Shown: one piece after another, positions 1 through 64,000 of the stretch
Layout: every line of letters begins with the position of its first letter
Numbering within the stretch: position 1 is the first letter of the stretch
Origin: Prosopocoilus inquinatus
Taxonomy: Eukaryota; Arthropoda; Insecta; Coleoptera; Lucanidae
Direction: 5' to 3'
DNA: 64,000 nt
Assembly (NCBI GenBank): GCA_036172665.1
Contig: CM069875.1
Coordinates: 12,790,001-12,854,000 of the forward strand
Translations under genes and position numbers: made by a program
The notes under the pieces: model-generated
The model's input: only the letters and a program-made list of their open reading frames with translations
Told to the model about the DNA's origin: nothing
The model's database searches: none

Positions 1-156
1 CCTGGCGGATCGTACGGCTTATATAACAGAGCCGTCTGTTGTTCGAACATACTAGAATGATCGAGTATGGATCGAGTAGTCTTAGGTCATGTTCTGTGAC
101 GCAAGGTGGCGCACTGATGCTAAAAATAAATCTGTTTGCGCGTCGCGGTTGTAACA
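1..156 (-). repeat. Partial LTR of the gypsy element (left copy)
   Basis: This matches the second half of the solo LTR at 33979-34307 and ends in GTAACA at 151-156, the inverted counterpart of the TGTTAC that starts the right LTR at 4040. The rest lies outside the window. Confidence 0.9.
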
Positions 157-209
157 CTGTCCTTCTCTTCATCTTCCCACGGGTTAGCTTTTGTATCCTA
201 TAGATCACA

Positions 210-853
210 TCAAAAGGGGTAGATGTTCGTCCCAGTCCCATGGTTCTTCGAAACAACTTTAGCCAGATGTCTCTCCAAAGTCCTACTGAAACGCTCCACC
301 ATTCCAACTGACTGTGGGTGCAAGGGAGTTGTTCGCGTTTTGAAAATGCCTAGCAACTTGGTCAATTCCTGGAAAATATGTCCTTCAAAGTTCCTGCCTT
401 GTTCGGAATGGATCTCCATGGATACTCCAAATCTTGTTATCCAATTCTCTATCAAGGCATTCACAACGGTTACTGACTCTTGGTTTGGCAAAGCATAACC
501 TTCTGGCCATTTGGTGAAAAAATCAGTCACTACCATAATGTATTTGTTTCCATGGTTGGTTTCTGGAAATGGGCCGGCTATGTCAACGGCAATCCTCTCG
601 AATGGTGCTCCAACGTTGTAAGGCTGTAATTTTCCCTGAGTCTTTTTCGCGGGTCCGGATACTGCAGCACATGTAGTACACCTGGCACACCATTTTCCAC
701 ATCCGTTCTACATTTCGCCGAGTAGAATCTTTCTCGTACTTTCGACAATGTCTTGTTGATGCCCAAATGTTCACCGGACGTACCGTCTTCAATCTCTTCC
801 AGGTCCTCAGCGACCCTTACCATTGGAAGAACGAGTTGGTCTCGGTTTGCCAC
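210..853 (-). pseudogene. Gypsy integrase remnant
   Basis: Two frames carry pieces of a retroviral-type integrase. The piece at 578-853 matches the N-terminal zinc-binding part (EHLGINKTLSKVRERFY). The piece at 210-536 matches the catalytic core, with a DFFTKWPEGYALPNQE stretch and the closing GMVERF glutamate. The middle catalytic aspartate, normally in an HSDQGRN context, is glutamate here (HSEQGRN). The core ends about 50 bases before the LTR, so the C-terminal part of integrase and anything beyond it has been deleted. It is inactive. Confidence 0.88.
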
Positions 854-1092
854 CTGTCTACTATGACGCCAGTTCTTCTGATGGGAATTATCCCTTCTTT
901 ATTTTCTGCTTTTCAGCAGGGCCGACAATCCTCAGGACAAGGTCTTCTGGAGAGTGGGTCCGCATTATTATGGACACGACCTGGACGATGTTAGATTGTA
1001 AAATCATACTATTGTAATCTTTCTATCCATCTGGCAAGCTGGCCTTCTACGTTCTTAAACTGAAACAACCACTTCAATGCTGCATGGTCTGT

Positions 1093-1347
1093 TCAAAGAT
1101 GAAACTGTCGGCCATAAAGATACTTGTGAAAATGTTCTGTTGTCTTTACCATGGCAAGAAGCTCCTTTCTGGTTACACAGTAGTTCCTTTCAGCTTTCGA
1201 CAAAACTTTACTGAAGTAACCCATAACACGTTCTTGCCCGTCTTGCACTTGTGACAGTACGCCTCCAATCCCGTAGCTGCTAGTATCACTATCAATAATA
1301 AACTTGCCCTCTGATCTTGGAAAAGACAATGTAGGAGCAGTCACCAA
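1093..1347 (-). pseudogene. Gypsy RNase H remnant
   Basis: The 84-residue frame carries an IDSDTSSYGIGGVLSQ motif, the first RNase H beta strand with its aspartate, followed by the GYFSKVLSKAERNY and TRKELLAMV helices typical of gypsy pol. It corresponds closely to residues 44-115 of the 45699-48383 reading frame. It is isolated from RT by frameshifts. Confidence 0.88.
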
Positions 1348-1416
1348 TGAATCCTTCAGATTGTCAAAGGCTTCTTGGCAGTCCCTACTCCAGAAAAATG
1401 TGTTTTTTTCCTTCGA

Positions 1417-2447
1417 TCAGTGCATGTAGAGGTTTCGCTGCCTTTGCAAAGTCCCTAACGAATCGTCTGTAATAGGTGCCGAGCCCCAAGAAACTTCGTG
1501 CACATTCTTCGGTGGTGGCCAGTTCTTAACAGGTGAAATCTTATCCGAGTCGGTCGCAACTCCTGCCTCAGAGATGACATGTCCAAGGTAATTCACTTTC
1601 TTCTGGAAAAACTTGCATTTGGCCGGATTTAATTTTAGCTTCGCCTCTTCAATCCTTTGGAAAACGTTCCTCAGATTTGCAAGGTGTTCTTTGAAGGTTC
1701 TTCCAACCACAATCACATCATCTAAGTATACGAGGCAAGTCTTCCAGCTAAGTCCACGCAATACCAATTCTATGAGTCGTTCAAAAGTGGCTGGGGCGTT
1801 ACATAAACCAAAAGGCATCACCTTGAACTGCCACAGACCAGTACCTGCAGTGAAGGCTGTCTTTTCTTTGTCTTCGAGATGCATACCAACTTGCCAATAG
1901 CCACTTTTCAAGTCCATCTCGCATCGGATAAGGTGTCAATTGTATCATCAATCCGAGGTAAGGGATAGCTATCCTTTTTCGTGATATCATTTAATCGCCT
2001 GTAGTCCACACAGAAACGCGTGCTGCCATCCTTCTTAGTCACAAGTACAACAGGAGATGCCCACGGACTTTGCGACGGATCAATAATTCCTTGGCCCTGC
2101 CTCTTCTTGATTAACTTGTCAGTCTCTTCTCTCCTCGCCAATGGCAGTCTTCGTGCGGGTTGACGAATTGGATTCGAATCGCCAGTATTTATTCTGTGCT
2201 GAACAATGTCCGTCCGGGTTAAGTCTTCATCGGTAAAGGCGAAGATTCTTTTGTATTTTCGAAACAGTCCTCCTATGTCTTCTGTTGCCATGGGTGTTAA
2301 CAATGTTGATACCTCTTCCACCAATTTCTCTAGTAGTGGTGGTAGAGTGTCAGACTGATGCCGAGCGGATGCATAGTTTACTTGAATGTGTTTCACAAAA
2401 GCAATTGCTTCACATTTGCCCACCACTGTTCCGCTGGGTATGGTCAC
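1417..2447 (-). pseudogene. Gypsy reverse transcriptase remnant (two frames)
   Basis: The upstream frame (1908-2447) has the RT fingers, including [16 protein letters not shown] and [12 protein letters not shown]. The downstream frame (1417-1917) has [34 protein letters not shown] and the catalytic YLDD box. The two frames overlap by ten bases at 1908-1917, so a single indel split the domain. RT would copy the element RNA into cDNA in the capsid, but this copy cannot make the enzyme. Confidence 0.92.
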
Positions 2448-2489
2448 TGGGTAACTGTTGACATTTACGAGACGAATAGGAATTATTTC

Positions 2490-2984
2490 TTAGATATTCA
2501 CCAGAGTCCCAGCCAATAAAATTCTTTTCTTGGCGCTGCTGATCTCAGTTGGTTCTATGATTCCGGCAGGATAGCTGCCAAGACTGCCTTCCAACTTCGC
2601 CAGAATTAACTTATCGGTTAAGGCTGGAATGTTTACACTTTCGTCCAATATTACTTTTAACACTGTGGATAGATTTCCAGGAACGTGGAAAGGTATTTCT
2701 TCAGATCCAATTCGTAGAACTTTATTTTTTAAATCTACAACCAAGCCGTTTTTCTTCATGAAGTCCACTCCCAGGATGAAGTCGTCAAGAATGTCTGCCA
2801 CTAACACCCTGTGCCTGAATTTCGTACTTCCAATTTTCATGTCAATTTCGGCTTCACTACAAACTGGAGTAACCTCGCCAGTAGCTGTTTGGATGTGATA
2901 TACCTTTCCATTATTTACTAGCTTCCATTTCGGTAAAAGATCTGTTCTTATGATGGATACATTCGCTCCGGTATCAATTGTCAA
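2490..2984 (-). pseudogene. Gypsy aspartic protease remnant
   Basis: The frame opens with the retropepsin signature DTGANVSIIRTDLL (residues 4-17), then an LVADILDDFILGVDFM stretch that matches the protease flap and the second conserved region. It lies between the gag zinc knuckle and RT, as usual for gypsy elements. A stop separates it from RT. Confidence 0.88.
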
Positions 2985-3052
2985 TTCCTTATCCTGGAAA
3001 TGGAGACTATCCTGGGGCTCTTCGCAGAGTCAGTCACCATTCATTTGCGACG

Positions 3053-3094
3053 GCAATTGGAACTCACATGACCTGACTTGCCACAATTTCAACA
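3053..3094 (-). pseudogene. Broken gag zinc knuckle
   Basis: Read on the minus strand this is a C-x2-C-x4-H-x4-C retroviral zinc knuckle (ending NCGKSGHVSSNC) with an in-frame TGA directly after the first cysteine. The knuckle normally binds element RNA during packaging. Confidence 0.75.
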
Positions 3095-3505
3095 AGTTAT
3101 GATTCGCCTGGAACTGGTCACCTTCTCTTCCAGGTGCTTTAATCTTTCAAGAACTTCTGTCAGTACACTGTCATCACCAGCTTTTACTTCTCGTGCCCGT
3201 ACTAGGCTTCTAGATGGACTGTAATGTACTCAATGCTGGGCCTCGCAGAGCCAAAACGAAAGCTGCAGCTCTGTCACAGTCATTCCAGCCATTCACTCCG
3301 CAGCAATTTTGAACTGTCTGATGAAAGTAGACCAAGGTAAGTCGCTTTCGAATTTGGGTGGTTTTACTTTCTGATTTGACGACGCAGACGATGGTGCAAT
3401 TGAACGACGCAGTTCCACTTTATGCAGTTGTTTCGCTAAGTTTTCAAATTTATCTTGGAACTGAATTTTTATTCCACCAAATTTCTCATCAAGTTTATCG
3501 TCGAA

Positions 3506-3898
3506 TTACAATTTCATGTCCTTTATTGTACTATCAAACTGATTTCGTACGCCTTCAATTTTCTCGTCACATGCGGTATTAAGATCTTTGATCGTTTCAT
3601 CTATTTGCATCTTCATGTTTTCTATATTCAGATTGGTTTTTAAACTGTAAGTTTCCATTTTCATATCCAAACTTTCCATTTGTTTTCTCACTTCTTGCGT
3701 TTGCTCTTTTATATTTTCTTTCACTTCCTGCATTTCTAATTTCATATTTTCGTTACCTTTTTCCAATTTTTCTTTCAATTCTTGCATTTCTAATTTCATA
3801 TTTTCGTTACCTTTTTCCATTTTCTCTTTTCCTTCCTGCATTTCTAATTTCATGTTTTCTTTTACTTCGTGCATTTTTAGTTTCATATTATCTTTCAC
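3506..3898 (-). pseudogene. Gag coiled-coil region
   Basis: A 130-residue frame made almost entirely of charged heptad-like repeats (variants of NMKLEMQEVKE and EKLEKG). It predicts a long coiled coil at the N-terminal side of gag. The other gypsy element in the window also has a long repetitive coiled coil in gag but with a different repeat. No capsid-like sequence follows in the same frame. Confidence 0.7.
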
Positions 3899-4039
3899 TT
3901 CTTTCAGTAGAGCTGCTGCGTCTTCAATTTCAAATTCAAGTGATTACCATCCTGAATTTTCCTTCTAATTCCTCACACAGCTCTTTCACTTTTAACTCGC
4001 ACAGTTTAATTCTTGAAATTTCCGCTTCTGACACCAATT

Positions 4040-4247
4040 TGTTACTAATTTGGGGTTCACAAATTATAGTCGTTAAATTTTAGAACACTTTAATTCAAAG
4101 CTGTCCCTTTACACAATTAACAACACCATTGTAATGAGCTTGACTATCAAATAACACTTTTCCAAAATGTACTTTCTATTTCTTCGAGGTACGAATCCTT
4201 CGCTCGCTAATTTCGTAACTAATATTCCTGGCGGATCGTACGGCTTA
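4040..4247 (-). repeat. Partial LTR of the gypsy element (right copy)
   Basis: It begins TGTTAC and aligns with 33979-34170 of the solo LTR. Similarity stops after the CGGCTT at 4241-4246, where sequence of another repeat family starts. The rest of this LTR has been lost. Confidence 0.88.
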
Positions 4248-5305
4248 AGGCACTCGATCTCTGTCTAAGGACACAGGTTTTGATACTTGACAGTGGGTAT
4301 TTGACCTTGAACGAGCGGGTTGTCAAAAATGATAAGCTGAATACTTTATGTAAATCAGAATGCAAATGTAACGCAAATCATTTTAAATTTATATTTTATT
4401 AGCACAACGGGTACGTTTATAACTATATATAGGAGAAACTTATTTTGGGCGGTTCAAATTCTAGTGAAGTAGGCAATATAAAATATTAAACCGTAGCGTG
4501 TAAACAAACACGAGTGTTGCGAAGACAATTAACGCCGCTACAGCAATGCTGTTACTCAGTATAACAAAAAACAGAGCAATATTGCCGTAATAAAAAATTA
4601 CAGTTGTGTGATCAACTCTTCTAGTTTAAAAATGTAAAGATTTTCAGAGTAATTATTTGACCAGTTGTAACCTCGACCGGCGGACTTTATTGCGACATTG
4701 CGTCATATAGTAAGAACGCCGTAAATTATTTTCACCGTCCCATTACACAATGTGCCTGTTCGATACATTTTTACGGCACTACTGAAACGATGGCGTATAC
4801 TTATTCAAATCCTATGCTTATTTATAACAAATCTAAGCATTAGTAATGCGAATATGACACAAGAAATGGAAAAATAACCAAAAAGCATACGTGAATATAT
4901 TCCAGGTAAAATATTAAATTCACTTAAAATCCTGAAATTATTTCAGTGCATAAATTTCAAAATAGTTAACTGTAGGAACAGAAGTTTCAATGATTTATTT
5001 GTTAATATTGAAAGTAAAAAAAAAAACTGTGGATTGATTGTAATTTTCGGCCGCGTCCCACATGTAAATATTAGGTTCTGGACAATGGAACTTGAAAGAT
5101 AATTAGATTTAGCAAGTTCTAAAACCAACGATAATAAAAGCGAGGTTCAGTATCCAGTCCAAAGAACCGTAAGTAATACTTAACCAAAACAAGATGCTTT
5201 TTAGGTAGAACTTACAATTTTCCGTTTATTATGTTATATTCCTATTGTAAACACTTATAAATTTATATTTTGTCTCAATGTCTAAAACCGTTCATAAATT
5301 AAATT
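4248..5305 (-). mobile_element. Truncated copy of the MITE-like family also found at 36896-37816
   Basis: 4248-4370 and about 4860-5290 are the reverse complement of the repeat at 36896-37816, including the terminal stretch with the word TTGACAGTGGGTATTTGACC. About 480 internal bases (4380-4860) have no counterpart there. The far terminal inverted repeat is missing, so this copy is truncated on the right. No coding sequence. Confidence 0.75.
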
Positions 5306-6600
5306 TCAAACCAGACAAACCTCGCCCTTGAAGCGATCTAAAATCGTAACGGTATAACGTTCGGTGTGCGCTCGTAACTCCTCACTCAGGAGTGAAGTAA
5401 ATTTTGCCCAATATATGCAGAATGTTAAATCACTGGTGCATGATAGACGCTACGCGAAACAAACTGAGTACATTATAAAATAAAATATATTTATTCTCCC
5501 ACTGAATGTAATTAATTTTTTTTTAAGAATTTTTGTTTTCGGAACCAACAAAACTAAATATGGAACAAGGGTTGGTTGGTTGGTTAAATATCAAACAAAA
5601 TCTGTATCTGCAATACCTAGATTCTCGGAGGGCGTCTCTATCGTTCAGAATTTTACCACGTCCTCGCAACGCTCTGGGCGAATCAGCCGTTATTACCCTC
5701 TAAAGTACTAAATCGACACACTTCGTGTACAGGTAGCTACATTAGTGATTTGTTCTGTCTATTCTTGTCGCACAATAAACTTATTATTTAGGATAAAAAC
5801 ACAGTCAAAGGTTTGTTATTCAAAGTGACGTTTCACAAACAGCAATTTACTATGGCTGCGTAGAATAACATAATCTAAGGCGAAGGTGGTTTCTATGAAC
5901 GCCCATCGCGTGCGACGTGCGACGGACGCGGGTCCGTTGTCGGCGACGACCGAATGATGTTTGTGTAAATATATGAGCATGTGTTCTCTGAAACGTCGCA
6001 TGCGACGGCCAGCGCTAGCGAAGGGAAATAACGCTACACGCGTCGGTCGGTATCGTTTTGTAGCATAGCGACGGGGGGGACGCGCTAAACAACTCTTGCG
6101 AATTGTTCTTGAGAAAGCCTAAAATAGTCTCTAAACTTCTCTTCATTGCATTTAAAATGTTTTTAAACCAAAGAGCAAAACGCTCCTTTGGTTCCTCGGT
6201 GTTGGAACATTTCATTTCTTTTTCTGCGTAAAAGCAATAGTTCATCATCCTCCTCTTCCTCTAAACATAAAAGATTTAATGTTTTTTTTTCATAGTGGGT
6301 TAAAAAAAAATTGTACCGATTAAGTTCAGCATCCCAAGCAGACTGCCAGTTTCACATCGTATGCGCCCGCGACCGATAACGGCAACAGATACACGCCCGT
6401 CGCTCGTGGCGTTTAGAGAAACAACCGCCTATATATTTTTGACTAAAAAACTAAACTACTACCAAATAAAATAGCGACATCTTACTATCGCTTTTTGACC
6501 TGACATTGCAGTAGGATTTGCACAAATTTTTTCTATAAACTACTACCATGCAGAATTCCCTAAAAGTGATGATTTCCTTGTTGCTCTTGCGACATTTATA
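5306..6600. other. Gene-free stretch
   Basis: I see no convincing gene here. There is a local GC-rich patch at about 5880-6060 and another at 6355-6420. 6466-6524 is a short copy of the terminal part of the fold-back family that carries hammerhead ribozymes (compare 22626-22690). Confidence 0.5.
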
Positions 6601-8466
6601 CAGGCAGATTCAGGCAACCCTTTCATTAAAAGTTTATGGACTTCTGCTTTGAATTTCTGTTTCATATTTTGCAGTTATAAGTTAACGATATGGATCTATC
6701 AAAATATAATATTTTCAAATTTCGTACACTTCCGCTTATACCGGAAGTTGGTGTCAACTTTCTTATTTTAAACGGAATTACCCAATTTTTAGTGCTTTTT
6801 TGAAATGTCCATAAAATTCTAAAAATATTTTGTGCGGCATGTGATACAAGAAAAATTAACCGTTTCCGAGATATTTTCATTCTTTAAAAATAACTCAGAC
6901 TTGCAGAACCTTGGTTATGATGCTACCATCTTTGTGCATCAAAAACCATGATGCCCATTTTTGGCCTGTAATAGGCTACAGTAACATGCTTTCAGATCAT
7001 GACCAGTTTTGCACTTAATTACTTACAGGCTGGGTGAAAAGTAACTTCTATTCGAACTAATTTCAACTGTCGAAAAGTCATTTTTTTTAATGGAACGCCT
7101 AGTATATTTGTATATCATATGACTCAGGATTAAATGTTCTTTCGTCCTGTATTAGCATTCCCTATATCTACCTCTTATAGTTCACTCGTTATCGATGATT
7201 TATTTTCAGCACGTAATTTTTTTCTATTTTTCGGTATTATTTTTAAATAGTGGGCTATGAAAACTAGAAATTTTATAATTTTTGAAATTATCCGTTTAAG
7301 AGGAATAAAAAAAACAATTTAAATGTTACGAAGAACTAAAAAATGAATAATCAAACACAGACATATTAAATGTATTTGATGATAAAAAAATCGACAATTC
7401 AAGAAATTAATAAAAAAAAGTTGTTATATCGAGGAAAATACGTTATTACTTAGATAAAATAGAAAGTTATTACTAATAAATAATGGCCGAGGACAACTTA
7501 GAGCCAATATTATAACCAACAATTTGCGTATTATTTCTTATATTGCTGATTTATTTATTACTTTTCATAAAATTTTGTATTGTAAGTGTAAATTTCTCCT
7601 TGTAAATGTGTAAATAGTCATACCAAGAATTCTAATACATGCGGCATATGTAAACAAAAATTTCAGATGATAGATGTGTATTTAAATATTATTTGTCGGT
7701 TTTCAAAATGAAATTGAAATTACAGTCAGAAATTAATTTAAAAAACCTCAGTTTGTTAAGTTTTCATAGCACACTATTCAGGAATAATACTGAAAAGTGA
7801 AAAAATTGATGTGTTCAAGAGAAAATCATGAATAAAAAGAGAAAGGTAAGAGATGGGTATAGAGAATGCTAATACAGTTCGAAAGAACATTTAATTCTGA
7901 TTATTACTGTATAAAAAATACTGGGTGTTCTATTTAAAAAACATGACTATTCGACAGTTGAAATCAGTTCGAATAGAAGTTACTTTTCAACCAGCCCGTA
8001 AACGCTTTTGTGTAAAATTAGGTATGACCTGAAAGCTTACGAGCACAGCCTACTACAAGCCAAAAATTGAAATTATGGCTTTTGTTACACAAAGATGGCA
8101 GCATCATAAACAAGGTACTGAAACTTTAAACTTTTTTTAAAAAATGGAAATACCTCTTAAACGGCTAATTTTTCTTGTATTACATGTTACATAAAACATT
8201 CTTAGAATTTCATGAAGATTTCAAAAATGTTACACAAAATATTTTTAGAATTTCATGAAGATTTTAGAAATGCAATTAAAAATGGGGTATTCCATTTAAA
8301 ATAAGAAAGTTAACAGCAACTTCCGGTACAAGCGGATGTGCGGGAAAGTTGGAAATATTATATTTTAATAGATCATTATCGCTAACTTATAACCGCAAAA
8401 TATGAAATAGAAATTCAAAGAGGAAGTCTGTAAAATTTTAATGAAAGGGTTGCCTGAATCTCCCTG
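6601..8466. mobile_element. Long fold-back (terminal inverted repeat) element, copy 1
   Basis: The ends are CAGGCAGATTCAGGCAAC and its near-exact inverse ending at 8466. The two arms are similar for roughly 650 bases (for example 6601-7270 against 7755-8466), leaving a spacer of about 490 bases. It is flanked by TATA and TATT, suggesting a short TA-type target duplication. I see no transposase. A second, partly duplicated copy lies at 48959-51145. Confidence 0.85.
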
Positions 8467-8640
8467 TATTTGTTATCTTTGTTACACAATAAACACATAA
8501 TGGGAATGGGATGGCGTTTCCTGAACATGTAAGTGTGTTGATTTATTGACCTTATTACTCTCGGGGTAACGTTTACCCTACACTCTCCATTTTTGAACGC
8601 GCTCCTGTTTCTGACTATTTTACGGTCGAGTAGACCAAGA

Positions 8641-8750
8641 AACCAGGTTGTTCGAGTCGATAATCCGAACGTTTCGAAAATCTGAGAATCAACCAGTCCA
8701 ATAATTAGTTCGCATTAAAGAAATTCTACAATACCGGGTGTCTCAATATG
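8641..8750. repeat. Inverted repeat arm shared with 15515-15612
   Basis: The segment ending GGGTGTCTCAATATG is the reverse complement of 15515-15612, and both contain the word TAATCCGAACGTTTCGAAAA or its inverse. They could be the ends of one large element about 7 kb long or two separate copies of a family. I cannot decide between these from the window. Confidence 0.65.
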
Positions 8751-8935
8751 GGCGGCGACCGGCATACAGGGTATTTATGGGAACCGCTGCAATAGCTAAC
8801 TTTCTTATTTATATTTTTAAGTTAAATTAGAAAAGTTTTAGGAACTTTTCTCCTCGATTTTATGGTACTTCTGAAAAGACAAATAAAATAGTAAAGGAGA
8901 CTGCGGTTTAAGAAATAATTGAAATTAATCTCCGC

Positions 8936-9005
8936 CCACAATAATTTTATATCCGTAGATACGTATAAGCCGAAATACGTATCTCCGGATATAAAATTAT
9001 TGTGG
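8936..9005. repeat. 70-bp near-perfect hairpin, Penelope-related
   Basis: Arms of about 31 bases (starting CCACAATAATTTTATATCCG) fold around a short loop. The right half contains GCCGAAATACGTAT, identical to the 3' part of the hammerhead-like core at 12031-12045. This looks like an inverted copy of a Penelope-like terminal region that has lost the CTGANGA half. Confidence 0.7.
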
Positions 9006-9672
9006 TCGGAAATTAATTGCAATTAAATGAATCAGGTTTTCGAGATTTTCAATTATTTTCAAGTTTTTTTAACGGAACGTTAGGTTTCGCATCGTATTCA
9101 ACTTTCAGAAATAATTATGTTTCTAAAATATCATCTCCCAAAGCCTGCTATTTTATGAATGATTTAATAACAAAATCTTGGTGTTCACGGAAAATGGCTA
9201 AATACCTAACTTTTTTATTTGAGATTTCACAAAGTAACTTAAATTAGAAAAGTTCCACGACTTTCCGTGCTCGATTTTATGGTAGCTTCGAAGAAAAAAA
9301 TGACTATCAGGTTTTCGAGATTTTCAATTGTTTTAATCTTTTTCAAATGGAACATTATGTTTTTTAACTTAGCTTCCCGTCAGGATGTCAAATTAAGTAT
9401 GTCTCTAAAATATTATCTCTCAAAACAGAATATAACAAAAATAATTCACTCTTAATATTCGCGGGAAGAAGTGAGATATCGTTGAGATATTCTTTCAGGA
9501 ATAAAATATGGTGCACGTTGAAACAGGAGAATAAAGGAAGTGTGTTCAAATTGTCAAACCTATGTAAACTGCATTGATTAAAAATTTCTTCAAAGTTAGT
9601 TCATACTAAAAACCATTGTGTCAAATATTGAAAGCGCGATATGTTAAAATGTCTAATACCATTACTTACTAA

Positions 9673-9800
9673 GGCCCGATTTCACCACCACAGTTTAACT
9701 TTAAACTCCGCTTTATTCCCATGGTAACAATAGCAAGGATAATTGTTTCTATAGGAATAAAACGGGTCATAAAGTTAAACTGTGATTGTGAAACCGGGCC
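9673..9800. mobile_element. 128-bp MITE, TSD TAA
   Basis: Terminal inverted repeats begin GGCCCGATTTCACCACCAC and end with the inverse of GGCCCGGTTTCACAATCAC. The flanks are TAA on both sides (9670-9672 and 9801-9803). A sister copy lies at 59398-59525. A 3-bp TAA/TTA duplication points to PIF/Harbinger-type mobilisation. Confidence 0.88.
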
Positions 9801-9826
9801 TAAATAATTTATAAAATAGTAGACTA

Positions 9827-10014
9827 ATGCCCGGTTTCTGAAACGATTAGGTAAACATAAATTTTTCTTGACAGATAACTTTATGAAAAGTATAAATTGT
9901 TTACGTCACTACGTGTACACTTTACCTAAAAATAAAGTTTTAAGAAACTGTTTTTAGAAGTTATGCTAAGTTTATCTCTACATAAAGTTATGTATCGTTT
10001 CAGAAACTGGGTAT
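9827..10014. mobile_element. 188-bp MITE-like hairpin element
   Basis: The left end contains CCCGGTTTCTGAAACGAT and the right end ATCGTTTCAGAAACTGGG, near-perfect inverse copies. It is noncoding and sits 26 bases from the previous MITE. Confidence 0.75.
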
Positions 10015-10371
10015 GGAGGGGAATATTTTAAAGAAGTACTTAATTTGACGTCCTGAACGCGATACGGGGATAAAAAATATCATGTTCCATTTAAAAAAGT
10101 TGAAAACAATTGAAAATCTCGAAAACCTGACAGACATTTGTTTCTCCGAAGATATCATAAAATCGAGCAGGAAATGTCTTGAAACTATTCTTTTAAAGTT
10201 AAGCCACTTCGTGAAATCATTTATAAAATAATAGGATTTGGGAGATAATATTTAAAAGACATTAATTTGACATGAAAATTTTCACGCGAGATTTCCATGA
10301 TTTTTTTTCAATTTTTTCAAATATAACAGTTGATAAACGCTAACTAGACCCTAATTCTAGACATACTAGAT

Positions 10372-10515
10372 TCCAGAAAATTTTCCAGCAGCCCACGTAT
10401 GCAAAAGTCTATTGACGTCAAAGGCGAATACTTCGAAAAACAATGATACCGTTTACCAAATTTCATATGCGTTTTTTCATACCGTTTCCAGGAACTTTTC
10501 CAGCAGCCCACGTAC
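10372..10515. repeat. Two short direct repeats
   Basis: The word TTTTCCAGCAGCCCACGTA occurs at about 10381 and again, one base different, at about 10496. They are 115 bases apart. I do not recognise the source. Confidence 0.6.
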
Positions 10516-10744
10516 GCTCGGACCAATTAACGAGTAACATTCAATTGTCGGAAGAGGAAAAATCAATAAATATTAATTAAATTATATTAGATGAATAACA
10601 CAAGAATCAGTATAAACATAGGAGTATTAATTTACTAGAACAAAATAAAACATTTACAAAAACACAATACATTCATAAAGATGAACAAAAATCACAGAAG
10701 AACATGAATTTGTGAGATAAATAAAATGAAATTAATAAATTAAA

Positions 10745-10970
10745 ATAAACCCTCGAAATGCCCACCGTTCCCAAAACATACATTCGTTCTTAATCCTATC
10801 TATTGTCTAGCGTGTCGAATATGAATTCGCGAAACATTTTTGCAAACATCTAATACTCGCCTTCTTAGTTCGTCATTATTTATGTCAACGCTAGTCACTG
10901 TTTCAATTTCCAAAACAGAAAGTCTACTTTATCCTGTTTAAATTTTACAGGGTGATCACCACATAACGAG
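10745..10970 (-). pseudogene. C-terminal scrap of a Tc1/mariner (IS630-type) transposase
   Basis: On the minus strand about 10745-10908 reads as a C-terminal tail with DELRRRVLDVCKNVSR, one in-frame stop, then GNGGHFEGLF and a stop. This matches the usual end of IS630-like transposases (a conserved NGxHFEHL tail). The catalytic domain is absent. An ACAGGGTGATCACC terminus lies just right at about 10950, so this may be an internally deleted element. Confidence 0.6.
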
Positions 10971-12000
10971 CCAAACTCCGACTGGCAATTCAGGTCGTCA
11001 AAACGAGTGACAAAGTTCAATACTATTTTTGGATCCAACTATGTTTAAAAAAACTAAAGAATTAAAAAAAAATGCATTGTTATAGAAATTGCCCCGCACT
11101 TTCTTCTCGTCTGTGTTTAAATTCTCTCACTCTCTTACTCATGAAATTTGTGTAAAGCTTTATCGTGTATGTGTATTTTAATCACGGCTTTAATTAGAGG
11201 CGACTTTAATCAGGAGATAAGAATGTGGCCTATTATCTTTCAAATTTGTCACAAAAATATTTGTTTTTAGCTACCAATGTGTTTGTATTTAATGATATCC
11301 AAACATTTTTAGTATAATTAGTCTTCAGTTTTTCTGTGAAAGTAAAGGCGTAAGCCAAAATTTCTAAATTAGTCTGCTTCATTCCTTTACTAAAGCTTAG
11401 ATACCTGTCTAGCACGTTATATCTGAACCACAAGGTTTGTCGATAAAAAATCATGTTTGTAAATAATTTATTATAATTTACACTATACACGAAAAAATTA
11501 ATATAAACTAATTTTTTTTATTATGTGTTCATATAAAAATCTATATTATTTAAGCTTTAGATTAATATCAACTATTAAGTGCGATACACCATTACAATTA
11601 GGAGAAAAAATGTAATCGAATAGAATAATAAAAATATATACGTTGTATTTAAAAAATCTAAACGATGATGGTCGTGGAAAGACGAAACGTTTGACTTCAA
11701 TTCTGCCACGCCTATTCGAAGCAGAATCAAAAAGTGCCTGTAGAAAGTTAAATCAAAATTATTTATAAGAGAGACACAGAGGAAAAATGAAAATCGCCTT
11801 TTTTATATTTTCATTAATATCTCAAGAAGAGATAAGAAAAAAAATAATTCTGTCAATGGATACAAATAAGGCATTGATTCGTGCAACTTTTCTTCCATTT
11901 AACCGAAATTATATCTCTTATGGCTTAGGAGATCCCTTCAGTGCATACTCAATTTGAAACAGTCGGTATACGTACAAGCGCCTTGTTTTGTGATTAAGAA
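10971..12000. other. Gene-free stretch
   Basis: AT-rich sequence. The longest minus-strand frame (11233-11490) has no recognisable motif and no supporting context, so I do not call it. Confidence 0.4.
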
Positions 12001-12008
12001 GAAGTCAT

Positions 12009-12049
12009 CTACTGAGGATGGCAGCGTAGCTGCCGAAATACGTATATGG
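12009..12049 (+). ncRNA. Hammerhead-ribozyme-like core, degenerate, Penelope-related
   Basis: CTGAGGA (12012-12018) fits the CUGANGA box. GGCAGC and GCTGCC (12020-12025 and 12029-12034) form stem II. GAAA follows at 12035-12038, then the self-complementary ATACGTAT typical of the tiny stem III in Penelope-element ribozymes. Stem I is poor, only about three pairs, and there is one extra base before stem II. I regard it as a decayed ribozyme. The downstream bases resemble the right arm of the hairpin at 8936-9005. Confidence 0.45.
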
Positions 12050-12059
12050 TATTAAAAAA

Positions 12060-13720
12060 CTTTTTGTGGTAAGGAAATTTAATCCAATTTTATTGTACTA
12101 CAAACCAGTCTCCAATACATTTGAATGACCAAGAGAAATTCAAACAAATTATGTTTAAGTATCTGAGTTGACCGCAAGAGGGCGCAATCAAGAGCTCAAC
12201 AGTAAAAATTAATTTTACTAACAAAATTCTCAGAATAAGGTACCGCACAGTAGAACGATCTAATGTAATGCTTTGGACATCGGTCAGAAACTCAAATATC
12301 AAATTCAGAAAATCTTTTCATACATATTTGTTACTTATGTTGGTATGTTAAAGCATCTTCACTTTTTTTTAATTTCTTTAAAAAATAAGCCACATAATAG
12401 CTGAAAAATAATGTCTTTTTTAAAGCAGAAAAAAATTCAAATTTGTATATCTTCATTGGAGTTTTTCTAAATTGCAACAAACTTTATACTGAAAAGAGTG
12501 TGTTTAAGTACATTATCCCTGATATATGAAATATATGCTCCAATGTGTCCAGTTTCGTAAAACTCGCAATATCGCGCTGTATAATGTGCTACATTAATAC
12601 ACTACGACACTAAGTTTCAAGCTGATACCATCAGATTTTGCGACTTCCTGCGACCTTACCAGATATTTAAATTTTTATGAATATTGAGTGTTCAATCTAA
12701 GACGGTTCTTTTGATATCTCTTTAGTTAGTCATTTTACAAAAGTTTCATTATTTTATATAAGGTATATTTTATAGTTAGTTTGCTGTATACAAAGTGTTC
12801 CGTTTAATTTGAACGTTATATCACTTCGTTATTTTAAATGGAAGACCCTATGTTTTTACATTTTCGGATTCCGGGCTCAATTTTAATGTGACTTTATGTA
12901 CCACACATAGGGCCTAATGTAAACCATTTACGCGTTATTCAACTTTTTAAAACATATCACTGTTACAGTACTTTAAACAAATGCAAATATCTTCCAAACA
13001 AATGACGCTAGGGACTTGTGTTTTTTTGCAAGAGACTCATCTTGAAATGCTTTTTCACTTACACGATTAAGAAAAATGTCAAGTAACAAGGTCTTACAAA
13101 CAATTTAAAGTATATTTATTATTTTTTAAATGTATATTTATTGTATGTAATTAAAGTATATCGAACATATCAAGAAAAATTTTACAATTTTTTGACGATA
13201 TAAACCTGTTTTTTGAAATCTGAAGTATTATTTCAAACAGGTAACAGGTAAACATTAGAAATATCTTTCACGTTGACATTAAAAGTCACAATAACACGAA
13301 CAAATTAAACTATCTAATAGGAAAGTACAGTTCATTTAGCAGGTCAGGATAAAAATAGATCCTGAGAAACGTCAAAATTAATATTTTGTCTTTCATTTTG
13401 TCGACGGTTTCAATCTTTTCAAGATTCAAGTTCAAAATTCGCTGTCCTCTGTGTTCTTTTAATTTTTCATTGTAATTATTCAGAATTTTCAGTGTTTTCC
13501 GTTTTTATTGATCTGATAAGATTAATTGCGTACGTTCGTAAGCTTGTGGTGTTTATAAACGGAAATTTTAATTTACATTAAAATTCGTTTGTTTATTTTT
13601 AAATATTCGAACTGTAGTTACATTATTTTCACGTTGCTTCTTTTCTTGTATACAAAAGTAGACTTTTGTTGTGAATTCCTTTAATATTTCTTGAATTTTT
13701 TCTTTTTATTCTGTTATTTT
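12060..13720. other. Gene-free stretch
   Basis: AT-rich. Around 12790-12860 there is sequence resembling the inner part of a fold-back arm (TTATTTTAAATGGAA, also near 52295). The rest shows nothing I can name. Confidence 0.4.
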
Positions 13721-13777
13721 TCTTGTTAGTTTACGCCTCTTTGATACCATTTTGTAGTGTTTGTAAGCAAACACTAA

Positions 13778-13890
13778 GAGGAAGACAGGAAAATTCTGCG
13801 TTTACAAAGAATTCTTCTCGCGAAACCGAGAGAGGCCCGGGTTCACATCCCGCAAGTGACAGAATTTTTCTGTCTTCCTGTTACTGTTTC
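13778..13890. repeat. Short inverted repeat
   Basis: The word AGGAAGACAGGAAAATTCTG (about 13780) returns inverted as CAGAATTTTTCTGTCTTCCT (about 13862). The stem encloses about 60 bases. Possibly a small MITE; no target duplication was identified. Confidence 0.65.
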
Positions 13891-13936
13891 CTACCTCGTA
13901 TTAATTTATTTTATTAGAATAAATTATAACCAAATA

Positions 13937-14425
13937 ACCTGATGGGTGGGAAAATATGGAACGTATTTTCTCAAAATACTTCATCTATGCGTTGTTATAT
14001 CGGGTATTCAATTTGAAAGGGTTGTTGTTATATCAGCTAATTTCTATGTTGATGCTGAATTTAGTTTAATTTAATGTATAATCGAAAAACGTAATAATAT
14101 ACTATAGGGTGTTCAATTTAAAAAAAAAAAAACTTTAGTTTATATCTCGTTTATCCGACCATCAATTGTTTTTCTATGAGCACACAGAGAAACTTTGTAT
14201 TAGTCCCTTTAAGTTAAGTGTTAAGTATGTTTTCCTAAAGTCAAAAATAAGAGTTAAAGGGGGTAGGAATTCTCGCGTAGTCTTCTCAAAAAACTTCATC
14301 TATGCGTTGCTATATTGGGTGTTCTTTTTGGAAGGGTTACCATTGTAAAGTTTCTTAATTTTGATGATAAAAATTAGGTTAAATTAGGAAAGATTCTCTA
14401 ATTTCCATGTTGATTCTGAATTTGT
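13937..14425. repeat. Imperfect direct repeat
   Basis: A segment with CTTCATCTATGCGTTG at about 13979 recurs at about 14297, followed in both copies by a related TTGATxCTGAATTT segment. It looks like an old duplication or two copies of one repeat. No coding potential is evident. Confidence 0.5.
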
Positions 14426-15164
14426 AAACAATTGCATTGCTAGTCAACACATTTGTACGATTTTTTATTTTTTTAGCAGTATAGTATTTTGTATTTCATT
14501 CGGTAGAAATTTCTTTCTTTTTACAACGATGCCAACATTTTTTAATTACTTAAAACAACTAAATAATAACAGAAAAATATTTTTAAATTAGTAGGGCATG
14601 TTCATAATGAAACATTATCTCTGTATCCACTGCAAATTCACAGATTCCTCATTCTAAGGAATAAATTCTGTGAAAGTCTTAGTAATGGCAAAAAGTACCA
14701 ACCTTCGGATTTCGCCGAGACTAATCATTTTGTAGCAAAAAAGTGTGAGACCTATGTATATTACATGCATTAACGTTTATATGTTAAAAAGTTTAGCTAA
14801 ATTTGCGCTAATATGAGTTGTTGAGTGTTGAGTCTGTTGTAAATGGTATTGGTATTATGTATACAAATTTTCATAAAAATATGTACACCTATGTAGCTAT
14901 AGTAGCCATGTCCAGTAGCTCCCACTAGATCGTTCCACTGTGTGCCGCTTTGATAACATCATTAGAAAGTTGAATTAATTCTGCACAATTTTGATTTTAG
15001 ATTTATTATCGTATCACCATTAATAAGAGTGGAAAAAACTTCGGCTCATTTAAAAGAGAATTTTAAGCTGATTTAAAATTTGTATTCGATGACTCCGGCT
15101 ACTTTGTTATAAAGAAGATAGAGGCGCTATTTGCAAAAGTACTAGTTTTTCCCAATTTTCCAAA

Positions 15165-15471
15165 TGGCGTCATTTTGCTGCCTCTAAAAGTTGCCATAGT
15201 TTTAAATGAACCAATTCTCACTCGGCAGTATTTTATGTCAAAAAATTAAATGTAAAAATTTGACGCGACGCGCTGCTCGTGTGAGAATTAAGCCTTAGGC
15301 TCAATTCTCACACGGCACCACGTCGCGTCGCGTCATTTTGCTGCCTCGAAAAGTTGTCATGGTTTCAAATGTAGCAATTCTCACTTGGCAGCATTTTATG
15401 TCAAAAAATTACATGTAAAAGCATAGGAACCAAAATGACGCGACGCGCTGCCGTGTGAGAATTGCGCCTTA
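15165..15471. mobile_element. 171-bp MITE (TSD TTA) beside a partial sister copy
   Basis: The complete copy is 15298-15468. It starts GGCTCAATTCTCACACGGC and ends in the inverse form, flanked by TTA on both sides (15295-15297 and 15469-15471). 15165-15294 is most of a second copy, joined head to tail. Both contain GACGCGACGCGCTGC near the right end. The 3-bp TTA duplication suggests PIF/Harbinger mobilisation. Confidence 0.88.
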
Positions 15472-15514
15472 TGGTTTGCTGTATGTATATTTGTATATCG
15501 CCAGTCATCACTCA

Positions 15515-15612
15515 TATTGAGACACCCGACATAGTGAGATCCCTTTAATACAAACTGAAAATTGAACTGGTTGATTCAGATTTTCGAAACGTTCGGATTA
15601 TCGAACAAAAGA
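15515..15612. repeat. Inverted repeat arm shared with 8641-8750
   Basis: It begins CATATTGAGACACCCG and is the reverse complement of the arm at 8641-8750. Confidence 0.65.
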
Positions 15613-15832
15613 CAGTTATGTTTGAGATATCTTATTTTACATATTAACAAATTTTACGAAGAGATTTTTTATCCAGCTATGATCACTTGCTACAAATACG
15701 ATACAATACACAGTTTTGTAAAAATGGTTTAAAGTATAATCAATAAAATCATTTCATAATTTTATCAACAATGTCTTAGTTTAAGTAACGATGTTTCGAC
15801 TTACAATTAAAATTTTCAGAATAAAAAATACA

Positions 15833-15952
15833 GTGAAGAGAATTAATAACGGCTTAACTGGCAAAGAAAAGTAACTGCTGACGTACTGTCCGGATGAGAT
15901 ATGTTGACAGTTACTTTTTCTTTGCCACTTATGCCGTTATTAACTCCCTTCA
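15833..15952. repeat. Hairpin element of about 120 bp
   Basis: TTAATAACGGCTTAACTGGC on the left matches GCCACTTATGCCGTTATTAA on the right as inverted copies, with a second matching block (AAAGAAAAGTAACTG and its inverse). Probably a small MITE. Confidence 0.7.
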
Positions 15953-16404
15953 TTTTTTTTGCTGGCGTTATTCCCTTTTTCACTATTTATTGATAGTTAC
16001 AAATTATGAGTCTTCGCTTACAAATACTTACTAAAGTCTTGTTAATTATGGACAATGAAAATGTTTTAAAATTCATCAAGAAGGGAGCTCCCGAGATGTT
16101 GGCTGCTCAAAATTAGTTACCTAATGTAACACCAATGACTGAGTTACAAATTATTGCAACCTGATTACAAATACAGATAACTTTCTAATTACTGGTAACG
16201 AAAACGTATAATAATTATAATAGTTACCTTACAAATTATTATCCCTTGTTCATAATTCATTACCAATTGCTACATAAATATAAATTAATAAGCTGTTATT
16301 CTAGGGGCCAACTACACGGAGCCACCCTATCTTGCCCAGGCCTGATTTAGATGATTAGAAATTAAAGAAAATCATACCACTCGATGGATATCTCACATAC
16401 TTAC
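15953..16404. other. Start of intron 4 of Hrs/HGS or downstream sequence
   Basis: No exon is recognisable between this point and position 1 that would continue the gene ending at 16405. The usual linker and FYVE zinc finger exons were looked for on the minus strand and not seen. Confidence 0.4.
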
Positions 16405-17755
16405 TTTTAAATTTGAATGCTTTGAATTTTTACGAAGTGCAAAATTCCAAGCCTGAATCAACTCTAGAAGCTTTTGGCGAACATTTTCATGTGGAGTACT
16501 CTTGGTTAATTCGTGTAACATCTCACAAAAAGGTTTTGTAGTCAATTCATCATGCACAGCAGTGCCTTATAACAAAAACAATAAATCATTTTGAGTAAAT
16601 AATGAAGCAAAATATACATACCACAATTCTTGACCATACTTTCCAGCAGCTGCAAAGCATATATTGCAGTGTGGGGGTTTGGAGAAATCAGTTTCTTTTT
16701 TATTGCATTTAGAGCAGTTCTCGGCCTGCAAGTACCTTTTTTTTATTCTATGAAAATACAGGAGGATGCAGTTACTTACTGCACATCATTCTGGCGTATT
16801 AAATCGCATATTTGAAGTATTGTGGGCCAATCTGGTTCCATTAGCAAATTGCTAGTAGCTTTATCTATAAAACCATTTAAATATTTTCAATAAAAGAAAT
16901 AGAACTTATAAAACCAACCTATTTGAGAGGTCATTCTCATATAACAATATGCACAGCTCCTCATTTTTGTTAAACTCCAGCTTCAGAAAACATAGGTACT
17001 CTTACATTTTAGGCAAAATGTTTTACTATATTATGAAACAGAGGAAAAACGTTCTCTAAATAATAATAATAAATGATACATAAATTAAAAAGCATATTTT
17101 GTTCACTTAGACCTGTTTTCTTCACCACCTGATCAATTTATCAGCCATTTAGAACCCTGAAAACCATTGTATTAATAATGATTTCCTCGCATAAATTAAT
17201 CAAGAGGTAAAGAAATTGGACCTTAATCATATTGATGATAAAGCAAATCTGAGTTATGAAACGTTATAAACGCTCTGAGTAAAAATGTGCAACTGTTGCA
17301 GCGAGTTTTAAACTGCTTTTTGTTTTGCTCTATCAGTGTGTGCCTGATTCTATTAAAAGGATTGAAAAAACACTTTCTAACAAAATTAGTCAAGAACGTT
17401 TTGTAAAAAGTTGTTTTTGCTTCATGAGTGTGAGGGCAACCTTACGTAGTGATTTCAATAAGTAAGATATTCATCGATCATCCAAAATTTGTACGGTGTC
17501 TGTGTATTATTTGCGCTTGACCAATTAATTTAAAATTTATTTTCTCTGTTTTCTGGGGTTGGGTGTAAGATCAGATTTGTACATATCTATTGTACATAAT
17601 CTGAACTCCTCTCCTAGATTTCTCTCTTAGATTATTGTTTCCTTTATTACTGTTATGTATGTATGCACCCAGAGAGAAATAAAGTCATTATTATTTTTAA
17701 AAGGTGGCAAATGAAACTTACCCAGCAACTTTTCAAAGCCAGTCGACTTGAACAT
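16405..17755 (-). CDS. HGS: Hrs/HGS, exons 1-4 (VHS domain), partial
   Basis: Hrs is the ESCRT-0 subunit that binds ubiquitinated cargo on endosomes. Four exons read as one frame: 17722-17755 (ATG at 17755), 16780-16864, 16622-16725 and 16405-16565. Introns of 857, 54 and 56 bp have GT-AG borders (donors GTAAGT, GTAAGT, GTATGT), and phases join exactly to 128 codons ending at another GTAAGT donor. Diagnostic segments are MFKSTGFEKLLDKATS, EPDWPTILQICDLIRQ, NPHTAIYALQLLESMVKNCG, and STPHENVRQKLLELIQAW, the last nearly as in Drosophila Hrs. This covers most of the VHS domain. The FYVE, UIM and coiled-coil exons are not in the 16.4 kb to the left, so the gene either has a very long fourth intron leaving the window or has been cut. 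The visible exons are intact. Confidence 0.92.
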
Positions 17756-17878
17756 TTTGAAAATACAATAGACTTGATACTATTTCTTAAGCACGTACAC
17801 GGATGACTCACAAAATGACAAAACGAGAAGTTTCATGAAAACAGCTGATACTGATAACACTGTATAGTGACCTGGCAC
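17756..17878 (-). promoter_or_regulatory. Presumed 5' flank of Hrs/HGS
   Basis: These 120 bases separate the Hrs start codon from the first unit of a tandem duplication. No TATA box is obvious. The role is inferred from position only. Confidence 0.3.
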
Positions 17879-19135
17879 CTTTGAAGTTCATACTACAATT
17901 TTCCGGACCTATGTTAGCGGGCTCTCATTCTAATGCTATCAGATGTCGCTAGTTGAAAAACTTGTTTATTTCGTAAGATACACTTCTTATTTTCTTATTT
18001 TAAAAAACAAAAGCTTGTTTTGTTAGAAAAATTACAAGTGAGCTTAAAATATTCGAAACACGATGAAATTCGATAAGATAAATCTAATGGCTACTTATCC
18101 ACCAAAACAGCTGATCGGTAGGCGGAACGTCCGTTTTTTGGCCATGTTCAAGTGATCACCGAGCCTGAATGCAGACCATGATGCAGAATCAGCATAGTGA
18201 AATTTAACAACTCGTGTTCTTAAAGAGTTATTGTGAGAATACTAGCTGCTGAAGTTTGGCACTCCAAAAGCATGTTTGTTCAATAGCTATGTTAAATTAG
18301 TAACTCAGCTCCTGTGGTTACCTGAGCGCGGCCATTAAAAAATCAACCATTGACCGTTGCGCCACCCTTGACTATTTGAGGAAGGACCGCTCGTTTTCAG
18401 ACATCACCCTCAGAAACTGTACAAGCAAAAAGCCGAAGCTGTCCATACTGATTGATGTGTATACTGTGCTGATAACACGGTACAGACATCAATCAGTAGG
18501 GACAGCTTCTGTCGGTACCTTTGGAGTTCATACTACAATTTTCCGAACCTATGTTGGCGGGCAGTCATTCTAATGCTACCAGATGTCGCTACTTGAAAGA
18601 CTTATTTATTTCGTAAGATATATTTCTTATTTTAAAAAACAAAAGCTTGCTTTATTAGAAAAATTACAAGTGAGCTCAAAATAGTCGAAACATGATGAGA
18701 TTCGATAAGATAATCTAATAGTTACTTATCCACCAAAACAGCTGATCGGTAATTGACGGCCATATTGAACGCGTGCCGGAATTCTGGAGGGACGTCCGTT
18801 TCTTGGCCAAGTTCAGGTGATCACCGAGCCTGAATGCAGACCCTGATGCAGACTCAGCATATCGAAAGTTAACAACTCGTGTTCTTAAAGGGTTAATGTG
18901 AGAATACTAGCTGCTGAAGCTTGGCACTCCAAAAGCATGTCTGTTCAATAGCTATGTTGAATTAGTAATTCAGCTCCTGTGGTTACCTGAACGAGGCAAT
19001 CAACCATTGACCGTTGCGCCACGCTCGGCCGCTTGATGAATGCCTGCTCACTTCGCACATGCGCTCTCAGAAACGGTAAGAGCGAAAAGCCCAAGCTGTC
19101 TCTACTCATTAATGTGTGTACTGTGCTGATAAGTT
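17879..19135. repeat. Tandem duplication, period about 640 bp
   Basis: The first unit (17879-18518) and the second (18519 to about 19135) share long stretches, for example GAGTTCATACTACAATTTTCC or a near match at 17885 and 18525, and GATCACCGAGCCTGAATGCA at 18154 and 18818. At the junction (about 18438-18510) a short inverted repeat pairs GAAGCTGTCCATACTGATTG with a following inverse copy. It is noncoding and lies immediately upstream of Hrs. Confidence 0.85.
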
Positions 19136-19515
19136 GAGCAGTGTTACCATTTACTAAAAATAATATTACATTTCTAAAAACATTTAAATTATCATTTTTG
19201 CAGGTTTTCTAATTATATATTTGGAGAGAGAATTGGACATAGAGGATATATAGAAATAAATAAGTAATAAAATATAATTTTATATTACAGAAATCAGAAA
19301 ATCAGCAACTATAGCCCCTTTCCAATTATGAATATCAAGCACCTGAGATGATTTAAACTGATCTGATCCGAACTACACTTTCGAGATTTCAATGGGAACA
19401 CTGCATAAGTCGTATAGGTGTTGAAATAAGGGTAGTCATAGGAACAGGTGCGCGAGGTGACGGGAAAAAGTAAAAAAGATCTGTTCGAGTGCGTTCCGCA
19501 AACTGCAATTGGAAC
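19136..19515. other. Gene-free stretch
   Basis: AT-rich, no recognisable motif. Confidence 0.35.
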
Positions 19516-19900
19516 ACATTGGGGTCTATTCTGTAACATTGATATGGACTTGAAACGTAACAATTATTGATATAGAATGTGACCTTGCAAATTCACTTGC
19601 TAAGCATATCAATTAATTGAAGAGGCCGTGCTGTCTAGCAAATTCAATGACATAATTAGTGGTCGGATTGTCGTCAAGTGAAAGGTTAGAAGAAGCGTTA
19701 TTTTAGCATGGATTTGGAAGGTCAAATTGTTATTTGTTTTTCTATTTGTCGCTATAAGTACAAATAAATCACGATAACCTTACAATTGGCAACGCAAGTT
19801 GTGCATCTTTTCAATTCGCATTGAAGTTCTCTTCAATTATTGAAGACCTTGAAGATGCATAGCAATTGATATGCATATCAATGTTACAGAATAGGCCCGA
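19516..19900. mobile_element. MITE, TIR with TATTCTGTAACATTGATATG
   Basis: The left end reads GGGGTCTATTCTGTAACATT and the right end is its inverse (AATGTTACAGAATAGGCCC). A second copy in opposite orientation is at 24447-25000. The small element at 37490-37636 has related ends. It is noncoding. I could not settle the target duplication. Confidence 0.8.
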
Positions 19901-20428
19901 TTGGATCAGTTCGGAGGAGCTCTGAGTAGCTCATTTTGGCAATAGGGTACATGACAATAATATAAAATTATTAATTAAAGCTCTCTAATCGAGACTATAG
20001 TCAATAACACACGCGAAAACACCAAATTTGTACGCTGTTTCTATTTATTATTCTCCTAAATTAACAATAAATAAAATCGAAAATATTCAAATATAAATCA
20101 CGTGGTTTCGAAAAGCTTCCCATTCGTCGTGACGTCAGTGTTCATATATTGTCCTTGACGTTTATGTTGCATGCAGACCCTTGTGAAATAGTTTGAATGT
20201 TTGCTCTTAATATGTGCTGAAAAATACAATTTTAATTTAAGCAACAATTACGAAGTGAATATCTTAAAGAAATTATTAAATTTTTTTACTTTGTTGGTGA
20301 GAAAATTGTGGTGGAAACGGGAACTTTTCGCCATTGAGAAGTAAGGTCACAATACTGATATGTTTTACTATTTATTGTAATAAGTTTTATGCGTTCGTAT
20401 TGATATTCACTTATTACGATTTTACAAT

Positions 20429-21009
20429 AGGTATATTCGTTTTAGAAATGCTGGGTTTGCCAAAGTAGCGTCATCGTCAAGTACCCGATGCCCATCTAGG
20501 TCAAGTTATGGTTGCATCAGAAATTGATCTAAAACGAATAGTTTGGATGGGCAAGTTGGTGCCTAGAGAAAAGAAAAATGTTAAATCAACATAATTTTCG
20601 TTTGGGTACGTTCAATGCAATCATTTATTTAAAAGAAAAGCCATTATGTATTCTATTCAAGTAAAAAAATGTTTGAATCAAAAGAAACTGCTTGAATTAA
20701 CGTAAAGTGTGCATCATTCAAATAAATAAATGCATCGACTGTATTCAAACAAAGAGTTTTCTGTGTGATGAACACCGACCTTTCAGAAAAATAACTAAAT
20801 TAAGGTTAAGTAAACAACACTTTGGTGTTGACGCAACTAAACCCTACTCTGGAGTAGGTGCACATTGCGTCAACACCAGCACTGCCGCAGTGGCAATTAA
20901 AACGAATATGCCAATGTCAAATACAGCATGCCGAAAATCTAAAACGAATACACGTTTCGTTGACGCAGGTGACTTGCGGCAACGTAAGTCATCTAAAACG
21001 AATATACCT
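20429..21009. mobile_element. 581-bp MITE-like element with perfect 18-bp ends
   Basis: AGGTATATTCGTTTTAGA at 20429-20446 is exactly inverted at 20992-21009, with AAT on both flanks. Several further copies of TCTAAAACGAAT lie inside. It encloses a second inverted repeat at about 20820-20880 (GGTGTTGACGCAA and its inverse), so it may be composite. The plus-strand frame inside (20707-21018) is an incidental open frame. Confidence 0.75.
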
Positions 21010-22619
21010 AATATATGAACATTGACGTCACACAGTCAGAATATGCGTTTTGGCGGGAATTTAATCAATTGAAATTTCTTTAATTTTTATGGCTTTAATA
21101 TTAATTTATGAAAAAAAAGAAATATATCTAAATTATCGTATTTTTACCTACTTTCAAATAAAATATTTAAAAAAAATGTTCATGTACCCTATTGGAAAGC
21201 GGCTTATGTCCGATCAAAACCGATTTTCTTGCCGAAACTAAAACCGAAACCGAATTTCGGCGATTAACTCAATTTCAGCCGAAACCGAATCTTATTCGAA
21301 GAAAGTTAAGAGATAGTTTTCCTAAAAGTCTAAATTAATAGTTTTATTAGTGTTGTGAGTCGCTAAAACTATCACGTCACCTCACAGTAAATTTCCAATG
21401 TTACCGGTAAGGTAACATTGGAAATTTTCTAGTGTTTTTACCTTACCGGTAATGTATGTATGTAAATACGTAAGTTAAAACGAAAAATATTACTATAAAG
21501 AGTAATTTTTGCCTGTTAATTAATTTCACTATGAACTCTTGTAAATTTTTAGTTTTTGATTTCATACCAAAAAATTATTAAGAAAAAAGCTTTAATTTGA
21601 TCTCTCCTAGCTACTCTTTTAATCTCTTCCGTAGGTTATGAGTAAGGCCTCGAATCTGAGGGTCCATACTCAGAGGCGTTGTATTCCGCGCGCGGCGGGG
21701 CTCGATTTCTCGCTGCATTTCCGATAGGTACGGGGATTCTACGATCGAATTCTGTGTCTCATTAATTTTGATTTTGACAATTCGTCATTTATTTGATTGC
21801 TCAGTCTCTCCGTAAATATTGAAGAGTTCAATATTTACTTACAGAAAGCGTCTCTCACAACCTGTTATATTGAGAGATCATTCTCTCGCTTTAAAAGATA
21901 AGACATTCTCACGCCAAATCAAAACGAACGAACGAACGAACTAAAATTTGGAATGTTATTTAATAATTAATTAATAATAACAATTAATAGCTGAGAAATG
22001 TTAGTATTTTCTTCCCTTTTCGAATTTCGACGCGTAATCGGCATCTGGGAGACTGGACGGGTTATTTTCCTCGATGCTGTAGTTGTAAGACACTCAGTAT
22101 AAGTAAACATACCGCGTTTCCATATGAACGTACGTCGCTTCTTGGGAAAACATATCAAAGAATACCGTACATCGTACATCTCTCCATTACACTCGATATA
22201 ATTTCGATGAAAGTTCTCCTCTTCCTCTCGCGAAAACAGTATGTTGCATCTTATTCATATTATTCACACCGTGAATAGTAATGTACTTTAGAGTGTAAAG
22301 AATTGCTGCATGTAAACAACTGTCACGTAGTTTGTTGTTTGTAGATGTTTGTAAAGTAGAAGAAGTTCAACGTATAAAAGAACTTATAATATTTTCTGGA
22401 AACTAATTGTGACTAATTTAAGCGATCACACAATATTTTAAAAAAGGAAGCCGTTCCTTCAAAATTTTTGAAAATCTCGAAACCATCACCACCTAATACT
22501 TGGTGTTTAATTACGTTTTTCAGTCAATTTGTTAACTTCAAATACGTCCAGTTGCCACATAATACTTGGTTTAATAAAAATAAAGAAGAGTCCAGTAATA
22601 TTGGTGTACGTTAGTTAAT
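21010..22619. other. Gene-free stretch with a repeat end at 21348
   Basis: 21348-21470 matches (inverted) the right end of the element at 24234-25279 and contains the palindrome TTACCGGTAA twice. 21640-21730 is a GC-richer patch. There is a short (CGAA)n run near 21925. No gene was recognised. Confidence 0.45.
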
Positions 22620-23126
22620 TCACGAACAGATAAAATAGCGACATCTTACTATATCGCTTTTTGACCTGACATTGCAGTAGGATAGACAAATTGAAGCGGG
22701 ATTTGCTCCTAATAAGTCCCCCATGCAAGGCGGCCATGCTTGCTTCAATTTGTCTATCCTACTGCAATGTTAGGTCAAAAAGCGATAGTAAGATGTCGCT
22801 ATTTTATATGTTCATCATTCTTACATCGCAATTGCGAATAAATTGGGCAAGTCGTTTTTGGTCTGCAGTGGGAATGTCGAGCTACGTCTCTGCTGAAGAA
22901 GCCCCAAGCAGGGCTGAAACAGCTGTTCAGAAGCTGCTCGACGTTCTCACTGCAATCAAAAACGATTTGCACAAAATTTTTCTAAAAACTTTCATTATGC
23001 TTTGACAGCAAGCATGGCCGCCTTGCATGGGGGACTTATTAGGAGCAAATCCCACTTCAGCTGTCCAGAGGCTGCTCGAGGTTTTCACTGCAATCAAAAA
23101 CGATTTGCACAAAATTTTTCTAAGTT
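22620..23126. mobile_element. Fold-back repeat carrying a hammerhead ribozyme, copy 1
   Basis: 22626-22690 is repeated inverted at 22742-22807 (arms of about 65 bases including TTTTTGACCTGACATTGCAG or a near match). The element continues rightward through the ribozyme at 22876-22942 and two copies of the word CAATCAAAAACGATTTGCAC (about 22957 and 23092). The same family is at 33200-33718, and a fragment at 6466. There is no protein. The layout suggests a nonautonomous element of Penelope or retrozyme type. Confidence 0.8.
22876..22942 (+). ncRNA. Hammerhead ribozyme, type I-like
   Basis: All core parts are present. CTGAAGA is at 22893-22899. Stem II is AGCCC/GGGCT (22900-22904 with 22911-22915). 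GAAA is at 22916-22919. The tiny palindromic stem III is ACAGCTGT (22919-22926). Stem I is closed by TCTG/CAGA (22889-22892 with 22928-22931) plus an outer helix GTCGAGC/GCTCGAC (22876-22882 with 22936-22942). The predicted self-cleavage point is after 22927. A very short stem III is the form described for ribozymes of Penelope-like elements and retrozymes, which act as dimers. Confidence 0.8.
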
Positions 23127-24233
23127 AGTTAATTAATTAATTAATTAATTTAATTATGTTTTTTAGACAATTTATTAACATCAGATCTGCATTTGAGTTT
23201 TCTCACAACAAGATTCTGTCATGAATATATACCATGATCACTGCCATGATTTTCAAAGTTTAGTACACAAATCTGAAAAACGTTCTAATGCTGAAAGAAA
23301 TTGATGTCATTTTGACAGATAACTTATCCTTGATAGTTGTTTCCATAGTTATTTCAAACATCGCATTCACTTAATGAGTAATGAGTAAAAAAGAGGTGTG
23401 TAATGCATTGAAACTGTGTAGAGTAAAACAGAGAGTTGTACTAGCACGAAGGTTAAGTACTGGAGGAGTAAATAGCGAGCAGAAAACGAGCTGATTTTAG
23501 GACGCGCGCTCCTCTCCTAGTGTGGCAGAAATAAAGAGCACCACAGACCACAACATGTGTGTGACAAAGTGCGCGATACTCCACATTCCGTTCGTTTTGC
23601 CATACAAAAGGCAGGCGGCTGGACCCGTGGATAGAGTATTAACTGGATGGAGCAAGCCTATACTAGCAATGTAAAATAGGCGGAACCAGTTTTGCCGCTT
23701 CAAAAACCCTACAACGACCTTTTACAACCCATTTTAAATTACGCGCCTTTGTACCTTGTATTATTTTGCATAGGCAGTGTAAATAACAGCTGTGGAGGGA
23801 GTACTCCCTCCGCGATAGCAGCTGTTCTGCAACGACCTTTTACAACTTTAGTAGAAAAAGCGGGATGAATTTGACTGTACTTTCTTTCCAGTTAATATTC
23901 CCTCCCCCCGGCCGGACCGGATTTCAGTAATACGTTGTATGGTATGAGTGGTATGACGTCCTCCAGGGGTATAACTCGATGTCTTTGAAAAGTTTTCCCT
24001 GGACTTGTACAACTAGGCGTATCCTGTACTTCTAAATCCATGATGACGCAGCAAGGTTCGTAAAACTGATATTGCATCTAGCAGGTTGCCTCGTTCCCAT
24101 TTAATGCGCAGTTTGAAATTTCCTCCCCGTAAAAGTAACTCGTGACGTCACACGAAACTTCTGTCCGTGACAGTGAAGTAAATGGATTGCGTTTTAATCT
24201 GTTTGCTAAAACTTAATCTAATTCACAAAAAAA
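23127..24233. other. Gene-free stretch
   Basis: Starts with a short (TTAA)n run at about 23128-23152. Minus-strand frames at 23497-23703 and 23892-24077 have no recognisable motif. No gene is called. Confidence 0.4.
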
Positions 24234-25279
24234 TAGTGTTGTTAAATTACCGGTAATTTATGTTTAATGTTACCTTACCGGTAATGTTATCATAATATTA
24301 CCAATTACAGCTCAAGTGGCGACATCTCGTGTCGGAGTTACTAATTACACATTTAACTATAAAAGTGATTTTTACTTAATTTTCTGTCAATTTGATACCG
24401 AATACGCATTATATTTTTGGCTTTTGTTAAAAATAAAGGTCTACAATCGGGTCAATTCTGTAACATTGATATGCATATCAATTGCTATGCGTCTTCAAGG
24501 TCTTCAATAATTGAAGAGAACTTGAACACGAATTGAAGAGACGCATAACTTATGGATTGCGCGTGCATTGCCAATTTTAAGGTTATCGTGATTTATTTTT
24601 ACTTATAGCGAGAAAGAGAAAAACGAGTAACAATTTGACCTTCCAAATCCATGCTAAAATCACGCTTCTTCTAACCTTTCACTTGACGACAACACGACGA
24701 CTAATTATGGACAATTTTTTATTTTTTAATCCTGCACGCTTATCCATTTTTTTAAAATGCATTTATATTGATGCCCGGAAAATGATATTTCTGCATACGT
24801 AAAAACAGTGATTATTTCTGTGACAACATTTCAATTTGCTAGACAGCAAACTATTAATTTATAATTTATTTATATAATATATAATTTAATAATTAACAAT
24901 TAATTGATATGGTTAGCAAGTGACTTTGCAAGGTCGCGTCCCATATCAATAATTGTTACGTTTTAATAAGTCCATATCAATGTTACAGAATAGACCCCAA
25001 TATTTAATATTATGTTTTTCGACTAAATAAATTCATGTGTAAACGAAAGTAATTTTAGGTTATGAAATATTCATCTCCTTTTTTTAGTATTTACGTTTTT
25101 CCTAAATAATCAAAAATATTCCTTGACCATTTCTTTCATGGGTTTACTTGAATTTTACAAGTGTGTAACTCGAAATTACGTTATCTTGACGATAGAGGTA
25201 ACAAATAAATGTTACTTTACCGGTAACATTGGAAGTTTACATTAAGGTAACGTGATAATTTTAGCAACTCACAACACTA
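24234..25279. mobile_element. TIR element with TTACCGGTAA palindromes and nested MITE
   Basis: The left end TAGTGTTGT and the right end ACTCACAACACTA are inverse, and both subterminal regions carry TTACCGGTAA. A MITE (24447-25000) is nested inside. A partial copy of the end lies at 21348. No coding sequence; the superfamily is not determined. Confidence 0.6.
24447..25000. mobile_element. MITE, inverted copy of the family at 19516
   Basis: Both ends carry ATTCTGTAACATTGATATG or its inverse. Internal blocks such as CTTCAATAATTGAAGAGAACTT match 19516-19900 in reverse. An extra segment of about 180 bases (24715-24895) is inserted relative to the shorter copy. Confidence 0.78.
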
Positions 25280-25289
25280 CTAAAAATGG

Positions 25290-26190
25290 AACCAATTCTC
25301 TAGTCCTATTGACTGTAGGTATAATGTAAAAACCTGGTTATGCCCAACTGAATTTTTCACGTGCGTGACGTGACGAGATATGTACCCTCTTTACCCCCCC
25401 ACCTGATCAAGGCAACCTTCTAAAACTAGATTCATTGCTAGGCGTTTTGCGTTGGCGTTAAAATTCTACGCAGTTGGCCCAATTTAAAAGTATACAGGTA
25501 ATTTGTTTAATTAAACGAACAATCAAATAGCCATCCCGTAACGCGGAGATGAAAAATCGCGTAACCTTGATGACGCAGGAGAATAGGCGGCATCTATTAT
25601 TCCATAAATCAATTATTACAAAATTCATTCTTGACGGATCATATTACAAGCTAAAGCTATTTCATTCGAAATGTTTTACTTACCATAAGTCCATTTTATC
25701 TGTAAGGCCGTATATTTACAGTAATGTTTCTAAGTTATTGCTGGTTTGTGTTCAGTTGTTGTGACTTACAATGTTGAAATGCAGAGCACGACAACAGTAT
25801 ACAGGATTCTGTTTCTTCTTCTTGAGTTTCCTATCGATTTTAACAGGAAATGACAAATATCTATTTAGGTCAACATAATTTTATTGCATGCCATTTTTAA
25901 AGATATATTTTGGTCACTGCTTTGGATATAATTATACGGCACGTAAAGCTCTGTTTAGTCGTTTATATTAACTTTGTTCCAAATCGTTTGTCGTTTTGTT
26001 TACTACGCATGTACTTTTGTTTAATGCGCTCGTGATCGTACAGTGTACAGCTTCTCGAGCAGTTGGAACAAAGCTATTATTGATTAAGACATTTACGGAA
26101 TCCCCAATCCGATTAATCTGATCATTATTTTTCTCACTTTTGCGTGCACGAAGTCTCTGTATCTTCTCTTTCACATTCCTACTCAGCAAC
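25290..26190. other. Gene-free stretch
   Basis: No gene or named repeat was recognised between the TIR element and the hAT transposon. Confidence 0.4.
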
Positions 26191-26594
26191 TATCCAGGCA
26201 GGGTTGCCACAACTAGTAAAAATAATGTAATGAAAATGACTGCCAGATTGTATTGAAATGTAACGAAAAAAGAAATTAGAATAATTACGGTATTTGCTTT
26301 AGTAGTACCCTAATTCTCAATTTTAAGCTAAAGTGGAGCACATATATTCGCGGTTACAGCGGTGGCGGCAGTAACGACAGAGGACATTTAATGAGAAAAT
26401 CAGACTCGATTCCTCAGAAGCTATGTCAAAAGTACAATATTGCTGGCACCTTATGATTGGATATTTACTAATCCATCGCAGAATAAAAGACCAGAATGAT
26501 TACTTTAATCGCAAAATGTATGATGAATAAAAATATGCTTTGACGTTTTTCCAATGAGTGCGCTTAGCTCATTGATGAATAAAAGAACACGCCT

Positions 26595-26940
26595 GTAGTA
26601 GATAAAGAGAGCTTGATTCAGCAAAATGAGGATATATTTAAAGGTCTAGGTAGATTTGATAAGAAGTGTAAAATTATCTTATCAGAAAACTCAATTCCTG
26701 TAAGTAAGCCAGCTAGACGTGTTCCGCTAGTTTTAAGAAACAAATTATATGATAAATTACAAGACCTAGAAAAAAAGGGGTGTAATTGAAAAAGTCAAGG
26801 AAGCGTCACAATGGGTAAATAACTTAGTAATTGTTGAAAAGGCTGATGGTTCGTTACGTTTATGCAAGGACCCTCAGGACCTGAATAAATGTATTAAGAG
26901 AGTTTTTTGAGATGAAATTATGGCAATTAGAACGGATTGA
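26595..26940 (+). pseudogene. Gypsy reverse transcriptase fragment inside the hAT element
   Basis: The plus strand reads as the RT N-terminus of a gypsy pol of the K02A2.6-like group. First comes IPVSKPARRVPLVLRNKL, then, after a frameshift in a run of A and G at about 26772-26785, WVNNLVIVEKADGSLRLC and DPQDLNKCIKRVF. An in-frame TGA follows. No LTR or other pol part is nearby. The hAT element therefore captured this piece, or an old insertion inside it was almost fully deleted. Confidence 0.82.
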
Positions 26941-27154
26941 ATAAGTAGGAGGGTGTGTTTGTTATCCTGCATTAGGATTCTGATGTATTCGGATCTTGTG
27001 TAGGATAACGAACAGATCTGGAGTTAAGGAAAGGGGGTGATTCATTAATGGGAGTAGGGCAGCATTTTGTGTATGTGCTCCGCTTTATTCAAATGGGAGT
27101 AGGAAATAAAAATAGATCACATTTAAGCTCATCTTATAATTTTATTACACATGT

Positions 27155-27373
27155 CAAACAAAAATAAATACTTATTTTTATAATAAATACTATAATGCTA
27201 TAACTACATACAAAATAAATAATTCTCAAATTCAAACAAAAATAAATACTTATTTTTATAATAAATACTATAATGCTATAACTACATACAAAATAAATAA
27301 TTCTCAAATTCAAACAAAAATAAATACTTATTTTTATAATAAATACTATAACTAAATACAAAATAAATAATTC
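27155..27373. repeat. Minisatellite, 78-bp unit, about 2.8 copies
   Basis: Units start CAAACAAAAATAAATACTTA at 27155, 27233 and 27311. The third has a short internal deletion. It lies just downstream of the hAT transposase stop, so it forms the 3' untranslated part of that element. The open minus-strand frame here only reflects the repeat. Confidence 0.9.
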
Positions 27374-27425
27374 TTCTTTGGGTATTTACAAAATTGCACA
27401 TTATTTGTACTTTAATAAATGAAAC

Positions 27426-27875
27426 TTAAAATGTAATTTCCTCTGTAACATCTGATATATCATTCGTTGCATAATTTCTATTTGTTAGAGATTGGGGAGG
27501 TTTATAAGTGAAACATGTAAAATCGTCTAGCAAATATTTTGTATGTAGCAGTGAATTTATGGTAGATATATTTAATTTATTTCGATTTCTTGTTTTTATT
27601 AAGGTGAGTTGAGAAAATATTCTCTCTGCAGCTGCAGATGAATGCGGCAAACAAAGTAAGCCTTTCATAAAGTAGGTCAAATTTGGGAAAATCTGTTCAC
27701 CTACACCATTTCTTAAATTAAAAATCTCACTCCAAAATTCAACTAAAGGTTTTTTATTAATTACTTTAAGTTGATCTGTATCTGGTAAAAGTCTCCATTC
27801 AGAATTAAGTTTTTCAATATCTGTAACTAGTTTGGGAAATCTGTTGGCAATTGGAATTAAAGATTCAGTCATCAC
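27426..27875 (-). CDS. hAT transposase, C-terminal part
   Basis: This 149-residue frame carries the C-terminal hAT dimerisation region, with FPNLTYFMKGLLCLPHSSAAAERIFSQL (given here by its two key blocks LLCLPHSSAAAERIF and LLHTKYLL). The glutamate at residue 84 is the third catalytic residue of the DDE-type active site. It overlaps the upstream frame by 11 bases in another frame, so one indel separates two halves of one protein. Ends TGA/TAA close to the minisatellite. Without a correction or a frameshift event the full enzyme cannot be made. Confidence 0.88.
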   Translation of the reverse strand: MMTESLIPIANRFPKLVTDIEKLNSEWRLLPDTDQLKVINKKPLVEFWSEIFNLRNGVGEQIFPNLTYFMKGLLCLPHSSAAAERIFSQLTLIKTRNRNKLNISTINSLLHTKYLLDDFTCFTYKPPQSLTNRNYATNDISDVTEEITF

Positions 27876-29530
27876 GGGTCACAGAAACTGGATCTAAATT
27901 TTTAAGAAAATGTAAAACTTCATCATCAAAATCAAACCTTGACTGGATTTGCCTGGCAAGCTCTATGTAAAAGTCCAAACACGTTATCTTAAAGTTTCTT
28001 AATTCAGTCATATTAACATTCTGTAAATTATAGATAATAATCTCACATTTTGCTACGTAATAAATTTTATCTATATCATTATAATTCTCAGGTTGAAAGT
28101 TTACTTTATTAAGGGACGACACTTTTTCTAAATATTCACGTTTTAAGAAATTCTTCAAAACAGTTTTGAATAGGCTAGTTGTACGATAATATAATAAATG
28201 CAATTTTGACGATTCACTCTGAAATTCTATGTTAATTTTATTTACAATGTCTAAAATATATGACAGAAAACTAAAATACAGCTTAAATATAGGATTTTGT
28301 AGAGCTTCTACAACGGACGGAGGATTAATTGACAAACACTTATCATACGTTTCATTTGTAAAAAAAAGCAACAATGCTTGCCACTGTTCTAATATGCGGT
28401 CAACAACAGCTTGCAAAGAAAGCCATCTAGTTCCACTTAATTTTAAAAGCTTGTGTTCAGCTATATTCAGAAAATGTTGATATAATTTAAACTCATCTTG
28501 TCTTTTTGAGCTATGTGCAAAGTAAGATACAATATCTCTTGCTAAAGTCTCTACTGAAGTTGGTAACTTTTGACAGGCTGCTGAAGAACACAGTGCTAAA
28601 GAATGACAAGTGCATCCAAGTACATATATATCTGAGACTTCCTTGCTAAATTTTGTCTTCACACTATTTTTATTGCCCTGCATAACTGCAGCATTGTCTG
28701 CTGCAAAGCCTACCAGTTTTGAAAGTGGTATATTATTTTCAATAAGCAAGCATTTGATAACTTGAAATAATCCCTCTGCAGTGCTATTTTGTAGTTTTGT
28801 TAATCCTAAAAACTTATCACGAACACTATTGTTTCCAAAATAACATACTATAACAGTTAGACTTTTTTCAGTAGAAATATCCGTGCATTCATCTATTATT
28901 AAGGAGTACCAATTAACTTTCAAGTCATTTGAGACATTTTTTAAATTTTCGGGTCCAGTAATGTGAGTACAAATACTTGTACCCTTTGTACGGCTACATT
29001 TCAAGTTTTTGGCTACTTCAGAGTCATAACAAACCGATGATATAAATTTTGGCAAATGTTCCAAAATATTAAAGGAAAGATTGTGTTCTGCTAAAAATAA
29101 AATCATTTTTAATTCACCTTCTTTAATTCCTTGTCTCAATTTCTTCTCCTTATTTGAGTTATTCATTACATTCGTAATACTAGGTGTTGCCTTCAACGCT
29201 TTCATTCTCTGAATGTGAATAGAACTATTGCCATGCCTATTAACGTGTGTTATTCCACCTTGAATAACTGTGTGGCAGATTTTACAACAAGCTTTATCAC
29301 TATCTTCGATTAACCACAAGTTATTTGATTCATTTATCCAAGATTTTTTAAATTTTTGTTTAAATACATTGTTATTTGTCTTCCTTTTCTTCCTTTTGGC
29401 AGCTAGAGCCTCGTTACTGTCACTGTCAGCGTCCGAAACTGTATCGCCGTTACAGCTGCGAGAGTGAGATGATTGTTCAGGCTGAACCGCAGTTAGTGGC
29501 TTGCTTGCATTTTGTGTTGCATTAGGATTT
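27865..29530 (-). CDS. hAT transposase, BED finger and catalytic core
   Basis: The frame is open from about 29530 to 27865. Its first part is charged and likely nuclear-localising (KRKKRK at about 29390). A BED-type zinc finger follows, C-x2-C then H-x3-H (CCKIC ... HVNRH). Catalytic aspartates sit in IIDECTDIS (D143, counted from the TTG at 29319) and FAADNAAVMQG (D208), and a CTCHSLALC insertion motif follows. No in-frame ATG precedes the finger and a splice-acceptor-like TTTATTTCAAG lies at about 29536, so the start codon is probably in an upstream exon. An ATG followed by GTAAGT occurs near 29640 but its phase does not join. The closest known group is the ZBED or SCAND3-like hAT transposases. 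Confidence 0.85.
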
Positions 29531-30092
29531 ACTTGAAATAAAAATCTACAAATACAAACATATTAATGACCATATCTTAAATGTATTTATTTCATATGGT
29601 CCACTATAGATATCTATGTACGTACTTACTTTTCCATTGTTAGTACGATTGAGGTTTGAGGCGACAAACCAACTGCTTCTGCTTACTAAACACAGAACAA
29701 AATCAATAAAGGAAATCATTATTATTCTGGAATAACATGTTACCTTGATGACAGTAATTATCACCGAACACGTAATTATGTTGTATAGGCACCAACAGGC
29801 ACAGTTGTATAGGTTAGATGCCCGCAGATGACCGTACGGTGTAGTTGTAGTTATTGTGTAATTGGCTGCTATTTTTATTTTTGTTACCGTTATATTTGAT
29901 AAAAAAAAATAATTTCACGTTCGCCAATCACAAAGCTTGGAATTTCAGTAAAATAGAAATTTATATGTTTGATATTCGCAAAAAGTAATGAAACTGGCTT
30001 GTTTTGAACAATGTAGTAACGACGTAATGACTGCCCCCAAATTGTAATGAAATCGTTACATTTGTAACGATTGTGGCAACCCTGTACCCAGG

Positions 30093-30705
30093 TTAATTGA
30101 GTTCGAGTTTCCATAAACGTCTATACTCGGCCATGACTAAGTGTTTCACCAAACTATCCAGAGATAGAGGCACATGCTGACAACTCGTTTGTTTAGGTGA
30201 CAATTGTGAACTGTGTGGTTTCAGATGGCTGCCATATTTATTTCGTTCATCTAAAATCGATTGATACAGAAGTTACAACATCGGTATTGTTAAATTTTTC
30301 GTCTCTGTGCCATACTTACCTCCACTGCTTGACTAACATTTTTTTCGGTGATTCAAGAAATTTGGCAACACCGTTTTCTATCGTCGAATTTAATTTGTTA
30401 AGGCTGTTGTACATTATACTATTTCTGTTAGGAGAAAATAGTAAAAAAAAAAATGTTAACAAATAAATGTTATGAAACGGACACAAATACATCTGTTTCT
30501 GTACGATTTTATGGTATAACAATTTGTTTTACTGTTTGATACTATCCTAAAACTTGATATACCTTTTTCTGGTATCATTTTATATGATAATGTAAAACAG
30601 GCTTTAGGATTGACCACCTACGCCTTAAGCATTAATTGTATTTTATATGTTCGACGGTTACGTTCGATTTGTCTCATTTGAAAACATTTTTAATTGCAAG
30701 TCGGA
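30093..30705. promoter_or_regulatory. 5' flank of the VKORC1-like gene
   Basis: About 600 bases between the hAT element and the VKORC1 start codon. No TATA box or other site is certain. The open frames here have no motif. Confidence 0.35.
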
Positions 30706-33700
30706 ATGGTTTCAGTAAAGTCACTAAATTTTTTCTTGACTGTGTCTTGCTTTTTGGGCATCGGTCTTTCGATTTATTCGTATCTGATTGAACTGGCTGC
30801 GGAGGATGACAAGAATTACTTGGCCATGTGCGACATAAGCGAACACATCAGCTGCACCAAGGCCTTCACCTCGAAGTAAGTTAATTTAAATGACGAACAC
30901 CACACAGTGTAAATGATTTTTTAAGTATATCAAGTGTTTTACATTTTTGGAAAGGAAATTTTCTTCTCTTCCAAAATGTGAAAATATACAGGGTGGTCCG
31001 TATAAAAAATTAAAAGTTCAGTTAATATCTTATAAACTACACGTCTTGGAAAAATGTAACAAGGAGTAATGAATTCTATGTCAAAAAATGATTTCAAACG
31101 ATTTACATGGTATCTAACAATTCTTTAATGCAGCGTTTTCCAAACTGCGGGGGCGCAGCAAAATAAATATAACAAAATTGAACGCAAACTGTACCTCATT
31201 TATTATGTTATTTTTTTACAAGAGATTGGAGATACATACAGACGCGAGCAATAAATTGTTGTCGTCATTAATAAATTGGCAAAGGTTGGCACTGAACTTG
31301 TATTTTATTAAAACCAAGGAGATAATTTCTAATTTGAAACTGACATTTTTCTTGACATTGACGACCAAAATTTAATGCTCGCGAGTGTACTATACCGTGA
31401 GTTTTTTTTTTAATTTGAAGATACAATGTAAATATACCCATGCTCAGTTTTAGAGAAAAAAATGTGTGAATGTATTTCAAGATATGCAAACACACTTCAA
31501 TAAAACAAATGTGCTATTACTGTCAGTTATGAAATGTAAGGATAAATCTCAAACATTTAAAAAATACTATGAAAGTATTTCATAATTGTTCAGCATCAGT
31601 ATTCAAGTTCGAGATTCGAAAGTAAAGGGGCGGGGGCGTGAATCATAAAGGTGCGTTTAGACTTGAGCACGAACGAGCTGATCATATGCGCACGGCATTC
31701 GTTCGGGCTCATGAGCATTTATTTTCTGGCGCATGGGCTGATCCTGTTGTTCGCGCACCAAATGGACGACAAAATAGCAGCGGCTGTGTAATTGTGATTC
31801 ATAGTTTAATAAAAAAAAAGAAATTCGAACGAGACGTCGACTTTCGTGGCAAACGCCTACTTTTATAAGAGACAAAATAAATTACTCTACTTATTATTTA
31901 GTGTCAGAGAGTTGCCATAAGTAATTCAAAAATGTTAGTAGAATGACTAAAATCGCCCCAAGAAACAATTTATCTTTTTTTGTGCTCCCGCACTGTCTAA
32001 ATTTTCAATATTTAATTTGTTCACTAGCTCCTAGTAGATCATTGTTTAAAAATAATATTTTGCGTTCTTAACATTCCATAAAATAGGCAGTTTTTCATAA
32101 TTCCTATTTCAATTCCTTCAATTAATTCCTTTGAGCACGTACCCGAGACCGACACTAAGCGGATCGCGCTGCCAGCTATTCGCGCATGATGTGCATGCGC
32201 GCATAGATATTTATACTTGAGCGTTCGCGGAGGATCAGTGCGTGCGTGCTCAAGTCTAAACGCACCTTTACAGCTCAAAAGGGGGTTGCGAAACCTAAAA
32301 GTTTGGGAAACGCTACTTTAATGTGTTATAAAATCATCATTTACAAGTAAAAAGAAACAATGAAAACTAATAAGTTAAAAAATATGAGAAGCAAAATTTT
32401 TGAGTAACCACCAATGTGGGGTATTTTCACCTCTATTTAAAATAGTAGCTTGTCGGCATCCCATACTTAAAATAAGAGAAGTTAAGTCATTTTGTTCCAA
32501 TTCGTTTCATATTTCCACAAGCCAACCAGGAAAGAGCCAGGTGCCATGTAAATTTCTTGACCACGTAAATATGACATATTTATCTGTTGCGGTGGCGCTA
32601 CCATTCAACGCGCGATTTTTTTACGCGCCTTTTTAATTTTAATAATTCTCTAGGTTTTCTTCTCCAAACATTCATTTAAGTAATACGTTATATTCTGCAA
32701 AGACTCTAAAATGCTATAATATACATTACAAGTCTACAGAATATAATGTATTACCTAAATAAAAGTATGGAGAAGAAAACCTAAAGAAACGGAAAATCAT
32801 GATTAAGTTATCATATTTACTAGATTTTAAGGTAATAAAACAAACCACATATTACTCTCAAATTACTATATTTAGCTGCAAAAGTAACTGCAAGTAATAT
32901 CTGTTTTTTATTTATTTACCATCAAGTAGGTCATGATTTTATTTTATAAGGTTGCCTGTTAAAGTAAAATTAGACAAATTAATTTCATGTCATTATAACA
33001 TATGCCAAAATGTGACACTTCAAATCAGATAAATCAACCGATGTTGTCAACTCTCAACTTTTAAGGAATATCCGTTTTTATTTAGTACCTATGTTAATTC
33101 TACAAGTCAATTTGTTATGTAAATAATTAATTATTTTATGTCCAAATGGCGAAAATTGTAAGACGCGACATGCAAATTGCTATACAAAAAGCATTTGTAA
33201 GATACCAAACGAACAGGCCAGATTTGGGAAAAATGGAAATTATTGAAAGATGAGAGGAAATTTTTGCAAATCGTTTTTGATTTGTTTGGGGCTTTATCAG
33301 CAGAGACGTAGCTCGACATTCCAACTGCAAACGAAAAACGACTTGTCCAATTTATTCGCAATTACGATGTAATAGTGATGAACAGATAAAACAGCTCGAG
33401 GTTTTCACTGCAATCAAAAGCGATTTGAAACAGAATTTTTTAAAACTTTCATTAGGCTTTGTCAGCAAACATGGCCGCCTTGCATGGGGGACCTACTGCA
33501 AGGTCAGGTCAAGAAGCGATCGTAGGATGTCGCTGTTTTATTTGTTCATCACTATTACATAGCAATTGCGAATAAATTGGACAAGTCATTTTTGGTTTGC
33601 AGTGAGAATGTCGAGCTACGTCTCTGCTGATGAAGCCCCAAACAGGTCTGAAACAGCTGTACAGAGGCTGTTCGAGGATTTCACTGCAATCAAAAACTAT

Positions 33701-35186
33701 TTGCAAAATTTTTTTTAAATGCATAGATATGCCGTAGATGGTGCGTAGAAGTATAAACAGTTGTTAGACAAAGTATTAAAAACGTAAACACCTGACAGCT
33801 AAAGTCATTTGAAGGGCCGCAGAGTGTAAAAGACAGGCCACAAAACATAGGTTGACTTTGACTTGACAGTTTCAATCTCCAAAAGTGCTCCAAAACAAAG
33901 GCCGATATTGCAAAATAAAGGCCGCTGTGTGCAAATGAAAGGCCGGTATGTTATAATGAAACTTACGTTTTATATAAATTTTACGAATTTGGGGGTTCAC
34001 AAATTAGTCGTTTAAATTTCGGACAGTTTAATTACAAGCTGTCGGTTTACACAATTAACAACACAATAGTAATGAGCTTGTCTATCAAATAACACTTTTA
34101 CAAAATGTACTTTCTATTTATTCGAGATACGAACCCTTCGCTCGCTAACTTCATAACTAAACTCCTGGCGGATCGTACGGCTTATATAGCAGAGCCCTCT
34201 TTTGCTCGAACTTACTAGAATGACTGAGTAGCTTCGGTAACGTTCTGTGACGCAAGGTGGCGTGGCTGATGCTAAAATAGATCTGTTTGCGTATCACGGC
34301 TGTAACATAAAACAGACTTAATCTTGAATCTTTATACAGTTTTCAACCCATTTGCAAAATTGGTTCTGTTTCGTCGGCATGTTTGGTTTACGTTTTTTCG
34401 TAATTTTTGAATTCTTTACGTTTCCGAATAATTTTCTTGGTTGTATCGTTTTTACGTTAAAAGTTGGGCTAATATTCTAAAATTCTCCTCTGTTATAACT
34501 ACAATTAGTTTACGTTTTCGTAATTTGTGGTACGGCATTTTGCAAACTGACATTAGCGGCCTTTCATTTGCACACAGCGGCCTTTATTTTACAATATCGG
34601 CCTTTGTTTTGGAGATTGAAACCGTCATGTGAAAATCGGCTTTTGTTTTGCTCATGGGGATGTTTCTCTTGCACACAGCGGCCTTTCAAATGATTTCAGT
34701 TGTATAACAAATTATCAATTGATCAGGAGCTCACACTCTGTAGTGTCGAAACGTGAACGAAAATGTGCGCTATGGCCATACGAGATGAAATGTTTTAAGA
34801 AGTAACATAACGAATCGGTACTTTGAGTCTTATGTTATACCCGTTACTCAGTAACGAATACATACGGTTTGCAACAGCGCTTTTCAAGAAGGCTACAACG
34901 AATTGATGTTTCGAAGTTAAAATAGGTGACGTTTCTTTAAAAATTAATCTTAATTAACACGTATTATAAGTTTGCATTTTTCATAACCCACTCTGGCCCG
35001 TTTTCAACAAATTGCAACATGCAGCAATATTAGGCCAATTTGATTATCATTAATAATTATTAATAAATTTTTCCAGATATGGCAAAGGATTTGGTATCTT
35101 TGGAAAGCTTTTGGGTGAATCATCGGTCCTAAATAAACCGAATAGTCTTCTGGGAATAATGTTTTATAGCATCCTAGCGATCATAG
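30706..35186 (+). CDS. VKORC1: VKORC1-like vitamin K epoxide reductase, exons 1 and 2, partial
   Basis: This ER membrane enzyme reduces vitamin K epoxide and quinone. Exon 1 (30706-30875) starts MVSVKSLNFF, contains a first membrane helix (FLTVSCFLGIGLSIYSYLIE) and the MCDISEHISCTKAF segment with the two loop cysteines equivalent to human Cys43 and Cys51. Its donor is AA|GTAAGT. Exon 2 (35077-35186, after TTTTTCCAG) encodes YGKGFGIFGKLLGE, SVLNKPNSLLGIMF and the start of the second helix. Exon lengths of 170 and 110 nt and their phases match the human gene (173 and 110). The third exon, with the CxxC active site, was not found on the plus strand up to the window end. Intron 1 is 4201 bp and full of transposons. 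Whether the gene is functional depends on exon 3. Confidence 0.93.
31131..32315. mobile_element. hAT-type nonautonomous element, 1185 bp, in VKORC1 intron 1
   Basis: The ends CAGCGTTTTCCAAACT and TAGCGTTTCCCAAACT (inverse at 32300-32315) are flanked by a perfect 8-bp duplication CTTTAATG (31123-31130 and 32316-32323). There is no transposase. A MITE is nested at 31647-32269. Confidence 0.92.
31647..32269. mobile_element. 623-bp MITE nested in the hAT-type element
   Basis: Perfect inverted ends of about 25 bases begin AAAGGTGCGTTTAGACTTGA. The interior is noncoding with a GC-richer pattern; short open frames in it are chance. Confidence 0.88.
32650..32786. repeat. Hairpin repeat of about 137 bp in VKORC1 intron 1
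   Basis: The arm with CTAGGTTTTCTTCTCC is answered by GGAGAAGAAAACCTAAAG, with further pairing of TAATACGTTATATTCTG and its inverse. Probably a MITE. Confidence 0.78.
33200..33718. mobile_element. Fold-back repeat carrying a hammerhead ribozyme, copy 2
   Basis: The left arm (about 33260-33370) is the inverse of 33550-33650, including CGAGCTACGTCTCTGCTGAT or a near match. Both flank a segment that resembles 22980-23110. The left copy of the ribozyme core is spoiled (CTGATAA); the right copy is complete. It lies in VKORC1 intron 1. Confidence 0.78.
33611..33677 (+). ncRNA. Hammerhead ribozyme, type I-like, copy 2
   Basis: CTGATGA is at 33627-33633 and GAAA at 33650-33653. Stem II is AGCCC/GGTCT with one mismatch. 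Stem III is the palindrome ACAGCTGT (33653-33660). Stem I is CTCTG/CAGAG (33622-33626 with 33662-33666). The predicted cleavage is after 33661. It has diverged from copy 1 at several positions while keeping the core. Confidence 0.72.
33806..34697. mobile_element. Fold-back element split by a solo LTR
   Basis: Sequence on both sides of the solo LTR is inverted: TTGCAAAATAAAGGCCGCTG (about 33909) is answered by CAGCGGCCTTTATTTTACAA (about 34575). The arms extend for about 150 bases to the words CATTTGAAGGGCCGC and GCGGCCTTTCAAATG. It is noncoding. Confidence 0.8.
33979..34307 (-). repeat. Solo gypsy LTR, 329 bp, TSD TAAA
   Basis: It matches the LTRs of the element at 1-4247 (both halves) and ends in GTAACA. 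The first base triplet has drifted (TTTTAC for TGTTAC). The flanking TAAA at 33975-33978 and 34308-34311 is a perfect 4-bp target duplication. A single LTR with duplication is the result of LTR-LTR recombination. Orientation is given to match the 1-4247 element. Confidence 0.92.
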
Positions 35187-35888
35187 GTTTGTATTTCTAC
35201 TGACGAATCTCTAAATAAAAAACTGGTCAAGCAGGGCTGTGGAACCATTTCCTACTTTTAGCAAAGAAATAAACCGCCCTAACGTCATTTGTTAAATATA
35301 ATATTTGAGTGTCAAGCTTAATGCAAACATAACTAAATAGGTTCCCACAGATTAACATGTAAACAGTAAAAACATTTGACAGCTTCGCGGTTACACTTAT
35401 AGCGTTTTCCACTGGCTGCATCGGTATGCACTCAGGATATCTCTACTCGTTTTATTACATAAAGCTGAACGGAGATATCCTGAGTGCATCCACTGGAAAA
35501 CGCTATTAGAATAGCGAAACTACTTGACGAGATTTTTATTTAAACACTTGTTATTTCAAAATAATAGTCCTACAAAGTTTTTCTTCGAGTAAAATTACGT
35601 ATCATTAGTTAAGTCTGAAAATTATTTTGCAAAATAAAAAAATAATTAAATATGCATGAGAAATTATTGCCGAAGCACTCCGCGACAATTGAAAAAATAA
35701 AGCAACAGGAAAAAATTGAATATATGTATGCTGTCTTTCAAAAGTTTGGATCACTTCTTTTCTTTAATATCGTTTTTTTTTTTTTTTAATTTTATTGATG
35801 TAGAAAACTTCTGCATTCTCGAAAACCTGATTGTCTTTGTTTTTTGAAAGTATAAAATCGAAGAGGAGAGGTCGTAAAATTTAAAATT
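35187..35888. other. Intron 2 of the VKORC1-like gene: hairpin and AT-rich DNA
   Basis: Begins at the GTTTGT donor. 35402-35505 is an inverted repeat (AGCGTTTTCCACTGG and its inverse, with GATATCCTGAGTGCAT). 35800-35885 resembles the repeat block at 9020-10335. No coding exon. Confidence 0.55.
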
Positions 35889-36329
35889 GATTGACAGATT
35901 GAGAGCTCTTTCTTGATTCGGTGGGTGGTGGTGCATGGCCGTTCTTAGTTGGTGGAGCGATTTGTCTGGTTAATTCCGATAACGAACGAGACTCTAGCCT
36001 GTTAACTAGGCGCATTTCCGACATCTCAAATGCCCGCCGGTCCGGCGTTCGCGCCGCGATCGCGCGCGGTTTTTACTGTCGGCGTACAAATTATTCTTCT
36101 TAGAGGGACAGGCGGCTTCTAGCCGCACTAGATTGAGCAATAACAGGTCTGTGATGTCCTTAGATGTTCTGGGCCGCACGCGCGCTACACTGAAGGAATC
36201 AGCGTGTCTTCCCTGGCCGAGAGGCCCGGGCAACCCGCTGAACCTCCTTCGTGCTAGGGATTGGGGCTTGCAATTGTTCCCCATGAACGAGGAATTCCCA
36301 GTAAGCGCGAGTCATAAGCTCGCGTTGAT

Positions 36330-36375
<46 letters not shown>

Positions 36376-36484
36376 AATGATTTAGTGAGGTCTTCGGACC
36401 GGTACGCGCTGGCGTTTCGACGTCGCCGATGTTGCTGGGAAGATGACCAAACTTGATCATTTAGAGGAAGTAAAAGTCGTAACA
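35889..36484 (+). pseudogene. 18S rRNA gene fragment (3' part)
   Basis: The sequence from GATTGACAGATTGAGAGCTC to AAGTAAAAGTCGTAACA matches the last third of insect 18S rRNA, including TTTGTACACACCGCCCGTCG, the universally conserved decoding-site helix. It stops about 35 bases before the normal 3' end and lacks the rest of the gene and ITS. The neighbours are not rDNA, so this is a dispersed copy. Open frames of 60-107 codons inside it are not genes. It is likely nonfunctional. Confidence 0.95.
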
Positions 36485-36895
36485 TACTGGTAAAATTTGT
36501 TCTGTCCATTATGACTTACCCTGTGTATCCTAGCTTTTCCTTGAATTAACGCAGGTTGACCTTGTTTGCCTCGTTGCTAGACTGGGACTTTGCCCTTGAA
36601 ATGCCGATCTTCTTCAATGGCAAAAATAAATACTAACATAAAAAATACATTTGTTTCCTTATTCTTAAAGCGACTTTAAATTAAAGCTTCCTTATGGCCG
36701 TTTTCATAATCAGACTTCATTAGTATGCCATTAGTATGTCAAATCTGAAGTTTGCAATTCAATAACCAGGATTTTGAACAGTTGCGGCCTTGTAGACTGG
36801 TACTGGAGAATTAACATCAATGTCAAAAATTCGTAATTTTAAAATGTGTAAATCAAACCTTTATCTATCATATACATATATATATACAGATACTG
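36485..36895. other. Gene-free stretch
   Basis: 36700-36800 carries a weak inverted repeat (TTTTCATAATCAGACTTC and a partial inverse), possibly a decayed MITE. Nothing else was recognised. Confidence 0.4.
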
Positions 36896-37816
36896 TCATC
36901 ATATGTTTTTGACAGGCGACAGTGGGTATTTGACCTTGACCGAGTGGGTTGTCAAAAATGACAAACTGGAATATTTTATGTAAATCAAGACAAAAAATGA
37001 GGCAGATTGTTTTAAATTTCCATTTTATTGAGACAAAATATAAATTTATAATAACGCTTACAATAGGAATATGACATAATAAACGGAATACTGAAAGTTT
37101 TTAATCTTTAACCGAACAAGAGTCAATTGCTATTATGAGAAACAGTAAGTTCTGCTTAAAAAGCATCTGTTTTGGTCAAGTATTACTTACGGTTCTTTGG
37201 ATTGGACACTGAACCTTGTTTTTATCCTTTTGTTAAGTTCGGAAAATAAAATCAGTCCACAGTTTTTTACTTTCAATATTAACAAATAAATCATTGAAAC
37301 TTGTGTTCCTACAGTTAACTATTTAGAAATTTATGCATTGAAATAATTTTGGGGTTATCAGAGAATTTAATATTTTACCTGAAAAGCGTCCAATATACTC
37401 ATGTCAAACTCACGTATGCATTTTGGTTATTTTTCCATTTATTGTGAATATTCGCACTATTAACGCTTAGAAGTATTATAAACTTATATGGGGCCCTATT
37501 CTGTATCAAAACCGTTAAATTTAAAGGGCTGTTAAATTTTGTTGCTACGGTAGCAACCAATCATAGAACTGTATTTTAAATTTTAAAGAACCTCTAAACT
37601 TTAAACAGCCCATTAAAAAGTTACAGAATACGCCCCAGGTTGTGTTAATAAAATAGAAATTTAAAGTGATTTAGGCTACATTTGCATTCTGATTTACATA
37701 AAGTATTCAGCTTGTCATTTTTGACAACCCGCTCGTTCAAAGTCAAATACTCACTGTCAAGTGTCAAAAACATATGATGGCAGTACCTGTGTCCTTAGAT
37801 AGAGATCGAGTGCCTT
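36896..37816. mobile_element. MITE-like element with TIRs of about 100 bp
   Basis: The left end (36896-37000) and right end (37690-37790) are inverse copies that share CATATGTTTTTGACA and GGGTTGTCAAAAATGACAA. It has no coding capacity. The copy at 4248-5305 matches in reverse orientation and shares 25 further bases to the right of the TIR, so the family may extend to 37816. A small MITE is nested at 37490-37636. Confidence 0.82.
37490..37636. mobile_element. 147-bp MITE nested in the previous element
   Basis: The ends are GGGGCCCTATTCTGTA and the inverse of GGGGCGTATTCTGTAAC. The equivalent position in the copy at 4248-5305 lacks it. The ends resemble the family at 19516. Confidence 0.82.
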
Positions 37817-38444
37817 AGATTTAAAGTGGTTTAAGCGACGTTTAGCAACTTCATATTTAGGATCAATAAACTTGATAGTATCAGAAACAACAGTATTTTT
37901 GAATGCAATGACGTATTTTTTTATATGATACAATTGAAGACACGAGTGGATGAAGGTGGTATGTCGCATTTTTAAAATCAGTACTTTTATTGATTTTTTG
38001 AACAACTTTGACATATTTGTGAAAAATTAAATTACTATTATTACAGTAGTGCAAAAGTAGTCACCAGTTCAATCAAAAAAGAGCAAGTAAGTTAGAATGG
38101 AATACTTTTAATTGCAATTTAGGCGTTTCTAATTTTGCGACATATGACCTTCATCCACTCCTATCTTCAATTATCATTCTAATGAAGAAAGAATTGTTGT
38201 AACTTAAAAATCAAGAGTACCTAACTGTTATTTGCTCTGTACAATAATTCATAATTTGACTGACGTATAAATTATTTTCCATTAATTGAAAAGTAGGAGC
38301 ATATTTATTTAAGTAGTTTGGCGATAATTTATAGGAGTAATAAATTAAAGCTCGTTTGAAAAAAGTGAACTGTATTTCACTTGTCATTGTTTACGTAACT
38401 ACTAATATTTGTTTCTAAGCAAATTTTATTGTCTCTGTTAATTA
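37817..38444. other. Gene-free stretch
   Basis: No gene was recognised; the minus-strand frame 37757-38014 runs into the MITE end and has no motif. Confidence 0.4.
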
Positions 38445-38591
38445 GGCCCGATTTCATAATCGAACTAAAGGAGACTTTAAAATAAAAGTGAAAGTCATAT
38501 GTTCAGAAAGATGGGCAAACGTAGTTATTTATGCATCACAATGTGACTTTCATTTTAAAAGTCTCCTTTGATTCGATTATTAAATTGGCTC
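38445..38591. mobile_element. 147-bp MITE, TSD TTA
   Basis: GGCCCGATTTCATAATCGA on the left pairs with the inverse of GAGCCAATTTAATAATCGA on the right. Inner blocks AAAGGAGACTTT also pair. TTA flanks both sides (38442-38444 and 38592-38594). Confidence 0.85.
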
Positions 38592-38929
38592 TTAGTAAAT
38601 TAAATGTACACACTAGCATCCTCTTCCGACGTTAAAATAATGTTATTTTAAAGGAAGAACGCACAACTTCACTACGGGTCTTGTTAGCTGGCTGGTCTTG
38701 GCTTAAAATTTAAAAATTTAATTTATATTCCGAAAGTGTTAATATTTAGGAATAATTTTAACACGATAATATTCTCCATAATTTTCTTCTTTTCTTTTCT
38801 TTAATACCATTGTTATTTTTGTGTCTTTAAAGGGCGAGCAGCAATTCACAAACACATAATTATCAGTTTCAAGCTTGTTATGTTCGGGTTTGAAACTTTC
38901 TACCTGGTATGGAAAACACTACACCATCA

Positions 38930-39720
38930 GACTTCAGTTTTGAAGTCATACCTTTTTCGCTCCATCTTCTTTCATGAAGAAATCAAAACCTGCTTGATGA
39001 ATTCTTCAATTGTACACTCGTTAGAAGGCTTGATTGCAGACAAAGAAGACCAAAGAGTATTGCAAGAACACATTTCAGATGGATATTTATACGATCAATG
39101 TTATTATGAAGCTATGGGAGAAGCAACGCAAAAACTGATGAAAACGGAAGTAGTAGTAGTAGAACAAAAAAAAAAACTTTGAAACATTAAAAAACACTGT
39201 TTCACTAGTTTTAAAGTTAAGTTATCTTCTTTGACAATCCAGCAATATTCTGGTGACTACGATCAATGGTTGTTATTCAGAAAATTTTATAGAAAACTTA
39301 TTCATGAACAAAAAGCCGGATGTTCAGAAGTTCTAAATACTTAAGAGTCTGCTGAAAGGTGATGCACAAATTAAAAATTACATCTGCGTTAGAAGCTACA
39401 GAAAAGAACTATTAAGAAGCTTGGCACTTATCGGAGGACAAATACTCTAATAGCAGAATTATTATCAATGCACATTTAAAAGGTTTGTTTAATTTTTCTA
39501 CAGTATTAAAAGCTAATCAAAGTAACCTTAGAAATCTACTTGATGCAAAAACTCATTTACGATCCTTAAATCATTAGGTGAAGCCAATGATACTTGGACT
39601 GCGATAATGATATACCTCATTTCAAACAAATTAGACAAGGCAACAAGAAAAGAGTGGTAAAATGGTTAGCTTCGATGAGGGAAAGAAGAAACTAGCATTA
39701 GATAATAAACTTCGATGAGG
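38930..39720 (+). pseudogene. BEL/Pao retrotransposon gag remnant
   Basis: Broken plus-strand frames carry the BEL/Pao gag pattern in order. An N-terminal part has EHISDGYLYDQCYYEAMGEA. The central DUF1759-type start has QQYSGDYDQWLLFRKFYRKL and IHEQK. Later come RNLLDAKTHLRSLNH and MIYLISNKLDKATRKEW. Several stops and indels interrupt it. No LTR, protease or RT of this class is nearby. BEL/Pao gag forms the capsid; this is a dead fragment ending beside the LINE tail. Confidence 0.82.
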
Positions 39721-40192
39721 AAGAGGATAAACCAACATGAGAAGAGAAGAAGAGGAAGAAGAGTCGTGTTCGTAACGAAGATATCTACAAATTCCAGAGA
39801 TACTTACTTACTTACTTACTTTATTCTATTTATCTCCTCGGAGAGTAGAATTTTCAGTGACAACATCACAATGTCATCATCACAATACAATAAAGTTACA
39901 AACAATACAATAAAATATAAGAAACGTAACATAAAACATTGTCAATTAATAATATATCATTAGGTATTTCATAATTAAAAAGAACAAGAACAAGTTGGGA
40001 GTTAGACACTATCTACCAGGACGCTGATCGAAGAATTCACCGAGCTCATAAAATGGTGGACATGTAACATTTCAGATTTTTTGTGAAGGTTTTTTGGTTT
40101 TCTGAATTCCATATGCAACGCGGAAGTTTGTTAAAGATTTTAATATTCTGATGAAGAAATGACTTGGTGGTGTACTTGTTCTGTGGTATACA

Positions 40193-41943
40193 TTAACGGA
40201 TAGCGTCTCTGTTCCGTGTATCATATTCATGCACTTCCGTACCGGACACTACTGTACTGCGATATTTATATAAATATATTGAGCATTTGATAATATAACT
40301 ATTAACGATTGTCGGGATTTTTAACTTAAGAAAATGATCTCTGCAAGACTCACGTGGACCTAAACCTAACATTGCGCGTATAGCTCGTTTTTGCAAAATT
40401 AAAATATCATTTAAAGTATGATGGTTTCCCCAAAATAAGAGACCATAATTAGCTAAACTGTCAAAGTATGCGTAGTACATACTAACTAAAGTTTTAGTAT
40501 TGCTTAAGGGTTTCATGTGTCGAAGAGCAAATATACATTAACTTAATTTCCGGCTTAGTACATCAATATGTTGATTCCAGGATAACTCCCCATCTAGTTT
40601 CAACCCTAGTAGAGAACACGATTCTGTGAACTCAAATTGTTTACCTTGACAGTTAAAAGATAATTTATGGTTGAATTCAGAGTATGGGAACGTAATTAAT
40701 TGGATTTGTCTTCTCTACGTTTATTTTCAATCGATTTAGGGTAAACCAATTTATTAGTTCTTGAAGAATTTTTTCGATATTTTCAATTAATTTATTTTCA
40801 TTTTCTGCGTGAACACAAGCTCTTGTATCATCCGCATAAAGAGTTAACGGTGCACTTACATTGGCCTGAATATCATTCATAAAAATGACAAATAAAACAG
40901 GACCGAGAAGTAAACCTTGAGGTATACCACGGCTAACGTCAGTGACATTTGAGTGTACACGTTGGCCCGTATTATAATTTAGATTTCGGTAATATGCTGT
41001 CGATTATTGAGATAAGTGCGAATCAGGTTTAATGCGCTGCCTCTCACCCCATAATAGTAAAGTTTCTGTAACAGTATATCGTAGTCTATGAGATCAAAAG
41101 CTTTGGAGAGGTCGCAGTTAATACTTGCAACCAGCTCATTGGAAATCAGTTTGTTATAAATAAAAGACAGTAGCAGTTCAACTGCGGTATGTGTTGATCT
41201 CTGTTCTCGAAAACCGTGCTGACTGTTGGAAAACAGGTTAATCACTTGAAAGAAATTAGTGAGTCTAGTTTTTATGCAGTGTTGGAAAATTTTGGATATA
41301 GCGGGCAAAATTGAGATGGGGCTATAATTAGTTACATCTTCCTTGCTGGCTTTTTTATGTACGGGTATGATTTTACCTGTCTTAAAGATCGTGGGGAAAA
41401 TTCCCGATTCAAATGAGAGATTGACCATATTTGCAAGTACATCTGCCAAATGATCTATTGTGTATTTGAGGGCCTTGATAGGTATATCATCCACTCCAAC
41501 AGCTGAAGTATTGTTTAGGGCCATGACTGTTGTCCTTATTTCGTTTGAATCAATAGGAAATAGGAACAACGTGTCTCGGCAATTTACTTTATAGCTATTC
41601 AATAAAAGGATATAATTATTTTTATTTATATCTATTGACAATGTGGCCGATTGCGCTGTATAATTTGGAATTGAAGAAAAATAATTATAAAATGAATGTT
41701 CGCACATGATTCTTTGTGACCATCAATGATCAACTCTGTTGGTGTGGTCTTAGTATTTTCCCTGTTAAGCTCGTTTTTAATAATGCGCCATGTAGTTTTA
41801 ATAACGTTTCCCGATGTGAAATAAGTGAATCTATATATTTCTTTTTAGCCATAGTAACTGTTTTTTAAGAATGTAACAATAACGTTTGAAGTAGCTTTGT
41901 CGCACGGGATTTGGAAAATACTTCAATGTAACATACAACGAAC
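40193..41943 (-). pseudogene. LINE reverse transcriptase (three frames)
   Basis: The frame at 40979-41707 has the fingers and palm start: GKIIPVHKKASKEDVTNYSP, FREQRSTHTAVELLL and CDLSKAFDLIDYDIL with the first catalytic aspartate. The frame at 40677-40880 has TLYADDTRACVHA with the YADD box. The frame at 40193-40516 has the thumb and C-terminal tail (YYAYFDSLANYGLLFWG, LQKRAIRAM). The regions are separated by stops. The segment 41708-41943 continues the linker (AKKKYIDSLISHRET) in broken frames. The enzyme would nick and copy RNA at the target. Confidence 0.88.
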
Positions 41944-42294
41944 TGTGGCGCGCCACCCGGCTTAGCTCAAGGCGTCAGGAAATCGGTTCGTTATGCGTCA
42001 TTGGCTGCCACGCCACCGGGGTCTACATCGAACAGAATAGACTTTTCCGGCGATGGAACAAACTCGAATCTTCCAGCGTTAGAAAATTCGAGAGGGCAGC
42101 AAAGGATATAAAATAGCCCGGGGTGGACTCAGGGGTCAGTCGAATTCGAACAGCGATCGTCGAAGTTAGATTTTAGTGTGAAAATAAATTGTTACAAAAT
42201 AAATTAGTTTTTAAGCTTTATTAAATTACGGTTAAGTTTTTATCGAATGTTTTATTCGTTTAAATAAATAAATTTAAACCCTAGAAACGTAACA
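41944..42294 (+). repeat. 5' LTR of the macrodomain gypsy element
   Basis: 351 bp, begins TGTGGCGCGCCACC and ends GTAACA. Confidence 0.96.
42107..42140 (+). promoter_or_regulatory. LTR core promoter (TATA box and initiator)
   Basis: TATAAAA at 42107-42113 is followed 31 bases on by TCAGT (42136-42140), the arthropod initiator. Transcription of the element probably starts at about 42138. The right LTR has the same arrangement at about 48408-48441. Confidence 0.7.
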
Positions 42295-42392
42295 GTGGTG
42301 TCAGGTGTGGGGTTTGTGCAAATAAATAAACAATTTAAAGTAAATTAAATTTAATCAGATTATTAAATAAGTACAGTATCGAAAAAAAAACA

Positions 42393-43376
42393 ATGGCTAC
42401 GAGAAAAGTGTTGTTGAAAGACTTAAAAGTGGCCGAATTAAAAACCGAATTGGAAGAACGAGAGTTAGAAACCGGTGGTTTGAAAGGCGCACTTCAACAG
42501 CGTCTCCGATGCGATTTGTTGACAGCTGGTGAAGATCCAGAGACGTTCCTTTTCGAAATTTCGTGTGGTCCCGCAGATTTTAATAAAATCTTGAAGGATG
42601 AATTTCGAGAACAATCCAGAAATTTGGACGAGAAGTTTCTAGAACAATCTGGAAATTTCAAGGAAGAACTTCGAGAACAATCTGGAAATTTCAAGGAAGA
42701 ACTTCGAGAACAATCTGGAAATTTCAAGGACGAACTACGAGAACAATCCAGAAATTTGGACGAGAAGTTTCTAGAACAATCTGGAAAATTCAAGGACGAA
42801 CTTCAAGAACAATCCAGAAATTTGGACGAGAAGTTTCTAGAACAATCTGGAAATTTAGAGAAGCTTCGAGAACAATCCAGAAATTTAGAGGAGAAGCTTC
42901 TAGAACAATCTGGAAATTTCGACAAATTACAAAATAAATTGTTGGAACAATCTAGAGACTTAGACGAGAAATTTCTAGAGCAATCCAGAAATTTCGACGA
43001 GAAACTTCTAGAACAGTCCGGAAATTTGAAGGGTGAATTTCTAGAACAGACGAAAGGTCTCGAAGATAAACTAGTGGTAAAAATATCGGAAGAAACAAGA
43101 AACCTGCAAGAAAATGTGGAAGAAATAATATTCCAGCAGGATAACAAAATCAAAAATCTGGAACAAATCATGGCGGGGTTGCGAGTGTTCGGGGATCAGC
43201 CACCAGTACTAGAAAATAATGAAACCCGAATTGTGGAAGGACCAGCAGAAAATTCGAAATTGAAAATAAAACCACCAACGTTCGATGGAAAGTCTTCTTG
43301 GCCCAACTACTTCAAACAGTTCGAAGCAGCAGCAAAGGCGAACAGATGGACGGCAGCGAAAAAGCCACTTCGTTAA
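42393..43376 (+). CDS. Gag N-terminal part with repeated coiled coil
   Basis: The 327-residue frame starts MATRKVLLKDLKVAELK and residues 4-40 resemble a SAP-like helix-extended-helix (KDLKVAELKTELEERELETG, GLKGALQQRL). Residues about 70-235 are a tandem array of near-identical 11-residue units such as EQSGNFKEELR and EQSRNLDEKFL. A capsid start (PPTFDGKSSWPNYFKQFEAA) follows at about residue 297. The frame stops at 43374-43376 in mid-capsid because of a single-base shift within GCGAAAAAGCC (about 43358). The repeat predicts a long rod. SAP motifs bind DNA, which would be unusual in gag. Confidence 0.85.
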   Translation: MATRKVLLKDLKVAELKTELEERELETGGLKGALQQRLRCDLLTAGEDPETFLFEISCGPADFNKILKDEFREQSRNLDEKFLEQSGNFKEELREQSGNFKEELREQSGNFKDELREQSRNLDEKFLEQSGKFKDELQEQSRNLDEKFLEQSGNLEKLREQSRNLEEKLLEQSGNFDKLQNKLLEQSRDLDEKFLEQSRNFDEKLLEQSGNLKGEFLEQTKGLEDKLVVKISEETRNLQENVEEIIFQQDNKIKNLEQIMAGLRVFGDQPPVLENNETRIVEGPAENSKLKIKPPTFDGKSSWPNYFKQFEAAAKANRWTAAKKPLR

Positions 43377-44746
43377 TTGTGGCCTTGAGAGGGGACGCTA
43401 TCGATGTGCTACAGACGATGCCGCCAGAGGAACAAGAAGACTTCGACAAGCTGGTGAATAGGATGGAAATGCGTTACGGACAGGCCCATCTGACCGAGGT
43501 ATACCATGCGCAGTTGAGGAATCGCTGTCAGAAATCCGGAGAAAGTCTTCAGGAATTCGAAGCGGACGTAGCGCGTCTGGCCCAGTTGGCATATCCCACA
43601 GCTCCTGTTGAATTCCTCAAATGTTTGACGGTGCAGACCTTCATAGATGGAATCCGTGACCCAGACAACCAGCAGGCATTGAGAATGACCCATCCGAAGA
43701 CGTCCAAGAACGCATTGGCTTATGCCTTGGAATTTGAAGCGGCGAGACGAGTTTCAAGAGGGCATGTCAAGGTGCGAGCGGCTACGGACTTCCAAGAGGA
43801 AGAAGAGGAAGAATCCGCTAACTCCAAGGTGGGATCTGCTATAAAGGAGCGACCCAGGGAATATGCCACCGCCGAGGATGTTCGCCGCATTGTGGAACAG
43901 GTCCTCAAGCAGAAGAAGCCGCTGGTGTGTTGGAATTGCCAGGAGGAAGGACATGTTCGTAGGCGATGTCCAAAGAAGACAGGATCCAAGAAAGCCACAG
44001 TTAAACTAAGCCGGGTCGGTGCAGAGGGGCAAACGTCGACCCGTATTCAAAGGCCCCCAAGGACGAAAGCCAACCAAGTAATGTTCCTACGGCAGTTAAC
44101 CAGCAGTGTCTTCGTGGATGTTACCATTGATGACATTCCTCACATCATGTTGTTGGATACGGGTGCGACGAAGACCATCCTAAGACCCGACGTCATTAAG
44201 TCATCTGGACGCACCGAGCCGACCAAGTGGAGACTGAAAACTGCAACTGGAACATCAGCAACTGTCCACGGTGAAGTAGAGGTTATCATCACCATTGGTT
44301 CAACTCCAATAAAACACCGTGCACTGGTGGCAGATATAGAGGACGAGTCAATTTTGGGCATGGACGTCATGTGTGCCCACGGGTTGCAATTGGACTTAAA
44401 GCGTGGCGTGATGGCGGTCAATAATGAGGAGTTGGTTCTACATCAACGAGGGGACGTGGCCGCTCGAGTAGTCCTCGCTGAAGACGTTGTATTACCCAGC
44501 AGGACTGAGGTTATCGTCGACGCAAAACTGGACGGTGTTTTTCAAGATGGGCAAGTCATTATGGTTGAACCTAATACTGATGATCAGAAGATTGGAAGAG
44601 GAGTCCTCGTTGGGAAAATGTTGTTGACGGCGAAGAAGGAAGTACCCGTCCGCCTGATGAACGTCAATTGTTTCTCCGTCAATATCAAGAAAGGAACCAT
44701 CTTGGGAAGCTGCACCATGGTGTCCTCCATCTCCCGCCAACTTTAA
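43298..44746 (+). CDS. Gag C-terminal part and aspartic protease
   Basis: Translation in the frame that is one base back picks up the capsid from about residue 23 (EKATSLIVALRGDAIDVLQT). It continues through the capsid C-terminal domain, a zinc knuckle at residues 211-224 (C-x2-C-x4-H-x4-C, CWNCQEEGHVRRRC), and the protease, with MLLDTGATKTILR (catalytic aspartate about 287) and ILGMDVMCAHGLQLD. The region after it, rich in VVLPSRTEVIVDAKL, resembles the spacer before RT in gypsy pol. The first 20 codons of this frame are an artefact of the shift. It ends at 44746 just before RT. Confidence 0.88.
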   Translation: MAQLLQTVRSSSKGEQMDGSEKATSLIVALRGDAIDVLQTMPPEEQEDFDKLVNRMEMRYGQAHLTEVYHAQLRNRCQKSGESLQEFEADVARLAQLAYPTAPVEFLKCLTVQTFIDGIRDPDNQQALRMTHPKTSKNALAYALEFEAARRVSRGHVKVRAATDFQEEEEEESANSKVGSAIKERPREYATAEDVRRIVEQVLKQKKPLVCWNCQEEGHVRRRCPKKTGSKKATVKLSRVGAEGQTSTRIQRPPRTKANQVMFLRQLTSSVFVDVTIDDIPHIMLLDTGATKTILRPDVIKSSGRTEPTKWRLKTATGTSATVHGEVEVIITIGSTPIKHRALVADIEDESILGMDVMCAHGLQLDLKRGVMAVNNEELVLHQRGDVAARVVLAEDVVLPSRTEVIVDAKLDGVFQDGQVIMVEPNTDDQKIGRGVLVGKMLLTAKKEVPVRLMNVNCFSVNIKKGTILGSCTMVSSISRQL

Positions 44747-45630
44747 ACAAACGTGCCAGAAGCGAAAGTCCCAATGAAGTTATGGGAAATGGTTATGTCA
44801 ACAGCTCAGAAATTGACTCCAGACCAGAAGACAAAAGCAAAGAATCTGATCGGCCGTTACCAAGATGTATCGAGGTAGAAAAAGGATCCAAGGGAAGAAC
44901 TGATGTCGTGAAACACAAAATAGAGACTGGAGAAGAAAGACCTATCCGTCAAGCTCCAAGGCGATTACCGTTGGCGAAGCGTGAGGAAGCGGAACGCATT
45001 ATTCGCGAGATGGAAAAGGATAATGTGATAGAACCATCAAGCAGCCCGTGGGCGTCACCAGTAGTGCTTGTGAAGAAGAAGGATGGGTCCACCAGGTTCT
45101 GTGTAGACTACCGGTTACTCAATAATGTCACCAAGAAGGACAGCTATCCCCTGCCACGGATTGATACCCTGGACACCCTGGCCGGCTCAAAGATCTTCTC
45201 AACTTTGGACTTAAAGAGTGGATATTGGCAAGTGGAGCTGGCGCCCGAAGATCGAGAAAAGACGGCGTTTTCCATTGGTATGGGTCTGTGGCAGTTCACA
45301 GTGATGCCATTCGGATTATGTAATGCCCCAGCGACATTCGAGAGGTTAATGGAGACGGTTCTGAAAGGTCTGTCCTGGACAACGTGCATGGTGTACCTTG
45401 ACGACATAATTGTCGTGGGAAAGACGTTCGACGACCACCTAAGGAACTTGGAAGGAGTGTTCCAGCGGCTTCGCGGAGCTGGACTAAAGCTTAGCCTCAA
45501 GAAGTGTCACCTGTTCCAGAAGGAAGTGAATTACCTGGGGCACATTGTTAATGGAAATGGAATCGCTGTGGACCCTGTGAAGATTCAGGTGGTGAAAGAC
45601 TGGCCAACTCCCAGAATAAACACCAAATAA
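44668..45630 (+). CDS. Reverse transcriptase, frame broken at both ends
   Basis: From about 44890 this frame reads as [60 protein letters not shown] and the catalytic box YLDD at residues 243-246. The first 70 or so codons are out of phase with the true N-terminus, which lies in another frame (about 44750-44880). The stop at 45630 precedes a further one-base shift, after which the connection domain continues in the next frame (FLGLCTYYRRYVPGF). Very similar to the RT at 1417-2447. Confidence 0.93.
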   Translation: MFLRQYQERNHLGKLHHGVLHLPPTLNKRARSESPNEVMGNGYVNSSEIDSRPEDKSKESDRPLPRCIEVEKGSKGRTDVVKHKIETGEERPIRQAPRRLPLAKREEAERIIREMEKDNVIEPSSSPWASPVVLVKKKDGSTRFCVDYRLLNNVTKKDSYPLPRIDTLDTLAGSKIFSTLDLKSGYWQVELAPEDREKTAFSIGMGLWQFTVMPFGLCNAPATFERLMETVLKGLSWTTCMVYLDDIIVVGKTFDDHLRNLEGVFQRLRGAGLKLSLKKCHLFQKEVNYLGHIVNGNGIAVDPVKIQVVKDWPTPRINTK

Positions 45631-45698
45631 GGAGTTTCCTTGGCCTGTGCACTTACTATCGGCGCTACGTTCCTGGATTTGCAGACATTGCTAAGCCG

Positions 45699-48383
45699 TT
45701 GACAAAACTCACTGAAGAAGGTCGTCCGTTTGAATGGGACCAACAGTGTCAAATTGGCTTTGAACAACTAAAGCAGTACTTGATTAGTGCTCCTATTCTG
45801 AGTTATCCTCTCCCGGAAGGCAAATTCGTCGTGGACACAGATGCTAGCAACGTTGGGATTGGTGGCGTACTCTCCCAGATACAAGAGCGGCAAGAGAAGG
45901 TGATCGGCTACTTCAGTAAAGTCCTATCAAAGCCGGAACGAAACTATTGCGTCACAAGAAGGGAATTGCTAGCCGTCGTAAAAACGATAGAACACTTCTA
46001 CAAGTACTTGTATGGTAGACGCTTCCTGCTGAGGACCGACCATGCCGCTCTAAAATGGCTTCTCCGTTTTAAGAACCCAGAAGGGCAAGTTGCACGATGG
46101 ATCGAACGACTTCAGGAGTACGACTTTGAAATTCAGCATCGGGCAGGAACTAGCCATCGAAATGCCGATGCTTTGTCGAGAAGACCCTGTGCCGAAGACT
46201 GTAAGCACTGTAGTCGTTTGGACGAGAAAGTAGCCACGACTGCGAGGACAGCCATTGTTGACGACAAATGGCAAGCCGAAGAACTGCGAAGAGACCAGGA
46301 GAACGACCCGGATTTGAAATTAGTGCTAGAGTGGAAAAGCAGGGACGCGAGGCCTACCTGGGAAGAGGTAGCACCATGTGCACCGTCCGTAAAATCATAC
46401 TGGGCGCAGTGGGACTCCATAGTGTTGGATCGTGGTCTTCTGAGACGAAGCATGGAGAATCCAGAAGGCATGGAACAAAAGACACAGTTACTAATCCCCA
46501 AGAATAGGGTGCCAGAAGTTCTGAGGGAACTTCACGATGGAACTTCGGGAGGGCATCTGGGAGTTAAGAAGACTATGGAGAAGGTGCGCGAAAGATTTTA
46601 CTGGGTGAACTGCAAGGAAGACGTGAAGGATTGGTGCAGAAAGTGTGCAGTCTGCGCAGCCAGTAACGGCCCCCACAGGCGGGGTAAGGCCCCCATGAGA
46701 CAGTACAACGTTGGAAGTCCTTTTGAGAGAGTTGCCATCGATGTAGCCGGCCCGTTTCCAGAAACGAATGGTGGAAACAAGTACATCGTCGTGGTAATGG
46801 ACTACTTTAGTAAGTGGGTTGAAGCTTACGCCCTACCTAACCAAGAGGCAGTCACTATTGCGGAAGTCCTTGTCAGGGAATGGATCAGTCGGTATGGTGC
46901 ACCTATGGAACTGCATTCAGACCAAGGAAGGAACTTTGAATCGGCCTTGTTCAAGAACGTGTGTACTCTGCTCGGCGTACGAAAAACTAGAACAACTGCA
47001 CTCCACCCACAGTCGGACGGAATGGTGGAAAGGTTCAATAGAACCATCAACCGACATTTGTCCAAGGTCGTTTCCAATCATCAGAGAGATTGGGACACGT
47101 ACATCCCCCTGTTTCTAATGGCATACCGCTCATCTGTTCATGAGACAACAGGGGAGACTCCCGCGAAAGTGGTATTCGGGCGAGAGCCGAGACTGCCCTG
47201 CGACCTGAAGTTTGGTGTGAAGCCTGGCGAAGTCTCTGCCGACGAAGATTACGTGAGCAAATTACGCAGGAAAATGGATGATATCCACAACCAAGTGCGT
47301 CACAATATACAGACGGCCAGCGATCGGATGAAGGAGCACTATGACATCAACGCTCAACACGGGGGATACCAACCTGGAGCGCTGGTCTGGCTTTATAACC
47401 CCCAAAGACGTCGAGGCCTCTCCCCAAAATTGCAGACCTCTTGGGAAGGTCCTTACAAAGTGATGAAACGGATCAACGACGTCGTTTACCGCATCAAGAA
47501 GGTCCCCCATGGCAAACCCAAAGTAATCCACTTCAACCGGATAGCCCCTTACCATGGAGAAGCAGATGAAGGGACAGTACAAAGGGCGCAAGTTTCCGAA
47601 GTGAACTTCGAAACCTTCATGTCTCATCACGCCGAAGGAAGCAAGGCACGGTTTGGAGTGACCACGGAGAAGCAACAAGATCTCTTTAAAGTGCCACTGG
47701 AGTACAGTCTGGCCCACTGCGTAGCAGAAGACCTGAAAATGTCCAAAGGAATCGCTCAGGTGTTTAGGAAGAAATTTGGCCAAATCGAGGAGCTACGAAG
47801 ACAGCATCCCATGGTAGGCAAGAGCTTGCAGATCATTGATTCGACGGCAGATCGGAGGCGCCACGTGCATTATTTAGTCACTAAGAAGACATCAAGCGGT
47901 AAACCTGACTATCAAAGTATGTGGAGAGCGCTATATAGCCTGAGGAGACAGCTAATAGAGAACCATCAGATGAAGTTAGCCATCCCCAAATTGGGCTGCG
48001 GATTGGTCGGACTAGACTGGAGAGTAATTCGAAGCATGCTGGAAGTCATCTTCCACAGAACGGGAATTGAAGTCCTAGTCTGCAGCCACCACCCACAGGC
48101 AACAGTCAGCAACAGCAAAACCGTAGACTGCTACTTCTTCCAGACGGGAAGTTGCAAGAATGGGCCAGCATGTAGATTCCGACACCCTCCTTCAAGACTA
48201 TCACCAGGAACATTTCGAGACGAAACGTTTTTAAGAAGGGGGCAGTGTGGCGCGCCACCCGGCTTAGCTCAAGGCGTCAAGAAGTCGGTTCGTTATGCGT
48301 CATTGGCTGCCACGCCACCGGGGTCGACATCGAACAGCCTAGACTTTTCCGGCGACGGAACAAACTCGAATCTTCCAGCGTAG
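45699..48383 (+). CDS. RNase H - integrase - macrodomain - CCCH zinc finger polyprotein
   Basis: An uninterrupted 894-residue frame. RNase H (1-150) has VVDTDAS at about 44-50. The integrase zinc domain has H279, H286, C313, C316. The core has D348, D408 and E444 (DD35E, spacings 59 and 35), and a GPY/F-like module (TSWEGPYKVMKR) follows at about 585. Residues 652-795 are a macrodomain of the OARD1/TARG1 type, with YSLAHCVAEDLKMSKGIAQVF, HYLVTKKTSS (K729 at the catalytic lysine) and IPKLGCGLVGLDW (V770 where human OARD1 has the catalytic Asp125). A CCCH finger follows: C811-x7-C819-x5-C825-x3-H829. The last 45 residues read into the 3' LTR. RNase H and integrase are standard. The macrodomain would bind or remove ADP-ribose. 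The ORF could yield Pol processed by the element protease. Confidence 0.95.
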   Translation: MTKLTEEGRPFEWDQQCQIGFEQLKQYLISAPILSYPLPEGKFVVDTDASNVGIGGVLSQIQERQEKVIGYFSKVLSKPERNYCVTRRELLAVVKTIEHFYKYLYGRRFLLRTDHAALKWLLRFKNPEGQVARWIERLQEYDFEIQHRAGTSHRNADALSRRPCAEDCKHCSRLDEKVATTARTAIVDDKWQAEELRRDQENDPDLKLVLEWKSRDARPTWEEVAPCAPSVKSYWAQWDSIVLDRGLLRRSMENPEGMEQKTQLLIPKNRVPEVLRELHDGTSGGHLGVKKTMEKVRERFYWVNCKEDVKDWCRKCAVCAASNGPHRRGKAPMRQYNVGSPFERVAIDVAGPFPETNGGNKYIVVVMDYFSKWVEAYALPNQEAVTIAEVLVREWISRYGAPMELHSDQGRNFESALFKNVCTLLGVRKTRTTALHPQSDGMVERFNRTINRHLSKVVSNHQRDWDTYIPLFLMAYRSSVHETTGETPAKVVFGREPRLPCDLKFGVKPGEVSADEDYVSKLRRKMDDIHNQVRHNIQTASDRMKEHYDINAQHGGYQPGALVWLYNPQRRRGLSPKLQTSWEGPYKVMKRINDVVYRIKKVPHGKPKVIHFNRIAPYHGEADEGTVQRAQVSEVNFETFMSHHAEGSKARFGVTTEKQQDLFKVPLEYSLAHCVAEDLKMSKGIAQVFRKKFGQIEELRRQHPMVGKSLQIIDSTADRRRHVHYLVTKKTSSGKPDYQSMWRALYSLRRQLIENHQMKLAIPKLGCGLVGLDWRVIRSMLEVIFHRTGIEVLVCSHHPQATVSNSKTVDCYFFQTGSCKNGPACRFRHPPSRLSPGTFRDETFLRRGQCGAPPGLAQGVKKSVRYASLAATPPGSTSNSLDFSGDGTNSNLPA

Positions 48384-48596
48384 AGAATTCCAGACGGCAG
48401 CAAATGATATAAAATCGCCCGGAGTTGACTCACCAGTCAGTCGAATTCGAACAGCGATCGTCGAAGTTAGATTTTAGTGTGAAAATAAATTGTTACAAAT
48501 AAATTAGTTTTTAAGCTTTATTAAATTACGGTTAAGTTTTTTTATCGAGTGTTTTATTCGTTTAAATAAATAAATTTAAACCCTAGAAACGTAACA
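48246..48596 (+). repeat. 3' LTR of the macrodomain gypsy element
   Basis: 351 bp, same ends as the 5' LTR, about 94% identical by eye, with differences concentrated at 48373-48430. Confidence 0.96.
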
Positions 48597-48941
48597 GAAC
48601 GTTTAGTTTTAGAGGAATTAATTATTCCTTGAGTTATCCATGTTTTGACATTAATTTTTCGCCGTTTTCGTAAAGGGAAGCTAGCGCTAAATATATCATA
48701 AAACTTTTGATAGAAAAGAGACACTTTTCCGTCAATGTCCCCACAAGAAAGCACATCATTCCATTGTATTTTTTGTATATTGATTTTAAATTTAATTAGA
48801 TTTTTATCAGAGAATTCTCGATAATATTCTCGATAATATTCTACGCGTCTTCTGTTACATTTATAAAATTGTTGAAATGTATAAAAATCATATTACGATC
48901 CGAGAGATCAATTGTTACGTTTTCTGTCCAAAAAGACATTG
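48597..48941 (-). pseudogene. LINE linker between endonuclease and RT
   Basis: The minus strand reads QWNDVLSCGDIDGKVSLFYQ, FPLRKRRKINVKTWITQGII and NSSKTKR, the usual sequence between LINE EN and RT. It then continues at 41943 beyond the gypsy insertion. Toward the right, FLDRKRNN ends at 48935, where the LINE is interrupted by fold-back sequence. Confidence 0.85.
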
Positions 48942-48958
48942 TATTGTAGAAATGTATA

Positions 48959-51145
48959 CAGGGAGATTCAGGCAACCCATTCATTAAAACTTTACGGACT
49001 TCTCCTTTGAATTTCTGTTTCTTATTTTGCAGTTATAAGTTAACGATATGGATCTATCAAAATATAATATTTTCAAATTTCGGACGCTTACGCTTATACC
49101 GGAAGTTCCTGTCAACTTTCTTATTTTAAATGGAATACCCCAATTTTTAATGCTTTTTTGAAATCTTCATAAAATTCTAAAAATATTTTGTGCAACATGT
49201 GATACAAGAAAAATTAACCGTTTCCGAGATATTTTCATTTTTTAAAAATAACTCAGACTTGCGGAACCTTGGTTATGATACTGCCATCTTTATGCATCAA
49301 AAACCATGATGCCCATTTTTGGCCTATAGTAGGCTACAGTAACATTCTTTCAGATCATGTCCAGTTTTGCACTTGCTTATTTACAGGCTGGTTGAAAAGT
49401 AACTTCTATTCGAACTAAATTCAACTGTCGAAAAGTCATGTTTTTTAAATAGAACACCCAGTATTTTTTACACCATGTGACTTAGGATTAAATGTTCTTT
49501 CGTCCTGTATTAGCATTCCCTACACCTATCTCTTATAGTTCACTCGTTATCGATGATTTCTTTTTAACACGTAATTTTTTTCAATTTTTCGGTATTATTT
49601 TTAAATAGTGGGCTATGAAAACTAGAGAAGTTATAATTTTTGAAATCATCCGTCTAGTGGGAATTAAAAAAAAACAATTTAATCCCTACGAACCAAAAAA
49701 TGAATAATCAAACACAGACATATTAAATGTATTTGATGATAAAATAAATCGACAATTCAAGAAGTTAATAAAAAAAACTTGTTACATCGAGGAAAGTGCG
49801 TTATTACTTTGATACAGTAAGAAGTTATTACTAATAAATAATATCCGAGGACAACTTAGAGTCAATATTATAACCAACATGTATTATTTTTAATATATCT
49901 GATTTATTTATTAGTTTTCATAAATTTTGTATTGTAAGTATAAATTTCTCCTTGTAAATGTGTAAAAAGTCATACCAAGACTCTTAATATATGCGGCATA
50001 TGTAAACAAAAAGTTCAGGTGATAGATGTGTATTTAAACATTATTTGTCGATTTTTAAAATGAAATTGCAATTACAGTCAGAAATTAATTAATTAAAACC
50101 TCAGTTTGTTAAATTTTCATAGCACACAATTCAGGAATAATACTGAAAGTGAAAAAATTGATGTGTCAAAGAGAAAATCTAAATAGAAAGAGAAGGGTAA
50201 GAGATGGGTATAAGGAATGGTAATACAGTTCGAAAGAACATTTAAATCTGATTCTTATGGTATAAGAAAATGGGGTGTTCTATTTAAAAAACATGACTTT
50301 TCGACAGTTGAAATCAGTTCGAATAGAAGTTACATTTCAACCACGCTTATGAGCTTAGCCTACTACAGGACAATAGTTGAAATTATGGCTTTTGTTACAC
50401 AAAGATGACAGCATCATAAACAAGGTACTGCAACTTTGAACTTTTTTTAAAAAATGGAAATATAGCATAAAAAGTTTATAAAATTTTCATAGCACACTAT
50501 TCAGGAATAATGCTGAAAAGTGAAAAAATTTATGTGTCAAAGAGAAAATCATGAATAGAAAGAGAAAGGTAAGAGATGGGTATAGGGAATGCTAATATAG
50601 TTCGAAAGAACATTTAATTCTGATTATTATGGTATAAAAAATACTGGGTGTTCTATTTAAAAAACATGACTATTCGACAGTTGAAATCAGTTCGAATAGA
50701 AGTTACTTTTCAACCAGCCCGTAAACGATTTTGTGTAAAATTAGGTATGACCTGAAATCTTATGAGCATAGCCTACTACAGGCTAAAATTGAAATTATGG
50801 CTTTTGTTACACAAAGATGGCAGCATCATAAACAAGGTACTGCAACTTTGAACTTTTTTTAAAAAATGGAAATACTTCTTAAACGGTTAATTTTTCTTGT
50901 ATCACATGTTACACAAAACATTCTTAGAATTTCATGAAGATTTCAAAAATGAAATTAAAAATGGGGTATTCTATTTTAAATAAGAAAACTGACAGCAACT
51001 TCCGGTACAAGCGGAAATGCCCGAAAGTTGGAAATATTATATTTTAATAGATCATTTTGGCTAACTTATAACCGCAAAATATGAAATAGAAATTCAAAGA
51101 AAAAGTCCGTAAACTTTTAATGAATGAGTTGCCTGAATCTCCCTG
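48959..51145. mobile_element. Long fold-back element, copy 2, with internal duplication
   Basis: The ends are CAGGGAGATTCAGGCAAC and its inverse, flanked by TATA on both sides (48955-48958 and 51146-51149). Its sequence follows the copy at 6601-8466, but a segment of about 370 bases is repeated in tandem (about 50105-50460 and 50480-50870). Seventeen bases of unassigned sequence (48942-48958) separate it from the LINE. Direct repeats GACATTG lie at 48935-48941 and 51150-51156. Confidence 0.85.
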
Positions 51146-51439
51146 TATAGACATTGGGTGGTATGAATGAAAACGAAGTAAATGCTAATGTCACAGTTTG
51201 AAGTTTCTTCTTCGTAGTATTTACTTCAGTTTTTAAGAAGATGCTACACTCTGAAGTAAGTACTATTATTTTCCGGAAGAGAATACGGCAAATAGCATTC
51301 CTGTGGAAATTATCGAAGTGTTTACTTTACTCTGAAGTATTTACTTCGGCTATAAATGCTTTAGTTTTAACTTAAAATTGTAGTATTTACTTCAGTGTCA
51401 GCGAAGCTCGTGCTATCGCAGCTTCAGCTTGCGTACTTC

Positions 51440-52983
51440 GATTCGTAGCATTTGCGGAAAATGGCACAGATGCCTAATAGAAAAACTTATTATGACAAAA
51501 GAAATTACACTGCATTACAAATTATTTAGATAAGTATAAACGTGTAAAATAATTACCATAAATGTAGTTATACAAAGCCTGAACTTGTCATTTCTATACC
51601 GGGTGCAAGATAAAATATGCCACAAGACATAGATAACTATTTGAATTAAGTAAGAAAGAAATATATAAAATCACTCCATAAATACTACAAATTGGTAAAA
51701 GTTGCATTTTGTTTTAGTATCTATTATAATAAATAATAGTTAACTTTTTTCTTGAATTATACATGTATTTTTTTTAATTCAGTGATATGAGGTAAGTAAA
51801 TGCCTTACAGTTGTACTGGATCATTTTCAAAAATATGGCTAATAATTTAATATTTCGTCAAAGGATTATTATTACTACAAAAATTACTTACAAATTTAAT
51901 AATGAATGCTAATTACGTTGTCGCAAGAAAGTGTTGAACGCGGTGGAGAGCAATTTAAAAAATATTTTGAAAACTCATTATTTCTTTGTTTAATTAATTT
52001 TCTTTCGTAAAATTCTGTTGTCTAGGTAACAATCCACATTTATACAGGGTGATGATAAAAAGCTTGTTCACCGTTTAGTAGGTGATAGTAGAGATCAAAA
52101 TAAGAAAAAAAATTGTAATAAAGCTATGTCGAATGCACAATATAGGATGTCACGCTATGTGTTCACTCTTCTAGAATTTTTATATTTTACATAAAATTCG
52201 GGATCCAGAAATTAAATAAAAAGCTGAATTTTCTGACGTAGCATTGGCCACCGTACGACTTCTGGTTTCGTCGGAAGTGACATCAACTTTCTTATTTTAA
52301 ATGGAACAAGCTATATATTTTTACATACTTGGAATTTACAGATCATTGTGAGTTTGAATATGTATCACTTGATAAGTTTGGTTTCCATGATAACGATATT
52401 TCTTTTTGTTTTTTACTTCGTAAACCTATAAATGGTAATTCGATCTTAAGTAATTCGAGAAAGCCACTCCTTTGCATTTTGGTTTTTAACATTTTTACAG
52501 GATATGAAATTTTCATTAGGTCGTTAAGATGTTCCATCTGGAAAAAAAATAAGTTACGAGCTAATCAAAAAACAGTCAGCTGTAAAAAATCTTCGGTTAT
52601 TAATGTCAAATTAATAGCAATTCGTTTCTACTTCTGGAGCTTGATCAAATTCATTTGAAGATTTTTTGTGTACTCAATGAACATTCACACTCTTATTGTG
52701 AGGAACAATGTAAGGAACAACGCATCTTAATTTTTTGTGTTGCTCATAGCCTTCTACATAATGCATTGACCTGTTTTTTTTTTTTACAAAAGTATACATA
52801 ACGACTATGTATATAAAAAAAGAAAAAATTCCTGTATAGTGATTCGTTAATTTTAATCTGGAGTTTAGATTTATTATGAATAAGAAATTGAACTTTTTAA
52901 TATGTATAAACAGTAAATATTAAAAAAAGTATATAATTTTTCTGTCTGTTGAGAATTATCGAAAAATTTGTAATAATTAATGG
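51440..52983. other. Interior of the inverted-repeat element, no gene
   Basis: AT-rich. At about 52045 there is an end-like ACAGGGTGATGATAAAAAGC, similar to fold-back termini elsewhere. The open frames at 52329-52658 have no motif. Confidence 0.45.
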
Positions 52984-53262
52984 TGTAGCGCGACGGTCGA
53001 AACACCCCCTCCTCAAATGGGTCAAAGGGCCACCAGTGACCAGGAAGCAGAGGGAGTCCGGTGACAGATTTCGGTGATAACAGACGCGCGCAGCTCTCGC
53101 TTAATTTCATTTTACAGTTTAATTAGTTAAACCTTTTTCTCTTTTTTTTAAATATTTTTTTCTTCTCTGTTTATGTTGTTTTTTGTGAAATGTGTTGTGC
53201 TAATTAAATCTAATTTAACTTCAGAGTTTAATTTATTCGGGTTCCGAACATCCCACGTTACA
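52984..53262 (+). repeat. 5' LTR (single copy)
   Basis: Begins TGTAGCGCGACGG and ends CACGTTACA, so the ends are inverse (TGTARCGYG). The right edge is fixed by the primer-binding site two bases further on. Without the second LTR the left edge is inferred from the inverse ends. Confidence 0.72.
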
Positions 53263-53264
53263 TT

Positions 53265-53282
53265 TGGCGCCCAACTAGAGGG
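53265..53282 (+). other. Primer-binding site, tRNA-Lys type
   Basis: TGGCGCCCAAC followed by TAGAGGG is complementary to the 3' end of tRNA-Lys, with mismatches in the outer part. Confidence 0.75.
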
Positions 53283-53632
53283 CCCGAAAATAAGATTCGA
53301 GTGTTAAATTAAAAAATTGCGAAAGTGATCTCGTGTGCAGAAATCTCAGTAGGAATATCGGATGATCAAGAAATTTGGAGAAAATTAGCAAGATATCATT
53401 TGCGGAACCGACAACGTGGATTCGCCATCTTGCAGCCGGATGTGAGGGTCAGCCATTTTTTCTCGGAAGCGTTGCTCCGCTATTTGGCCACAGGAAGTTT
53501 CCTGCAACCTCAGCAGCCAATTTGAAGTCGTAAGTTGAAGTACCTTCGCACATTACAAGGTGGGTGATGTTCAAATAATTGTACCGCTACGGTGCGCGAC
53601 GCGAAACGGTATACGTATACGTAGTACGGTGA

Positions 53633-55162
53633 ATGTCAAATATCCGCCGCAGCGAACGAATTCGGAATTTGCATGAAAAATCGCGCAACCCTCCAGCCGC
53701 AAACATGAATGCCGCGTCGGAAGTCGTCCAAATGTCCGCGCAACAGCTTCAGCAATTGCTAGCAGGAGTTCAAGCTCAAGTGACGCAGCAATTGCAGGAC
53801 ATGCAAACGAGCTTTCGCCGAGAACTGGACGACCGCGCTCATACACCAGCTTCGACAGTGTCGGAACTGCACGGTAATTTTACAAAGTGTTCGTCACGTT
53901 TGTTCGGGTCGAAACAGGACAATGTTGAGGAGTTTATCGACTCAATTAATACGTATAAAGACTGTATCGGAATAACGGATGCAAACGCGATCAGAGGACT
54001 TTCGATGCTACTAACCGGAGATGCCGCCACTTGGTGGCAGGGCATAAAATCTAGTGTTGCGGACTGGCAATCAGCGATAAGTGCCCTTAAAAACTCTTAC
54101 GGACCCGAAAAGCCTGCGTATCAGGTATATCGCGAGTTATTTGCGTCGGAACAGGACGAAAACGTTTCCACAGACATATACGTAAGCAAAGCTTGTGCTC
54201 TGCTGTCGCACCTTAAAAATCCGCCATCTATCGAAATACAGTTAGATATGATATACGGGTTGTTACATAGAAAAATTCGGAAAAGTGTTAGACGTGACGA
54301 TATAACAAACTTTGACGACTTATTACAAAGTGCTCGCGAGACCGAACGAAGACTCAATGAATCATTAGCATCAAAGAAAGTGCCTAAAATCAAACCACCC
54401 GAAATACAATCAAAACCTCGAACGCGATGTACATTTTGTAAGAACTTTGGACGACACTCTAGTGACGAATGCCAAATTAAAGCGAGACAAATTGCGAAAC
54501 AGGTGCAAGCGGACGTGCCCAGTTCAACTACCGCTAGCACATCACAAATCAAATGCTACGGGTGCGGAACTCCCGGAAGGATCAGGTCTAAGTGTCCGAC
54601 CTGCAACCCCGCGCTAGCCCAACGGCAAACGAATGACACTCAGCAGGTAGTGCTTAATTATACGGCTATCCTAAAAATTTATGCGGGCTGTAAATCTGGT
54701 GTGAAGCCCTTATTACCGTTTTCTTTATTCGGCTGCAAAGGGATCGCGGTCGTTGATTCAGGTGCCCAAACAAGTGTAGCGGGTCGCCGTGTTTACGATT
54801 TTTTAAAGACGAATAACCATCCGTTTAAAGCAGGAGAAGCGAGAGAACAAGACGTACTGATAGCGGACGTTATAATTGAAATTAAAGGCAAAAATGTCCC
54901 GGTCAGCTTCGTAATTTTACCCGATTTACAAAATAATCGTACTCTGCTGGGAATAGACTTTCTTCAAAAGGCGGGCATTATCGTTAACTATAACCAGAGC
55001 GTATGGAGTTTTGCGGAGCAGCCGGAACTGACGTATGAGTTCGCGGAAGATGTCGTAATCGCTTCGGATGTCACAGTAGCCCGTCAGGAAACACTTTCTT
55101 CGGAACTGCAACTTCGTCCTAACGAAGGCGAAAAGCTGACGCTCCGCAACGCAAGCAATTAA
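53633..55162 (+). CDS. Gag and aspartic protease of the truncated gypsy element
   Basis: A 509-residue frame. The N-terminus is basic (MSNIRRSERIRNLHEKSRNP), then a glutamine-rich coiled coil (residues 30-70) and a capsid domain (about 85-245; WWQGIKSSVADWQSA, YGPEKPAYQVYRELF). Two zinc knuckles follow: CTFCKNFGRHSSDEC fits C-x2-C-x4-H-x4-C, and CYGCGTPGRIRSKC has arginine in place of histidine. The protease has VVDSGAQTSVAG with its aspartate and LLGIDFLQKAGI. The start ATG at 53633 lies about 350 bases after the primer site. The frame is intact; RT follows in another frame after about 115 bases. Confidence 0.88.
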   Translation: MSNIRRSERIRNLHEKSRNPPAANMNAASEVVQMSAQQLQQLLAGVQAQVTQQLQDMQTSFRRELDDRAHTPASTVSELHGNFTKCSSRLFGSKQDNVEEFIDSINTYKDCIGITDANAIRGLSMLLTGDAATWWQGIKSSVADWQSAISALKNSYGPEKPAYQVYRELFASEQDENVSTDIYVSKACALLSHLKNPPSIEIQLDMIYGLLHRKIRKSVRRDDITNFDDLLQSARETERRLNESLASKKVPKIKPPEIQSKPRTRCTFCKNFGRHSSDECQIKARQIAKQVQADVPSSTTASTSQIKCYGCGTPGRIRSKCPTCNPALAQRQTNDTQQVVLNYTAILKIYAGCKSGVKPLLPFSLFGCKGIAVVDSGAQTSVAGRRVYDFLKTNNHPFKAGEAREQDVLIADVIIEIKGKNVPVSFVILPDLQNNRTLLGIDFLQKAGIIVNYNQSVWSFAEQPELTYEFAEDVVIASDVTVARQETLSSELQLRPNEGEKLTLRNASN

Positions 55163-55169
55163 ATGAGTT

Positions 55170-56495
55170 ACTAGAAACACACGCGCACGTTTTTCAACCG
55201 AGATCGGAACCGACGCCTTTCGCGGAACATCGAATCGACACAGGAGACCATCCGCCGATCGCCGTTCCGCCTTATCGAATGAGTCCCGCAAATAAGGAGA
55301 TTCTTCGCGAGGAATTAGACTCGATGTTAGCAGAAGGCATTATAGAAGAGTGCGAATCTCCGTGGGCGGCGCCGCTCGTACTAGTGCCAAAGAAAAACGG
55401 GGGTGTTCGCGTTTGTGTGGACTTTCGCCGACTAAATGCGGTCACGAAAAAGGACTCCTATCCGATGCCGCGGTTAGACGACTTGCTGCAAACAAATAAG
55501 ACTACGTGTTTTATTTCTACTCTAGATTTGCGGGGTACTGGCAAGTGCGTGTGCGGGATGAGGATCGGGATAAGACTTGTTTCGTGTGTCCGTTGGGAAC
55601 TTACAGATTTACGCGTATGCCTTTCGGCTTAACTAATGCGCCAATGACCTTTCAGCGCTTAATGGATCATTTTCGCGCCGGGTTAAAGGAACGCTGTGTC
55701 GCCACGTATATGGATGACGTCATTATAGTCTCCAGTACGTTTGAGGAACATTTGACTGACTTGAGTGCGGTATTTGATAGGCTGAAATTGTTTCAACTGC
55801 GCGCTCATCGCGAAAAGTGCGTATTTGCCGGGAACTCTGTTAAATATTTGGGACATGTGATCTCTGACCAAGGTGTGAGTGTTGATACCGACAAAGTCAG
55901 CGCCATTAAAAACATTGCGTCACCAAAAAATGTAAAAGAAATTTTAAGCTTCTATCAAATGTGTTCTTGGTATCGGCGATATATCCGGAATTTTGCGGAT
56001 GTTGCGAGGCCGTTGTCTTTGCTCACTCGGAAAAATGTGACCTGGAAATGGGGTGATGAGGAACAACATGCGTTCGACTCCTTGAAAAAGCTACTGACAG
56101 AAGCACCTATATTACGGCAAGCGGAACCTTCAGAACGGTACATCTTGCGGACCGATGCAAGCGCGTACGCCTTGGGGGTTGTTTTACTCCAGGGGGAGGG
56201 TGTCGAGGAGAAACCCATTGAGTACGCTAGCCGATTATTAACTGCAGCTGAGAAGAATTACTCCACTACAGAGCGGGAGGCTCTCGCCGTCGTATGGGCA
56301 GTAGCGAAATTTCGCAGTTATATTGAAGGAAGTGAAATTCTCGTAATAACGGACCACCAACCACTGAAATGGTTGTTTGCATTAAAATCACCGACGGGAC
56401 GATTGGCACGTTGGGCACTTCAACTGCAAGGGTTTAAGCTGCACGTAGCACATACGCCCGGGAGAGCCAATGTCATAGCCGACGCTTTATACTGA
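55170..56495 (+). pseudogene. RT and RNase H of the truncated gypsy element
   Basis: The RT start (55170-55545) has ECESPWAAPLVLVPKKNGG, VCVDFRRLN and STLDLR. A one-base shift near 55535 moves into the next frame with YWQVRVRDEDRDKTCF, PFGLTNAPMTFQRL and the catalytic YMDD. RNase H follows (YILRTDASAYALGVVLLQGE, TEREALAVVWAVAKF). The frame ends at an in-frame TGA at 56493-56495 where gypsy pol normally reads ADALSR. Confidence 0.9.
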
Positions 56496-56501
56496 CTTCC
56501 A

Positions 56502-56803
56502 ATGACTCAGGATGAAGCGGAAGCCCGAGATATCCAGCTAGTGAGTGTAGACATGCCCACGAGACCTCCAGAGGAAATACGCCAGGCTCAGCTCCAAGAC
56601 GCGGAAGTACGAAAAATAATCGAGGCTTTTGAAGGGGAAGACGACGCGGCCAGTGTTCGTAGGGCAGAACGAGTGTACATCATGGCACGAGGGGTATTAT
56701 ACAGATACGACCAAGACGATGAAAACGAAGAACCGCAACAAGTCGTGCCTGCACAAGAGCGCCCTTTAATCGTGCACGAGTATCATGGCTGGCTGCTTGG
56801 GTA
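56502..56803 (+). pseudogene. Linker before integrase, truncated
   Basis: In the same frame after the TGA, the sequence continues as the pol linker (QLQDAEVRKIIEAFEGE, RGVLYRYDQDD, IVHEYHGWLLG). It stops before the His-Cys zinc site, where subterminal sequence of the inverted-repeat element begins. Confidence 0.8.
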
Positions 56804-57021
56804 GGAGAGAATGCTACACATTTTAGAGAAAATACTACACTGCAGAAGCACATACTACACCTAGAGAAGTATTTACTTCGATTTGAAGTACTGTCTTTAT
56901 AAAACGAAGTAAGTGCTGCCGGAAGTTAGTAGATACTACAGCGTCAGAGTAAATACTACGTAGAAGATGCTAATACTTGAAGCATTAGTAGATACTTCAT
57001 TTTTATTCATACCACCCATTG

Positions 57022-57600
57022 TCTATACATGTGGACGAATGCGTTGTAATGCGCGTTGGGAAACTAATGATTGGTTTAAAATTAAAGGATTCTAGTAGAC
57101 TTGTGAACGCTTTGGTTCTACAGTCCAGTTTTAAAAGGTCTAGATTAAAGTCTCCACAAATTAATATTTTCTTTTTATTTTTTTTGCAAGATAGTTTAGT
57201 AATAATTCTAAAGTATTTAAAAAGATATTGGTTTCATGCTGCGGTGTTCTGTATACTTCAACAATAATGGAATCCCCGATAGTAATACTGCAACATTCAA
57301 AAGTAAAGATGGTAGAAAATTTAGTACAATCTATCACTTCAAAGTTTAAGTTATTTTTAACATATATTACCGATCCACCACGCTGCACTCCATACCGACA
57401 GAATGACGTCGCCAACCTGAAATCGTTTATTTTAAGACTGTCTAATTCAAAGTCACGTTGCCAGTGCTCATTTAGACAGATAACGTCCACATCCCTATCC
57501 GCTAAAAACAATTCTAATTCAAGACATTTATCGCGTAAACCCTGTATATTACAGTGTAAAACACAAAAGTTGAAACGGTTTTGATCAAATACATGGTCGT
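57022..57600 (-). pseudogene. LINE endonuclease (APE type)
   Basis: The minus strand reads NFCVLHCNIQGLRDK, DVDVICLNEHWQ (catalytic glutamate context), GGSVIYVKNN, VYRTPQH and LICGDFNLDLL, then SFPTRITTHSSTCI. These are the ordered motifs of the AP-like endonuclease that nicks the target. The C-terminal end is cut at 57022 by the CATTG insertion. The main open block is 57161-57511. Confidence 0.87.
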
Positions 57601-58140
57601 GTTTAGGTTCTAAAAATCCTGCCTGTCTTCAGTCAGGGTATCGTCACAGACAGAAACGTATGAGTCATCACTTTCACTACAGATTATTGAAGATGATACT
57701 TTATCACTTACCAAGGGTTTATCACTTTTTGATCTCACATGATGATGCTGCTCTCTATACTTCCCGTACCCTGCGGTAGGTTGATTGAGAATTTTACAGG
57801 TGACATAATTTTCTTGTACTTTCTGGGTTTCATTTTGGGTTTGTTAGGTCGGAAGAATCTTTACTCGTTGTTCAATTTTTGGCTTTGTTTTTATGAAATG
57901 TTTGTCCTTATGTTCACCATGGGTTTCTTGATTTAATTTTCTTGTATTAGACTGCGGAGGATAGACCTGGATAAGTACTGCAAATGGCCGTTTTCTGTCA
58001 ATATTTATGTCGTTTCGTGATTTATCGTTTGAGTGGTATGGTAGAATTAGTTCTTCAATTTTTTTTGTAAAGACTGCGTTTTCCGAAAGCGTTTAATAAG
58101 TGTATTCTTCTTGGAAGTAAGTGAGACTCCTTTAGGAACA
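57601..58140 (-). pseudogene. LINE ORF1-like or ORF2 N-terminal region
   Basis: The minus strand has long open stretches with low-complexity, charged sequence, for example DKSRNDINIDRKRPFAVLIQ, YREQHHHVRSKSDKPLVSDK and CSESDDSYVSVCDD. I cannot assign a domain. It is collinear with the endonuclease, so it belongs to the LINE. Confidence 0.5.
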
Positions 58141-58379
58141 TGTTACTTTCAAGGTAATAAATATGTGTGGGGTTTGCTAACACAGCATCAAATAATTTTA
58201 CATTGGTCTCATATATAAATTTGTTGAGTACTGTACGTTACCAAAGTCTTATCTGTGAAGTCGTCTTTAATCGGTACCATTTTGAGAAAGAATACTTACA
58301 GGAAACTATTTCTGTCTACAATTTTTTGCTTTCGACGGCATGTAGGGAACAAATTTTTTTTTTCGTTATAAGTGTCTTC

Positions 58380-58990
58380 GTTTGTTCTTAAAAAAACGAA
58401 CGAACGAACCTTTGAGTCGGTGAAAGATATGAACGAAATGAACGAGATGAATGAAAGAACGGATCGGGTCGCTCGCCCTATTTGTTATATCGATTCCCGC
58501 CGTACACAATTCTTTCAAACAATAATTACATTTTCCTTTATTTATATTAAAAACACTAAATTATTTCCAACCAACACTTCTTTTACGCTCAGATTTAATT
58601 TTCAAATAATCTGACTGAGATTTGACAGAAAATTTAAATTGTTTAAAAATCTTCACTCACAGTCCACCTGAACATTGTAAATGTTACTGAAAGACGTACA
58701 TTTCACAAACTTTTTGATTAATATACTGTGCTCTGTTATTAATAAAGTAATTTTATTCTTTTTCCAAAAATGTACAGGATGATGATTTTTATTATTAAAA
58801 TACATGAAAACAAGAGGTGAAAAATGCACGAATAAAATTTCGAAGCTCCGGTGTAGCGTGATTCGTTCATCTGAATCAAATCGTTCGAAAAGATTCGTTC
58901 GTTCATGAACGAACGAAATGAACGAATCTTTACTCAAAAGATTCGTTCGAAACAACTGAATCGTTCGTGAACGACACAACTCTATACCGG
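58380..58990. repeat. GAACGA-rich repeat element
   Basis: The block is bounded by CGAACGAACGAACC (about 58395) and CGTTCGTGAACGACACAAC (about 58962), with an internal palindrome (TTCGTTCATGAACGAACGAA, about 58898). It resembles a MITE end family. No target duplication was found. Confidence 0.5.
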
Positions 58991-59225
58991 ACAGATTACT
59001 TAAAGCGGTGTCAAAGTGCACAGAGAAAACAATATTGTTAGACTAATAATAATTTTGGTTAAATTAACTTTGTTTGTTTGAATACAGTCAATGCAATTTT
59101 CCGTTTCAATGAAAAGAAATTATATCTTATGAAGAACATTTTCATATTACACAATTTTCTGCTTCTGAACTACTGCTTATTCCAAACAGTTACAATGTCT
59201 TAAAAATATATATATATTGCTTGCA

Positions 59226-59362
59226 TTAAACCGTTATTTTATTTGCAATAAACCGTTATTTTATTTGCAGTAAACCGTTATTTTATTTGCAGTAAACCGT
59301 TATTTTATTTGCATTAAACCCTTATTTTATTTGCATTAAACTGTTATTTTATTTGTATTAAT
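59226..59362. repeat. Minisatellite, 22-bp unit, about 6 copies
   Basis: The unit is AAACCGTTATTTTATTTGCA plus two bases, with later copies drifting (AAACCCTT, AAACTGTT). Confidence 0.93.
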
Positions 59363-59397
59363 CATAAATATATTTTCTGGTTAAAATTATTTATTTA

Positions 59398-59525
59398 GGA
59401 GCGGTTTCACCATCACAGTTTAGCTTTAAACTTCGCTTTATTCCCATGGTAACAATTGCAAGGATAATTGTTTCCATAGGAATAAAACGGAGTTTAAAGT
59501 TAAACTGTGATGGAGAAACCGGGCC
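59398..59525. mobile_element. 128-bp MITE, TSD TTA (sister of 9673-9800)
   Basis: Same ends and interior as the copy at 9673. TTA flanks both sides (59395-59397 and 59526-59528). Confidence 0.9.
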
Positions 59526-59692
59526 TTAATAAATTAAAATTTTTGACCGTTATGTATACAGATTCTTAAATGGTTAAATATTTCGATAACAAAGTTGCAA
59601 TCTTCAGCGCCAAAGTTCAATTTATCATAATATTGAAGGCAATAGTTTTGCTGTTGAAAACAAAAATATTTGAAACTACAAATGTATACAAA

Positions 59693-60010
59693 TTTATTTA
59701 GTGTAAACGTAACTAATAATACTGTACTTCTAAATAAAGATATATATATTTTTATTTAAAGTAAACCTAACTAATAATACTGCACTTCTAAATAAAGATA
59801 AAATTCAAACTTTAACAATCTTAACTATTTTATAAGGCATTATTTGGTTATGTTTATAAATTTATTTAATGTAAACGTAACTAATAATACTGTACTTCTA
59901 AATAAAGATATATATAAATTTATTTAAAGTAAACGTAACTAATAAACTAATAGTACTGTACTTCTAAATAGAGATAAAATTCAAACTTTAATCATCTTAA
60001 CTATTTTATA
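59693..60010. repeat. Higher-order tandem repeat (about 60-bp units in a 175-bp period)
   Basis: The word TAACTAATAATACTGTACTT or a near match recurs at about 59709, 59768, 59877 and 59936. Pairs are followed by AGATAAAATTCAAACTTTAA and CTTAACTATTTTATA, giving a period of about 175 bases. Confidence 0.85.
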
Positions 60011-60189
60011 CTTAAAACTAACAGTTATATTTCTAATTAATGAAACATAAACTTACCCTACTGTAAATATAAAGGACAGTTGTATAAATTAAAAATATAA
60101 GCAACTTATGTTTGTCCATCTCACGAAAGTGATGTTACATTGTCATTTGCATCAACATGCGTAGTAATAAAGTTATCAAATCCAGATAT

Positions 60190-62489
60190 TCACGTATAGT
60201 TTACCATTTGTGAGAACATGCATTCATAATCGAAATATATTTCAAAATGGGATTTGCATAATATTTCATTTTCTTGATTTACTTCATAACTTAGATAATG
60301 TTGATCATATAATAGAGTATTCATTTTTTTAAGTATGTAAAACAATTTATTTTGCATATACACTAAAATATTTTGCATAATGCTAAATACTGGCAAAAAT
60401 CGTCATAATTTAGGATAACAACTATTCCTATTTTATAAGTGCTGCCATCCAATTTAACCCATGAAACCAATGTGCAATTATCTATAATCATCTACTTTTG
60501 GTAAAGTTTCAGATCCAAATTGAATGGTTCTTTCTAATCCTGTTTTTGTTAGAATTCTATGGCAAAAGGATAACTGATTTTTTATTGCCAACGAGAGTGT
60601 TATATTCACCCTTGATCTAACCGTTTTAGCTGCGGTCTTAAAACTACTGTGTTTGCCTTCAAACCTTATACTAGAAACATTAAGTACTGGTCCAATTTTC
60701 TGCAGTAAACTAGGGTAGTGTACCATGAAGTGATACTTTGGTTTTAAGTGTCCAAAAAGATTTATGTAAACAGAGTGATGCTCTGATATTAAAGTACGTA
60801 ACAAGTCACTGTCTTTTATGCAAACTGATCTTAAAGCTACCATAGCGCAAATCTGTCTCAGTAGTAAATATAATTCCCACGCAGGATCATCATTAGGAAC
60901 AAGGTCTCCTATAATTATTGAAAAGTTTGTTACAAAACACTTCATTTCTGATGCTGAATAAATAATATATTTTCTTTTATCCCGAGAAAAAGAAATTTGT
61001 GGAGGCCTGCCCTTAGTGTCATGAAAATTAAAACATCTTAATCTCGAGTTTAATGTATCAATGCTAAAATACTTTTTTCCAACAATAAACTTATAAATAA
61101 TATTTCCTAAGTCATTTCTACACACACCTTCATATAAATCATGCATAATGTCAGAGGCTAAGTTATGAGCTGCATGGAAACTTGGTAATTTGTTAAAGAC
61201 ACTCTCCTGTTGAATTACGGGAACTGGATTTTATATCTAATTCGTAATTTTCAATTGTACGTAAAACAAAAATTGATCTTCATATAACTGAATGTGCGCA
61301 ACATTTTTATGACATCTACAGAATTTGCAAAAGTAGTTAGCACTGAAACTCTCGTTGTATCCTAAAAGGGTATGGACACCTAAATTATCTCCTAAAATTA
61401 AAATAACAGTAAAATACACCTGTACTGTTTTCGAGAGTATATCAATTTTAACACCTTCCGTTTCCAACGAAATTAATTCCAATATTAATTTTTTGAAAAT
61501 TGCTTCGTTTCCAAACGTTTTTTGGTCGCTCGTGTGGTGTTATTGTGCAAGAAAAATGTTATCAAGTTTAGAAGCATAAATAGGTGGTAAGCAGGCAATG
61601 CTATAGTAAACTGCGTCAATTTTATGAATATTAGTATAAGTACCTAACGGATTGTTTATTTTAAAATCATCAAAATAGAAAAAAAGTGGTATGACTGTTT
61701 TTTCTCCTAATCTTTGTTTAATATCTCTCCAAAATTTAGTTTGTATAATATTAGAGAGACAATACACTTATTAGATATTACCTGCATATAATTAACTATT
61801 TCTTCAAACTCTTTCGGTAATTCTAAAAATAGTTTCAATGTTGTAGCAATATGTATATAATGACCTACAGTGTTTTTAACAGAGAGGGCCATATCAGAAT
61901 AAGACATTTGGTCTACAACATCTTCACCTACCGTAAATGAAATAGGTGCAATAAAACCTCCACATTTCTCAAAATAAGAAAGCCGCAAATGTTCAGTTTC
62001 AAAATTCTTAAAGGGTTCTTTGACTGTATCGATTACATCAATAATATTCTGCATATCTGTAAGATCACTTTCTTCTAACATATCTTTCGATTTACGCTGC
62101 AAAATAGTTAATGGCTCTAGTATTATATTTGAAACATTTTCTATACATTGCTGTACAATATTTCTTGGCAGCGCAAAATTATTATATAACCTTCCAATGA
62201 ACTGTACAGACTGAGAAGTAACAGAATTTACATCAGAAATGCTTACACAATTTAAATCATTTTTTAACAATGACTTCTTGGGTTGCAACTTTGTTTTCTT
62301 ACGAGAGATTTGCATGTTCTTTAAATGCTGATATAAATGCCGAAGTAATGAATACATGTTTTGAAAAACACGAAAACAATTTGCTTCCGCGCAGTTATAA
62401 GTAGAAATATTAACATGCGCTTTTTTTAGGTGGAGTATTAATATTTTTATTGTTTTATATCTTATATCACAAATCGGACAATTATACAT
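60190..62489 (-). pseudogene. tnp2-like transposase gene with N-terminal C2H2 fingers, decayed
   Basis: Read in order on the minus strand. 61707-62489 starts MYNCPICDIRYKT with two C2H2 fingers (C-x2-C...H, then CAEANCFRVF with a following H-x4-H). 61540-61767 carries LFFYFDDFKINNPLGTYTNI and YYSIACLPPIYASKL. 61237-61482 carries ILGDNLGVHTLLGYNESFSA and FCKFCRCH. 60478-61146 starts MHDLYEGVCRNDLG and has FGHLKPKYHFMVHYPSLL. 60190-60396 is the C-terminal tail. The D-D-F and HDLxEGV motifs are those of tnp2/EnSpm-like transposases and related insect repeats. An in-frame TAA at about 61540 and at least three frameshifts break it. Confidence 0.7.
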
Positions 62490-62567
62490 TTTTACGATAC
62501 TTTAACCAAAATTTGAATATTTTTAATTCATACAACTGTTCATTTACAATTTACAAATTAGATGTTA

Positions 62568-63285
62568 TCACTTTTCCAGTAATTGTATTTCAGATACAAC
62601 TGTATTCGTTACGGGAATCTTTTCATCCCACTTAGTTTCAAATTGATATAAAATTTCCTGAATGATTAAATATATGTGTGCACTTGCTTTGGGATATGCT
62701 ACGTACAATACATGATAAAATTTAAAACATAAATCAAATGCCTGAAGCATTGATTTAACTTTATATAAAATATCATCTGCTACTATATAAAATTCTGTAA
62801 CTTCACTAATAGTTAATCCTTCCGGTATTATGTATGGATAAGTAGGTACGCCAATTCGATCCCATGTGATGTTTTTCGTTTATATTGTTTCGTTATCAGA
62901 TCGTTTGGCGTCTAGGAATAAAAATAAAAACCACATAGAATGTCAATAAAGTCATTAAGAGAAAACAACTAATAAGTACCTACCCTAATATGTGTCAATA
63001 TGCTCTCCCGACATTCTGCTATAGTTGGCTTCCAATGACGTTCTTTTGTTCTTATGCGACAAGTAGGAGGTAATAATAAAGGAAGCAAACTGATCTGAGC
63101 AGCAGCACGAGTATCTAAGGAAGAACAAAAACAAACTCAAAATAACACATAAAAATGAAATACTACCTTCTGTCAAATTTACACTTATTAAACTTGTTAA
63201 CTCTCCTTCTTTATCGGTGGTTTGTCGTAAAGATAACAATTTTTCAGAAAAAACATTCCCATTCTTGAAAGAGTCTTATTCCATT
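62568..63285 (-). pseudogene. Companion gene of the tnp2-like element, spliced and decayed
   Basis: The exon at 63167 to about 63285 (KLLSLRQTTDKEGEL) joins 62985-63114 (LLPPTCRIRTKERHWKPTI, AECRESILTHI) through a 52-bp GT-AG intron (63115-63166) in matching phase. After a second intron (about 62930-62984) the exon 62568 to about 62930 reads DRIGVPTYPYIIPEGLTISE and LYVAYPKASAHIYLIIQEIL to a stop at 62568. One in-frame TAA lies near 62880. I have seen this protein type beside C2H2/tnp2 genes in insect repeats but know no function for it. Confidence 0.6.
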
Positions 63286-63450
63286 AGTGTACAAATTATT
63301 GTATTCAGTTTCTACCTGTAACAGAAAACACCAGAATAAACAAATAATTATGTATAGTTACATATTAATTGAAGTTTGTTCTTGTCCGATGAAAATTGTA
63401 AGTACAAAGTTTTTTTAATCTCAAACTGGACAGAAAAATGAAGAGAAACA
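63286..63450. other. Gap between the tnp2-like and Penelope-like elements
   Basis: Nothing recognisable. Confidence 0.35.
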
Positions 63451-63495
63451 CACTCAACGTTTCGCTATAGATTTAGCTATAAATCGTCAGGAGTG
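63451..63495 (-). ncRNA. Hammerhead ribozyme of the Penelope-like element
   Basis: On the minus strand, stem I CACTC (63495-63491) is followed by CTGACGA (63490-63484), a stem II of TATAG/CTATA with loop CTAAAT, GAAA (63463-63460), the palindromic stem III ACGT, and GAGTG (63455-63451) that pairs perfectly with CACTC. The predicted cleavage is just before GAGTG. This is the minimal type I fold known from Penelope-like elements. Confidence 0.82.
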
Positions 63496-63656
63496 AAAAA
63501 AAAGTAAATAAACAAGTCGTCAAGAGAAACGAAAAGGTAACATGATTTTAAACTAAAATACGAGTAGTGCGGAATAAAGAGAAAAATAACTAGAACTAAA
63601 TAAAAATTATTTTTTTTTTTTAATTAATTGACAGATCTATATCCTGTTTAAAGAGT

Positions 63657-64000
63657 CTAGAAAAAACTACAAAATATGTCTTTTAAATTTTCAAAGTCCG
63701 TACGAGACATTTTAATTTTACACATTTCTATGACGCGTCTTTTAAAAATATTAGATTCACTGTACAAAATATTAGTATTAGCAAAATCAAAATTATGATT
63801 ATTTACTAATGAATGCTCTGCTCTACAAGGATTCAATGATTTTGATTATTTTTTTGAATATGATATTTATGTTGGTCTAAACGTTTTTTTTTTAAATTTT
63901 GGCTTGTTTCACCTATATAAACAGAATTACAATTTGAACATTTGATTTCATAAACCACGTTAGGTTGTTTTAATTTAGGTATTTTGGTTTTTAAATTCGA
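63657..64000 (-). pseudogene. GIY-YIG endonuclease of the Penelope-like element, partial
   Basis: From the window edge the frame reads NVVYEIKCSNCNSVYIGETS, with the C-x2-C pair and YIGET that define Penelope-type GIY-YIG nucleases, then RLDQHKYH. After a frameshift at about 63830 it continues CRAEHSLVNNHNFDFANTNI and FKRRVIEMCKIKM to the TAG at 63657-63659. The nuclease cuts target DNA for insertion. The frameshift makes this copy inactive. Confidence 0.88.

Follow-up and report, generated by a model that had tools for sequence, protein, structure and literature searches.

A 64,000-nucleotide stretch of the genome of the beetle Prosopocoilus inquinatus (contig CM069875.1; hereafter "the window") raises the question of what an ADP-ribose-binding domain is doing at the end of a retrotransposon polyprotein. 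A preliminary description had claimed that a single open frame runs from RNase H through a DD35E integrase into a tail resembling OARD1/TARG1. That frame is indeed present, comprising 894 codons at 45699-48383, with Pfam domains RT_RNaseH (E 3e-33), Integrase_H2C2, rve, Integrase_p58_C and zf-CCCH in place, and the D-D-35-E spacing was confirmed by eye on the translation.

The frame belongs to an element on the plus strand with the features of a Ty3/gypsy LTR retrotransposon, namely LTRs, a target duplication and the order PR-RT-RH-IN. The target-site duplication, GAAC, occupies 41940-41943 and 48597-48600 and adjoins a 5′ LTR of the TG...CA type (41944-42294) and a 3′ LTR (48246-48596). The two LTRs are 351 bp each and differ by 18 mismatches in 351 aligned columns (K2P 0.053). 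The N-terminal part of Gag (42393-43376, with its frame ending near 43.3 kb) contains a SAP domain (Pfam, E 6e-7) and, after it, roughly twelve 11-residue repeats encoded by 33-nt units. A SAP domain inside Gag seems unusual; Pfam SAP was also found in many relatives from Aromia among the matches listed. According to the ORF list and Pfam, Gag, protease and reverse transcriptase are spread over differing frames: the C-terminal part of Gag with its CCHC knuckle, and then the aspartic protease (43298-44746), are in a different frame from the N-terminal part, and the reverse transcriptase (44668-45630; RVT_1, E 5e-38) follows after a further frame change and runs up to a stop codon near 45.63 kb. 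The 894-codon frame then starts with RNase H (45699-46121) and passes through the integrase (46122-47573), which comprises the H2C2 zinc domain, the rve core with DD35E and a GPY/F-type C-terminal module, into a TARG1/OARD1-type macrodomain of 144 residues (47658-48089) and a CCCH zinc finger (48129-48185). No chromodomain was found in the 894-residue frame by a Pfam scan (15 families at E 0.1). A purine-rich stretch directly 5′ of the 3′ LTR (48233-48245) is likely to be the polypurine tract, and the last codons of the long frame and its stop (48381-48383) lie inside the 3′ LTR.

The window also contains other mobile elements. At its left edge, at about 219-3900 on the minus strand, is a decayed relative from the element group to which the main element belongs; its RT, RNase H and integrase pieces are 55-66% identical to those of the main element. 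When this relative was followed 5 kb outwards, tblastn detected no macrodomain; it is no proof of a macro-less sister lineage, since much of the integrase tail is missing as well. Another gypsy-like element, at 53633-56786, has a 509-codon Gag/protease frame, RT and RNase H that are 31-47% identical to the main element. A fragment of a LINE-type reverse transcriptase, recognized by eye, lies just 5′ of the 5′ LTR (40979-41707, minus strand), and two frames at 27426-29319 (minus strand) have motifs that we take to resemble those of a hAT-type transposase.

The tail of the 894-codon frame matched human TARG1/C6orf130/OARD1 among solved structures with an E-value of 4e-28 over query residues 37-177, which is far beyond chance, and the macrodomain model of an intact relative adopts the TARG1 macrodomain fold. 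The assignment to OARD1/TARG1 thus stands. Profile searches gave a mixed answer, as the 894-residue frame reached 25.7 bits with Pfam zf-CCCH (cut-off 20.5), but only 17.0 bits with Pfam Macro (cut-off 22). In the alignment, the lysine equivalent to the nucleophilic K84 of TARG1 is encoded at 47883-47885. The GCGL motif, to which the preliminary description drew attention, is likewise present, but the residue after it, which is the catalytic aspartate (D125) in TARG1, is a valine in the window copy (GTC, 48006-48008, as aligned with the sister copies). By sequence, the window copy does not qualify as a working TARG1: the catalytic aspartate has been lost and the frame is broken, so that the enzyme is probably dead, and the domain is predicted to bind at best, without hydrolysis.

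The finger has the C-x7-C-x5-C-x3-H spacing originally claimed for it. Its nearest solved structure is CPSF4 (CPSF30), with an E-value of 5.5e-8 over 26 residues, from which the transposon differs in having a single finger, and no chain named ZAP was present among the 22 solved-structure matches of the window tail. We therefore reject a ZAP/PARP13-type identity for the finger, and the pairing with ZAP-type PARPs that had seemed striking finds no sequence support. In relatives the finger is variable. At the cut-off used, P0131 gave no match to CPSF4, and those of P0159 and P0242 are weak; P0126, P0127 and P0130 have a macrodomain without a finger; and in P0133 from Brassicogethes the finger is present with its first cysteine changed. 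When the transposon-type proteins were clustered at 80% identity, 15 of the 22 clusters had an intact CCCH pattern, and those without it (P0126, P0127, P0130, P0132, P0133, P0134 and P0178) include some short predictions. A general RNA-binding role is likely for the finger; that it is tied to 3′-end formation is only a thought.

Is the fusion peculiar to this one copy? Searches of the species' own genome (649.6 Mb in 173 contigs) with the macrodomain plus finger yielded 2547 candidates, and the 140 that were scored were all 94-100% identical to the query; 80 of these macro-chosen copies were fetched for sequence comparison. With the integrase as query, 131 of 4824 candidates were scored, of which 52, including the window, tie at the top score and 45 lie in one open frame of at least 1900 codons, both counts resting on table values transcribed by hand. 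The frame changes of the window copy are therefore most likely damage. When the downstream 861 bases were inspected in 20 of the 131 integrase-chosen copies, all 20 carried the macrodomain, at 95-97% DNA identity, and 19 were open through the finger. As far as sampled, then, the extension belongs to the family. A finger-less query, P0132, had 150 of 1331 candidates scored, all at 52-55% identity, and no closer finger-less form was seen among them.

The same extension is found in other insects. The macro-plus-finger query detected 211 proteins at an E-value of 0.01 among the 5.8 billion searched; within the 120 of these matches that were listed, most are from Aromia moschata and Molorchus minor (55-57% identity), and many of those also have integrase or protease domains. 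P0115 as query retrieved 12 proteins, including full Pol proteins and one or more from Callosobruchus maculatus, and a macro-only profile added Brassicogethes aeneus, Pyrocoelia pectoralis, Macrosteles quadrilineatus and Nilaparvata lugens among the 120 of 673 matches listed. Macrosteles and N. lugens are hemipterans; lineage records were consulted for Macrosteles, Brassicogethes and Pyrocoelia. P0132 (Macrosteles) and P0178 (Nilaparvata) appear to be pieces of transposons, judging from the tree described below and, for P0132, also from its first residues. A scan of viral contigs with P0131 found no relative. P0122 and P0126 are insect-type macro retrotransposons although they come from an assembly of the fungus Erysiphe pulchra, where their contigs measure 5.4 and 6.5 kb; insect contamination is the probable explanation. 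A host-type protein was also encountered, P0128 of Tenebrio molitor (950 aa), with one full TARG1-like macrodomain at residues 192-331 and additional matches to it that are weak and degenerate. With relatives in the protein databases and a macrodomain in all 20 integrase-chosen genomic copies examined, we reject the idea that the fusion is a one-off accident: an OARD1/TARG1-type gene was joined to Pol behind integrase, and the union persists in sister copies and in other insects.

For comparison across the family we set 145 transposon-type proteins against 105 others. As 101 of the 145 belong to a single cluster, the one that includes the Aromia copies, counts at the protein level are redundant, and we therefore also give counts for the 22 clusters. 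The nucleophilic lysine is present in 145/145 transposon-type proteins (the window included), in 22/22 clusters and in 80/80 sister copies. The catalytic aspartate is found in 143/145 proteins and 21/22 clusters, and is lacking in the window and in P0082. In the genomic copies this position is aspartate in 79 of the 80 sister copies (histidine in one) and in all 20 integrase-chosen copies; valine was seen in none of the 80 and none of the 20. We accordingly reject the notion that valine marks a successful subfamily of dead enzymes.

In other respects the transposon domain departs from TARG1. The published TARG1 pattern, TKx(30,35)Px[IL]GxGxD (PMC6397177), is matched strictly by 17 of 84 distinct transposon sequences versus 100 of 104 others, mostly because the phosphate loop is ASG in many of the former; when the phosphate loop is relaxed, 80 of the 84 fit. 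The window copy departs from the pattern at D. In addition, loop 1 has serine instead of glycine in 144/145 transposon-type proteins versus 5/105 others, a comparison in which loop 1 itself, along with the search of origin and inspection by eye, served to class the proteins.

The transposon macrodomains also form a clade of their own. In a tree of 65 macrodomains, hand-picked for spread (23 of the 145 transposon-type proteins, 41 of the 105 others and human OARD1), a branch supported at 100/98 separates the 23 transposon domains from the 42 others. Within the transposon clade, the finger-less domains group together with support of 96/91. Trees of the integrase core and of the macrodomain from 12 elements both recover the finger-less trio (94/92 and 100/99, respectively) and the pair P0115 and P0123 (100/99 and 98/94); P0007 and P0065 pair in the macrodomain tree (85/86) and form no resolved pair in the integrase tree. 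For these 12 elements the two trees nowhere disagree with support. Since the transposon macrodomains form one clade and the trees show no supported disagreement, the simplest reading of the sequences would be one capture, followed by joint descent of macrodomain and integrase.

Could the domain be an inert passenger, an exon that was captured and is simply tolerated? Its rate of change would suit such an origin. Over 66 pairs the mean identity is 0.56 for the macrodomain and 0.79 for the integrase core; the macrodomain thus evolves faster, yet its frame stays open, and in 11 relatives that are only 48-62% identical to the window macrodomain the frame and the catalytic residues are intact. When neutral change was simulated with substitutions only, 42 in 400 lineages (10.5%) were without a stop at 76% identity, which also speaks against a passenger. 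Within the genome the picture is less clear. In the 80 macro-chosen copies, which were selected by protein similarity over the very region tested, macrodomain variants shared by at least three copies comprised 10 silent and 1 replacement change, and private variants 45 and 74; the integrase figures were 38 and 24 for shared and 146 and 328 for private variants. We reject the ratio of 10:1 at face value, as the copies were picked by similarity there and the integrase-chosen set tempers it: in those 20 copies the shared macrodomain variants were 3 silent and 6 replacement, which, on these few sites, shows no constraint and counts in favour of a passenger. Pooling the 100 copies gave 14 silent and 7 replacement shared variants versus 43 and 75 private ones (p 0.015, against a passenger), a comparison that omits two-copy variants (13 silent, 15 replacement, 1 stop) and 3 private stops. 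Because the 80-copy sample is biased and the 20 copies show no constraint, the within-genome test is suggestive only, and the conservation of the catalytic residues between species weighs more. All told, we regard an inert passenger as very improbable.

What, then, would the domain do? Taken alone, the idea that the macrodomain of the family is an ADP-ribosyl hydrolase seems to us a good bet, because the Lys-Asp pair is kept. With somewhat less assurance, we lean towards regarding the window element as a decayed member of a young Ty3/gypsy-like family with many copies, whose Gag-Pol ends in a TARG1-type hydrolase and, in most relatives, a CPSF4-like CCCH finger; the hydrolase would ease expression or integration. 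The macrodomain would be made with every Gag-Pol and, being encoded at its end, should be wherever integrase is, whether it stays attached to the integrase or is cut off. There it may free acidic residues of mono-ADP-ribose, or of entire chains cut where they join the protein, and its targets would be either chromatin or silencing proteins of the host or proteins of the element itself. Expression or integration would then be less hindered, and the finger would probably add RNA binding. Removal of ADP-ribosylation imposed by the host would be the most likely role. Host chromatin and silencing proteins are the first candidate substrates because, according to PMC4695847, SIRT6 mono-ADP-ribosylates KAP1 and thereby silences L1 in mammals. 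The stronger statement, that an insect retrotransposon lineage has long carried an active hydrolase in its Gag-Pol and uses it to erase an ADP-ribosylation mark of host silencing or damage, we put forward tentatively, as something that may well prove wrong.

The main rival to the eraser reading is tethering in the manner of a chromodomain, with hydrolysis secondary: the macrodomain would recognize chromatin that bears ADP-ribose, such as that at breaks, tether the integrase there and so steer integration. Its position directly behind the GPY module would suit such a tether, solved TARG1 structures contain bound ADP-ribose, and macrodomains recognize ADP-ribose derivatives (PMC5413906). The ASG phosphate loop, the serine in loop 1 and the fast change all count against an eraser; the loop changes could tune binding, and a binding-only role would fit some of these observations. 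The retention of lysine in every cluster and of aspartate in all but one is, however, more than binding alone should need, and we consider a reader rather unlikely. Less probable still is that the domain works not on a host mark but within the element itself, for example by undoing ADP-ribosylation of Gag, integrase or RNA ends. In some copies the macrodomain shares one long frame with Gag and Pol, so that enzyme and element proteins should meet in the particle, and the CCCH finger suggests contact with RNA; on the other hand, the finger-less P0126, P0127 and P0130 indicate that RNA contact through the finger is not essential. On balance, erasure of a host-imposed modification remains the reading that we prefer.

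Compared with known systems, the element shares with Ty3/gypsy the LTRs, target duplication, CCHC Gag, PR-RT-RNase H-IN order and GPY-type C-terminus, and differs by the extra domains behind integrase and the SAP domain at the N-terminus of Gag. Chromoviruses are gypsy elements with a chromodomain behind integrase, and so resemble it in having an additional module with a link to chromatin in this position; here, the position is taken by a macrodomain with enzyme residues, and there is no chromodomain. From cellular TARG1 the transposon form is set apart by its fusion to Pol, its own clade and its loops. The macrodomains of alphavirus nsP3, coronaviruses and Kadipiro virus VP8 provide another likeness, a parasite with an ADP-ribose-binding or -erasing domain, although these are RNA viruses and not transposons. 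The best viral structure match is Kadipiro virus VP8 (BFVD A0A8E0KJF2), which shares 41% identity with the model of the transposon macrodomain, whereas alphavirus macrodomains are ~15% identical; as we take Kadipiro virus to be an RNA virus, a TARG1-like domain would occur in such a virus too. We found no description of a macrodomain in an LTR retrotransposon in a search that covered mostly literature other than subscription journals and preprints. Each part is of a known kind; what appears to be new is their union in a Pol module that is fixed, widespread and recently amplified. As far as our searches show, counter-defence by ADP-ribose erasure is known from RNA viruses and has been described from no retroelement.

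The family offers a retroelement parallel to the viral macrodomains, and its natural series of forms with and without a finger, with changed loops and with dead copies could be used to relate TARG1 sequence to function. Should the enzyme be active, this very abundant retrotransposon would bring along its own means of erasing ADP-ribosylation, and ADP-ribosylation as a defence against retroelements, which SIRT6 and KAP1 suggest for mammals, would become directly testable. If the eraser reading is true, it would mean that insects restrain their retrotransposons via ADP-ribosylation.
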